From: Beroe ovata
Taxonomy: Eukaryota; Ctenophora; Nuda; Beroida; Beroidae
Length of the DNA: 64,000 nucleotides
Direction: 5' to 3'
Assembly (NCBI GenBank): GCA_946803715.1
Contig: CAMPET010000080.1
Location: 59,693 to 123,692 of the forward strand
Shown here: positions 1 to 64,000 of the stretch, piece after piece
Numbering within the stretch: the stretch's first letter is position 1
Layout: each line of letters opens with the position of its first letter
Program-made: the position numbers and the translations under genes
Notes under the pieces: generated by a model
Told to the model about the DNA's origin: nothing
Database searches by the model: none
What the model saw: only the letters and a program-made list of their open reading frames with translations

Positions 1-16
1 CTCACACACAAACACA

Positions 17-77
<61 letters not shown>

Positions 78-90
78 ACACACACACACA
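1..90. repeat. CA/GT microsatellite inside an intron copy
   Basis: Almost pure CA dinucleotide with a few G interruptions. It is the intron just downstream (minus strand) of the exon copy at 94-269. The equivalent intron at 2809-2886 has lost its repeat and carries an N at 2879 instead, which suggests that the assembly broke on this repeat. Confidence 0.9.
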
Positions 91-93
91 TAC

Positions 94-478
94 CTGGAGC
101 TCTATTATCCTCAGGCAGAGGGTCAGGTAGGCAGTACTTGTTAGAATACTCCGGACTGTCGCTTCTCACCATCCAGTTTGTGACTGCCTTGCAGAACACC
201 CCGTCCGCAGGTCTTGTCGACTTACACAATGTTTGGAAACAGTAGCCCGATCCCAAGTCGTAAAATACTCTGAAATGGTGGTTCTGTCAGTTGAAAAACA
301 GTGAAATTTCCTTGTTCATTCCTTACAAAACAAAGAACTGACTAGATAGGAAAACAAGCAGAACTAAAACATGATCGAGTTCAGTAGCAGACTGAGTTTG
401 GTACACAGTATCAGACAGAGTAGACCATACTCACTTCTTGGTGTCGACAGCGTCTCCAGCTAGTCTGAATAGCGTGTT
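94..478 (-). pseudogene. Duplicate copy of PGRP/kringle gene exons 8 and part of 7 (probable allelic copy)
   Basis: Positions 91-478 match 2881-3291 almost base for base in the exons. They differ by SNPs and indels in the intron; for instance the intron between the two exons lacks about 20 bases near 400-420. The exon 8 copy (94-269, 176 nt) keeps frame and both splice sites. The exon 7 copy (435-478) is cut off by the N at 479. This is most likely the end of a contig from the other haplotype and not a working second gene. Confidence 0.75.
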
Positions 479-652
479 NTGAAGAGTGGGAATGGGGAGG
501 GGAGGGCTGGAGAGTGGTAATTGGGTGGGGAGGGGTGGAGAGTGGGAATTGGGTGGGGTTATTTGAAAGGGAATAATAGGGGCGAAGGGTGGACCAGGAG
601 GGGATGATGTGAAGAGGGGGGGGGTCGTTAACAGATGAAAGAGACTTTCTTG

Positions 653-1728
653 TCAGGGATGAGTACCAGGTTGGAAGAACTGAATGAGTGGGTTCTCAGT
701 GAGATTAACGTCGTGTTTGTAGAGAGTCTCAACCCCATTGATAACCATGAGAACTTTGTGGTTTTTCCGTAGAATTTGGATACCTGATAAAGCGATCATG
801 ACGTGAATATCAGAAATCTCAAGATATGAATTATGATACACGAGAGCGTTTTATTCCATAACCAAAACTCAGACATCAGACACCGCTGATCAATGATCAC
901 TATCCACGATGTTATATAGATATCACTGACCATTATCAGCTTAATCAATCGTGGAAGATACAATATGATCGATAAAAAACTCACGTGTCACAGCGCCGAT
1001 TGTTAGCGGAGCCTCACTCTGCAAATTTATCTGTGTCAAGTTATCGCCATGTGTGAGTGCCATGTCCACTTTCAGATATCCGTCCTCCAGTGATATGTCC
1101 CAGTAGTTTAGCAGGGTGGGGTCGCCATTCAGCTCACCTCCTTCAATACGCATCAAACTGAGAGAAGGAGAGGGGTCAGATAGGGTGGAGATTCCAGAAG
1201 TTTTCCAGAAAAACCCTTTCTGTGCTTTTCATCCCAGGTTAAACTTAAAGAGCCCAATCAAATTCACAAACTTATTTCACAAGTCGTGATTCCACACTTC
1301 ATTTCAGCCTATAATTGGAATGAATGTAATGAATGTAATGAATGGAATAATAATTGAATGTTTTAAACTTATCAACACTACTTATTACAATCAAATTTGA
1401 GGTGGTGCAATAGAAGAGCAGTTCCCANATATTTAATATTTTAGCTACCTCGTTACTGTGTTAAAACCACAATATTTTATTATTATTATTATTATGAAGT
1501 CATGAATCGACGCTTGTCATACCTGGCAGTTGACGTGGCTGGTTTGATTGTCATTGTCAGCTTGTCCGTCACTGTTGTCTTTGTCTTCTGGAGCTTGTAC
1601 CGCAGAGCTGAGTACTGTGTAAACGACACGGCTGGAGCTGTAGAAGAGAGAGGTGGAGTGTTAGGGGAGGTGGACGAAAAGCAAATTAAAACCAACTGTA
1701 ATTGGCTTGTTATTGACAGGCCTACCAA
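653..1728 (-). CDS. LamG/concanavalin-like domain protein (three-exon model)
   Basis: Exons, 5' to 3' on the minus strand: 1523-1728, 985-1157, 653-783. Donors are GTATGA and GTGAGT; acceptors end CTCAG and ATCAG. Phases agree (2, then 1) and the 510-nt total gives 169 aa. From about residue 38 the protein reads like a laminin-G-type beta sandwich: a hydrophobic strand (LTMTIKP), LLNYWDISLEDGYLKVDMAL, then IQILRKNHKVLMVINGVETL, which resembles the 'l.V.VnG' strand. A galectin-like fold is an alternative, because FKV.VNG..yKH is also galectin-like. The start at 1728 (MVGLSITSQLQLVLICFSS) is the first Met and could be a weak signal peptide, but the true 5' end may be elsewhere. The last exon of the kringle gene cannot splice to this frame, so I treat it as a separate gene downstream of it. 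An N lies in the neighbouring intron at 1428. Confidence 0.45.
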
Positions 1729-1893
1729 GTAAAAATTGAAAGCTTTGAATCAGATAAAATTGGTGATGTGCGGATTTTATAGTTTTAGGCTCTTTAATTC
1801 TGCGTAGATATGAATCAAAACGAATAAATCAAGTTTTCATAATCAGTAACAAAAACTGAGCTCAACAAAACCGAGTTTTCGATTGAGATAATT

Positions 1894-4800
1894 TTAACAG
1901 ATATCATTTCCATGTCGCTGTATAACGCTCCCCTGACATTTAGACTTACAACAGTACGGTTCATAACATGGAGACCGTTGGTAAGAACACCCGAATGGGG
2001 CCTTCTCAAAACAATACTCGCCCTCTAAAAGTGGTTAGAGATTGTCAAATGTTGCTATGGATGTAAATGGTTGCTAGGAACTGCCAAGAGGTGTCTGGGT
2101 GACAATGTTGAGTACTTTACCTATACTAGTCGGGTGCAATCTCAATTTCCCCGTGTTAACAGTTGCTATTACAAAGAGTTGCTCTAATTGTTGCTATGAG
2201 CAACTGGTTGCTAACTCACCACACTGTGGAATAGCACAGGAATCGACCTGTCCACCGCCCCCGCAGCTAGCATCAGTGATACACCACGGACCCTCATCAG
2301 ACATGTCCGGGTTCCGACAATAGTTGGAGTCCAGGTCCGCGTATGGGTATACCTGGGGAATGGGGGGATGAGGGGTCATGAGAGGATGAGGGGGTTGAGG
2401 AAAAAGTTCAGGAGGGGTCGGAAAAATCCCTGTTGATTTTCATGAGGGATTGAAGCTTCTTACTTCAAAGTTCAAAGAGATTACAGGTTTCAAGCAATCA
2501 GCTCATTTCTGTCATAATGTGTTTCTATGACGTCACCTCGCACAACTGATGACATCACTAACTGATGACATCACTAACTGATGACATCACTAACTGATGA
2601 CATCACTAACTGATGACATCACTAACTGATGACATCACTAACTGATGACGTCACTAACTGATGACGTCACTAACCTCGGGGTAGAAGTGATGTTGCGTAG
2701 TTGTGTGATCATTCCACGGCAAGCATTCACACCCTGACACACTGACACTCCGTGTTCCTTGGTAGTTTAGCCAAGTTCCGTGACTCTTCTTATGTCGACA
2801 CTCGATCGCTGTTCGGAGAAAAGTCTTTTCATGATCATTCAAATATTCCCTCATTTCGTACAGACAGATTGGACAGGCNCACATACCTGGAGCTCTATTA
2901 TCCTCAGGCAGAGGGTCAGGTAGGCAGTACTTGTTAGAATACTCCGGACTGTCGCTTCTCACCATCCAGTTTGTGACTGCCTTGCAGAACACCCCGTCCG
3001 CAGGTCTTGTCGACTTACACAATGTTTGGAAACAGTAGCCCGATCCTAAGTCGTAAAATACTCTGAAATGGTGGTTCTGTCAGTTGAAAAACAGTGATAT
3101 TTCCTTGTTCCTTACTTACAAAACAAAGAACTGACTAGATAGGATAAGAAGCAGAACTAAAATATGATCGAGTTCAGTAGCAGACTGAGTTTGGGTGAGT
3201 TTAGTAGACAGTATCAGACCGAGTTTATAATTGTAGACCATACTCACTTCTTGGTGTCGACAGCGTCTCCAGCTAGTCTGAATAGCGTGTTCACGGCGGC
3301 TGGTTCGGTCACAGCGTCTATACCCAGGAAACAGATACCTTGCGTCTTCTGGATATTGTCCGTGTACGCGCCCTGTGATGTAACGAGGTATCATGATATG
3401 ATCACTATAGTCACGGTATATCTCCTGTTTTTATGATCACTGGTGACGTTATGAGTCATAACTGATGACTGATGACTTCATGGTATCTTCTTGATGAGTG
3501 ATGACGACTCGTTAATATCTTACCTTGATGACAAATCACTAATCAGTTATACCTTGATGCCCCAGCCTCGTCCCTCGTACACAATGCCCGTCTTAGCGAT
3601 GTAGAAGTTACACAGGACATCCTTTTCCTGATGATCATCCCATGCTTCCTTTTTCAGCTGCCGTAACTTTGCTCTGTGCGAGTCAAGACATGAGGTCGCC
3701 AATCGATCGAATTTGATCCATAAAAGTCGATCGATAATCGATATTGGCGGGAAATTGGGTATAAGAATACAATGAAACTACATGAGTCTATCGAAATGCA
3801 AGGAAATATTTTGTACCTGCAGTCTGAATCATCAACACAGTAGGCACTATCAGCAGCATCAATGAAGAATGTGGCAATAGGGAAGCCTCCCTCTATGAAC
3901 TCTCTCTCCTCCACTACTTCATCCCAGACCTTCTTCGGAACGATGATCAGACCTCTGCTCGGATCTGAGAATAAATTAGATAATAGGTTTAATTAATTGG
4001 ATGAACGAACCGAATAGATTAGATAGTCATTTGAAGTGTACTGTGTTTCGGTCCCTCTATAGTTGGAGCCTTTGGTCTCTGTGATAGAAAGGAATGGAGT
4101 AGGAATCCTTGAGGAAAAACCTACCTACACACGAGGGGAAGTTAACGGATAGATCGCTCCACGATCCGCTGATCTCACACGATCGTTTACTCTCGCCGAT
4201 CAGCTGATACCCTCCGGCACAAGAGTACGTGGCGATGGATCCGACATCGTACGTGTCGTACGTGACTTGTCCGTTGGATGGATCGGGTAATTCGCCACAC
4301 CCGCACGGTCGGTAGGTGTAGAGAGGGGTAACACCAGCTGAGAGGGAGAGGCAGTTAAACACAAGGAAATATTTCGTGAAAATGAGTGGGATAATCACGG
4401 TGATCTCCTACATCTTTTCTCTCGAAAAGAATCCCTCGCTCACGCAGAGTATTTCCCCTTCCCCTCACGCAGTATCCTCCCAGTCACGCAGTATTTCCAT
4501 TCTCCCCAGCTACTCACGCAGTATTTCCCACGAATCCAGATCAGAGTAGGTAGACCCTCCCGGACACGGTGGACCCTGAACCAGGAGACCCTCTTCGCGG
4601 AGTCCCGAGTCACAGGTAAACATCATACAAAACTCAGAGCTGATTTTACCCGTCTGGTAACCCTATAGAAAAGAGAGGAGATGTTTATAGTTTCGAGAAC
4701 TTTCGGAAAAATCTAGATCATATAACAAAACACATTCGAGACTTTTTCTTTAAATCTAGTTTTGATTCAGTAGTCTCCAATCCTTGAGTTCCATAGGCGG

Positions 4801-5557
4801 ATATCCGACCAGGAAAATCCCACTTGATAAATACGCCCAAGTCGGGTTTTTTTGAGGTAATTTAATAACTCACCATCCTAATCAGTTCTTTGATAGCAGT
4901 TTCCGCTCCCGCAGTAATGCCGTTGCTAAAATCAGCCAGATAGGCGATTCCGAGCGAAGAAGGCGCATACCGTTCCGATATACTGCTTTGTTTATCCCAG
5001 CCTCGTCCCTCAAACACGTCCCCGTTATGACTAACGTAGAAGTTGAACTGAAGATCAGGGTATCCTGAGTCGATGTCACGCTGTTGTAGTGATCGCATCC
5101 ACCCGCCGCATGATTCGACTGTTGAACAGTCGGACGCTCCTGCGATAGCTAGGGGGTCAGGGGTTAGGTCACTTTTTTCAGGAGTTAGCCTACATTTTTG
5201 AGGGGTTAGGTCATTTGGTCAGCACTGGGTTCGGAGCGAGGGTAGGATATATCATGAGGGGCAAGGGGAAAAAAGAGTGGATTTATCATGGAAATGAAAG
5301 AGAAATGGTGAGTGATTCTGATGTCAGGGGCAGAAGGAATGGAAGAAGAAAAGCGGGAGAAAAGGGGAGTTCAATAAGGTTTCTTCAGATCACTCATTTC
5401 TCCACTTACCATCATTTCCAATGACAATATCCTTGATATTGACCAGTGCAGGCCCACTGGCACTGGTGGGGTTAGCTTCCCAACTGTATCTCTCCACTAT
5501 ATCCAGGGATAGGGCGGCCAGTGGTAGTAGAAGGATGGATAGGAGGAGATGTTTCAT
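1894..5557 (-). CDS. Secreted PGRP-like/CCP/PGRP-like/kringle protein
   Basis: Eleven exons, 579 aa: 5410-5557, 4874-5139, 4518-4662, 4125-4337, 3817-3964, 3553-3673, 3248-3372, 2887-3062, 2675-2808, 2220-2352, 1894-2024. All phases match. The protein starts with a signal peptide (MKHLLLSILLLPLAALS). PGRP-like domain A (about 20-190) shows IVERYSWEA, NFYVSHNGDVFEGRGW, LGIAYLADF and CPGG...SW. A CCP/sushi domain follows (about 200-256, four Cys). PGRP-like domain B (about 258-435) shows IIVPKKVW, NFYIAKTGIVYEGRGW and GICFLGID. The kringle (about 449-535) shows GTWLNYQGTRSVSVSGCECLPW, NYCRNPD, PWC and CAIPQC. A Cys-rich tail ends the protein. The HHT zinc-ligand motif is IGN in domain A and FID in domain B, and the second His is also missing, so neither domain should be an amidase. 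By PGRP family knowledge that means binding or recognition, outside the cell. The last exon (Cys-rich, stop at 1894-1896) is the least certain; a GTAAGT inside it at 1950-1945 could be a donor. N at 2879 falls in intron 8. Confidence 0.82.
2220..2808 (-). other. Kringle domain exons 9 and 10
   Basis: The kringle is split by a phase-0 intron (2353-2674). Exon 9 supplies the first two Cys plus NYQG; exon 10 supplies NYCRNPD, PWC and the final Cys. All six kringle cysteines can be counted. This is the most clear-cut domain call in the gene. Kringles usually bind lysine-type ligands or other proteins in secreted molecules. Confidence 0.88.
2547..2674. repeat. 16-bp tandem repeat, about 8 units, in the kringle intron
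   Basis: Unit TGATGACATCACTAAC repeats about eight times; the last two units read TGACGTCA (a CRE palindrome) instead of TGACATCA. On the minus strand every unit starts GTTAGTGA, and the exon-9 splice donor is the first of these, so the repeat appears to have grown from the donor itself. Confidence 0.9.
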
Positions 5558-7423
5558 GTTATATACGCTGGAGAAGAAATGGGTGTGTTAGTAAAGAGAG
5601 GGGGTTAGAACAATAACTTTATGTTAAAACGGAGAGGAAGCAACTTAAGTCTTACTTAAACTGCCTTCAAGTTAAGTGTCTTCAAGCGGTGAGAAAAGAA
5701 GCAACGGTAATCAAAAAGTTTGGAAAAGTTGAGAAAAGAGGATGAAACTAGATTTGCGGATTTCAAAACTATGGGCATGGAAAATTGACTAAATTAGGGA
5801 GCTAACTATATCGAATGGCAATCGAAATGATTCAAATCGAAGCGGGGCAAGAACGGAACTATTTCGAAAATCAACAAATTAACCATGACCTCTCGCTATA
5901 TGTCACTTTGTCTGGCAGACAAACGGTGTTCATTGGCTGATCCAATCACGTGATAGCACAGTTATAGTGTCACGTGTGCACTTAAAAGCAAAATATATAT
6001 CTGTATCACCAAACTACAGCTCACACTATTGTTGAGTTATCGACAATCAGCAAATCTGATCACCACACTACTATACAACACTATTTTGATGGATCCAACT
6101 ATGCATGATAGTTTTTAGCTAAAGATTTTCATAGATAATACATTGTTGCTTTTTCTAACTTTTTTATCAGATCATGCATCATAGACTGAAGGAGTGGACC
6201 ATACACGATTATATTGGAAATCACGTGACTGTGCTTTGTTAACTTTGATACGCTCCGAATTGGTTCACCTATGACGTAATAACTTTTCAGACGTAAAACT
6301 CCAGCCTAAGATTTGGCAGCGGAAATTTGATATCGCAATGAATTTCAAGGTTGTAGAACACATGATAAGGTCATAAAGTGATAACGAACTTTTGCTACAT
6401 CAGAGTGTTGTTAAAATATGATATCACCTCATTACGTTACATCATTGAATATATGACGTCATAAAAGAACTACAACTTTCGTAATACAGCTACCCACAAT
6501 CAATAAATTCAAGCTGAAGGAAGTCAAAGTGTTGGAAATCGGTTTTCAACAAGCAAAAACTCAAAAACTCTCACAGCATTAGACCCCCTAGATAGCTGAA
6601 CAAGACTTTATCCCACGGTATAAAGAATACAGGGGGGGGTAAAACCATCAAACACACACACACACACATACACACACACACAAGTATAATAAGAGAAGCA
6701 TACATACATAGAGCTGATTTGAGATATATACGCGGGAGAAATTATTGATTAATTAATAGCCGATACAAAAGATTGTGGGGAATGAAATTCTTTGTGGCGC
6801 CATGTAACATGTAACTTAGTTAAAACCACACCATGTTATTGGAGATAGAATTGAGCTCTGAAGTAGAAGATGAGTGAAATGGATTTTGGTGATAACTCGC
6901 ATGCTAACTTAGCTACCAACTGGCGTCTTGTTGTGTATATTGATTATTGAGAGAGGGAAAAGCAATTTTTACATTTTGAACTTGAAGCGGCGAAAATGCA
7001 AAATCGCCATCAACATCTGACATTCGACAGTATCGGAAAGACAGTGAAAACTGATCAAAATTCACATGCTTATGAGGGGAAATTCAATATTTCTCATTCA
7101 ATTATCCATTATCATCACGTTACTCGAGATAACTCAAACTTTTAACAAGATGAAATCAGAGTTTGAAACAAAGACGACGACCGATTATAGATTTGATCCA
7201 TGATGGCTTCTCAGAAAACATGAGTACATGATGATGGTCATTAAGACCGCTCAAATGAACAAGAAACTCGAATAAATGCAGTTTTTAAACTGGAGGAGTT
7301 ATTAATATTAAACTGGAGGAGTTATTAAATATTAAAACATAATGAGCAAAGGCCGCGCGCTCAAATTATATTTCAGAACACAAAAAAGTGACACAGAAAG
7401 CGATCTAAAGATATGGAAATAAC

Positions 7424-7424
<1 letters not shown>
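5558..7424. other. Upstream non-coding region of the PGRP/kringle gene
   Basis: No exon found. The part just right of 5557 should hold the 5'UTR and promoter of the minus-strand gene. Possible control sites are CACGTG boxes near 5946, 5982 and 6222 with nearby CCAAT/ATTGG boxes, and AT-rich stretches near 5990-6000. A short CA microsatellite is at 6652-6682. Confidence 0.4.

Positions 7425-7462
<38 letters not shown>
7425..7462. repeat. CA microsatellite
   Basis: Uninterrupted CA repeat. It creates a meaningless Val-Cys reading frame on the minus strand. Confidence 0.9.
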
Positions 7463-7466
<4 letters not shown>

Positions 7467-7643
7467 TGTAGGTTGTAGCTGGAGCAGCATGCAAAGAAGA
7501 AGGGGATGCACAAAAACGTGTGTTTACAAGCACGTTAGTAGGAGATAAAATTAACATCAAATTTGCAAGAGTGCAATGGTTAAAATTCATCAAGTTTTGC
7601 TATGCTCACTAAAACTGCAATTCTGCAAGTGAGTCACGGCTAG

Positions 7644-8386
7644 GCTTTCAAACGAAAATTGCCCAAAATTAGTTCGGTGCTGCTGCCTTTAATATAGTGA
7701 ACAAGCTTGCTAAATCCAAGGTGTATGCTTGAAAAACGCTTTTTCCACATGCAATGGTTGAGGATACCATGCGAAACCTTCACACCAACGAGCAGGTACC
7801 ATGGACTCTGCATGATAACAAGCTTTTTCCATGCTCCTAAATGCCGAGGTAAACGTGTACATGACCCTTATTATATAGGATCAAACATCATGCAATGTGC
7901 GATGATGTATCGTATACCTATCTAACATCAGGTGGCGTGCAATAGATTTAAACCGGGATTTAAACCAATCATTATCGGGTGTAAACTGGTTTGTGTGTGT
8001 GTNGCTTTGAAACAAAAATCGCCCAAAATTAGGTCGGTACTGCTGCCTTAAATATTATGAACACTTGACAGAACAAGCTTGCTAAATCTAAGGTGTATGC
8101 TTGAAAAAAACGTTTTTTCCACATGCAATGGTGGGAATGGTAGAGGATACCATGAGAAACCTATAAACCGACGAGCAAGTACCATGGACTCTGCATGATA
8201 ACAAGCTTTTTCCATGCTCCTAAATGCCGAGGTAAACGTGTACATGACCCTTATTATATAGGATCAAACATCATGCAATGTGCGATGATGTATCGTATAC
8301 CTATCTAACATCAGGTGGCGTGCAATAAATTTAAACCGGGATTTAAACCAATGATTATCGGGTGTAAGCTGGTTTGTGTCTGTGTG
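7644..8386. repeat. Direct duplication of about 0.37 kb around N 8003
   Basis: Copies 7644-8002 and 8004-8386 share long runs, for instance the stretch containing AACAAGCTTGCTAAATC and the stretch around CCTAAATGCCGAGGTAAACG. They differ by small indels such as the CTTGACAGA insertion near 8065. The first copy ends in a GT run directly at the N. No coding potential seen. Best read as the two alleles of one locus. Confidence 0.8.
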
Positions 8387-8995
8387 TGAATTTGAGGTGT
8401 GAACTGTGAGCACTATAACTCCTGGAAGGTGGGTACTGGAGTTCAAGGTGGGTACTGGAGTTAATACACTTACCTATCCTACAAGATCGATTCAGTAAAC
8501 TTTGTTTAGTCTGTTATGAACTTAACATTGTGTAATGGATATAGGTTTGACTAATGATGGATTGTTGATCCGAAATTGAACAAACAAATACCATCAAGAA
8601 CAAGGATGATACCAAAAATGGCTCAAGATAATATCGTGAAAAAAGAGAAAACCGCGAATTTGGTATCCAAACGTAGACTGGATAATTGAACTGATTTGAA
8701 TTGTCTGTTTTATACAAAGTGTGTGACACATACGTACCACATGATTTGGAAGTCTTATCAGTGATTGTGACGTACCGGGTCAAATTTCAGACTGGGACAG
8801 TGATACGAAACGGACTTAAATCAGAATATGATCTAGGTGAGAGGTAGATGATTGGGGACAAGGAGAAAAATTACTCATTTTTCACGAAAATGCAGTTCTT
8901 AATCATGGGCTCTTTTCAGTTTTACCTGGAGAACAATCGCTAGCTAGATGAGGAGCAAAAACAGTCCCTATAGTGTCTGGTCAGTTAGTGGTGTC
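8387..8995. other. Non-coding stretch, nothing recognised
   Basis: AT-rich sequence with only short frames open by chance and a small direct repeat (AAGGTGGGTACTGGAGTT) near 8425-8461. Confidence 0.4.
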
Positions 8996-9345
8996 AAGGA
9001 ATTACATCGTCAGCATTCTTACATCACAGTTATGCAGTGGTGTCAGCAAGTTGTGACGAATGGGTCCCCAGTTCGTCATACAAGACGAACTGGTGTCAAG
9101 GAATAACTTCGCAAGCATTCTTTCGTCACAGTTATGCAGTGGTGTCAGCAAGTTGTGACGAATGGATTCCCAATTCGTCATACAAGTCTGTTCTGACGAA
9201 GTGGTGTCAACGAATCAAATTGCATGTATTCCTTCGTCACAGTTATGCAGTGGTGTCAGCAAGTTGTGACGAAAATGTACCCCTTCCGTCACACGGGCCT
9301 GTTCTGACGAAGTGGTGTCAACGAATTCCACATTTCTATAAATAA
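8996..9345. repeat. Tandem repeat of about 110 bp, three imperfect units
   Basis: Each unit contains GTCACAGTTATGCAGTGGTG followed by TCAGCAAGTTGTGACGAA and then TTCGTCA...GACGAA...TGGTGTCAA. Unit one holds a perfect 10-bp hairpin, CCAGTTCGTC / GACGAACTGG with a 6-base loop (9068-9093). The open frame through it on the plus strand is a product of the repeat period, not a gene. Confidence 0.8.
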
Positions 9346-11490
9346 CGACACTCAGAGACTTACACATAGCTACTGTCTACTGTTTTACTCCCATCCTGAA
9401 AGATAAACGGAGAAAATAACCAGGTGTCGTAAGAAAGAGCCTACTACTCATTGAGTAGTGCCGCAATTTAAAAGCTTTTACCAACTGAATAGGAGAAGGA
9501 AAGTGATATAGTAAAACGGTCAGCATTGATGATAGATATTGTGAAAATTAGTCACCCACTTTCTGACGTTTGGGGAATCAAGAGGTGAAGAAATCGATCA
9601 GAACTGATTAGGGAAAATCAGAAATTCACTTATAAGATCTGAAATTTGAACCGTAGAACAGAGACAAATTTACAAGGTATAGCTCACACACAACGACCAT
9701 AGTTTGCAGAGAAACTGAAATGATTTACCACGTGCGTGCGCGCGTCTCAGTTACGAAATGTATAGCAGCATACAATGTACATTGAATACATACTACATAT
9801 TGTACATCAAAACAAATGTGTGTAGCGTACAACACTACAACACACTATACATGAATGATCAATCAACAAATGATATCTGATCAAATGAAGAAAAATATTT
9901 GGAAATGGTCAATGGAATGTAGAAGAATAAATGAGAAGTTCGAAATGAATAGATGCGATGATACCTATGGAAGAATGTGAACAATTTGTGTGTGGAGTTG
10001 AATATTCTTTGCACATTTAAACTCAATCATGAATACCAAATGTATTCAAAGAGGATCTAATTAAAACAAGTTGCACTTATAATAATAGGAATTGATTGAT
10101 ATCAAACTCATCGTTTGAATCAAAATTTGAACCCGAAGAATCTCGAAGGAATGAGTCCAAAAATTCAAGAACTGGTTGAAGACGTAGAAAAATCTATCCC
10201 TAACTTTAGAGTGATGTTACTCTCACTCAATCAATGATGTAAGTAAAACTAGAGCTGTGTAGAGAACTGTAAACAGGTGGGATTCAATGTTGATTAAAGC
10301 GATGAGTGTAACAACTGATTATCGTTAATTAATCAATAATCGCAAACCAATTAGCGCAAAAACCTTCCTATTAGCAAATCAAACAATGATAAACGGGCCC
10401 AATCATGCTGTTTATGGAGTAAAAGTGGCGTGATTATCAAATTTAGGATTGGATCAGCACAAAATGATTATGAATCACACATTTTGTACCCAGGTGTACC
10501 ATATGATATACAATACTCCTCTATTAACTAACTATATTTTACCTACTCCTTCATAAAATATACGCCAATGTGTTTGTCTCACACACACACACACACACAC
10601 ACTGTGGGAAGTGGGTGTCTGGTGCCCCCTGGACCTGCTACCCTGAGAAACACGACTCTAGTGTAAACGTGTTAAATCGTAACTCAATATATACGCCACA
10701 GTCACGTGATCATCGGCCAATAAGAGACGAGAATCTGAAAAGCGTTAACCAATCAGTGATCAGGATTTGGGAGCAGGGCGCGATGGTAAATCTCACAGCT
10801 AGGGTATTCCAAGTGACGTAAGAGTCAAGTTAGGATGAAGATTAGAGATAAGGAAACGTTACGATCGAAGTAATAGGACGGGAAAAAATCTGAAACCTAA
10901 AAACCTAACAGAATCAAACGCGATAGAACGAGCCTAAATTTCATGGTCCGGCAGCCTCTATTCAACACATAGTAATAATATCATTCATCCCCTCTCTCTC
11001 TCTCCTGCCCCCTGGTATAGGTATACTCATCAGCAAAGCTTCATATATACTACATACCCATCTCTCACTTTGGGCGTGAGAAATGTAGGTTATTAGGTAT
11101 AAATTGTATTCCTTTTGTATGGACACACCGTCAAATTCATCACTCAGCTATGAGGTGAAGTTGGCATGAGATCCTGAGCTAAGGAGTTGCGAGGTTTTAT
11201 CTAAGTATTCGAAGTTATCACTGATCACAGCGGAAGGAAGGATTATTGGAGATCATAGGCTAAGGATCATACTTGAAGTTGTATCTACATCATAGGCGAA
11301 GGATCATGAGAAGTTTTATCTACCTGTGTTGAAAAAGTGAAAATGAGGTGAGCACACAGAATAAGAGTGACCATATATTGGACAATGGTGATCCTATGAA
11401 ACCTGATCAGGGGAAATAGGTATCATGGGGACTAGGGATTTACAGACACACTATACCACGATATCACAAGGGGGGCTGCATGATCAAGGA
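9346..11490. other. Non-coding stretch
   Basis: No exon recognised. It includes a CA microsatellite (10580-10602), a CACGTG box with CCAAT boxes near 10703-10755, and a small duplication of GGGGACTGGGGGAGATATAG near 11570-11620. Confidence 0.4.
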
Positions 11491-11492
11491 GT

Positions 11493-12495
11493 GATAATTA
11501 TTATCGAGGGTACAAGTACAATTATTATAGGTGTGGTGGAATATTAGGTGTGGTTGATCGAGGGGACTGGGGGAGATATAGGGGTTGACCGAGGGGACTG
11601 GGGGAGATATAGGGGTTGACCGAGATAGTACGGTTGACAATAATTTAAGCGGGAGTGATTCTTAACTTCGAATATCCGACATTCAGAGTCCAAGATATTG
11701 GCAGTTATAGAAAGGTACACAGAGTTTTCGTGCCACTCCTATAGGACGTATAGGTACCTAATATCTATACCGTAGGTAACCAGCTAGCTACGCCTATCAA
11801 AGCCAAGAAAATAAAGAAATTTAGATACAGATGGTACCAATATGGCGTTCAAATTCCCTCAAACAGCTATTATTATGAAGGAGCAACAGCTATATGCTGT
11901 ACACACAAACAATGAACTGTCATCGAAGCTTGGGAACTCGGTATAGTAAAAACTACTGCCAGAAAGGAACTGGAAATCATTTATCCAGAGGCACAGAAAT
12001 GTTGGTTTAAGAGATACGCTAANATCATTGTCGAGGGTACAAGTACAATTATTATAGGTGTGGTTGATCGAGGGGACTGGGGGAGATATAGGGGTTGATC
12101 GAGACGGTTAAAGCGGGAGTGATTCCAAATTTCGATTATTCGATTATCCGACATTCAGAGTCCAAGATATTGGCAGTAATAGAAAGGTACACAGAGTTTT
12201 CGTGCCACTCCTATAGGACGTATAGGTACCTAATATCTATATCGTAGGTAACCAGCTAGCTACGCCTATCAAAGCCAAGAAAACAAAGAAATTTAGATAC
12301 AAATGGTACCAATATGGCGTTCAAATTCCCTCAAACAGCTCTTATTATGAAGGAGCAACAGCTATATGCTGTACACACAAACAATGAACTGTCATAGAAG
12401 CTTGGGAACTCGGTATAGTAAAAACTACTGCCAGAAAGGAACTGGAAATCAATTATATAGAGGCACAGAAATGTTGGTTTAAGAGATACGCTAAG
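11493..12495. repeat. Direct duplication of about 0.5 kb around N 12023
   Basis: Copies 11493-12022 and 12024-12495 end in the same bases (GTTTAAGAGATACGCTAA), the first directly at the N. The first copy has two GGGGACTGGGGGAGATATAG units and the second has one. This looks like allelic sequence joined in series. No gene seen. Confidence 0.8.
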
Positions 12496-14900
12496 ATCAA
12501 TAGCCCGTTTTTTGGGCACACATGACGTGATTTGAAAATTCCGAAAAGAGAGGCTGAATAAAGTTAGGATTTCGCAAGAAAAGAGCCAAAAGTCCTAAAA
12601 ATGCTATATTTCCTTCTCCATGTGATGTCATGTCAGAGTCAGCCTTGTAATGATACAAATATTTAGAGTGGGGTTATATAGGAAAAGTAGTGCTGTCGTT
12701 TCACATGGCTAATACCGTTTCGGCGACGCCAAGAGTTCCATGAAGCCCAACGTCAGTCCAAGTGAAAATTACGTGAAGTTTTCTTGAAGTTTACATTCCA
12801 CAATTAACTAAAGAATCATAGGGCTGATCATAAAAGATTTGATGTAGTGGAGGGAAATTAATAAGGGATTATAATATGTAGTTGTCCAACGGAAATCATT
12901 CTTGAGTTCGGTTGTTTTTTAATTGATTTTCGGAATTTACATGCCGTCATTTGTTGAGAAGGATAGAAAAAGTACCTAAATAAAAACTTTAAACCACCGA
13001 CTAAAAATCATGGGAGAGTCTCAACGAAAAAAAAAACAGACATATACGATGACATGGGTAATGACGCTTGTTAATTGGGGATGAAGATCTAAGGAGTATT
13101 TTCCAACATTTTTTACGTAGCCCATCATGATGGCGGAAATGATCGCGCTTTTTATCAGATAATCTTCAATTGATGACCGATGACTGATGACATTATCGTC
13201 CTACTACGATCATGACTGTCAGCAATTAAAATAAGGGGAGATCAGTTGAGAAATGTAGAGCGGTTATATATATGAGTAGATAGATAGGTAGATCGTACTT
13301 TTATATGAAATGCTTATCAGTTAGGCAAAACATAATGCAGGTAAACCCATAATGATTATCTACCATGACATCTAGACGTTAGACCATAAAAATAGGGTTG
13401 TTCGATCATAAGTCAGTTTTTGACTTTACAGCCCATGATATATATACGCACACAAAACTTATAGATTCACGACTTGTCTATAGAGCATTAAGTATGGTTA
13501 GCTATATAAATGAACCGGGGTAAAAATAAGACATACTATGACTGATAAATGCCAGGGATCACATTGGCATACCTATCGGAATACTCCAGATTTATCATTC
13601 TCATGATATCGTATTTTCCACGGACATATTTAGGTTTCTACCCTAGGTATAGGACTTAGGTATCAATGCCTCATCACCCCAATTATTGGTGTAAGTTATT
13701 GACCTAGTCTGTACCTAATTTTAATATGGCACATAATGGTGATAAGGTACCAGCTACTAATCTATGCAAGGTGCTGATCAGTGCATAATGCATATGTCAA
13801 TTGTCAATGCCTGCGCGAATGCACCGCCAATGACAGAGTCATATGCAAATTGATCCGCTCTGATGATTGCAGAGGTTATGCTTTTATTAATGGGTGCTTT
13901 TATCAATATGTTGTGTTGTTCAGTACATTCCTACCACTATATAGCAGCTGCTGGTCCAATTAACGGTCCAATTAACTAATTGGGCTGGGGGTGGATTTAA
14001 AGGAGATCAAAAAGACATAAGTAATATGAAAAATCACAAATTATTCAAGAATGGTGCGAAAAATCGACTTCCGTGAACCACAAACGTACAAGGGAGAACA
14101 ATGATCTTTGGGTTGGCGAAATAAATCAGCCATGAAAACACCAACTATATAAAACACAGTAACACACACACAAACATACACAGACACAGACACAGACACA
14201 GACACACACGAACACACACACAGACACACAGACACACCTCTCACCGCTGTACATACAAATGTAGCGACATACATAGCATTCTCGTATCAAGATCATTGGT
14301 CCACGAGTAGTTACAATGATAGGCAGTGGCAGTAACTAGCTATTTCGAGGAACTGCATTCTGAGCATGATGCATCGGATAGAGTTACTATTTCAAGTAGT
14401 GTCTGAGGTACTCGAGTTACGACTGGGCTTTACTTCGAAAAAACAATGCGAACCTTCAGTTCTAAGGAATCATTTTCAAACAATTCCTAAGTACTGAATG
14501 TTCGCAGTACGTAATCAGAGCGAAAATTCGAGCGAAAAATCAAGAAGAATTCCCCGTGAGTGTAAATTCTTGAGCTGTAGCTACTACGATCAATAATCTG
14601 CTCGATGTGCAGCTGCAAGCTACCTCAAGTGTAAATAACAAGCATGAACAAATAGCTATGGAAAACGGGGAATGACTTCAATCATGAATATATATATGTA
14701 TCGGCTGCAAAAGAGTTCCAAAAATGCGAGAACCATAAAAAACTCCTCCATTTTGATAAGCATGCACAGGGAGGAAACATTGAGAAAACAAGGGGACCGT
14801 CCACTAGCACTATATTCCAGTCCCATCGGCTATACGATGGAAAGGACTGGCTCATCCACGTATAATTTCAATCACGTAGCATGTGTGTATAACAAGCAGC
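12496..14900. other. Non-coding stretch with a CA-rich tract
   Basis: No convincing exon on either strand. A CACAGA/CACACA tract lies at 14161-14237. The remainder is AT-rich with short chance frames. Confidence 0.4.
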
Positions 14901-14913
14901 TTCCATGGTGTTT

Positions 14914-14968
14914 GTGTGTGTGTGTGTGACCGTGTATGTGTGTGTGTGTATGTGTGTGTGTGTGTGTT
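14914..14968. repeat. GT microsatellite
   Basis: GT-rich tract with interruptions, followed by a short CTTA repeat. Confidence 0.85.
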
Positions 14969-15025
14969 ACTTACTTACTTGTGTTACTTGTGGTAGATTC
15001 GTAGTGAGACTAGCTGGCCATCCCT

Positions 15026-15119
15026 TGAGCGGCACCACCGTAGTTGAGGAGACTGTTGTTGTGTTCAACACCGTAACCCGCAATCGGAGGACGATCAGGG
15101 ATCGTATCAAGGTGTTTTT
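15026..15119 (-). CDS. Possible terminal exon of an unknown gene
   Basis: On the minus strand a good acceptor (TTATTTCCTTCAG) directly precedes the N at 15120. The next frame reads HLDTIPDRPPIAGYG...NNSLLNYGGAAQGMAS and then TAG. Its composition is more protein-like than the other frames. I do not recognise it, and the upstream exons are not visible to the right, perhaps because of the N. A plus-strand exon over the same bases (FVVRLAGHPLSGTTVVEE...) is a weaker alternative. Confidence 0.3.
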
Positions 15120-15120
15120 N

Positions 15121-18100
15121 CTGAAGGAAATAACATGGGTGTGGTCACATTCGAGTCACGTGATATTGTTGTCATGGTGACGTCATGTATGTCCAGAAGT
15201 TAATGGCGACTGACGGCATGACGAGGTTATAGTCTGATAAAATGAAACTATTTCAAACGGCAAAACCATATAATATGTGATTTTGCCGTTTTATAGCAAC
15301 CGATACTTAAATCCAGGGAAATAAATTTGCAGCGGAGCAGCTAGACTCAGAACTCTCCCTCTCATCTAATCACCTAACAACCTGTACCTATACTCCTGAT
15401 AGAAAGTGTGAGAAGTGATTACTATGAGGAGAAACATATATATTTGAATTTTGGAGGCATCGGAGCGGGTCACCAGGTGTGAGAAAGTAGAGTGGTCACG
15501 TGATCTGAGAGAGATTGATGAGGGGTACTGTGGTGTTAGGTATCGTAATCTGATCGCGGCAGAGAAATGTGGTTTTAATCGAGATGTATTGTATCGAGCA
15601 TAAAATGGTCATTGCTACTATTGAGTAAAGAAGAGTTCTGAATCTTCTGGATCGTGTGAAACATCAGAAATCAAAGTAAGCTCCAAGTCCAAATTAAAGA
15701 CTTCAATTTCTAAAGACGCCACGAAGGAAAAATGTTCAATAGGTACAGAAATAAACAGCTAGAAGTTAAGTCAGCTTTATGACAGTAAATATGACACATG
15801 TCATACAACTTAAACCAATTGATAGATGCCACAATAATGAATGGTCTGTCTTAGGAAATCTTTCAGTGAACATGACATTCACTTTCAGACATCTTAGGTC
15901 AATCATTTCTCAAAGAAATACAGATTTACATTTTTATTAAATATAAATCAGCAAAACCACTGTGAAATGTGGGCATGGGATGATGTTTCTTTGAAAGGTG
16001 GCTTAAGGGGTCATGAGGACCTAACCATAGCTCCTGGTTGGATGATATCAATCACGTGACATGGTTAGAGCGATTCTGATTGGTCCACAGCTGTCACGTG
16101 ACTGGGTTTTACAGCTTGTGTGAGACTATAGTCCGATTAACGTGAGAGATCACTTAAAATCCATTACAAGCAAAGCACACACATACACACACACGAACAC
16201 GCATGTAAATTGAACGGTAAAAGCTTTCACGAGTAAACGATTTGTAAACATCTTGAGTTGAAAATGAAAGCGTTTTTCAGGATCATAATTTTGATGGCCA
16301 TGCAAAAGGGACGAAATAAAAGTGGAAAAGAGTGGTTTCATGAAATTAAGCAAAATGTCTGGTCTTATTGAGAGCGTCTGAATCGGCTAAACCAAGTAGG
16401 ATTGCGCCTAAATTGGAGTCACGTGGTTCACTTAAGTGCTCCAGACATATGAAATTGAAACCCCAAACCTCTCAAGATAGCCCGAAAACATTTCAGCACG
16501 TGCAGACTGGAACTCCGAGCAAGACACGATATTATAAAGGAGCAGCACACTTCAGGGGGTAAATCTGGCACGTGCCCGTGTCCAGAGGAAGTGGCAACTT
16601 TTTACATGTGAAAATTGGCGCCACAGGCGTCCTAGATTAGCATGACAAATTATAATCAATTGATGATACCCCCTCTACACAAAGGAAACGGCCACGGCTA
16701 CTCTCTGTGATCATAAGTAGGGGCCTGATTTAAGCGCGAAACTCTTGGTCAAAATATCAATCATGCCCGGCATGAACTTACTCTTGAATTTACACTTAGT
16801 CTTCGTAGCGCAATATTATTTAAAGAAATGACCACAATAAGCGGCCGTACCAATAGCACCTGACATAAAGGTTCGTACCTGTATGAGGTCTATCATCAAG
16901 TGGTCAGATGAATGATGAGTGGTTTGGAGTGCTCAACCACAATGCACTATTCTAGACATTGTCATACGGTGCATTATGACATTATCATGTCATCTGACTA
17001 TGTGCGTGTGACATGAATAGAGTACGGAAACGTTGAGGCTATATCTTAAGTGCTTAAGTGATAAAAGTCATCCATAGCACCATCATGATCTACAATGAAG
17101 AATGTGAATGAACAATGAACGTACGCAGCCCTGTACCAGGACAAAACTCTCATGCACACTCCTTTGCCGCTCGACAACGACCAACTCAGGAAGGCAACAA
17201 CTTTCAAGACGTATTGCTGTGATCTCTGAATAGTATCACCTACTATTATAGATCATTAACTCAAGCTCTTGTGACACATCATGATAAGTAGTGTGACTGA
17301 CACAAGCTTTAATAGTTCCCTGTTATCAATTAGATGTGATAGCACAATATTACCATACGAGGTATGTGACCATGTCCTAATTAACACCTATAATAGGTAG
17401 GTGCTAATTATAAGTTGCCGATATCGCGAGATCATTCAATGATTTGCTTCCAAACCCCCCCGAGAAGAGCATGAAAATTTGAATTGAAAGAGATGAAGCG
17501 AGGGCTGAAGCCAACAAAGTGAGTCTGGTTCCTCGAAACATGGGATGTAAATCCCTGAAACAATGTATCATATTACCATGACATTAAATTTGGAAGTAGA
17601 CTCATTATATGGAAACTAATTTGAACGCGTATTCATATAATTTGAAAGCTGCCCGCTGATTGGATATCCAGACTCCAGATTCAGCGTTCTGATTGGTTCA
17701 AACACTGGTCACGTGTTGAGAGTTTTACAGAGAGAGTGGATATGGAGGAGAAACTCACGGATAAGAGGACATTCCCTCCTCAAACAACATATTAAACCAT
17801 TAAACATAGATCTGTCGTGAATATGATCCAAGAAACGTAGTCTGAAAGTGGCAGTCACGTGACAGACGAAACTATTGTCACGTGATGTCCATATATGGTC
17901 ATGTGACGATTCTCTCAATTTACAGGGCGGGGAACTTTTACCCTCGCGTGCAGATGAAATAGTCGATTACATCATCATGTTTCAGATCGTGATAATGGGA
18001 TGGATGGAACTTAGATCGGACCTTCATAACATTGAATGACTTTGATGACTTTGATCGCAATATCAAACATTAAATTGGATGGAAGTTTGAGGCTTTTATC

Positions 18101-19440
18101 GGCCGCTGTATATCATTTGATGATGAAACCTACTTATATTATTATCTCCAACTTATTCAGAAGGAGGGAAGCAATTTTAATAATGCTTCATTGGTTCTTT
18201 CAATTTCAAGTTTATCATTTGCATATTGAAATGAAAATAAGTCGCTTGATCATTGATGGGACTTAATAAATGAATATGAACTTATGGAAATTTTTGAAAT
18301 TTGTTACGAACTAGAAAGACTTTGTGGACAATTTTCAGTCAAGAAATAAGGATCGATGCAAACAGACAAACAAATAAAACAAGACATGAGGCCGGATGGC
18401 ATGGCACCTAGGAAAAGCAGAGCAATCATCTTGATGAGTATCCGACACTGATCTTGATGGTGATTCCTAGAAGATATCACGCGCAGCCAGTCACGTGACG
18501 TCATAACAACGCGTTACCATAGCAACAATATGTGATATTATGAGATAACAGCCCGTGGGCAAGATTCGTGATACACTCGAAAAAAGTGTATCACAATCAA
18601 ATCACCCACTTGTGAACCAAGCTACGTGTGTGAGTGTGTGTGCGTGGTGAACAACAAAGTGCAATACCAGCACCGAGCAATCAAGATATTGGATACACTC
18701 ACACATTGACACTCACACATCCGCACACACACACACACACACACACACAACACATACACACACAGCCATAATGTGTGATTGTATGGCAGATCTAACACTG
18801 TCATGGTACTGTGGTGTGTGGGGGCTGCAGCAGTAAATTCAATCAATGAAATTGAGTTCATGTCTTGACATCATGGTATGCATTCGAGGCGTGAAATGTG
18901 ACAAATTTGTTTGATTAAATACCCCAACTATGATTAATTTAAGACTTTGATGCATGACTGAAAATCGTGTCAAAAACAGAATCATGAAATAAATGACCGA
19001 ATGAACCGCTTAAACTCGTGCGATGGTGCGTTATTGAGGATTCGGTCACAGAGCGATTATAATGCAGAGAGTGAGACACAATAAACACCATCACAGAATC
19101 GACCAGAGCACGACATTCACACCATTATGTACGATCGGGACGGCAAAATCGACCAATTACAGAGTGGGGGCGATGTGTCACGTGGCCGGTAATTTTCACA
19201 CTCACGTGTGTTAGACTTATATACCACAATCAGGGTGTACAGGGGTTACCATTGGTAACTTAGAGTCACCTTGGTTACCTCGAGTTAACGTCTAACAAAT
19301 CGGGTATAATATGAATCTATCTCGAGATTCGGAGACGCTTTCAGCGATTTCTCAAGATAGGATTACGATTATTATTGTGTATCAAGAATTGAAACAACGG
19401 TTTAAAGCTAGCTAAATGGACATTAACTTACAATACATTA
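15121..19440. other. Non-coding region rich in CACGTG, CCAAT and X-box-like motifs
   Basis: No exon recognised over about 4.3 kb. CACGTG boxes occur near 15158, 15496, 16053, 16096, 17710, 17857, 17879, 18492, 19179 and 19203, often with ATTGG a few tens of bases upstream. A CA microsatellite is at 18722-18764. The region lies 3' of the TRIM-NHL gene. Confidence 0.45.
18492..18526. promoter_or_regulatory. Composite E-box/CRE and RFX X-box-like site
   Basis: CACGTGACGTCA (18492-18503) is an E-box overlapping a full CRE palindrome. Ten bases on is GTTACCATAGCAAC (18513-18526), which fits the RFX X-box consensus GTNRCC-N0-3-RGYAAC. A second X-box-like palindrome, GTTACCATTGGTAAC, is at 19245-19259. 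Which gene they would serve is unknown. Confidence 0.4.
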
Positions 19441-20170
19441 TCTGAATAAATTTCTCTTTATTTGGTGATATTAAAGATAGTGAATATATTATGGAAATAA
19501 ATACAACAAAAATATAAGTATACAGAAGAAATATAGATAGAAAATGGGCTACAAAAATAAAGAAAAGGGCAAAACTAGAATAATTTATTTACATAACATA
19601 TGATATATGAATACAAAGCTGAGTCGGACTTGAGCTACGTCCCGTAACCCCTACTTTCAAATGACGTCAGCCATGTCAACACGACTACCAATGTGTACAG
19701 AGAAACCGCAATTCACTGCGAAAATTCGCGTTTTTCCGAGTTTCTGAGCTGTGAATAGAGGCATATCTGTAGTACTGGCAGGGCGGACACTTATGGCGGA
19801 AACTGCCACCTAAAAGTAGGGATTCGGTTCGGGAGAAAAGCCGCTGATTCGGCGAATCTTGCTCAAGAAATACATGTCATGACCAGAAAGATTTGAAGGA
19901 GCAATGTTTCTAATGAAGAATCAAAAAGAAAACCCCGCTCACAAAGTTCAAATCGTTAGGGATCGAGACGCACGAAATCTGAACAAAACCGCTATCAAAC
20001 GCCATATTAACTGAACAGGGGGACGCGCATACAAGTCCGACATTTACAAAATGTACAACTGTTCATCACACAAACGCGCGCGCGTACACACATGTGAAAG
20101 CATCACCGCGTGACGTCACGCGTTATGTATATACAATTCTTGTACATGTGTATACATGTGTGCGTGGGAT
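19441..20170 (-). other. Probable 3'UTR of the TRIM-NHL gene
   Basis: This lies directly downstream (minus strand) of the stop codon at 20171-20173. A minus-strand AATAAA (plus TTTATT, about 19456-19461) could be the poly(A) signal. No other gene is visible here. Confidence 0.4.
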
Positions 20171-23100
20171 TTACAGGATCTGGATACGATGATTCCATGT
20201 ATCCACGACAACCAGACGTCCCTCCTGGTTCAGCTCAACGCAACATGGACCGTCAAACTCGCCGTACTTCTTGCCGCGTTTACCGTACTTTCCGTGATAA
20301 CTGGAAGTAGTTTCCAGGTATTAAGATATATCTCTGAAAAGGGGCAAAAGAAGATATTCATTGATTGAGAGAAATTCGCGTGCCAGTCAACCAGAGCTTT
20401 GCATGCATCAAGCTCATTTCGATTCAGCCTGCTAGGCGTGTTCTAAGTGTAGCTTTTACCGCACAACCTATTATCATAGAAATTGATAGTAAATCATAAG
20501 ATTCAAATGTAAAATAAACACTCACTGGCCACGCTCATCGAAGATAGAGATCCTACAGTTGCCCCACTCTGACACAATGATTCCACCCTGAGCATCGACA
20601 GTGATGTCACTAGGTCCGAGGAGCTCTCCCTTGCCCTTTCCTTCTTTTCCGAACTGTCCAATGTAGCCGCCATCAAAACCGAACACCTGAAATTGGGAAG
20701 CGTTCGATCAACTTCTTGTTCGATCAACTTCTTGTTCAAACAATCCATGCGCTTTTTGCAAGCAATCGCGGAAAACACAAGTCACAAAAAAGCGACCAAG
20801 CTATCATGTTCACCTTGATTTTAAATTTTTATTACCTTGATGCAGGCAGGTTTCATCTGAGAAACGTAGATGAGTCCGTGAGAGTCTGAGGTAATACCGA
20901 CTGGCTGGTGAAGTTGACCCTCTGGGGCGTTGTCAGAGCCTCCGATAACCCTCAGGAAGTTGCCCTAGGGGAGAGCGAAGAATTCAAAATTCATCCCCGA
21001 TCAAAAGAAATGTATTTACAAGAAAAGGGTTCATTGAGTTCGACAAAATCGAGAGATTATCCACAAATTCCCTCACTCTAACTTACCCGTGAGTCGAAGA
21101 CTTGGACCCTGTTGTTATCAGAATCGGTGATGATCAGATAGTTATCCCTAGTACAACATATCTTCCTGGGGTTCATGAACTCTCCCTCACTCTTGCCCTC
21201 TCTGCCAAGTGTCCTCACAAACTTGCCCTGAGTAGTAAACACGGAGATCCTGTTGTTGCCGGAATCCACGACGTATACAAATCCTGGAGGAGGGGAAGAC
21301 GAGTTGAGAAGAAAAAACATTCGATATTACGAGGGGTGATTTGAGAAAAGTAGAGAGGAAAATCCATATCAAGTTCGAAATATCAAACGATTCACATTCT
21401 AGGTATCTGCTATGACAAATGTCACTAATAACGAATCATGGCACCATAATGGGAACAATAGTCAATGGGGTCTAGTATTCTTACCTTGGCTATCGACGCA
21501 GGTGTCAGTAGGGTTATCCAGTTCTCCCTTTCCGGACCCCTTCTTTCCAGCTCCAATGATATGAGAGAACTTGCCTGTCTTCTTAAGACACTGAACCCTG
21601 TTGTTCTCTGGAAAAGAATAAGAGAGATTGGTCGGCTGCCAAACATGATGTTTCTTACTTTCCAGTTCAAACTACAATCGACAACTACAAAGTCGCCATT
21701 TCTTTATTTATGTCTGAGCAATATCTTAGCAATAGAAGTAATAACTTCGCGTCAAATGTAAGTTATCTTTAACTAACCGGTATCAGCGACGTACATGTTG
21801 CCAGACTTATCGAAACTGATACCCATGGGTTTCTTGAACTCAGCAACACCAGTACCAGATTTGCAGTTGGGAGCGCCAATAGCTCGGACCCCTATCGGAG
21901 ATAAAAGTTTTTTAATTCGACTCAAGTCCACATTCTCTATCCTAAGAGGCACTGAGAATCAATCTTAAACTTGGCGGGTAAAAAAACACCTCCAAACTGC
22001 TGAAAATAGGTTCTATACCCTACCTTTTCCGACGTAGTAGTCGGTGACAGTATCGGCAAGGTCAGCTTGGTTAGCATGGTCCTCATCCCCGTCAATAGCG
22101 GATCTCAGAGTAGAGAACTCTCCTGTGTGATTGGCTGGTGAGAAGTTGGGAACCACGCGTGTGATTGGTCACTCGAAATCGAGATCTCTATTTTGATTGG
22201 CAGATGTAAACTCCAGTAACGCGTGTGATTGGTCAGTCTGTGTTGAATCTCGATCCTGATTGGTTGATAGAAAGTTCTCCATACCTGGGCTGATAGGTCG
22301 ACCATGGCTGGTGGCTTGCTTGCTCCCCCCAGTTCCATTGGCAGTCCTCTCCCGCATCTCTTTGATTGGTTGAGCGTTGTAAGTCTCCACAACAAACTTG
22401 CCGAGCCCATCAATAAACGTGGTGATGATCGTCTCGTTCACCTTGGAGAGAGAAGGGGAGTGAGAAGTCAAACTTCATTTTTCTTGAGGATCTTTTCAAT
22501 CAAAAATCGTGGAGATGTCAAGATGGGGGTTCCTGTTTCATGAAAAGATTGAAATATGCCTTCCAAAACAAAACTCTGCTCTTTATATGAGCAGCAAGCG
22601 TCTCCAAGACGCACAAAACTAAACCTTTTGGAATTCGATGTTCTTCCTCTTTACACCGATATCAAGATCAACATTCTTCAGCTCCTCCATTCGCTCGTAG
22701 ATCTGAGGAAAAACTTGTCAACTCCAGAATTGGTCAACTCCAGAATATGCATCCCAAGAATTGGTCAACTCCAGAATATGCATCCCAAGAATTGGTGAGT
22801 TAAAGGGAGGATGAAGACAGAATGAGGCGCGATTTCGGCTTGTTCTCATACTGCGTGATCCAAATACTTGCGCTGCTGATTTCGGCGCAACATTTTTCGA
22901 AAATCTGCTCTCTAACCTGTCCCTCCATTCCGAGGATGTCAACATCAGAGCCATCATTGAGGAGGTTGGCGACAAAGTCACAACCAGCCTGTGTACTCTG
23001 CATAGCCACAGACAGTTCCTCCCTCTTAGCCTCTAGTTGGGATACACTGGCCTGCTTCATCTGCTCAACTGAGGGGAGGAGAGAATGGTGAGGGATGTAG

Positions 23101-25046
23101 TGAGAGGTGAGGTGACAACTTGGGGAAAATCAGAGAGAGGTGAGGGGATTACCGATGATGGTGAAAATCCTGTCATCCAAAGCATTGGAATGCGAAATTC
23201 TGGGTAATTACCTGTGTTGAGAAGATGCTGTTCTCTGGCCTTGATAGCTTTCTGCACACGTTCCATCATGGTCTTAATCTCATTCTGTGCTTTCTTTGCC
23301 TGCTCCTTCATTTCATGTTCCTCGTCCTTGAGGATTGTGATGCTCTGATTGAGCGGCTTGAGCTTAGATTGGACGGCATCCAGGGCTTGTTTCACGTTGT
23401 CCCTATGTGATCCGATGATCTCAGAGATGGGCTTCACCTTCATGTTCTTGTACTCTCCTGAGAAATGAGCATGTCAGAAACCAGATATCAGTCGGTATCT
23501 TAGGATCGAATGTGCAGACGCCAGGCGATCATTCCATTTCCCAAAATAATCAATAATCCTGAGAACTATCCTGGAATCTGGATGTTTTGAAAATGAATTC
23601 AACTGACTTACCGAGAGTACAGTCTCGGCAGATGGACTCGCTCGTGGTCTCACAGTAGAGTCGGAGTGCCTCCTCAGGATGTTTGGGACACATCTGAATC
23701 CTGTGATTCGCCTGGGGGAGGGCCAAGTGGGTCAGCTATGCAGGCCGAGAGGACATGATATCGTACCATTCTTTGTGTGTCGTGTTCACGACACCCAAAT
23801 AATGGCCGAATTGATTTGATTCCTTTAATCATTGACGCATGTCAGAATCCTATGATCTAAGGAAAATCTAGGGACCATCAAGTACCTGGAGGGACCTATC
23901 CTTGATGAGCTCGTCGAAGTTGAAGATATGATGGTCTTTGGTGTACTTGAGCGAGCTGTAGATTGACTTACAGTCCTTACAATACGCTTCCTCAGCCTCA
24001 ACACACCAGAACTCAGCACCTGCAGATTTGGAAAATATTAAGTTGTGTTTGATAGTCATTGACGGTGCTCAGCTACGTTCGCAACAGCTCTGAGCAACCA
24101 TCATTTGCAACAAAAAAGGTCCTTATCTCGATAAAATTCCATTTGGGTTAGGAATAAGTGCGGTATCATTTCATCTCGATTTTATAAAATCGAGATTTTA
24201 TAAGACCCCAAAAACTCACCACAGTTGCCACACCCATCGCACGTCTTGGTCTCTTTCTCCTTGTTCAGGTTGAGGATCTTGATGAGGTTCTCAATAACTC
24301 GGTGTTTGGTGAAGTTCTTCACGTCACCGTTGATAAGAGCAACTTCCTTTCGGCAGATTGGGCAACTGAAGTGAGAAGAGAAATGAATTTTGCTGAATAT
24401 CTTGGAGGATGTATCATGAAAACTACCACGATATTCAAAAAAATTGGTCACAAAAACCAGAAGAATATTGAAAGTCTACTCACACAACATAGGAGTTGTG
24501 TCCGGCAGCCTGCGCAAGACACGCCTCACAGTAGGTGTGAAGACAGGGCAGGACCCGCGGGGAAGTGAAGTGGTCCCGGCAGATGGGGCATTCCAACTCA
24601 TTCCACATACGTGCAGCTACCTTCTCATCTGTCACCCTGGGGGAGGAGGAGGGGGTTAGAGCGAGGGGGAGGTACTGGTCATGGGTCAGGGGTGGAGATT
24701 GCATCAGTGGGGTGAGGGTAATCCTCTCTTGTTTCAATTCTCAAACTTTGCTAATTGTCGAAAATTTGAATAGAAATTTTATCAGTAAGCGTGTTATTCC
24801 TGCGATTGATGAAATGGCAATATTTGTATTCAAATACAATCCTTATGAGCAATCGACACAACAACTTCCCAATCCAAACACAAGGAAATATATTTCTTAC
24901 TTCTTTTGGACGACCTCCTCCTTGCCGTCCTCGGTGTGGTGGATGATGTTCTGTGCCTTCACTGCGCTGGGCGGGGGCGATGCTTGACTTGTCCTGATCT
25001 CTTTGCCGTCCTCGTTGAATTCCTTCCGTTTGATAACCTCAGCCAT
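20171..25046 (-). CDS. TRIM-NHL protein (RING E3 ubiquitin ligase type)
   Basis: Sixteen exons, 754 aa: 24901-25046, 24484-24636, 24220-24365, 23886-24019, 23612-23711, 23212-23457, 22917-23068, 22625-22702, 22285-22441, 22024-22122, 21778-21891, 21485-21607, 21087-21283, 20836-20964, 20526-20686, 20171-20300. All phases agree. The RING (about 65-106) shows CPIC, CLHTYCEACL and CPIC. B-box-type fingers follow: CDGCGNC...WC...YCKDC (about 143-175) and CPKH...YC...CRDC (about 197-226). A coiled coil spans about 230-360. Six NHL repeats (about 471-754) each end in a V.D..N.R-type strand, the last being VVVDTWNHRIQIL at the C terminus. By family, the RING transfers ubiquitin and the NHL propeller binds RNA or protein in the cytoplasm. 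The sixth NHL repeat lies in a separate last exon; ignoring its donor at 20525-20520 would give a false stop (TGA 20522-20524). The ATG at 25046 is in ACCATGG context. No filamin repeat is evident. Confidence 0.88.
22123..22284 (-). promoter_or_regulatory. Intron 9 with a phased GATTGG (CCAAT) array
   Basis: The 162-base intron carries five GATTGG motifs whose ATTGG starts at 22130, 22164, 22196, 22228 and 22259, spaced 34, 32, 32 and 31 bases apart. CGCGTGTGATTGGTCA occurs twice, so the array is a dimer of about 64 bp repeated twice. It may simply be a minisatellite. The spacing of about three helical turns would also suit repeated NF-Y-type sites on one DNA face. Confidence 0.5.
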
Positions 25047-25407
25047 GGTAACACGTACAACTGGAGCAACTAGAGAGAAAGAGAGGGGTTGAACAAGATC
25101 TGAGTCTCACGTGGGGGGATGTGACCAAAAAAAGGAATCAGGTATAAATTCTCAACCAAGTTCAAATTTGTTAGCGAAATAATTTTTCTCTCCTCAATTA
25201 TCATACAACAGAAAAGTGGAACGAGCAAAGCCCCACTGNCGCTTCGCGGCCAGGCTGGGTGGAAAAAATTGCAATCGTGGAGATGTCAAGATGGAGGTTC
25301 CTGTTTCATGAAAAAGATTGAAATATGCTTTCTAAAACAAAACTCTGCTCTTCATATGAGATTTTCATGATTATCAGCAAGCGTCTCCAAGACGCACTAA
25401 ACTAAAC

Positions 25408-27879
25408 CTTTTGGAATTCGATGTTCTTCCTCTTTACACCGATATCAAGATCAACATTCTTCAGCTCCTCCATTCGCTCGTAGATCTGAGGATATAATTG
25501 GTCAACTCCAGAATATGCATCTCAATAATTGGTCAACTCCAGAATATACATCCCAAGAATTGGTGAGTTTCAGAGAGGATGAAGACAGAATGAGGCGCGA
25601 TCTCCGTCTGTTCCTTAGTTGATTGTTGCGTGATTCAAGTACTTGGGCTGCTGATTCCGGCCTAAAAATGTTCGAAATACTGTTTTCTCTAACCTGTCCC
25701 TCCATTCCGAGGATGTCAACATCAGATCCATCATTGAGGAGGTTGGCGACAAAGTCACAACCGGCCTGTGTACTCTGCATAGCCACAGACAGTTCCTCCC
25801 TCTTAGCCTCGAGTTGGGATACACTGGCCTGCTTCATCTGCTCAACTAAGGGGAGGAGAGAATGGTGAGGGAAGTAGTGAGATGTGAGGTGGGAATTTGG
25901 GGACAATGAGAGAGAGGTGAGGGGATTACCGATGATGGTGCAAATCCTGTCATCCAAAACATTAGAATGCGAAATTCTGGGTAATTACCTGTGTTGAGAA
26001 GATGCTGTTCTCTGGCCTTGATAGCTTTCTGCACACGTTCCATCATGGTCTTAATCTCATTCTGTGCTTTCTTTGCCTGCTCCTTCATTTCATGTTCCTC
26101 GTCCTTGAGGATTGTGATGCTCTGATTGAGCGGCTTGAGCTTAGATTGGACGGCATCCAGAGCTTGTTTTACGTTGTCTCTGTGTGATCCGATGATCTCA
26201 GAGATGGGCTTCACCTTCATGTTCTTGTACTCTCCTGAGAGATTAGCATGTCAGAAATCAGTCAATATCTCAAGATCGGGTGAACAGACACCAGACACCA
26301 GGCGGTGACACTAATATAACATAACATTTCTCAATGTTATTTTGAGAATCATCATGGACGTTCATTAAGTGTAAAGTTAAGCTCCACAGCACACTTACCG
26401 AGAGTACAGTCTCGGCAGATGGACTCGCTCGTAGTCTCACAGTAGAGTCGGAGTGCCTCCTCAGGATGTTTGGGACACATCTGAATCCTGTGATTCGCCT
26501 GGAACAGGGCCAAGTGGGTCAGTTACGCAGGCCGAGGGCTGAGAAGGCATGATATCCCACGGCTAACCACGCCCCAAGAATTGAGTGAGTTTCTCGAGCA
26601 TAGTACACTGAGTGTTGGCGACACCCAAAGAATGGCCAAATCGATTCGATCCCTTCAATCATTGACGCATGTCAGAATCCTATGACCTAAGGAAAATGTA
26701 GGAATCATCAAGTACCTGGAGGGACCTATCTTTGATGAGCTCGTCGAAGTTGAAGATATGATGGTCCTTGGTGTACTTGAGCGAGCTGTATATTGATTTA
26801 CAGTCCTTACAGTACGCTTCCTCAGCCTCAACACACCAGAACTCAGCACCTGCAGATTGGGAAAATATTAACTTGTGTTTGAATAGTCATTGACGGTGCT
26901 CAGCTACGTTTGCAACAGCTCTGAGCAGCGATCATGTGCAACAAAAAGGTCCTTATCTCGATAAAATTCCATTCGGGTTAGGAAAAAGTGCGGTATCGTT
27001 TCATCTCGATCTTAAATAACTCAAAAACTTACCACAGTTGCCACACCCATCGCACGTCTTGGTCTCCTTTTCCTTGTTCAGGTTGAGGATCTTGATGAGG
27101 TTCTCAATAACTCGGTGTTTGGTGAAGTTCTTCACGTCACCGTTGATAAGAGCAACTTCCTTTCGGCAGATTGGGCAACTGGGGAGGGGTGAGAAGAGAA
27201 ATGAGAAATAGTCAGAAAAGGAGAAATGAATTTTGCTGAATTTCTTGGAGGATGTATCATGAAAACTACCACGATATTCAAAAAAATTGGTCACAAAAAC
27301 CAGCAAAATACTGCAAGTCTACTCACACAACATAGGAGTTGTGTCCGGCAGCCTGCGCAAGACAAGCCTCACAGTAGGTGTGAAGACAGGGCAGGACTCG
27401 CGGGGAAGTAAAGTGGTCCCGGCAGATGGGGCATTCCAACTCATTCCACATACGTGCAGCTACCTTCTCATCTGTGACCCTGGGGGAGGAGGAGGGGGTT
27501 AGGGTTATGGGGTGGTCATGGGTCAGGGGTGGAGATTGCGCTAGAGGGGTGAGGGCAATCCTCTCTTGTTTAAATTTTCGACCTAAGCCAATTGTCGAAA
27601 ATTTGAATAGAAACTTCATCAGTAAGCGTGGTATCCTGCGATTGAAATGGCAATATTTGTATTCAAATACAATCCTTATGAGCAATCGACAAAACAACTG
27701 TCCAATCCAAACACAAGGAAACATATTTCTTACTTCTTTTGGACGACCTCCTCCTTGCCGTCCTCGGTGTGGTGGATGATGTTCTGTGCCTTCACTGCAC
27801 TGGGTGGGGGCGATGCTTGACTTGTCCTGATCTCTTTACCGTCCTCGTTGAATTCCTTCCGTTTGATAACCTCGGCCAT
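25408..27879 (-). CDS. Second copy of TRIM exons 1-8 (RING, B-boxes, coiled coil); probable allelic duplicate
   Basis: Exons: 27734-27879, 27327-27479, 27033-27178, 26716-26849, 26399-26498, 25989-26234, 25694-25845, 25408-25485. Every exon has the same length as its partner in the full gene, and the protein differs little or not at all, while introns differ by indels (for instance the extra 'gggga...gaaatagtcag' stretch near 27181-27215). No NHL exons follow. The copy stops near 25250, close to the single N at 25239, and the other copy stops at exactly the same N in sequence matching 28146-28178. Two alleles joined end to end explain this best. If real, it would encode a TRIM without its NHL propeller. 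Confidence 0.8.
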
Positions 27880-29570
27880 GGTAACACGTACAACTGGAGC
27901 AACTAGAGAGAAAGAGAGGGGGTGAGTCAGGGGACAGGCGAGAGAGAAGGGGGAGAGAGATGGGGAGAGAGGGGGAGTGAGTCGTAATGGGGGAGAGAGG
28001 GGGAGTGAGTCGTAAAGGGGTTGAACAAGATTTGAGTCTCAAGAGGGAAGGAGGGATGTGACAAAAAAAGAAATCAGGTATAAGTTCTCAACCAAGTTCA
28101 AATTTGTCAGCGAAATGATTTTTCTCTCCTCAATTATAATACAACAGAAAAGTGGAACGAGCAAAGCCCCACTGTTGAGTGAGTAAGAGAATAAATACTC
28201 GCTCTGCGTCATGGAAGCACACGCTGCCACTTGCTGCAAAACCATGACAATTTGAAGAAAACAACATCATGATCTATGTTTGCAGCGAGAGTTTAACTGA
28301 CGCAGATAACTAACGAAATAAAGTTGTTAATCCACTGCTATATACGTGCAATCAAGCGCTATTTTTATTGACACTTATCAAAATCAAGCAGGTAGTGTAT
28401 TGCTTTGCATGATAAGCGTGATTTTAACAAGGTCACGTGATAGTTGTTTCAATCGTATGTTGGTTACCTGGCAACACGTGATGGTCACGTGGCCCCGTTT
28501 CAGCCTATGGGAGCAACCGTAGCGTAGAAAGCAATTGTTGTTGCGAATTAGTTGCTATGGCCGTGCTTGTTTCCGATCTGTAGCCTGCTGAAACAGTGGA
28601 TTTTTAAAGTGAAACTTGCATAAATCAAAGATTGTAGTGCATATGAAAGTATACAATGGAATCCAGATCTTGGTTAGGAAAAACACGTTACGATCATTAC
28701 CAGAGAAAGGCTTGTTTCGGACAGCCGTCGTAAACCAGTACATTCATTGTATTTGAACTTGTAAAACTCCATCTAAACTGTGAAGTTGGGTGAGTACTGA
28801 GTAACTCGAATAAATATCGACGTTCAGTGAAAGTTATCAGAAACTTTTGAAAAAAAATGCGCTTTGTTAGAAAGGGCAAGCTTGTGTCAAAATTTAAACT
28901 CCCAATCTTGAAAAGCAACAGAAATTGAATGCGCAAATACACCAAAACATTTTCTTAACAGGCAGAACATCTGCCTAAAATCATATCTTCAAGTTAAAGT
29001 ATTAACTCTCGCAAAGTATAGTTTTTAAACAGTAAAATTAATCAATTAATATAAGGTGAAGGTCGCTGAAATAATTCAAAAAAGTGATTCTTCAGCTCCC
29101 CGCTTCATTAATTGAACAGTTAATCAGGAAAGTATAAAATGTACATTTTCATTGAAACCATTCTGAAGAACAGAGCTAATTTTGAGAACGTCTGAATATA
29201 AAAATATAGAAAAAAGAAAACAAATATTATGTATTGATCACAATACCATTCCCAGAGCTAAACTTGCTACCTGACCCTGACCGTATGCAAAAATGCTTTC
29301 AAAAACAGCTTCTTAAACAGTGTGTCACAAAAGAAGGCTAGAAGTCCTGTTTCTTTTCTTACAATCAAATGAAAATAAAAACTAACCAACAGCGTGGGGA
29401 GGAAAATAATCTGAAATTTTTAGTCGACTTCATTACATGCCGACAGTGTGAGTTTTCACATCATCTTAATGTGAAATTGAGGAATTAGAAGTGCGCGGTG
29501 TATGATCACAATCTTATTCAGATCGAATTCTGACACAGAAATCGATCGGATATCAACGAATCATGTTTGT
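27880..29570. promoter_or_regulatory. Intergenic region upstream of TRIM and downstream of the Syk-like gene
   Basis: No exon seen. At 28434-28491 there are three CACGTG boxes and one X-box-like GTTACCTGGCAAC (28463-28475) directly abutting the second CACGTG. This is a reasonable promoter candidate for the minus-strand TRIM gene. The part next to 29570 should be the 3'UTR of the Syk-like gene. Confidence 0.4.
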
Positions 29571-32500
29571 TCAGTGTGCTCCCCTTGTCTCATCCAAATG
29601 TAAAATTCTGATAATTGATCCAGGATCGTTTACTTTCCAGTTGTAAGCTTTGACTATGAGATCCAGAATGACTGTCAACTTTTCCTTGACTGTCGTGAGT
29701 GATGGTCTGTCGTGTGATCTGGAGTACAGGGAAAAGTAACAAAAAATTAAGAGGGCCCCATCGCTTATCAAATTGATAGATAGAAATTACTCTCGATCAG
29801 CGAAAAGTTTTACCAATGAATAAGTTTGGAAAATAGGAGTTTCGACGGAAACCACAGACAGGAATAAGTTTGGAAAATATCATTTAAACCGAGAAGTTTC
29901 GACGGAAACCACAGACAGATATAAACCACAAAGATGAATTCATATCATACCTTTGTCGTATACAAAGCTTGATTAGATTTCGGACTGCTATTGGAACGTG
30001 CGGTTGGAATGAAACAATAGGAACGCCGTTGTTATACTTGATCTCCTGTTAGTAAGAAAAATAAAACACAATCGTCGACAGTTTTAATTTCAGCATCTAC
30101 CGACCGTTTTTCGTTACTCCTACTCCAAAAGTTTCCCTACTTTTTGCGAAAACTCGAGTGTCATGATACTTCAAAATATCCCCTATTTTTGCCCAGTGTC
30201 ATGCTACTCTAACTCAAACACTCACCAGCAAGTCTTTGTAGCTGAACTGCGAGTAGTGTATCGCCTCGAGGAGTGTGATACCCAGACTCCAAGTTAGACT
30301 GGTCTTGCTGTCAGTGGGAAACCACCTGATCTTATCCACGTCCTGTTCGGAACATCAGAGAGAGAGATGAGAGAAGATTCATCGCCAAAATGCATCAATA
30401 AATTGAGCAAAGACTATACCAGGGCCGTAGTATGAAATTTCAATATCAATTCATCCAATCAGTGAAAATACAATTTCCACAGAAATTTCTATACTGGTTC
30501 CCTAGCAAAGGCAACACTCTCATATCTACCTGATCACTCAGTAATCGTGTGGTTGAATAGAGAGATAGTTTAGCGCACAGAGCGGAGTTTAGGAGAATAT
30601 TGCGACAGGATAGTGCCCGTAGCGGCAACTTCACATCCTCGATATACAGCAATGCACTGCATATGTCACGAATCCAGAATAGAACGTTGAGGGGTGATGT
30701 GTCTCTGAAACAGGGTTTGGGAGAATGGACAAAACAGAGGGTTTGGGAGAATAATGTGGTGCAATGAGCAAAGCGGAGGGTTTGGGAGAGGGAACAGAAT
30801 AGGTGGGGGCTAGGTTCAGGAACCAGGAAAAGGCCCTTTCTCCCGGCAAAAGGGGGTTCTTAGGGGATCTTAATATGAATGAATGACTTACTTTTTCCCG
30901 TTTTCCGCCAGGTAGATGTCTAAAGTGCCTATTTCGCACAGCTCTGTCACGATCAATTGCTGCTTTTCGAAGCCTGGAAAAGGGGGATTGAAGAACAGCA
31001 CCTCGAGACCATGACATTGCCAAATTTTACACTTTGTTTTGTCATTCGGTCAGATTTGTTATAAATACAGCGCATGAGATCATCAAAATGTGACACCTAT
31101 CAGGTAGCCATAATCAATTACAAAACTCGAGCCGCGCATCGATATTGTTAGGAAACACGTGATGATAGATGTTGAAAACAAACAATTTCATGGACAATTG
31201 TTTGCGCGCGTTCCACACTCTAAACTACTATTTTGCGTCCGCCCGAAATTATGATTGATGAAACGGAAATTAGCCCAAGTTGTGGCGTGTATTTGATACA
31301 TGCTGAAATTTGACACTCGAATAAGTTCATAGTACACCAAGTCCTGAGAACTTTGTTCATGACATAAACAAGGAAGTGCAGTAGGAGTGTCAGACTTTCG
31401 ATGAATTGTTAATAATGAATAACAGCGGATTTCCCAATCAATGGAAATCTGATGATCGAAAGATTCTGATACACCCCCACTAAACAAACTGTTACCGCCC
31501 AACAAACTGTTACCACCCAACAAACTGTTGTCAGAACAAACTGTTACCACTCACCAATCAAACGAACTATGTTATCATGTTCTAGGACAAATGGTTCATG
31601 TTTCCACTTGCTGCTTCCCTTAGCAACCCTTTTTATAGCAACAGGGACGTAATGGAGTGTTCCTTTGTAAACTTTACTACACGCTCCATTTCCTGAAATA
31701 TAGCACCAGATTGATCACATTTCTGAGAAAATATCCAATTGTCCCCCAGCAGCTTTAATGAAAAGGAAATTGATTGTGTTTCGAAGAAAGTTCTAAAATT
31801 AGTCACTAGGTATCACACTATATATGGTATTGCAGACAAAATGTAGAACTTGAGTACTGCTAGTCAATGATTGTGAAATATCGATGATATATGTCGGTCA
31901 CAGGTTTTCTTACTCAAGACAAGATTTTGTGGGAACGAATGCGTCAGGCGTACAGGTGATCAAAGATCAAGGAACTTTAGAGCAGGCATAATGAACTCAT
32001 TTCTGGTTCCTCAGGCGATGTTCAATACAACAACAAATAACAAATGAACTTACCGACAACTTCACTGCAGAGGATACTGTTCTGATCGAGGGATAGACGG
32101 TTTGAAGAGGATTTCAGACTCTCAATTTCGCTCTGTCGCAGGAAATTTTTCTTATTCTTCTTCCTCTCGCCAGCATTCCTGTAAAACAGTGCAAAGTATT
32201 CTATCAAGCACACGAAAGGAGAAGTTATGATATGTCGGGCTCGCAAAAATATTTACCTGCGTTTGAGTTTGGTCTGAACCTGGTGATTTCCTCCGTCTAC
32301 CTCATCAGATGAGGAACTCTTCCTAGCAGCTGCCTGAGGAATGAGCTACGTCACAAACTGGTGTCAGAGGTATGTCATAAACTGGTGTCAGAGGTATGTC
32401 ATAAACTGGCGTCAGCGCAATTCACAAACTGTTAGAAATTTTTTCGTCTTGGGCGTGGCTTCACGGCAAGAATGAATCCAGTAAGGTCATTAAAAGAGTG

Positions 32501-35005
32501 GCTACTCGTAGTATGAGAGTATGAGAGATGATTTGGTGAACAATTGGTGTCCTAAGTGCCCGTTAAGACTCCGTTACAAGCCTACAAAAATGACGTACAG
32601 GAGTGTGGAGTCATTCACTTCATTTTCTATCGATACTGTTGTCAGAAATTCGAAGAAAATTTTTGTTGCATTTTCATGCAAATACCATCGATTCCCATGC
32701 ATTTTTGGACGCTGAATCGATTCCCGATCGAATTTCAGCCCTATCTTGCTTCCCTGAGGAGCTGTATATCATGTGACTCAGAACCTCATGACCGAGAAGA
32801 AATTTGAATTTTCCCCAATTTCCCAATCAGCTAGCTCTCTAATTCTTTCAGATTCGAATTCTACGTCAAAAAATAGGCCAGAAACACTTTTTTTCAGTAT
32901 GTCACGTGCAAATATGTTTTTGGCCTATTTGTGTGTCCCATTGATTTTCGTGTTTTTGTAGTGAATGCTTCCCAGGGGAGAGAAATCGTCATTTGGGCGT
33001 GGTTTCACGGCAAGTATGAACTGAGCATGATCGTCAAAAGAGTCGATACTTGTAGTGTGATAGTAGGAGAGATGATTTGGTGGAAAATTAGTGTCGTAAG
33101 CGCCGGTTAAGACTTCATTAGGGACCTTCAAAAATGACGTATAAAAGTGTGGAGTCATTCACTTCATTTTCTATCGATACTGTTGTCAGAAATTCGAAGA
33201 AAAATTTTTGTTGCATTTTCATGCAAATACCATCGATTCCCATGTATTTTTGGACGCTGAATCGATTCCCGATCGAATTTCGGCCCTATCTTGCTTCCCT
33301 GAGGAGCTGTATATCATGTGACTCAGAACCTCATGACCGAGAAGAAATTAGAATTTTCCCCAATTTCCCAATCAGCTAGCTCTCTAATTCTTTCAGATTC
33401 GAATTCTACGTCAAAAAATAGGCCAGAAACACTATTTTTCAGTATGTCACGTGCAAAAATGTTTTTGGCCTATTTGTGTGTCCCATTGATTTTCGTGTTT
33501 TTGTAGTGAATGCTTCCCAGGGGAGAGAAATCGTCATTTGGGCGTGGTTTCACGGCAAGTATGAACTGAGCATGATCGTCAAAAGAGTCGATACTTGTAG
33601 TGTGATAGTAGGAGAGATGATTTGGTGGAAAATTAGTGTCGTAAGCGCCGGTTAAGACTTCATTAGGGACCTTCAAAAATGACGTATAAAAGTGTGGAGT
33701 CATTCACTCCATTTTCTATCGATACTGTTGTCAGCAATTCGAAGAAAAATTTTTGTTGCATTTTCATGCAAATACCATCGATTCCCATGTATTTTTGGAC
33801 GCTGAATCGATTCCCGATCGAATTTCGGCCCTATCTTGCTTCCCTGAGGAGCTGTATATCATGTGACTCAGAACCTCATGACCGAGAAGAAATTAGAATT
33901 TTCCCCAATTTCCCAATCAGCTAGCTCTCTAATTCTTTCAGATTTGAATTCTACGTCAAAAATAGGCCAGAAACACTATTTTTCAGTATGTCACGTGCAA
34001 ATATGCTTTTGGCCTATTTGTGTGTCCCATTGATTTTCGTGTTTTTGTAGTGAATGCTTCCCATGGGAGAGAAATCGTTACTTGGGCGTGGTTTCACGGC
34101 AAATATGAACAGAGCATGATCGTCAAAAGAGTCGATACTTGTAGTGTGATAGTAGGAGAGATGATTTGGTGAAAAATTAGTGTCGTAAACGGTCATCATC
34201 GATTATACTTTCCTACTTATACTGAGATCCGAAATTCTATGGTGAATTTTTGCTCAATTTTAATGCTAATGCCCTGAATTCCTATATAATTCTGCATGCA
34301 GAATGCATGCAGAATTGATTCCCGGTGAAATATTGCCTCTATCTCGCTTCTCTGAGGCGGTGTCTGCCGTGTGACTTTGAACCTCATATCTGACATCAGT
34401 AGGTCGCATCGAATTCTTAATAGCATGAGACTATTCCCCACCTGCATTTTGAGGAGTTTCCTCTGGGATTTCTCGAGGGATTTACGTTTTATGTTGTTAC
34501 TCCCCCGTCTCGATAGGGTGTTGTGCAGATCAAGAGTGATGTTTTCATCTTCTGAGAAGAGAGGGGGAGTGAACGTGTGATTAGGAATTCAACTTCTGTG
34601 TCAACAGAGTGGTCTATACGGATCACCACATGGTTCCTTGTTTAACACGCCGTACAGCACCAGGCTAATTTGATGTGGATAACAACTCCACGTTAATGTT
34701 CAAAACACTGTGAATTGACTACATTAGAACGCAACATGATTATATAAGCTTGACAGCTACGTGGTATCAACTATTCAAACTGTAATATTAATGCAATGTA
34801 CACTATTGAGTTGGTTTATGATGAAGTACCAATCATCAACAATACATTATATGTACTGTTCAGTCAGGAACGATGATAATTAGATGTATTATATTGTATA
34901 ATGTATAGTGCATACCATACATTGTATAGTACACGCTGTAACTGTCACCTTTCACAATGATATGTTCTACAATTAGTATGTCAGACATATCGGGAATATG
35001 ATGTT

Positions 35006-35091
<86 letters not shown>

Positions 35092-37508
35092 AACACACAA
35101 ACAAACACGTGCGAGATGAATACAGGCATATCATAAGATTTTAAGAGTAATGCGAGAAATAACGGTATTAAGCAAAGAAAAGCGATAACACGTGAAACCA
35201 TTTTGGCTGAAACATAACAACCACATATGCAGGAAATAGCCGTCAGGAAAGTGTTCAAAACAAAAGTGTTTTGACGCACTGGGAAAAACTTTCATAATAT
35301 CAAAACAAACCCATGTATCAGTGACCGGTTCACATTTCAAAATAAAATTCGCCAAAAATAGCGCTATATGAGTGTTCCATGATACAATGGTACTCACATG
35401 GTACAATGGTACTCACAACTTTCCGCGCAAGGTCATTAAACGGCAAAGCAATTTGGTAACATAATGTGAAGGCTCATGAGGCTCTGAGATCCTCATTACA
35501 TATTTGACACTAATGAAGTAACACTATACCTTGCCCCTTACTAATGCGCTACATTATCTAATGTGTTAAATGTGCTTCTTATAACGGGTATATTGGTGCA
35601 TTAGTGCAATAATGTAGTATGGGGTGTATAGCGTGTATTTTGGGATGTATATTACACAATGCATGATGCACTATATTTTATGAACTCTGTCAGAAATGAG
35701 AGAAAGACAGCTTTAAATCACACTGCGATATGACTCAGAAAAGTAACCCTTTGTGGGAGCCATAAACTTCATAACATGACGGGTATTTCATCCAGTTGAA
35801 ATGGTGAATTCTTAAGGTGATTGGTGAATAATCCTATGGTGAATTTAGTTTAGTTGCACAGGAAATTCAAACTAACTTGATTTGTTGTTCGAGGGAGCAG
35901 TATCTTCATCGTCACTGAAAGTCATGTTGAAATATCCGACTGCATTTCCCTCACTCGGGTAACTATCGTTATCCGACAGAGACAGATTCGAACTGCGAGT
36001 ATTGGAAATTGGAGTGTTACATTTGAGAATTATTGATTGAGGAGTGAGGACCTTGCTCTTAGGATTTTCCCTTAAGATGAATAAACAGATGGGTCGTGAA
36101 AGGCTGGAACTTACAGGTTTGCAAGATTGAGACTCGAGGATTTCCGCTTGGTTTTCATTGCGACTTTTCTCTTGGCTGGACGAGCTGAGTCTATTGATCC
36201 ATCTGAGACCTGAAATTCGTGATTACTGTTAACATTCTAACCTGTTTTTTATGTTCATAAACAATTGTTTTGATTTATTGAAGCTTATCCCACAAAAACA
36301 GAAAATCATACCAAAACTATCAATTGCGAAACACAAAGGACACCTGGTACCTCAACATCACTTTGTCTGAAGTTGTCAGGGATCAGCTCTGGTGGGTGTG
36401 AGAGGTGACCTCTTTGTAACCACGTGGAAACACAGCATGGCTTCCGGAGACCAACACCTGCATCAGAAGAGAGTATCAGGGTGTTCATTTCATAGATTTG
36501 AAGGCCAAAGATTCAAATTTCTTTGTTAGCTCATGCTACAGATCTTAACTCACCCAGGGATTTATCAGTTTTATAAAACTTGATAAGATCAAGCAGGTTA
36601 TCGAATCTGTTCTGAATTGTGATCCCAATTTTGTTGTCCATTTCAATCACATCAAATTGCCTGACCTGCATAAAGTATGAAGTGCTGATAGCATGCCAGA
36701 TGACAGGAAGAAATTGTTTTGCTTCATAATTTTGTCAACAGGAAAGTTTTAATGTTTATTCACCTTATTATTGAGCCAAATTGAAAGAACATAGATGACT
36801 GATTCTTTGATAGAAGTTGTGACAAGAAATGAACCACAAATTGGGTCTGTCACAGCAAGCCTCAAACTAACTTCCTCTTTTGGAATTTTTCCATGGAACC
36901 AACAGAGACCTGTACACTGCAATATATTGAATGTTGAATTTTATATTTGAATTCAATGAATGTACAAATAATTGATATTTATTCACACCATTCCCAATTT
37001 CAACTGACCTGATGTCCAGGAAAGAGAGAGTCATGAACTATAAAGTATCTCACTGGGCAGCCATGAGTCAAAAGAGTCACCATACCATTGGTTTGTTTGC
37101 TGTGCTCTATGACCATACTTTCAAGACTCTCATAAATGTGATTGGAATCCCACACAATGCTTCCATCAATCTGTAGAATTATTTATTTGCCATCAGAAGG
37201 TATGATACCTTGTAGATATTACATACATACTGCAATGCCAATTATTACCTTCATTTACCTGTTTAGTGATAAGATAGTGAGCTATTTTCCTCATGTAGTA
37301 AACACTGATAACATAATTCTCTTCATCCTGATGATGGAAATATGAAGGACAATTTCCATGCATCCTTCATCAGATCAGGAAAAGTAAAAGAATGGTTTCA
37401 TACCTTGGACCTAATAAGGAATGTTCCATCACTACTACTGTAGAGCATCAACCGACACTCAGCAGTTTCTCGATCCACATTGCCATGGAAATATAATTCC
37501 ACCTCCAT
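29571..37508 (-). CDS. Syk/ZAP-70-type tandem-SH2 protein with a degenerate kinase domain
   Basis: Seventeen exons, 661 aa: 37404-37508, 37259-37327, 37009-37170, 36764-36916, 36554-36665, 36351-36457, 36115-36209, 35877-35992, 34442-34551, 32257-32333, 32054-32178, 31555-31692, 30892-30973, 30530-30704, 30226-30342, 29951-30045, 29571-29718. The ATG at 37508 has an in-frame TGA two codons upstream and begins right before the first SH2, as in Syk. N-SH2 (about 6-105): YFHGNV, FLIRSK (Arg33 kept), HYLI. C-SH2 (about 118-205): WFHGKI but FLVTTS, so the phosphotyrosine Arg is Thr145. A long Ser/Lys-rich linker spans about 206-410. Kinase domain: GNGACSKVYKG, VAIK (Lys431), then LRALSCRN in place of HRDLAARN (Asp lost) and LYS in place of DFG; WSLGITLLEA and DRPSLTTV follow. 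It should therefore be a cytoplasmic adaptor/pseudokinase, length close to Syk (about 635 aa). The JAK family was considered and rejected because there are two SH2 domains and no FERM. Confidence 0.88.
32340..32445. repeat. Short tandem repeat with TGGTGTCA motif
   Basis: About three units of GGTGTCAGAGGTATGTCATAAACT, in the intron upstream of exon 10 of the Syk-like gene. The same TGGTGTC/GACACCA core recurs in the repeats near 9.0-9.3 kb and 48.3-48.7 kb. Confidence 0.7.
32451..34200. repeat. 544-bp satellite array, three units plus a partial (array A)
   Basis: Units start with GGGCGTGG at about 32451, 32995, 33540 and 34084, a period of 544-545 bp. The second and third are nearly identical; the first and last are more diverged. 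The array sits in intron 9 of the Syk-like gene. Short frames of 60-83 codons repeat in it on both strands but shift between units, so I do not call genes. A decayed further copy may extend to about 34400. Confidence 0.9.
34560..35870. other. Intron 8 of the Syk-like gene with a CA microsatellite
   Basis: No exon recognised. A long CA tract lies at 35007-35108, followed by AT-rich sequence. A 16-base direct repeat (ACATGGTACAATGGTACTC type) is near 35385-35415. Confidence 0.6.
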
Positions 37509-37918
37509 GAATCATCTTATAGAAGAAAGCATAACATCTCCATCCTGAATCAGGGTTATTTGTTCACTGTATCTTGGCATCTTGTTAGCAGGAAAATATG
37601 CCAAGTGACATTTCTTTAATGACAATATTTATTTTCATGCTGTGTTGTCTATGAATCTAATTCCAAAGCACTTCCATTATCACACAATGCTGAATGTGAA
37701 CACAATACTAATTTTCTGAATATATACAGACAGTTTAATCAGTGAAAAAGAGGTGCTTATTTCATTTTATTTCTCACCACATTGCATTCCATATTTCCAT
37801 AAACAATTCCTTCTTGATGTTCTATCTTGTCGCGTCGATCGATGATAGACCCTATTGAGAATTTCGTTTTGCGCGCGCGCGGCGCAAACTTATTCTCAGA
37901 CTTATTCTTTTGCTGCAC

Positions 37919-38012
37919 GCAAGCCGCTTCGCGGCTTGCATCACTGCATCAGCGGTCTAGCATCGCCAGACAAGTAGCTAACGCAAGCCGCGCCGCTTCG
38001 CGACTTGCATCA
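37919..38012. repeat. Direct repeat containing GC hairpins
   Basis: GCAAGCCGC-TTC-GCGGCTTGC (37919-37939) is a perfect 9-bp hairpin. A second, imperfect copy lies about 63 bases on, each followed by GTGGTCTAGCATCGCCAGA-like sequence. Confidence 0.7.
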
Positions 38013-38106
38013 TGATCAGTGGTCTAGCATCGCCAGATAAGTCCGATCGAACAATCTTCGCAGTGCAGCGCGCGCGCACACACGCTTCTGATGGGCCGTT
38101 TTCAGT

Positions 38107-38230
38107 TTAAATTTGCCTGATGTTATCTGGAGGCGCGCGCCTCCATCGCATCGAATACTAATAGTTTCGGCCTTTGATGCAGATGAAGGCGCGCGAGAAA
38201 CAGTGGACAGATAACATCCGGCAAGTTTAA
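38107..38230. mobile_element. Small TTAA-flanked inverted-repeat element (MITE-like)
   Basis: TTAA at 38107-38110 and again at 38227-38230. Just inside are inverted repeats: ATTTGCCTGATGTTATCTG on the left against the reverse complement of CAGATAACATCCGGCAAGT on the right, with 17 of 19 matching. The interior contains an 18-bp perfect palindrome TGGAGGCGCGCGCCTCCA (38128-38145). The TTAA target is typical of piggyBac-type elements. No protein is encoded. The family is a guess. Confidence 0.55.
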
Positions 38231-38952
38231 ATCTGACCTCTAGCTTAGCGCGCGCGGGAATTCACTCCAGAATTATTATGCGTGGCACATTCATATTGCC
38301 CAATCTGCCTCAGTGCAGCCTCACCTTGCAAATTTGTGAACTTGAAGCTCTGATAAGTGATAGTGCAGTGATATCAATATGTGAATTGATATGATACTAT
38401 GATAGACTGATAGTGATAGAGGCCACTGTTATTATATTCATGATTGTGCGCACGTTGGTCGTTGAGTGCCCTCTTTTTTGCCGCACCGAATGTTATCTGG
38501 GGCATGGGCATTGGGCACGCAAGTAGTGCACCTTGTGCAAATGCAATGCTCAATGACAAAGAGGACAATGACATTGGCATGGATATTGGATAATTCTCGA
38601 ACCAAAACAATCTGTCAAATTCAATGTCATACTCATAGAGTGACTTCATTCAATATGACGCATGTGCTTGTCAATCAAGCAACATGAGAGCAGAAACGAT
38701 TGACTGAATGGGGGAGAGTTCGTACGTAGAGAAGATTTAAAAATGACCAACGCCTCTCCTCCTCCATTTAACATTTAACAAGCGTAGCGACACCCATTTG
38801 TCGAATAATATTCATATTTTGCCTCACAGATTGGTGAGGAATCATCGTATCTTTAGTATCGTATGTTTTATTCCCTCAAACATCTGAACAACACCCCAGC
38901 TACACTACAGCGCACGTTGAATATAATGAATTATATGTGCTTGCAGTCGTGT

Positions 38953-39005
38953 CACGTGACCGGTACGCTATGGCACGTGACACGAATACTGACACGTGAT
39001 TGGCT
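38953..39005. promoter_or_regulatory. Triple CACGTG cluster plus CCAAT box
   Basis: CACGTG starts at 38953, 38974 and 38993 (21 and 19 bases apart, near two helical turns each), with ATTGG at 38999-39003. Such sites bind bHLH-type factors. The cluster lies about 0.7 kb upstream of the Ig-receptor ATG and 1.45 kb from the Syk-like ATG. Confidence 0.5.
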
Positions 39006-39675
39006 GCTTGAGAAAAGTGCATGTGTGTACGCATCACATCTGAGGCCTGAGCTGTTGCTTTCTCTAAGTCGAGGCGTGCGTGGCAATTTTATCATTATAT
39101 TCAAATTGCGTGTTTTTTCCGAATCTGTTTAATTCATATCGACACTGTTTTGTGATTGTGTCAATAATATTTTTGCTTGTGAGATTCGGAGTCTGAGATT
39201 CACATGCCAACTGATCTTCTCAGGTTTAGAACTTTTGCTTTCGCAAACCAACGTCTAAAAGCAGTCGGAAATTCAAAATTCGCTTTTGAAAAATCATCCT
39301 ATTGAAAAGCTTGCTAAAGTTGCTTGACTTAAAGTTTTTACTCTTCCATTGCCACGAGATTTTGTGTATTAAGTTAAACTAGTGCTACTCACACGCAAAA
39401 TTGGACTGATTTTCTCGCTTGAATCATATCTTGATCTTGTTCGGGATTACGTATTCAGAGCTCTGATCAGAATTTTGTAAGCAATAGCTTATTATAGCGA
39501 CTCGCTCGATATCTTCACGTTATCTATACTTTATCGATCAATAAATAGTTCCGTTATCGCTCCAGAGTCTAGACACAGTTCTCTTACTTTGGTTTCCCAG
39601 AGAATACGTGGTTTCTAGACAACCCATTATCAAGAACTTGGTATTCTTACCCATCATATTCTCGTCTGCGTAGTC

Positions 39676-42600
39676 ATGACATTCCAAACTCACCACGTGG
39701 CTGTTTCCCTGGTTATGATCATGTTGTTCGTTCTGAGGGGTGTGGCAGGGGGCATCGCTCGATCTGTGGCACTCAACCCTTCGGGAGAAATGGACAGTGA
39801 GTATATGAAGTTATTGGGCATTATCTATTGCTTGGGGGATGGGTAGTGAGTAAACCAGTATTTGAGGTTATTAGGCATAATTCATTCCTTAAATTGTCTT
39901 TCTAACCATGACCCTAGCTCATTATGAACAGGGCCTATGCCCACGCTCAAACCCTGACCCTAGTACCCTAACTATGACCCTTATACTCCGCAGAACCGAA
40001 CATGACACTGACAGTGGAACCTAGACAACGGACCATGACAACATTGGGTAGCTCAGTGACTCTGTCTTGTGCCGGCACAACCAGCCTACCCAACGGTCAG
40101 CCCTCCATAACGTGGCTGTTCACACCCCAAATCACACCTGACCTGAGGTAGGAGAGTGCTTGCAAATCGCCAAACTTTCAGTTTTCAATAGCCAAATAAG
40201 CATGTTTGAGTCACCTTGCCAATCGATATTATGATTGATCTGGTTATAGGTCAAGTAAAAGCGTGAACAGTATCTTACAAGGCCACACCCTCATGGGCCG
40301 TGGCTCATTCCATCGCTTTAATAACTTGGTAGTGCACTAGTAGTATATTGCTATTTTGCTCGTACCATGGTACGAGCAAAATAGCAATATACTCCGATAT
40401 AATCATCTTCATCTCTGATGATCAAAATTGTTGAAGCTCATGTGCTGCAAGTCGAGAATCTTATTCCATGACCGACGATTTGACAGATCACATTTTCAAT
40501 CACGATGTTTTACGTCATGAGTACGTGATACTATCTCTTGATATGCACATCTCTCATGTACACATGGGTTAATCTCTTACCCACTATAGAGATGATTTCA
40601 ATTCTCGATCTCATATTGAACTGTCAAGCTGTCATGACATTGCAAGAGTAGCTGATAAACGTGCCACATGGGTTGTCATGGATACCATATCAGTAAGAGA
40701 TTGACTCTATGACAACCTGTCATTGTCACCAAGGAGTCTATCATAGATGGGTAAACTCTGACGTCGTTCATGGAGCGCTAACTGTTACAGTTCTAAGTAG
40801 GAATGAACTATGATAACAATCATAGTTCATGAAACGTGGAAACTTCAAATGACCACCACCCCTTCTATTCTCATACCCCTTAATAACCCCGCCCCTCTAA
40901 TTTTACTTCTCAAACTTCCTCCTTGGCTCTTACATACCCTCTCTCCCTTCACAGCACATGGCAGAAGTTGACAGGTGTTCACCTTCACCTCTTAACTACA
41001 AAACCTCCTGACTCCTCCAAACCACATTATAACCCTCTAAATCCCTCCTAATCTCCATGACTCTTCCCCAAATCTTGGCGCTCTTTCTCTTACCCTCTCT
41101 CCTTCTCTCATCAGCACGTGGGAGACGCTGGCAGGAGGAACGAGCGGTACTCTGATCCGGGGCAACCTCCAGAAGGACGAGGGAGGGTGGTATTTCTGTC
41201 AACTGACCGACGGATACGGATATAGTATCATCAGTAGAGGAGCACTCGTCATTGTTACCTGTGAGTAATTAGGTAGTGACATTAATATTGGGTGATTAGG
41301 TGGAGTTAATTAGGTTATTAATTGGGTAATTAGGTGAGAGCTAGTGGGTAGCTAGTGGGTAGCTAGTGGGAGCCTCATGAGAGTTCATTCGGTTGTAAGT
41401 CCAGGAATTGTTGGTGTAAAGAATGGATTTGGTTGATCTAAACCATGTCCGATCAACAAAAGTTCCCAATGCTACCATCTTTCTCAGAAAAGGCTGTGCC
41501 CATGTAACTAATTAAAATCAAAGACAAGATATCGATCCTGTCAAGAGCACGTGCTAGGGTTAACCATGCATCCGACATTGACAATAAGATCATCTCATAT
41601 GTCCGTTGATAATGAGGGCAAATTGGGGCATATTTGGGTGCTGAATGTTTCCTTGTATTCTCTCTAAACCGATGTCACAATATGAATCTATTCCGATCGA
41701 ATTTGAGGGGTGATATTGAACTGAATTATAAGGCACGGGGTTGTAAATGCCTGCCGCAAAATTTGACAGGGAGATGCTTCATAAGAATTGCCCTGCGATC
41801 GAATGATAGAGTCTGAACCGTTTATCATCGATATCGTGATCACAATACACAAGACCAAGCGCAAGTAACGTGAATCAAAATTAAACACGAGAGTTGTCAA
41901 GCAGTCTGAAACCTAAATGTCCTCTTAAACATATATCCTCTCTGAACCTACAAGCCTACTGTAACCAATTCCCGTCGCTCATATACCCTTTGCTCCCCCA
42001 ACAATGTAACCTAATTGTCGTAACTATCCGCTCACATGTAACCTATTTCCCCCCTCTGTAACCCATACTCCCTCCTTGTAACCTATTATTTCCCACCCCC
42101 AGATCTGGATCCAGATTTCCCTGAGTACCCTATTGACGAGGTGTATGAAGAATCACGGAGTTATATCAGGGTACCATGCCAGCCCCCGCCCAGCAATCCG
42201 CCCGCCAAGATTAACTGGTACAAAGATGGAACACTACTTGAGGTTAGAACATGGCTGCTGTCCTAACTGTGTATTCCTAACTGTGTATTCCTAAGACCTA
42301 ACTATATAACGTGTATTCGTTTAACTTAGTTCATACTGTCTTGAGCGTATTGTGTACGTCCTAAGTATATACTGTATTCTGTTCTTTGGTCCTACTGTCT
42401 TATGTCTTAATACTGAGTAATGTAGTGCCTTCACTGTCTTAGATAAATATGAGTTTTCACTATCAAATCGAATACTTATACCAAAGTATTTAAATTAATC
42501 AGCACTCTATAACTCATTATCAAATCTTCACTCGATAGCTATGTTGTGAAGTTTAACTTTCTCGCCGACTATGTTTCTGATTGATCCAGATCTATCAGAT

Positions 42601-45600
42601 CCAGATCTATCAGAATCGACAACATTCCGCATGAGAGTCGACCTTCCCCACTAAAAGTGCAATATTATTATTCTGGCGAGTTCAACTGCTTCACTGAACA
42701 ACGCTCTGTGTTCATGAATATTTCAACTTAATATATTATATTTAAAGTTTAGAGCGATAAATGTTTATAAATTGCACACGAAACTGCTAAACATTTAATA
42801 ACCGGGAAGGAGTGAATCGCATTTCTGTGGTGCTTAACCTTAGTATTAAGTTAGTACCAACTTAACTTACTTACCTAAATTTACCCTTACCCAAATTTAT
42901 CCTTACTTAACATTTCACAATTTCCCCGAAATAAATTACTCCAAAAACGCATAAAGATCACCTGTGGTCACACTTTTTCACATGAATTTATGCAAAAACG
43001 TTAAAAAATCAATTTTCAGAATGTAGAAAACATGCTTCAAGAATACGTATCGGAGTCAGAGTACGGGTCACTGATCATTTTCAACCCGAAAACGAGTGAT
43101 AGCGGGAAGTACGCGTGCGAAGCGAGTAACGTTAACGCTAACCCGGAGAAGAGGCGAACTGGCGAAGCTACGATTGAGATCAAGGGTAAGTTTCGATGAG
43201 CTTTCGATAAGGTTTCAGTAATCCACTCTTTCACGCACTATCACTTCACATTCGCACATGAGCATTGAGCCATGGGCATGTCTATCATTTTTGTCTGGTA
43301 CCCCGATATTTTGATGGGTTTCGATATACAATAACGAATGATTCCGATACCATCATGAACCGCTTCCAAAGAATCGGAGCTCATCCTTCATTCCCAGTAT
43401 TTCCATGAAAATAACGACCCGTAATACCAGTTTTCCCATTTCTCGTAGGTAACGACCCGTAATATTACAGTCCATGTTTTACCTCGCCATGCTTTACAGT
43501 TACCTCGCCATGTTTACAGTTACCATGTTTTACAGTTACCATGTTTTACAGTTACCATGTTTACAGTCCATGTTTTACAGTTACCATGTTTACAGTTACC
43601 ATGTTTACATGGTTACCATGTTNNNCCATGTTTTACAGTTACCTCGCCATGTTTACAGTCCATGTTTACAGTTACCATGTTTACAGTAACCATGTTTTAC
43701 AGTTACCATGTTTACAGTTACCATGTTTACAGTAACCATGTTTTACAGTTACCATGTTTACAGCTACCATGTTTACAGTTACCATGTTTACATGGTTACC
43801 ATGTTACCATGGTTACCATGTTTTACCTCGCCAGATGACGGGACGGGGACGTACTACCCCCAGCAGTTCGTACAGGATCACGATGTCCTCGTGAAGAAGG
43901 GAGAAGATGCGGTAAGAGAGGAGGAAGTATCTGATATACACGTGATATATTACACGTGATATACACGTGATTTATCTCATATACACGTGATAAACACGTG
44001 ATTATCTCATAAACATACGTGTTGAACACGTGGACAATCTTATACAAACGTGATATATTTCGTGTAAAAACATAACCTAATAATTTGTCCTTTTTCCGTC
44101 CATCCAGATTTCGTAACGTACATAAAAGTAAAACCCCGCTGAACATGTCTCTAAATAGCTTGAACAACATAACATCCACCCACTAAATATTCTTCCTAAA
44201 CTATACTTCCTTTCTCAAATAAACTTGCCTGCCTACGATAGGCATATGCCCGGGTTTCGCGCACACCGCGGCTCGCCAGNTTATATCAGGGTACCATGCC
44301 AGCCCCCGCCCAGTAATCCGCCCGCCAAGATAAACTGGTACAAAGATGGTACACTACTCGAGGTTAGAACAGCTGCTGTCTTAACTGAGTATTCCTAACT
44401 GTGTATTCCTAACTGTGTATTCCTAACTGTGTATTCCTAACTGTGTATTCCTTACTGTGTATTCCTAACTGTGTATTCCTAACTGTGTATTCCTAAGACC
44501 TAACTGTATAACGTGTATTCGTTTAACTTAGTTCATACTGTCTTGAGTGTATTGTGTACGTCCTAAGTATATACTGTATTCTGTTCTTTGGTCCTACTGT
44601 CTTATGTCTTGATACTGAGTAATGTTTTAAGTGCCTCACTGTCTTAGATAAATATGAGTTTTCGCTTTCAAATCGAATACTTATACCAAAGTATTTAAAT
44701 TAATCAGCACTCTATAACTCATTATAAAATCTCCACTCGATAGCTATGTTGTGAAGTTTAACTTCCTCGCCGACTATGTTTCTGATTGATCCAGATCTAT
44801 CAGATCCAGATCTATCAGATCCAGATCTATCAGAATCGACAACATTCTGCACGAGAGTCGACCTTCCCCACTAAAAGTGCAATATTATTAGTTCAACTGC
44901 TTCACTGAACAACGCTCTGTGTTCATGAATATTTCAACTTAATATATTATATTTAAAGTTTAGAGCGATAAATGTTTATAAATCGCATGGGCACACGAAA
45001 TTGCTAAACATTTAATAACCGCGAAGGAAATATACGAGTGAATCGCATTTCTGTGGTGCTTAACCTTAGTATTAAGTTAGTACCTACTTAACTTACTTAC
45101 CTAAATTTACCCTTACCCCAATTTATCCTTACTTAACGTTCTTGTCCACGATTTCCCCGAAATAAAATACTCCAAAAACGCATAAAGATCACCTGTGGTC
45201 ATATTTTTTCAATTTTCAGAATGTTGAAAACATGCTTCAAGAATACGTATCGGAGTCAGAGTACGGGTCACTGATCATTTTCAACCCGAAAACAAGTGAT
45301 AGCGGGAAGTACGCGTGCGAAGCGAGTAACGTTAACGCTAATCCTGAGAAGAGGCGAACTGGCGAAGCTACGATTGAGATAAAGGGTAGGTTTCGATAAG
45401 GTTTCGATAAGGTTTCAGTAATCCACTCTTTCACGTGTACTATCACTTCACATTCGTATATGAGCATTGAGCCATGAGCATGTCTATCATTTTTGGTTGA
45501 TCCCCCGATATTTTGATCAGTTTCGATGTTCATGTACAATAACGAATGATTCCGATACCATCATGAACCGCTTCCAAAGAATTGCAGCTTATCCTTCATT

Positions 45601-48600
45601 CCCAGTATTTCCATGGAAATAACGACCCGTATTACCATTTTTCCCATTTCTCGTAGGCAAAAATAACGACCCGTAATTTTAATAACAGTCCATGTTTTAC
45701 CTCGCCATGTTTTACAGTTACCATGTTTTACAGTTACCATGGTTTACAGTTACCATGTTTACATGGTTACCATGTTTACAGTTACCATGTTTACATGGTT
45801 ACCATGTTAACAGTTACCATGTTTACAGTTACCATGTTTACAGTTACCATGTTTACATGGTTACCATGTTTACATAGTTACCATGCTTACATGGTTACCA
45901 TGTTTACAGTTACCATGGTTTACATCATACATGGTTACCATGTTTACAGTTACCATGGTTACCATGGTTACCATGTTTTACCTCGCCAGATGACGGTACG
46001 GGGACGTACTACCCCCAGCAGTTCGTACAGGATCACGATGTCCTCGTGAAGAAGGGAGAAGATGCGGTAAGAGAGGGAGAAAGTATCTGATATACACGTG
46101 ATATACACGTGAATTATCTCATAAACATACGTGATAAACACGTGATTTATCTCATAAACATACGTGATACACGGGGACAATCTTATATAAACGTGATATA
46201 TTTCGTGTAAAAACATAACCTAATAATTTGTCCATTTTCCGTCCATCCAGATGTCGTAACGTACATAAAACCCCGCTGAACATGCCTCTCAATAGCTTGA
46301 ACAACATAACATCCATGACCCACTAAATATTCTTCCTAAACTATACTTCCTTTCTCATATAACTTGCCTGCCTACGATAGGGTACGATAGGTATATGCCC
46401 GGGTTTCGCGCACACCGCGGCTCGCCAGGCAAAAATGAACCATGTTTAGTCAGAAGTTTTGACCAAAATCATCGCCCACGTATGCAACATGGTGCATGTT
46501 TGATTCTCCCGTCCTCGACACCACACCCAAATTAATCATGATATCATATAATTATACACTGCACTCTTCATGGGGTTATATCCGCGGAACATGGCTATTT
46601 TGGGAGATGTTGTGACATACGCCCACCTTCACCCATTTAATATGCTCCACAAAAAGTGGGGGGGGAGGGCGGTAGGGTTTGCAATCGATAATATCGGCGA
46701 TAAAATTATAGGCGATAATTCGTAGTGAAATCATTATCGGTTATCGGCGATAATTTCTTACCGATAAACCGATAATTTTCAGAACTTTTTCTCAAAAACT
46801 ATTTCGAATTTCCTGATTTCACACGATAAAATTTAGTACTAACTCGAATGATTCTCATTAGATTGATTATTAGATAAGTAAAGCTGATCAAAACATCTGA
46901 ATTTGCTACTAACTTAATCAGCAAGAGTCAGCGTATGAACTAAGTGTAAAGGTATTCACATTTCATCGTACACATTATATAAGTGAATACATTACATTTT
47001 AAATAGTGCATTGCATATTTGAATTTAACATAATATAATGAACGGTTAATACTTAATTGGTAAGTTGTAACGAAATACGAATGTCCCGTAGTTTCGCCCC
47101 ACCCCATTGCAGATCAGATGTTTACTCCCAGCTACCTATTCAAGTTACAACAATATGTAAATGAAAACCAGACACACAATACATGCCAAGGCCTCTACCA
47201 CGCCTTCGTCTAAAAATGCCGATGATAAACTTGCTCATTTGCTCATAGTTGATTGATAGCGTCACACATTACAATTGTTATCTGTTTTCTGTTGTTTACC
47301 ACTGTGTCGGACACTGGTCAACCTCAACCAACGAGATCTGGAAACACTTCAGAAAAGAGGGGGACAATGTGACTCGCATGAAATGTGACAAATCTTTTCT
47401 AGCATTAACAGCAAAGAGGTCTTACACGAGTCTCTGATACCACTTGAGAGTAAAACACGGTATTGAGCACACTGCCGCTAATAGTGACAAATCCTCGTCT
47501 TCACCCAAAGTCAAGCGACAAAAAAAGTAAAAACAATTTCTGATCGTCTCTTATGTCGAAAAGAAAACTCAATCTGAAATGTATAGCCATTTAGCGGCTG
47601 TGGACCGCCTCTCCTTTAATCAAATCGCAACCAGCAGTTTTATTAGGGACGCCATGCGGGAAAAGAAACTCGTTGCTCATAGCTCCCCTAACACTATACG
47701 TGGTAAGGTAAAACTGGTAAAACTGGTAAAACTTACCAGGCTGCCAAACAGGAGGTTAAGGACTGTGATATTACGTGTTTTGATTCTTAGAATTACAGTG
47801 TTTATAAATCATACTCTACACTCTACAGTCACGAAAGTCATGAAGCATGATTCATGGCCGCAAGATTGACAGAAAATAGACTCATTGTACTGACCAAATT
47901 TTATCGCCGATAATTATCGTTATCGCCGATAATTGAAAAATTATTATCGGTTATCGGCGATGAAAAATTTTGGACCGATAATGCAAACCCTAGAGGGCGG
48001 TAATAAATGGCAAGTTTGCATGGTTTGCAGGTTGATCTATAAGTTGGGTTTGCGAAACACGATTATCAGATGTGCTATTTCAGGTGCTATTAATGAGGTG
48101 TGCTTTATTTCAGGTGTTACGCGCAGGTGCTATTGGGTTCCCAGCCCCCACATATCGATGGAAACTTGGTGTATCGGTGGAAATTGACATCAGTCCGGGT
48201 AGCAAATTCTCCACTGCAGACCATGGCAGAGAACTGAGAATCAGGTTGACACACTACTATAATCTTCCTGGCTGCAGTTTTCTTTGACAAAAGTGTTGAC
48301 CTCCTTGACACCAGTTCTCTTCCCTGACACCAGTTCTCATTCCTGACATCAGTTTTAGTCCTTGACACCACAACACTCCCGACACCAGTCTCCACTCTTG
48401 ACACCGTTTCTTTTCCTAGACACTCATTTCCAATCCTGACACCACATATTTTGATGTCCCACATTCTCTGACACTTCAAACATATGTTTCTCAAACTGAT
48501 CTTGTTTGTCGAACTGATCAGAGGGTGTCAAACTTGACACCCTCTGACACCGCACATATTTTGATGTCCTACACACTCTCTGACACTTCAAACATGTGTG

Positions 48601-51600
48601 ATCATTCCCTCTACCGCAGTGGTGTCCCACATTCTCTGACACTTCAAACTGATCATTCCCTCTCTACCGCAGTGGTGTCCAAGTGGAAGACCGGGGAACA
48701 TACTGGTGTGAATACATGAACGCATTCACAGGGAATGTCGCAGTTATCAGGCTTTACGTCATAGGTGATATATTGACATGAATTGACTGCGATTGAAGTG
48801 TGAACAATTCAACTAGCAACTGTATATTTCGGGTTTTTTTCGCAATTCTCTCGACATGAGCTTAATGTTAAACCAAAATCTCCCTCACACGACACTGGCA
48901 TTATATATTCCGACCTCCCTGCCGAACGAACCCATCACATTCTGATATCTAAACATCCCGTGACATCCCCCTCCCGCCCACGCCCCCCCCTCATAATGAA
49001 ACTTTCCCTCAGAGGACATCACATTCGACACGGTGTTGACAGCTCAGACAGTCGAACATCTCACCCCACACACGTTCGATTGCCAGTGCTCGGGAACCCC
49101 GTTTACCAGTGGCGACCCCACTGCACCCCCATCTGTCTTGTGGCTGAGAGACGGCGTGCCACTCGTGGATAATGATAGATTCAGAGTGAGTGGTCATCGA
49201 ATTATAGGGTCTAGTCGGAGGGTGCTCCGTTAAGGATTGAAGGCTGAATCCGTGATTTTACAAACAACTATTCGCACTTTTCACTTGTATAATACGGTTA
49301 TAAACGATCAATGATCTTAACCGAGTTCATTTTGGGAATAATATCTCAGTCGGGATATCATCAACCCCCCCCTTCACAGGAGGTGGACGGAAGTCTGATA
49401 ATGTCAGGATTGGAGATGTCGGAGACGGGAATGTACCAGTGTTTCTGCTACAACACTATGGAGATCACACAGACATACATGGCTGTCCATGTGAAAAGTT
49501 AGTCAGATTAATGAGACATTATTGGCGCGTTTTTTCTATCTAGAAACACCACCGTACGCTTTATTTCCCAGTGACTTTAGGTTCAGACCAAATCATATCA
49601 CTTGAAGTATAGCTTCTAATTGCGAACACGTTCTTACACCGTACCTATCTACCCGGCACCCAACTCAGCCGCGCTATAATCATAACTAAGCCCCAGCTGG
49701 TCCCAGACTGATCTATCATGTCAAAACACATACACACACNNNNNNNNNNNNNNNNNNNNNACACACACACAATCACACATAGACAATCACACACACAATC
49801 ACACATAGACAATCACACACACACACAATCACACAATCACACACACAGTACACACAAACAGGTATAATTAACATTCCAGCCATGTTTAATAGGAACACCA
49901 AAAAAGGAATGGTTTTACAGAGTTGTCATATCATGAACTAGACACGACTAGGGTCATAAAACCACAAATTGTGCAAAAATGCAGGAAATGATTTTCACGA
50001 AAGTGAATTTGATCGGTGACCATTGTGTCTTGTGATGAATAAGCTACCTACTTGGATAAGAAATCCGAAGAATTTTTTTCCTCACTTTAGTGACTGGTAA
50101 TGAGTGTTTCTGGCCTATTTTTTGACGTAGAATCCGAATCTGGAAGAATAATTGAGCTAGCTCGATGAGAAATTGGTCAAAATTCCAATTCCTTCACAGT
50201 TGTGAGGATAAAAGTCGCGTGATAGATAGCTCATCAGGGAAGCGAGATAGAGTCAAAATTCGCACAGGAATCGATTCAGCGTCAAAAAATACGTAAGAAA
50301 CGGTGGTTTTTGCATTAAAATTGGGCAGAAAATTTTTCCGGTTTTGGTGTGTCCCATTGAATTTCGTGTTTTTGCGATGTTTGCTTCCCACAGGTTTGAA
50401 ATCGTGTTTTGGGCGTGGTTTTACGGCAAGAATGAACTTTCAATAATCGCAACGGGGGTTTTTCCTTGTAGTGTGAGAGTAGAAGAGATGATTTGGTGAA
50501 AAATAAGCAGCACAAGTGCCAGTAAAGTCCATATTAGAGACCCTCAAAATCGGAGTATAAAAGTGTGAGATCATTCACTTAACTATTTACTGATACTTGG
50601 ATCAGAAATCCGAAGAATTTTTTCCTCACTTTAGTGACTGGTAATGAGTGTTTCTGGCCTATTTTTTGACGTAGAATCCAAATATGGAAGAATTATTGAG
50701 CTAGCTCGATGAGAAATCGGTCAAAATCCCCATTCCTTCACAGTTGTGAGGATAAAAGTCGCGTGATAGATAGCTCATCAGGGAAGCGAGATAGAGTCAA
50801 AATTCGCCCAGGAATCGATTCAGCGTCAAAAAATACGTAGGAAACGGTGGTTTTTGCATTAAAATTGGGCAGAAAATTTTTCCGGTTTTGGTGTGTCCCA
50901 TTGAATTTCGTGTTTTTGCGATGTTTGCTTCCCACAGGTTTGAAATCGTGTTTTGGGCGTGGTTTTACGGCAAGAACGAACTTTCAATAATCGCAACGGG
51001 GGTTTTTCCTTGTAGTGTGAGAGTAGAAGAGATGATTTGGTGAAAAATAAGCAGCACAAGTGCCAGTAAAGTCCATATTAGAGACCCTCAAAATCGGAGT
51101 ATAAAAGTGTGAGATCATTCACTTAACTATTTACTGATACTTGGATCAGAAATCCGAAGAATTTTTTTCCGCACTTTAGTGACTGGTAATGAGTGTTTCT
51201 GGCCTATTTTTAGACGTAGAATCCGAATCTGGAAGAATTATTGAGCTAGCTCGATGAAAAATCGGTTAAAATTCCAACTCCTTCACATCTCGCCCTGTTC
51301 AGATATGACGATTCCTGTGAGCATAGACGGGAATGACCGAGCGGAGGGGGTTTACAATGAGAACATACTTGTTCCTTGCAGAGCTAACGGGTAATCATTG
51401 TTCATCCATGAATTGAGGTGTCCGACATGAGTCATATTGTTCATCCATGAATTGAGGTCCAACGACCAACATGGGTCATTGGCAATGACTCATTCCCGAC
51501 GTAGTCAAATGTGTGTCTGGTGCCTGTTCTAATTAAAACAGTTAACACAGATCACTTGGTTGGAAAGGGAATAAAGATATTTTCTTGTGTTTAGGTATCC

Positions 51601-54600
51601 GTTGCCAGTGGTCACGTGGTTTAAGGACGGAGATGAAATAACGGCACAATACGATCTAAGGTTGGTGAACAATGGCGTTCTCATTGCGTCCTGAGGGAGG
51701 CCTTATCCATCAAATAATCCCATCAAAATCTCCAAATGACTAAATCATATCCCCATGTCTATCATACGCTTGTTGCAGGTATTCGATAACCCAAGAGAAT
51801 CATAACGATTACGTCATATCCAAGTTGACAGTGATCTCTGTCAAGGATGAGGACGCTGGCATGTTGACATGTCGGGCTGTTAACCAGAAAGTTGACACCT
51901 ACACCGCTGAACTAGACATTGAGTTCCTTGTGGGTAAGTAATCTGGGTGAGTAGCTCAACTTAGATTCGTGATAGACATTGCTGGTTTGATACACAAATT
52001 CACAATGATCACTGTGATATTAATGACCTATTATTTGACCTGATTCTCCAAGACATACGCAGACCTATCCCTCCTAATGACCAATTTCAATACATTCATT
52101 CACCATACAATCAGAACAATGTAAAATCTTTGATGAGCACATAATAACGAACACTCACCCCTTAATGCAGTCTACTGCCCTCTCACATCCATCATCCCAT
52201 TCCTCAACTCATCTCCTCCACTCCCTAGGGAGGGAGATTGCTCCCAGCATCTCCCTATCGGACATCACAATCCAGGTGGACTCCTCCATCATTTTCGAGG
52301 CTGTGGCGTACGGATACCCAACTCCTGGAATAACTTGGTATAAGGTATGATGAGCAATGAGTTGATCAGGAATGAATGAGGAAATCAGCGTTAATAAAAT
52401 CATCAAAAAATTGGAAGAATGCTGGAGAATGATTTATGAACATGTTGAAGAACGGAAACTATTGATTATATGTGACATGTGGTGTGAAAGTGACACACCC
52501 CCCTCTCAAAATTCAATATATATGATCCCCCACTACCCCACCCCACCACCCAGGGTGAGGAGAGAGTCCCCATAGTGTCAGGAGGCCGGTATCAGATGTA
52601 CGGGCCCACCCTGTTCATCGAGGGGGCACAGAGCTCAGACACTGGGTTATACATCGTGCGGGCATCCAACGGTGTTGGTGACGATGCCTTCGCCAATGCC
52701 ACTATCTCACTTGGTGAGTGCAATGGCATTTTCATAAGTGCCACAATTTCACAAAATATAATGAATGCCACGCGATTTGATCCACTTTCGGTCCTATCGT
52801 TTAATAACTACCTATAATATCATGATGATCGTTCTGGAGATAGGTATCATGATATGAATTAAGTTTGAAGCCTGGAAGAATCAGCAAAGTAATGACTTTC
52901 GTACGTGAAGCATATTTGATATAGAAATTGCAGTTCGACATATGCCATAGAAAACAGTTCAACATGACGTCATAAACACTTTGTGCCATGCGATAAATAC
53001 TGTGTGACGTAGTGTGACGTAACTATGATAATGAACCACACATTTGAATACCTATAGTAGCCCTCTTAAATTTTGACAGTTATATTGAGTGGTTGAAAAC
53101 CATTAGAAGCAGAAATCTCAGGTGCAGCAACGCTGTTGTTAGATCGTGATTGATATAATTTAGATATACCCTGTGGCTTCTTAGCTCAAATCTTATAACT
53201 CCTAAAGATCATTTATGAACCATTAGGTAATTTTAGCCAGTATACAGAAGCTACAATCATGGAAGATGCGATTTTTATGGCTAGGCACACACAATTAATA
53301 TGGTTACCAATAATTACTTTGCTCCACTATTTTCTGAAGAAGGGAATCTCAACATATTTTCACGCTGAGCACAACTTATTATCCTAGTGTCAGGTGGTGG
53401 TGGGGAAGAAAAACCGGTTTTTGATGATGGAGGTAAAATATCAGATCAGGATCGCGGATGGAATATCAGTGTTGTTTCCAGTAGTGATTCTAGTTAGTCA
53501 TACGTGTTAATCAAGATCTCTACGTGTTGCTGACACACATGTTTTTTGGCCTACATGTTGTTTGGGCTACATGTTGTTTGGCTACAATATGTTGTCTGCT
53601 TTGTTAATAACAGCTATCAACTCCAACCCTTTTCAATGTCGGAATCTGTGTTACTCTCTGTAACCAACATGTTACAATGTTACAAAATAGCTTTTCCTAT
53701 AATTCTCCAATGTTCCATTCTAAACTGTAGAATCTACAGAGCTTATTAACGGTGTTCCCTAGGCGGCACCCATGTCTTTGACTTTATCTTCATTAAGATT
53801 GTCATTTATCTACGTGAATGTAAACTGATAATAGTTTGCTATACCATTTTATTACCTTTAAATCATATGCCATATGATTTTTAATCAACTCACCCATAAA
53901 CAAATTTAAATAATGAAACACCAAATGAGATGGCTTAATATGGTTGAACAACGTTTAGCAATCAACTGGTCAAGATCAAGATTTTGACAGATCGCTTCAC
54001 TGGTCATTATCTCTCTGCTGGTCTCTTGATCAATGATTTATGAGATAAAAAGATTCTTATAAGTTCCTGTCGAAATAGAATTCCAGAAGTAATAGTATGG
54101 AAGCATCTTGACACATATATATGTGCGCTGCATATTGCTGCAAATAATAATAATATGAACCATGCATATTCAGCGGTCAATCTCAAACTTTCCTTCCCTA
54201 TTAAGTACTTGGTCATGATCTCATCAAAATCGGAAAAGAATCTGCTCCATCCAACTTTCCAATGCTCATACCTGAGAGCTCCATAATCTATGTTATGTAC
54301 AGATCACTCATAGTTGCACTACTAAAATAGCATGTGTATTCAAAAACGTTTTCCCATTCTATGTGTTAATTACTCGTACTCCTTAAAAAGTTTTCTCAAA
54401 AAAAATCGGCAACTTTCATCATATAGAAACAATTCTCCCTGTTATAGATCTATGTTATAAGTTTTTTGTTTCCTCCTTATGAAAAACGAAACAAATCTTC
54501 TCCACTTCTTTGACATCAGAAAACTCTCTTCTCCTGACAGGTGCAAACCAGATGGTGATCATTACTTCAGCTGGTGGAGTGGCTGGACTCCTCTTCATTT

Positions 54601-57400
54601 TATGTCTCCTTGTGCTCCTGTATGTACTGTTCCGCCAGAAGCAGAAGAGAGAAGCAGTCCCTCCACTAGGTTTGTAATTAAACTAATATATCTTATTGGG
54701 GCATGGGATATGATCGTGTTTGCACAACTTCATGTAAAATGTATATTATTTGCATCCCCGAATTTTGCAGCCAAAAATACTGTATCAAACTCCTGTCTGT
54801 GCAGCCTGAACTTTCATTTTGTTTCCAAGTTGCAGGTTCCTCCTACCAACTACCAACCCTAACGTGGAAACACAACAAAGCTTATCAAGGTCCCCATGAC
54901 AATCGCAGAGGTTCAAGACATCAGGTCAGGTGGAGGGATAAGTTACTCCCGGCTAATGCAATGAGATCGATCATTGGTCTTTGTAGTAACTTGGTGAAGG
55001 GTAGGAGAGGTGAGGAGGACTTGAAGAGGGGAGAAGTCCAAACTGTGGAGGAGGACAGAAATGGAGAGAGGAAAGAACTTGGTTCAGGACGGAAAAGAAA
55101 GAGGGGTGGAGTAAGAAGGGAATCTCAGAAGCAGTTGCAGCCAACAACTGAAACATCAACATTAGGATCCACGATTACCGGCAGTGTATCTGAGGATAAC
55201 AACATCATGCAGGATAACAGCACTTCAACAACCGATCTGACAACAGTGATTATGATGTCAAACTATCATGGTGAAGCACAATTTGGCAGACTGAAGAAAA
55301 GAAAGAGACGACCCAGGATAAAGTCGAATGGATTTCATTTCAATCATAAACAGCATGGACTTTCACACTCAATTATACCCCAGATGTTTGATCAGCATCA
55401 TGGCTCATATTTGCATGGCCCGCATGTTTTTTGTGATAGTTATAAGCCCAGGCTGCATGAGAGTCTATGTGAAGCTTACCATGCATTCAGTGATAATAAC
55501 ACGTTCACTGTTCCAGCTGCCACCACGCCATGCGAGAAGGAAATCGAGAAGAGGTAAGATTTCACTCAGCTGAGAGGTTATCTTGTGGGAGATGCAGTTA
55601 GACAGTTTGCAATCCAGAGAAAAATTGAGATTCCTGACTTTACTAGATAGCTATGCTATGGAATCTATGCCATGGATTGCATATTATATCAAATAGTCTG
55701 GAATGAATACTATGCTAGCTAGATAACCAAATATCTGCGCAGAATTCGATTAAGCAGTCAGTCTCCTCCAATTGGTTTTGAACCAAAGCCTGACTTGGAC
55801 GAAAATATGAAAAATTCGTTATACCTCAAGGAAAACCCGGCTTTATCCGATGTTAAGCTTGGGGCTCGAAATCTTCCTCCGATTCTGAGACCACAAATGG
55901 GTAAAAACATATGACTTTTCGTAACTTTTTACAGATTTTGACATTGCTCAGATCTTTCAGTTTGAATGGAGATCATGATCACCACACTAAGAAACCGGAA
56001 ATCCAAGTGAACGGAGGTACAAAGCAGCTCAAATGTGTTTCGGGAGTATTTTTCACCAAATCTTTTCTACTTTGTGTCCCTTGCCTGGAATCTTGCTGCT
56101 CCCCTGCTATGTCTAGGGTTCTTGCATACCTCAAAACTGCATGTTTCTTCTTTTCTCTCACTGTCCCTCTAACATAAACGATACAGAAGTTATTAAGAAT
56201 GCATTTCTTCGACTACCGCACCCTATATAATGAAAACTATCGGATTATTTTCGAACAACAACTCAGATAATAAGATCCAAAAACCATAGATAAAAACGGA
56301 GAGCTGATTATGAAAGGTCCGGATTCCATTGAAGATGAACCAATTCCCATCAGAATTCATCCAGATTTACCAAGTACGTACCTAATAGGTGCTCATGCCA
56401 CTTGACAGGTCAAAATTGCAGAGATTCTGTTTTGGAGGCTTATTTATGCTTACGCCACTGACATATGAGCTTAATGAATTAATGAGCTTAATAATGAATT
56501 AAATGAGCTTAATAATGAATTAGATCAACTGCATCTTATCTTCTATTGTCTCCCTGAAAAATAAGCATCTCTAGAGTCTCCGGCTGACTCTACAAGAGAG
56601 CTAAATCTGAAAAGTCCAGCCAAATTACAAGAACAGCCCATTCCAGCAACATTGTATCCTAATTTACCAAGTATGTCAACTTCAAAATCATTTGATGGTA
56701 AAGCTTGGTAACAGCCCTAAGCTGGTACTTTGTGTGTTTGAATGTCTAGTTTTGTTTAGAATCGCCTGCTGAAATTTCAAGAGAAATGGATCTAAGGAGT
56801 CCCGGTGCGATTCATGAAAAAGAAATACCAGCAACTTTGTGCCCGAATTTACCAAGTATGTACAATGATAATTATCGAATAAGTTAGCTCGACGAGAGAT
56901 CTATGCACATGAGCTGCTTTGTACTTCTAAGTAACTTCCATATTCTTTGGGTTGGCTTCCTCATTGAATTTAAAAAAATGTTTTTAGGAGCGCCAGAGTC
57001 ATCGACAGACTCCAGTGATCCTGACAGTGATTCCTCAAGCTACGGATCTAGCACCAAAATAGTAAGAATCGCGGTGACATATTGATATGCTAGAAAAAAA
57101 CCTTGAAACTTATAAATTGGAGATTATGTTCGTCTGTAAGCATTCACCAAGATAGAATCAAGCAAACTTTACATTCTTCTGGAAACGCACACACACACAA
57201 ACACACACACACACNCACACACACACACAATTGAAGCCTTTCTTCTTTCATCCTCTTGCATCTCTCACACCAAACAATGAAATATAGGGATATAGGAGTA
57301 TTAATCTTGTTCAAACTATTCATTTCACAAGTCTAGCAGGCTGAAAACATCCATTCTTCAGGTCCGTAAAGTTGGAAAGTCTAAAGTCGGACCGGTGTGA
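39676..57400 (+). CDS. Six-Ig-domain single-pass transmembrane receptor
   Basis: Twenty-three exons, 1093 aa: 39676-39796, 39994-40147, 41115-41260, 42103-42242, 43020-43185, 43835-43911, 48114-48244, 48673-48764, 49013-49185, 49380-49497, 51303-51390, 51595-51660, 51779-51933, 52229-52344, 52554-52713, 54541-54669, 54836-55553, 55758-55900, 56290-56373, 56575-56670, 56760-56855, 56988-57061, 57362-57400. All phases agree. A signal peptide is followed by six Ig domains (about 41-634), each split over two or three exons: Ig1 LSCAG/WYFC, Ig2 VPC/YACEASN, Ig3 without its first Cys/YWC, Ig4 CQC/CFC, Ig5 VPC/LTC, Ig6 without either Cys. The TM helix is about 640-665 (GVAGLLFILCLLVLLYVLF), followed by a 428-residue tail. 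The tail has basic clusters (GRKRKRGG, LKKRKRRPR), YQLP and YQGP, one YPNL, and three related repeat exons ending in PNLP or PDLP. It probably acts at the cell surface in recognition or adhesion; ligand unknown. Exons 4-6 also exist in a second copy (44281-46066). Confidence 0.87.
40955..40974 (+). pseudogene. Decayed or alternative exon-3 start
   Basis: CAG|CACATGGCAGAAGTTGACAG|GTGTTC resembles the start of exon 3 at 41115 (CACGTGGGAGACGCTGGCAG) and has a splice-site-like flank on each side. It encodes only S-TWQKLT before a poor donor, so it is more likely a relic of exon duplication than a used exon. Confidence 0.35.
43470..43830. repeat. 15-bp minisatellite, left copy
   Basis: About two dozen imperfect units of ATGTTTACAGTTACC directly before exon 6, with NNN at 43623-43625. 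It produces false Tyr/Val-rich open frames. The right copy at 45690-45985 has a different number and order of units. Confidence 0.9.
43939..44032. repeat. Intronic array of CACGTG sites
   Basis: Six CACGTG motifs in about 95 bases (unit roughly ATACACGTGAT) just downstream of exon 6. A shorter version follows the exon 6 copy (46095-46175). Confidence 0.8.
44281..46066 (+). CDS. Second copy of Ig-receptor exons 4 (partial), 5 and 6; probable allelic duplicate
   Basis: 44281-44364 is exon 4 from its middle onward, beginning directly after the N at 44280. 45220-45385 is exon 5 and 45990-46066 is exon 6, both with the same lengths and frames as the left copy and nearly the same protein. Introns differ: the TAACTGTGTATTCC repeat has about two units on the left and eight on the right, and the GATCCAGATCTATCA repeat has two against three. 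Left copy sequence ends at the N in ...CGCGGCTCGCCAG, found again at 46430 on the right. I read this as two alleles joined in series. If both copies were used, the frame would not join cleanly because exon 4 is incomplete. Confidence 0.8.
46673..47992 (+). mobile_element. hAT-superfamily DNA transposon remnant, 1320 bp
   Basis: Terminal inverted repeats TAGGGTTTGCA (46673) and TGCAAACCCTA (ends 47992) are flanked by a perfect 8-bp target duplication GAGGGCGG (46665-46672 and 47993-48000), the hallmark of hAT elements. Subterminal regions hold several copies of the palindromic TTATCGGCGATAA at both ends. Inside is a BED-zinc-finger-like coding remnant. The element sits in intron 6 of the Ig receptor gene, in sense orientation. 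Confidence 0.92.
47310..47760 (+). pseudogene. hAT transposase fragment (BED zinc finger region), broken
   Basis: The frame reads SEIWKHF-like (NEIWKHFRKEGD), then C and a Lys/Ser-rich stretch, TSL, a TGA stop near 47437, then YHLRVKHGIEH, a TAA stop near 47529, and later SFIRDAMREKK. W..F, TSL and HLR.KH are BED-finger features. The first stop sits where an Arg codon (CGA to TGA) would be expected. The catalytic region is missing, so it is non-functional. Confidence 0.8.
48300..48660. repeat. GACACCA-rich degenerate repeat filling intron 7
   Basis: CTTGACACCA/CTGACACCAGT recurs about every 20-25 bases (48290-48440). Next comes a longer duplication containing TTTTGATGTCC...CACA..CTCTGACACTTCAAAC, with a second copy of the exon 8 acceptor sequence (CCCTCTACCGCAGTGGTGTCC at 48606) upstream of the real one (48661). 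Confidence 0.75.
49728..49858. repeat. CA-rich microsatellite with assembly gap
   Basis: CA repeats with interspersed CAATCACACA units and a run of 21 N (49740-49760). Located in intron 10 of the Ig-receptor gene. Confidence 0.9.
49990..51290. repeat. 544-bp satellite, second locus (array B) with internal inversion
   Basis: GGGCGTGG anchors at 50411 and 50955, period 544, the same as array A at 32.5-34.1 kb. The parts around GGGCGTGGTTT and TGTGTCCCATTG run in the same direction as in array A. The segment containing ATAGGCCAGAAACAC and GACGCTGAATCGATTCC runs in the opposite direction. It fills most of intron 10 of the Ig-receptor gene. Confidence 0.88.
52714..54540. other. Large intron 15 before the transmembrane exon
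   Basis: 1.8 kb, AT-rich, no exon recognised. Short frames such as 53546-53749 look like chance. Confidence 0.6.
56290..56855 (+). other. Three related tail exons (19-21) of the Ig receptor
   Basis: Exons of 84, 96 and 96 nt, all phase 1 to 1. Exons 20 and 21 encode KSPA...RE..L.SP...E..IPATL(Y/C)PNLP. Exon 19 is a diverged version ending IPIRIHPDLP. The YPNL tyrosine is kept only in exon 20 (Cys in 21, His in 19). Being symmetric, each can be added or skipped without changing frame. Confidence 0.8.
57189..57230. repeat. CA microsatellite with one N
   Basis: CA repeat in the last intron of the Ig-receptor gene; N at 57215. Confidence 0.9.
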
Positions 57401-60400
57401 TTTGTGAACGGAATCAATTAAGAGAGAGAGACAGAAAGCAAGAACGTGAAGATGATATGATTGATGTAGCCATCATGAGCCATGGACCCACATTTATGAA
57501 GTTGGTTGTTAACAGGCAACAGCACATCCTTGATTTTAACATCATATTATGGTGTCAACGTACCACAAATGATGTTTATTTATCATTAATGATGCTTCAG
57601 ATTTCTATGTTAAAGGATAACGGAAACTTCATAAAAATTTGAATTAGAAGTTGGGATATATGATTATAAGTAATCTGTCAAGGACAGATACAAAAGAATA
57701 AGTATTGACTATTTAACATAGCGGTCCAAAATTTCAGAATTAATTAGTGCTAGTTTTATAAGTTTTTAACTTCAGTGAAAACACATTTTGATCTTTTATT
57801 TTGTTCATCATATAAAAGTGTGCAAAAAGGTTTTTCATTTTCATGGCTGGTGATTTAAATTACATTAAATTTCAATGTCATAGTCAGTAAGATCACACCC
57901 TTACCCATATTAGCAAAAAACAACTTGAATAGTGATCCCATACCACAAATGGAAATGGAGAAAGCCCATGCAGACACCAACGTGCAACTGTTTTGCTGTA
58001 AACATTCAATTGTGTGGTTGGGTTGTTACATCCTTTCAAAGTTACGACAAAGGTAGCTCCGGAGAAAAGGGGTTCAACTCGGTTTTGTCTCTATAAGGTT
58101 TAATGGTTCATATTGGGACACCCACATAAACAGTATACATCCACTGGAGCGACTGGAGTTCTTGCTTTCTTGTTCTTGTTTTATATATTTGGGGCTGTTG
58201 ACCTACATGCGCGTACCCTCTCCCCCTTGCCACCACCCGCCCATTGCTACCCCCGCCCATTGCTACATATATTCATGTCATGACGGATAATGAATTCCCT
58301 GCACAAAAAAGCTGTAACCGGGCGCTTAACTTATGGTGGTGCAGAGGTGGTGGTCAATAAATCAGAGATCGACTCCGTAATAATAGCATACATAGTGCAA
58401 CTGACTATAATAGCGACTATATAGTAACTATCGCATCTCGGAATTACTGGCCAATTCGACTTGTATTGGTACGGATTGCACGTATTCGTTATCAAAAGAT
58501 GTGATTGATTCAGTTTTGGGATGGTTATGAGTACGTTACATATGTCATGACCTACATGCTGCTTTGAATACGATTTATTTTTTCTTTTTTAATTTGCCCC
58601 GAGTTTTACTTACTGAATTCAAAATATGTCTAACTGCTTTGTGCTTAGTTCTGATCACCCTACAATTTCTCAATGACCTGAAACTCGAATTACTAAGTAA
58701 GTTCTCTTATTAAGATCTGAGTTCCACTGACCTTACTATATAGTCTATCTGATATACCTAATTCTATTGGTCTACTCAAATATACTGATGACATGCTAAT
58801 TATCATCTCTGAACCGAATTAAACAGCACATCATAGAAATCGAAACAATTATCCTTTATATGATCTGAATAAATCGAGGGTTACTCGATTCACCAAAGTT
58901 AAATACACAGTGCTCTCAGCAATGATAACGGCATCATATTGTAGGGGTGGCGGTGATATAGTCTCGGGGTTGTCAAATGAGCGATGTGGCAAGATAAGCT
59001 TAACCTTATGAGATGTGTTGTAAAGCTTGCCACCGTGCGGAACTCTACGCGCGCGATCGTCATAACACGTGAATTGGACAGAGTTTATCTGCTCAACGAG
59101 GATGAATTCCACTCTCAGGGGAGGGAAATGATGCTGTGGTATTATAGACATACACGTCACACCCAGATGCACTCACACAGTCACACGCAAAGTCACAGAC
59201 CCAAATACAGACACAAACCACCAGTGATTGATTGAATCACATACGCGCGCACACCACACACACAAACAGTACGTGCAAGTGGTTATCACGATAATTCTGA
59301 AAATCACGCGATATAATAATCAAATGTTGTTGCGCCGCGACCTAGGTTTCATCATGACAGTGAAGCGCAATAAACTGATCATTTAGCATTTTGAATTTTG
59401 CATTCGCAATGATAGTTCAACCTACCTTCCTTCGTTACTGTCGCTTATTCATAATAAAAATATTTTTTATATTAATCTCACTCATCTATTTAGGAGTTAT
59501 TCGGGGAGAATTCATATCTATGCCCAATTAAGCAATTGCTACCACAATCAATTCCCCAAGGAAAGGTGTGACTTCCCAATTCACACAAATATCACATTTT
59601 GATCCCTAGCTAGGATCCCAAAGACCTGTCACACACACACATTCATAATATAACGCTCTCTCTCTCTCTCTCCACATATTATCCTTGAACGTCACGCGGG
59701 AGTCGCGAGACACAAAACGTCAAAATTGAGCTGTATTATATAATGTGGAGACGCGGGTCGATCGAAATGGTTTGATTGATATTTTGCTGTGCAGAATTGC
59801 TTCCCTAAGATCCCTCCCTCTCTCTCTCCCCAATCCCCCTTATGTTCAAATTCCCCTTATGTTATATGTCACCCCCTTTGTTTTATGATCGCTCAACTTG
59901 CTCCCATTTCGATGTCATAAATGACACGTGTAGGTAGCACGCGCTTCACACGTGCTAACATTATACGCGCCACGTGTTTCCATGGCGACATGAGTTGCAC
60001 ACTGATAACAGATCTTCTTATCCCGATCGATCATAGATTGCATGCGTGATTTTCGAGACAACAGCTTTTGCTTCTACAACCAGAATATATATGTATCGTG
60101 TCTGTGCGTTGCAGAGTTATAATCGTATTTTTCATTTCTGAAGGTGTGTCCACAGAACATTCCATTACGCTACACCTTGCAAAGTTTGTTACGAGTCGGG
60201 TAGAGCACGATTTGAGAAGCTCATTTGAGCGAAACGCAGTTGTCCACAACTCTTAGATTTGAAATGCTCATTTGAGCTGCAGTTGTCTGGCAGCCGAGTT
60301 TCTGATAAATATTCACACTTCTTTGAAAGTTCAGTTCTTCCTCCCATGTATTCTGTTCTTATACTTGTCATGGGATTACTTTTTTAAGCTTCTAAGAGTC

Positions 60401-63400
60401 TATTAACAGATCGACGATCTTGTATGTTCAAAGATTTCCATATTTCCATGTACAAACATTCTATGACGAAGCTCGATCCAGCAAACTTAATTTAATTCTT
60501 ATCACTGAGTTAAGTTGATGAAAATGAAATTTTCATGCTATCTCCAAATCATTAAAACTGTGTATTCAACTGTTGCACGTACTGTGACGCGCATTATTTA
60601 GCGCGCCAATTGAGTGCGTGTAGCGTTGTTGAAAAGACTCATATGGCTGCACCGAATGCTGTTTATATAGGCACAATATCAATTTGTATCGAAGCAATCC
60701 AATATAAAGAGTCACCTGAGCTCGATGTAACTCATTATAATGAACGATATTTCGTAAGTGACTAATAGATATTGTAAAGAGTGGGGGGGAGGGGGGCATT
60801 TCTATACTCACACGCGAAAACTGCTCCTTTTAATGAAATTGTCTGTAACAATGTGTAATGGGTCACGGGTAACAGTATATGTCACGTGGGACAGAGGATC
60901 GGACACGATGTTTTAAGCTCTCCGCATGCAACAGCTCAACGCTTTTTGAAATTTCTATCAAGTGAGGATATTTTCAATATCGGAGATTGATACTAACAAT
61001 TGCTTTTCTAGAGCGCTCGTCCGGAAGCTCTCCCGATTTTTAATGAATATTGAGACTGAGAGATTGAAGCACGATCGGTCATTGACCACGTGACCCATCC
61101 GCGATTAGCTCATTGTCATGATTGTTTCTCTGTTTCAGAACACTTAAGATTTGCTGTTCCTGCTGATAAGATATGCGTTGAAGTCCCATATTAAGCCTCA
61201 CGTATAATACGATTGATCTTATATTTCGCTTCTTTACTCATAAGTAACAACCGGCGAGACTTAGTTAGTTAGTTAAAGTTCGATTAACGTCATAGATAAA
61301 CATCATAGTTTTGATCGTTCGATTGTCCTTGATGATCCCTAAAAACGATCACTTCATATGCTGGTACTATTATGCAACACCCTCCATTTTCCCTCATTAT
61401 AATGACCCCTTACCCAGCAGCAAACGATGAATAACATATAAGTTGTCTACTTCTTCCCCCTACCCAAAAGTCTTAATTTGCTTGGCGGCTCATGTCAAAA
61501 CCTGTCTTCCCACTAGGTTTACTTTGTTTTATGAGTTGTATTTGCTTTTGAGCGAGCGCCTATGCCATCCCATATGCGATCAACCAGTCATTCGAAACGG
61601 ACATTCTAACTTCAGTTGAATTACCACAGTTTGATAGATTGCTTGTTCCCGCTCACAATCACATGCTATATAATATGAACTAATGCTATATAATATGAAC
61701 TATAATGCCTGAAATGCGCGAGTTTAACAAATTCTTCAAACGAATCGTCACATCACATCTCTGATTAAAAATAGCTAAATAAGGTTATTTTTGGAGCGTA
61801 TATGTCACACTCATATCATCGTTCTGAAACGTTGATTTAAATCAACGTTTACACCTACGCTTTTTGTTAAACTAGAGACCGATCACGTTATACATTTACA
61901 TTCGAGTGCGTTGGTGTATGACGTATGTACTGTGTTAAATATTAATCTTCCCAAAAACGAGTTTTGTAATTTTTCATGCGCTTGGCTAACCTTTTTGCTA
62001 AAAATCCCCAAATTTCGTCCCCCATAAACATGTCTTCTAAAGTACGATATTATGAAAATAGCACATTATTATATTCAGATTCTCGCGCGTGTTAGTCGTG
62101 AGATCTCATATCATACCACGCGTGAACATGAAGATGCGCGCGAAATCTAGGTGGTCACTGGTCATATTATGAATGCAAACGCATTACCCCCCCCAACACG
62201 ATAATCGATATATCAAACCATATTCTACATATTCAACTTTAAAAACGATTCCTTTTAAGTTAAGTATATATATATTCTTCCGTGAATTTGTCATTGGTTT
62301 CACCCATCGGTTATCACTTATCAATATCATCATGACTGATTTACTGTGATCAGTAGTACCTTATAATTACACACGCAATTAGCTTTTCGTTGGCTTCACT
62401 TTTAGTTGATTATTGATTTCCATTGTTGTTTCGATATCCAATTAACAACAGGAAGAATCCCAGTTCTTCATCCATGTGTACGGTAATTAGGCTAGAATAT
62501 TGTTGAGGTCTTCCAAAATAACACGTCCGGAGTAACATTATTGCACGTGCAGCTTCCTGCGTGCGCGGTGTAAAGATAAGACTGCGCGCAGTTGTGCCAT
62601 TGATTAACATATCTTGCGTTATATAACTGCACCAAGCGAACTATAACTACGCCATTTCAAGATTTAACTTCAGCGAGCATATTTAATCTTTCAACTCCCC
62701 TTGTGCATTTACTAAGTATTTAGAAAAGGAAACGTTTTTCTTACAGCAGTGGAAGACGCTTTATTCGACTCACATTTTGTTTCAAATTTTCCGACCATTA
62801 CATAACTTTCCTGTCGAGACTTTCTGTCCACAGATCTATGTTCATAAAGTACGTGCAGTTCAATGAAACAGATAGTTTAGCTCGAACCAATACTATATTT
62901 TCGTGTTCCGTGACCTCCGTACACCACATACAATTCAATATATAAAGAAAGCTGGACGCCCATGCTTTGGCAGACCTGGGAGTTCTAGTAGGTTCACCAC
63001 ACGTCTCACTTACGTGCAATTATGATATGGGCAGTCAGTCTTGTGTACGTGCCGCCCCCCAAAACATCGTTCACTGAGACACCCACTTGTGTTTTTGTGT
63101 GTGTGTGTGTTTGTTTGTGTGTTTGTTTGTGTGTGTGTGTGTGTGTAAGTGTGTGTGTAAGTGTAAGTGTGTGTAAGTGTGTGTGTGTTTGTTTGTGTGG
63201 CTGTGTATGTGCGTGTGTGTTTGTTTGTGACTGACCCCGCCAACCAGTCAATCGTCATAGGCGAATTAAGCCAACTTACAAATTCTGTGTGGTGTGCTAC
63301 CGCATAAACCCTCTTTATATCCAATTTGTCTAGGGAAATTAGTCTAACTTATGTCCAGTTTTCATATAAAAACCCCAGAATAGCTTCTTTTTGCTTCAAC

Positions 63401-63670
63401 CAATACTCTTGTTGATAATTTCTTGTTCACCGTTTGTCACATTAAGGAAACTTATTATTTGCTTCAGCCCACACAACTTAACATTCAAAACCATTTAATG
63501 TTGATTGCCTAGTCTGCCTTTCCATGACCTCCCATAAATAGCAAACCCTGCTTGCCTAAAACCACTGTCTGCAACTAAAACACCTGATCGTTCTCAAGTC
63601 TGAATTCCTATTTCGTGATTGTCCAATGTCCAGTTGTATATATAGATTCTGATTACGCACTGTATAGGTC
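57401..63670. other. Intergenic region, no gene recognised
   Basis: 6.3 kb between the Ig-receptor stop and the GPCR start; the first few hundred bases should be 3'UTR. Overlapping frames open on both strands at 58849-59235 (one reading RAIVITRELDRVYLLNEDEF) have no clear splice sites or homology that I recognise. CACGTG boxes lie near 59064, 59925, 59941, 59963, 60884 and 61087. A GT microsatellite is at 63089-63231. Confidence 0.5.
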
Positions 63671-64000
63671 ATGGCCTCTGAAGAGAACCTCCACACTGAA
63701 GGGATACTGGGCAACGTCTACTATGTTTCCTTCCTCTCAACCTCTCTTGTCGTGTTCTGCATAGTGGGAACCCTTGGTAAGTGCAGTCAACATATCATCT
63801 AGCAACAAATCATGTGCTTTAGATGGACTTTGGAAACCAAAAATGACGACCATTTTGGATCCCGCTGATCAATTTTATCTTTCAAAATCCCCAATTATTA
63901 TGTTCAATCATTCAGTATATGCATTTAGCAGTCATAACACTCCCTCATCCCAGGCAACACCCTGGCCCTTATCTGTGCCATACAGAACCCTTCTCTCCGA
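63671..64000 (+). CDS. Rhodopsin-type GPCR, N-terminal part (cut by the window end)
   Basis: Exon 1 63671-63776 (donor GTAAGT, phase 1), exon 2 from 63954 (acceptor CCCAG) to the window end. The protein begins MASEENLHTEGILGNVYYVS, then a hydrophobic segment running into VGTLGNTLALICAIQNPSLR. The GN pair in TM1 followed by a short polar loop fits class A receptors (Asn 1.50). Only TM1 is visible, so the ligand class is unknown. A TATATATAG stretch at 63637-63645 could belong to the promoter. Confidence 0.6.

Follow-up and report, generated by a model that had tools for sequence, protein, structure and literature searches.

Organization of the gene

A gene of the comb jelly (ctenophore) Beroe ovata occupies positions 37508..29571 on the minus strand of the window, the 64,000-nucleotide stretch of DNA that was analysed. 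The phase-consistent 17-exon model of the initial annotation, encoding a pair of SH2 domains and one kinase domain, was recovered by an independent rebuild: all 16 introns are GT...AG, phases are consistent, and the open reading frame comprises 661 codons plus stop. The encoded order is SH2, SH2, a long basic, Ser-rich linker (interdomain B) and a kinase-like domain. Pfam matched SH2 twice and PK_Tyr_Ser-Thr once (residues 407-627, E 4.9e-23), the latter spanning profile positions 4-258 of 258. The exons are listed below, with the SH2 position names aA2, bB5 and bD4 given for the phosphotyrosine contacts.

Exon 1, 37404..37508, minus strand: residues 1-35; initiator Met; N-SH2, including R13 (aA2) and FLIR (R33, bB5)
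Exon 2, 37259..37327, minus strand: residues 36-58; N-SH2 with H52 (bD4)
Exon 3, 37009..37170, minus strand: residues 59-112; last part of N-SH2, then most of the short linker between the SH2 domains (residues 97-117)
Exon 4, 36764..36916, minus strand: residues 113-163; C-SH2, FLVT replacing FLVR and Lys replacing the aA2 Arg
Exon 5, 36554..36665, minus strand: residues 164-200; C-SH2, Gln166 replacing the bD4 His
Exon 6, 36351..36457, minus strand: residues 201-236; C-SH2 ends and interdomain B begins
Exon 7, 36115..36209, minus strand: interdomain B, basic and Ser-rich
Exon 8, 35877..35992, minus strand: interdomain B (GYFNM, SDDED)
Exon 9, 34442..34551, minus strand: interdomain B (SRRGS, IKRKS)
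Exon 10, 32257..32333, minus strand: interdomain B (SSSSDE, KLKRR)
Exon 11, 32054..32178, minus strand: residues 369-410; interdomain B ends and the kinase-like domain begins
Exon 12, 31555..31692, minus strand: residues 411-456; incomplete glycine loop, lysine of PVAIK, shortened aC segment
Exon 13, 30892..30973, minus strand: residues 457-483; hinge region and aD
Exon 14, 30530..30704, minus strand: residues 484-542; LRALSCRN for HRDLAARN, L-Y-S for DFG; 511-525 invariant in all three orthologues
Exon 15, 30226..30342, minus strand: residues 543-581; PTD for APE, LTWS for DVWS
Exon 16, 29951..30045, minus strand: residues 582-612; C-lobe, conserved FQPHVPIAVRNLIK
Exon 17, 29571..29718, minus strand: residues 613-661 and stop; DRP, C-terminal tail

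Orthologues and conservation

Two other full-length sequences were found. P0001 (661 aa) is 85% identical to the Beroe protein, and its longest contig, of 2502 bases, is too short for a gene with such introns, so that it is probably a spliced transcript. P0002, from Bolinopsis microptera (660 aa, 66-69% identity), is deposited as 'tyrosine-protein kinase SYK-like isoform X1'. It has the architecture and degenerate motifs of the Beroe protein, but carries 14 additional residues near the junction of exons 14 and 15, and its gene model lacks the C-terminal tail. The start Met position is common to all three orthologues, in each of which Pfam matched an SH2 pair followed by a C-terminal PK_Tyr_Ser-Thr domain. 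Because two full-length relatives match the model, a chance origin of its 17 exons is excluded, and a pseudogene or mis-spliced model was rejected on the same grounds.

Identity to Bolinopsis varies by domain, at 74/91 for N-SH2, 19/21 for the inter-SH2 linker, 53/92 for C-SH2, 114/186 for interdomain B and 166/230 for the kinase-like domain. Among the three folded domains C-SH2 thus shows the lowest conservation, and N-SH2 has been better kept over this distance; the contrast belongs to the Bolinopsis comparison alone, since the domains are level in P0001 (N-SH2 78/91, C-SH2 77/92, kinase 197/231). Runs invariant in the three orthologues cover residues 5-22 and 31-45, both in N-SH2, 511-525 in the degenerate catalytic loop, and 594-607. 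In 20000 shuffles, an unbroken run over 511-525 arose 30 times and a run of at least 15 residues anywhere in the domain 2705 times. The former catalytic loop is among the most conserved stretches of the protein, and this was counted toward a possible role of the domain as a protein-binding surface.

SH2 domains and linkers

All three phosphotyrosine contacts are intact in N-SH2, which carries FLIR or YLIR in each orthologue, and all three are replaced in C-SH2, again in each orthologue. Here FLVT stands in place of FLVR with an invariant Thr at the Arg position, Lys replaces the aA2 Arg, and Gln occupies the bD4 His position. The initial annotation had read the N-SH2 Arg as kept and the C-SH2 FLVR as FLVT, and both states hold in all three sequences. 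In Syk and ZAP-70, a bB5 Arg is present in both SH2 domains, which serve to bind doubly phosphorylated ITAMs.

The SH2 domains are set 21 residues apart, where the corresponding spacer of SYK (interdomain A) has about 63. Interdomain B runs to about 187 residues, is basic and Ser-rich, and has no conserved Tyr. Syk and ZAP-70 carry regulatory tyrosines in interdomain B and the activation loop; 12 tyrosines are invariant in the three orthologues, none of them within residues 210-396 or 527-556.

The kinase-like domain

The catalytic motifs are degenerate in all three orthologues, with HRD replaced by LRA, DFG by L/I-Y/F-S and APE by PTD. The replacements initially read in the Beroe protein, LRALSCRN (residues 512-519) for HRDLAARN, LYS for DFG and PTD for APE, are therefore matched by the same state in both relatives. 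In the aF region DVW is LTW, removing the aF Asp, and alignment to EphA2 indicates that the aC segment is ~8 residues short where the aC Glu is expected. All three retain the lysine of PVAIK/PVAVK, two glycines of the loop and the RN of the catalytic loop. Of the earlier statement that the VAIK Lys and glycine loop are kept, the Lys (PVAIK) stands and the loop stands in part, the third glycine of GNGACS being Ser.

Exon 14, which holds the degenerate catalytic loop, is not skipped in P0001 or P0002, as its residues are present in both; skipping had been raised in the initial annotation. A hidden catalytic version of this exon was also rejected, as none of four HRD-like and DFG-like patterns occurs across 29571-37508 in any of the six unspliced frames. 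A pseudokinase being a kinase fold that lacks at least one of the VAIK Lys, the HRD Asp and the DFG Asp, the domain is by its motifs a conserved pseudokinase: the HRD and DFG Asp are missing from all three orthologues, and it is because these losses are common to all that decay is not the explanation offered.

Two AlphaFold models were of low confidence (mean pLDDT 41.0 and 44.3), and no conclusion is drawn from them. In the second, SH2 and several kinase elements can be made out, with no helix between b3 (425-432) and b4 (452-458). Foldseek placed ZAP-70 and SYK on top for this model at TM-scores of 0.19-0.25, a result biased by the SYK and ZAP-70 rows in the alignment from which it was built.

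Relationship to the Syk family

The best full-length matches in the PDB are SYK and ZAP-70, and N-SH2 is most like Syk/ZAP SH2 domains. It groups with the Syk/ZAP-70 SH2 domains at 82/95 (not starred) and with Syk N-SH2 at 73/76. The SH2 tree had 21 rows and the kinase tree 17, with no invertebrate Syk or Shark in either, and no ctenophore, sponge, cnidarian or Shark sequences among the added references. A protein search for invertebrate Syk gave 12 matches, namely P0001, P0002 and ten further kinases; in a second, the organism-named matches among the 120 listed of 3528 were all mammalian.

It is possible, though less probable than the favoured view, that the protein is not derived from Syk at all, and that a tandem-SH2 kinase of another lineage (a CSK-, ABL- or Eph-like kinase with SH2 duplication or shuffling) died in ctenophores and came to resemble Syk by convergence. 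The kinase profile scores point this way (EphA2 85 bits, ZAP-70 60, ABL 57, CSK 55), as do those of C-SH2 (RASA1 50.5 bits over two domains, CSK 50.0, SYK 33.7), and the short inter-SH2 linker would fit. In the trees, the kinase-like domain lies beside EPHA2 without support (59/72), C-SH2 is nearest CSK by path, and the two SH2 domains as duplicates of each other are not rejected (p 0.217). Against this origin stand the SH2-SH2-kinase order and the position of N-SH2; moreover, C-SH2 falls in a group of CSK and Syk-type SH2 domains (94/95) whose internal order is not resolved. Grouping with Syk is likewise not rejected for the kinase (p-AU 0.12), for C-SH2 (p 0.243) or for all SH2 domains together (p 0.331), and slowly evolving EphA2 may attract the very long kinase branch (stem 3.95). 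By these comparisons the kinase domain has diverged too far to be assigned. Of the original assignment to the Syk/Shark group, the domain order stands and N-SH2 points toward Syk/ZAP-70, whereas the Syk-length spacer and the regulatory tyrosines are missing and neither the kinase nor C-SH2 is placed with Syk. The trees, which lack firm support, neither bear out nor contradict the assignment, and Syk-family membership is only partly supported.

Search for a catalytic Syk

Whether the genome also encodes a catalytic Syk, a question raised by the initial annotation, was examined exon by exon. The SH2 HMM gave 19 matches, the kinase HMM 159, a ZAP-70 kinase piece 71 places and SYK SH2 pieces 6 places, and part of these was examined. 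Scoring of 11 loci (10 distinct places, one twice) against six kinases gave no clear case of SYK/ZAP-70. There were two near ties, C6 (ZAP-70 120, EGFR 117) and C210 (EPHA2 120, ZAP-70 117); neither had an SH2 match within the 2.7-3 kb examined. A tandem-SH2 ORF on C149 resembles phospholipase C-gamma in its motifs, as judged by eye. Together the searches are weak evidence that the genome lacks a catalytic Syk, because the SH2 HMM also missed the intron-split SH2 domains of the gene described here.

Interpretation

The losses shared by three related sequences suggest that the gene is not dying but encodes a functional adaptor without enzymatic activity. We favour, at a probability of roughly 0.6, the reading that a tandem-SH2 tyrosine kinase, probably related to the Syk family, became an adaptor that ctenophores have conserved. 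The adaptor or competitor binding a single phosphotyrosine that was first proposed remains the best reading, in the form of an adaptor or decoy with a single phosphotyrosine-binding site and a probable Syk ancestry, given one intact and one disabled SH2 domain, lost catalytic residues and conservation between species. N-SH2 would dock the protein on one phosphotyrosine, in a receptor tail or scaffold. C-SH2 and the conserved 21-residue linker may play a structural part or have a different ligand, the inactive kinase domain may provide a protein-binding surface, and the long basic, Ser-rich linker is a putative site for Ser/Thr kinases. The outcome would be a scaffold, or a decoy occupying sites that catalytic SH2 kinases would use.

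Other readings differ on what the two altered domains do. C-SH2 might not be dead and might take a non-canonical ligand, such as an unphosphorylated peptide, a lipid, or phosphotyrosine without the bB5 Arg. Its retention, the invariant Thr and the conserved linker before it agree with this, yet it is the least conserved folded domain against Bolinopsis and has lost three phosphotyrosine contacts, and we consider it doubtful. Still less probable is a kinase domain that binds nucleotide, as an ATP-switched pseudokinase, or has weak unconventional activity. ATP could still be bound, since the protein retains the VAIK Lys and all but one of the three loop glycines, and the catalytic-loop RN also persists, but the HRD Asp, DFG Asp, aC-Glu segment and aF Asp are all missing. 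Decay to a pseudogene would account for the lost catalytic motifs, and is hardly credible for a frame open through 17 exons with full-length counterparts in the same motif states. Returning to the one-site adaptor, a broader proposal is that the ctenophore Syk-like branch survives only in this dead form, unaccompanied by any catalytic Syk. The tandem-SH2 module would then have outlived its kinase; we regard this as tentative and, on balance, unlikely.

Significance and comparison with known systems

If confirmed, this would be a natural tandem-SH2 protein with a dead kinase, maintained by selection, in which non-catalytic functions of the Syk type could be tested without engineered mutants. 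The initial annotation knew of no described Syk-family pseudokinase, and none was found among the matches listed in a full-text search of open-licence literature. The deposited Bolinopsis name is silent on the pseudokinase state and would mislead counts of active kinases. Ctenophores branch very early and may be sister to other animals, so that the protein, if confirmed, bears on when ITAM/Syk-type signalling arose. Published views on the age of Syk differ, a passage of PMC8662651 stating that it emerged in vertebrates and one of PMC2820527 that it is found in Hydra and sponge.

PMC2820527 also expands Shark as SH2 domain ankyrin repeat kinase. The Beroe protein has no ankyrin family among its Pfam matches at E<=1, and its inter-SH2 linker is 21 residues. 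It is like Shark and HTK16 (SH2-ankyrin-SH2-kinase) in that two SH2 domains precede the kinase. JAK JH2 is an SH2-linked pseudokinase with a tyrosine-kinase-like fold and no catalysis, and the receptor PTK7/CCK4 is counted among pseudokinases in PMC8662651. Both share the non-catalytic tyrosine-kinase-like fold, but their domain context differs, and no active kinase follows in the Beroe protein. Relative to Syk and ZAP-70, it lacks the HRD and DFG Asp and the C-SH2 Arg, and has a shorter spacer, an interdomain B of different character and a short activation segment, whereas the SH2-SH2-kinase order and the length are similar, N-SH2 most resembles Syk/ZAP SH2 domains, and SYK and ZAP-70 give the best full-length match among solved structures.

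Gene structure, copy number and orthologues

The gene was rebuilt as a phase-consistent model of 661 codons and a stop, in which all 16 introns start with GT and end with AG, in agreement with the exon count and phase consistency of the initial annotation.

37508..29571, minus strand, 17-exon gene

In the product Pfam finds a pair of SH2 domains and, after them, a tyrosine-kinase-like domain (residues 407–627, E 4.9e-23), the Syk/ZAP-70 order previously described. The protein gave 18 matches against its own genome, a 77.8 Mb assembly, 17 within the gene and one a weak kinase match on contig C333 (E 0.0055), and the gene is therefore single-copy at the sensitivity of that search.

A single-sequence query of a large protein database (7016 candidates) matched only two proteins at E≤0.001, the full-length orthologues P0001 and P0002. 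P0001 (661 aa) is 85% identical to the Beroe ovata protein, and its longest contig is short (2502 bases) yet holds a complete frame, which suggests a spliced transcript and would confirm the exon junctions in a relative. P0002 (660 aa; 66% identity by BLASTP, 69% in the alignment) is deposited as ‘tyrosine-protein kinase SYK-like isoform X1’ from the ctenophore Bolinopsis microptera. Its model has an insertion of 14 residues, no more than one residue away from the junction of exons 14 and 15 (window 30530/30342), which may reflect alternative splicing or faulty gene modelling.

Repeats and other genes in the window

Intron 9 (window about 32445–34190) contains about three head-to-tail copies, 92–96% alike, of a unit of ∼545 bp. 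It matches the genome at 195 places, many of which lie in head-to-tail arrays on dozens of contigs, and is a dispersed satellite-like repeat family. Three further intronic repeats are present:

35007–35108, CA microsatellite
32343–32415, 24-bp minisatellite
31483–31550, 18-bp minisatellite

Elsewhere, Pfam finds a Sushi domain in 4060–5218 (minus strand) adjoining an ORF that, by its motif, resembles a peptidoglycan-recognition protein; Pfam did not confirm that identity, and an Amidase_2 search of the genome gave 0 matches. The region 22108–27835 contains near-duplicate stretches, including almost identical ORFs at 23060–23473 and 25849–26250 (minus strand), and a Pfam RING domain in 27326–27835; its genes may be TRIM-like.

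Loss of catalytic motifs

The gene encodes a conserved pseudokinase that is predicted to be catalytically inactive. In all three orthologues HRD is replaced by LRA, DFG by L/I-Y/F-S, APE by PTD and DVW by LTW, while the lysine of PVAIK/PVAVK persists, together with two glycines of the loop and the RN of the catalytic loop; the motif losses and the retained lysine proposed initially thus recur in each. No HRD- or DFG-like pattern occurs in any unspliced frame of the gene. An 8-residue gap relative to EphA2 in the profile alignment spans the segment expected to carry the αC Glu.

The segment PLRALSCRNILLNSA (511–525), which holds the degenerate catalytic loop, is invariant in all three orthologues. 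When the 231 kinase columns (154 invariant) were shuffled 20000 times, an unbroken invariant run at 511–525 arose in 30 shuffles and a run of at least 15 anywhere in 2705, so the length of the run is not in itself remarkable.

SH2 domains and linkers

At the phosphotyrosine contact positions, the N-SH2 retains R13, R33 and H52 in all three orthologues, whereas in the C-SH2 these places are taken by Lys, Thr and Gln, which bears out the reported loss of the Arg from the second SH2 only. Identity to P0001 is level across the folded domains (N-SH2 78/91, C-SH2 77/92, kinase 197/231). Over the longer distance to Bolinopsis the intact N-SH2 (74/91) is better conserved than the C-SH2 (53/92), with 166/230 in the kinase domain, 19/21 in the inter-SH2 linker and 114/186 in interdomain B, the linker between C-SH2 and kinase. 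Interdomain B is basic and Ser-rich, with SRRGS, IKRKS, KLKRRNA and KNKK. Neither it nor the activation segment holds any of the 12 tyrosines invariant in the three orthologues.

Relationship to the Syk family

The protein is Syk-like in architecture, and descent from Syk is probable but not certain. Favouring it are the SH2-SH2-kinase order shared with Syk and ZAP-70, the PDB ranking of the full-length query, headed by SYK and ZAP-70, and the SH2 tree (21 rows), which joins the N-SH2 to the Syk/ZAP SH2s at 82/95 and to the Syk N-SH2 at 73/76. The case is weaker when judged per domain. For the N-SH2 as a single domain, SYK (47.6 bits) and ABL (46.7 bits) score level with each other, and the C-SH2 matches RASA1 and CSK better than SYK; in the tree it is nearest CSK by path, within an unresolved group (94/95) that also includes Syk-type SH2s. 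The kinase domain prefers the EphA2 profile (85 bits) to that of ZAP-70 (60 bits), and the kinase tree (17 rows) places the ctenophore sequences, on a stem of 3.95 changes per column, beside EphA2 with support of 59/72. The inter-SH2 spacer is 21 residues, compared with about 63 in SYK, and the positions of the invariant tyrosines also count against Syk.

The trees, built from rows other than invertebrate Syk and Shark, are compatible with several placements. A Syk clade for the kinase domain is not rejected (p-AU 0.12). Two of seven SH2 groupings considered, the N-SH2 with the Syk N-SH2 and with both Syk SH2s, are in the best tree, and none of the five tested is rejected (p 0.217 to 0.417), including that of the N-SH2 with the C-SH2 of the same protein (p 0.217). 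The initial assignment to the Syk family is partly supported: order, full-length ranking and the N-SH2 in the tree point towards it, the profile preferences of the other two domains away from it.

Search for a catalytic Syk

Genome searches gave 19 matches for Pfam SH2, 159 for Pfam kinase, 71 for a ZAP-70 kinase piece and 6 for SYK SH2 pieces. Loci opened were labelled by eye as PLC-gamma-like (C149), NCK-like (C351), Tec-like (C60), Abl-like (C87), Src-like (C44), and receptor-type or other kinases, except for two labelled by best PDB family match: C173 is Src (Fyn/Src) and C156 is FAK, where the top row was an EGFR construct scoring on two copies. None of 11 scored loci (10 places) was a clear SYK/ZAP-70 kinase, C6 and C210 being near ties. 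No catalytic tandem-SH2 kinase, the second Syk for which a search had been proposed, was seen among the opened loci, which are part of the places listed by an exon-wise search that can miss one. In the Tec-like gene (C60:131500-141000, minus strand) the kinase N-lobe ORF is present in two nearly identical copies, owing either to tandem duplication of part of the gene or to an error of assembly.

Predicted role and comparison with known systems

The aligned sequences show that catalytic residues and the contact residues of the C-SH2 have been lost, and that this lost state is conserved. The N-SH2 would dock on one phosphotyrosine, the pseudokinase domain may form an interaction surface, and the basic, Ser-rich linker could be a Ser/Thr kinase target or a nuclear or membrane address, with the net effect of a scaffold or decoy. 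With its second site disabled and its short spacer, the protein is unlikely to bind ITAMs at two sites in the manner of Syk.

Among the matches listed in open-licence full-text literature, none describes a ctenophore Syk or a Syk pseudokinase, in line with the novelty initially proposed. A compilation of 183 Syk-family sequences, from sponges to primates, draws 7 of them from invertebrates and jawless vertebrates; ‘ctenophor’ does not turn up when its text is searched for the word (PMC9601881).

As a probable adaptor derived from a non-receptor tyrosine kinase, the gene product belongs to an already known kind. Both pseudokinases and atypical SH2s have precedents; a tandem-SH2 kinase in which the kinase and the second SH2 are both disabled, and are so kept in ctenophores, is unusual.
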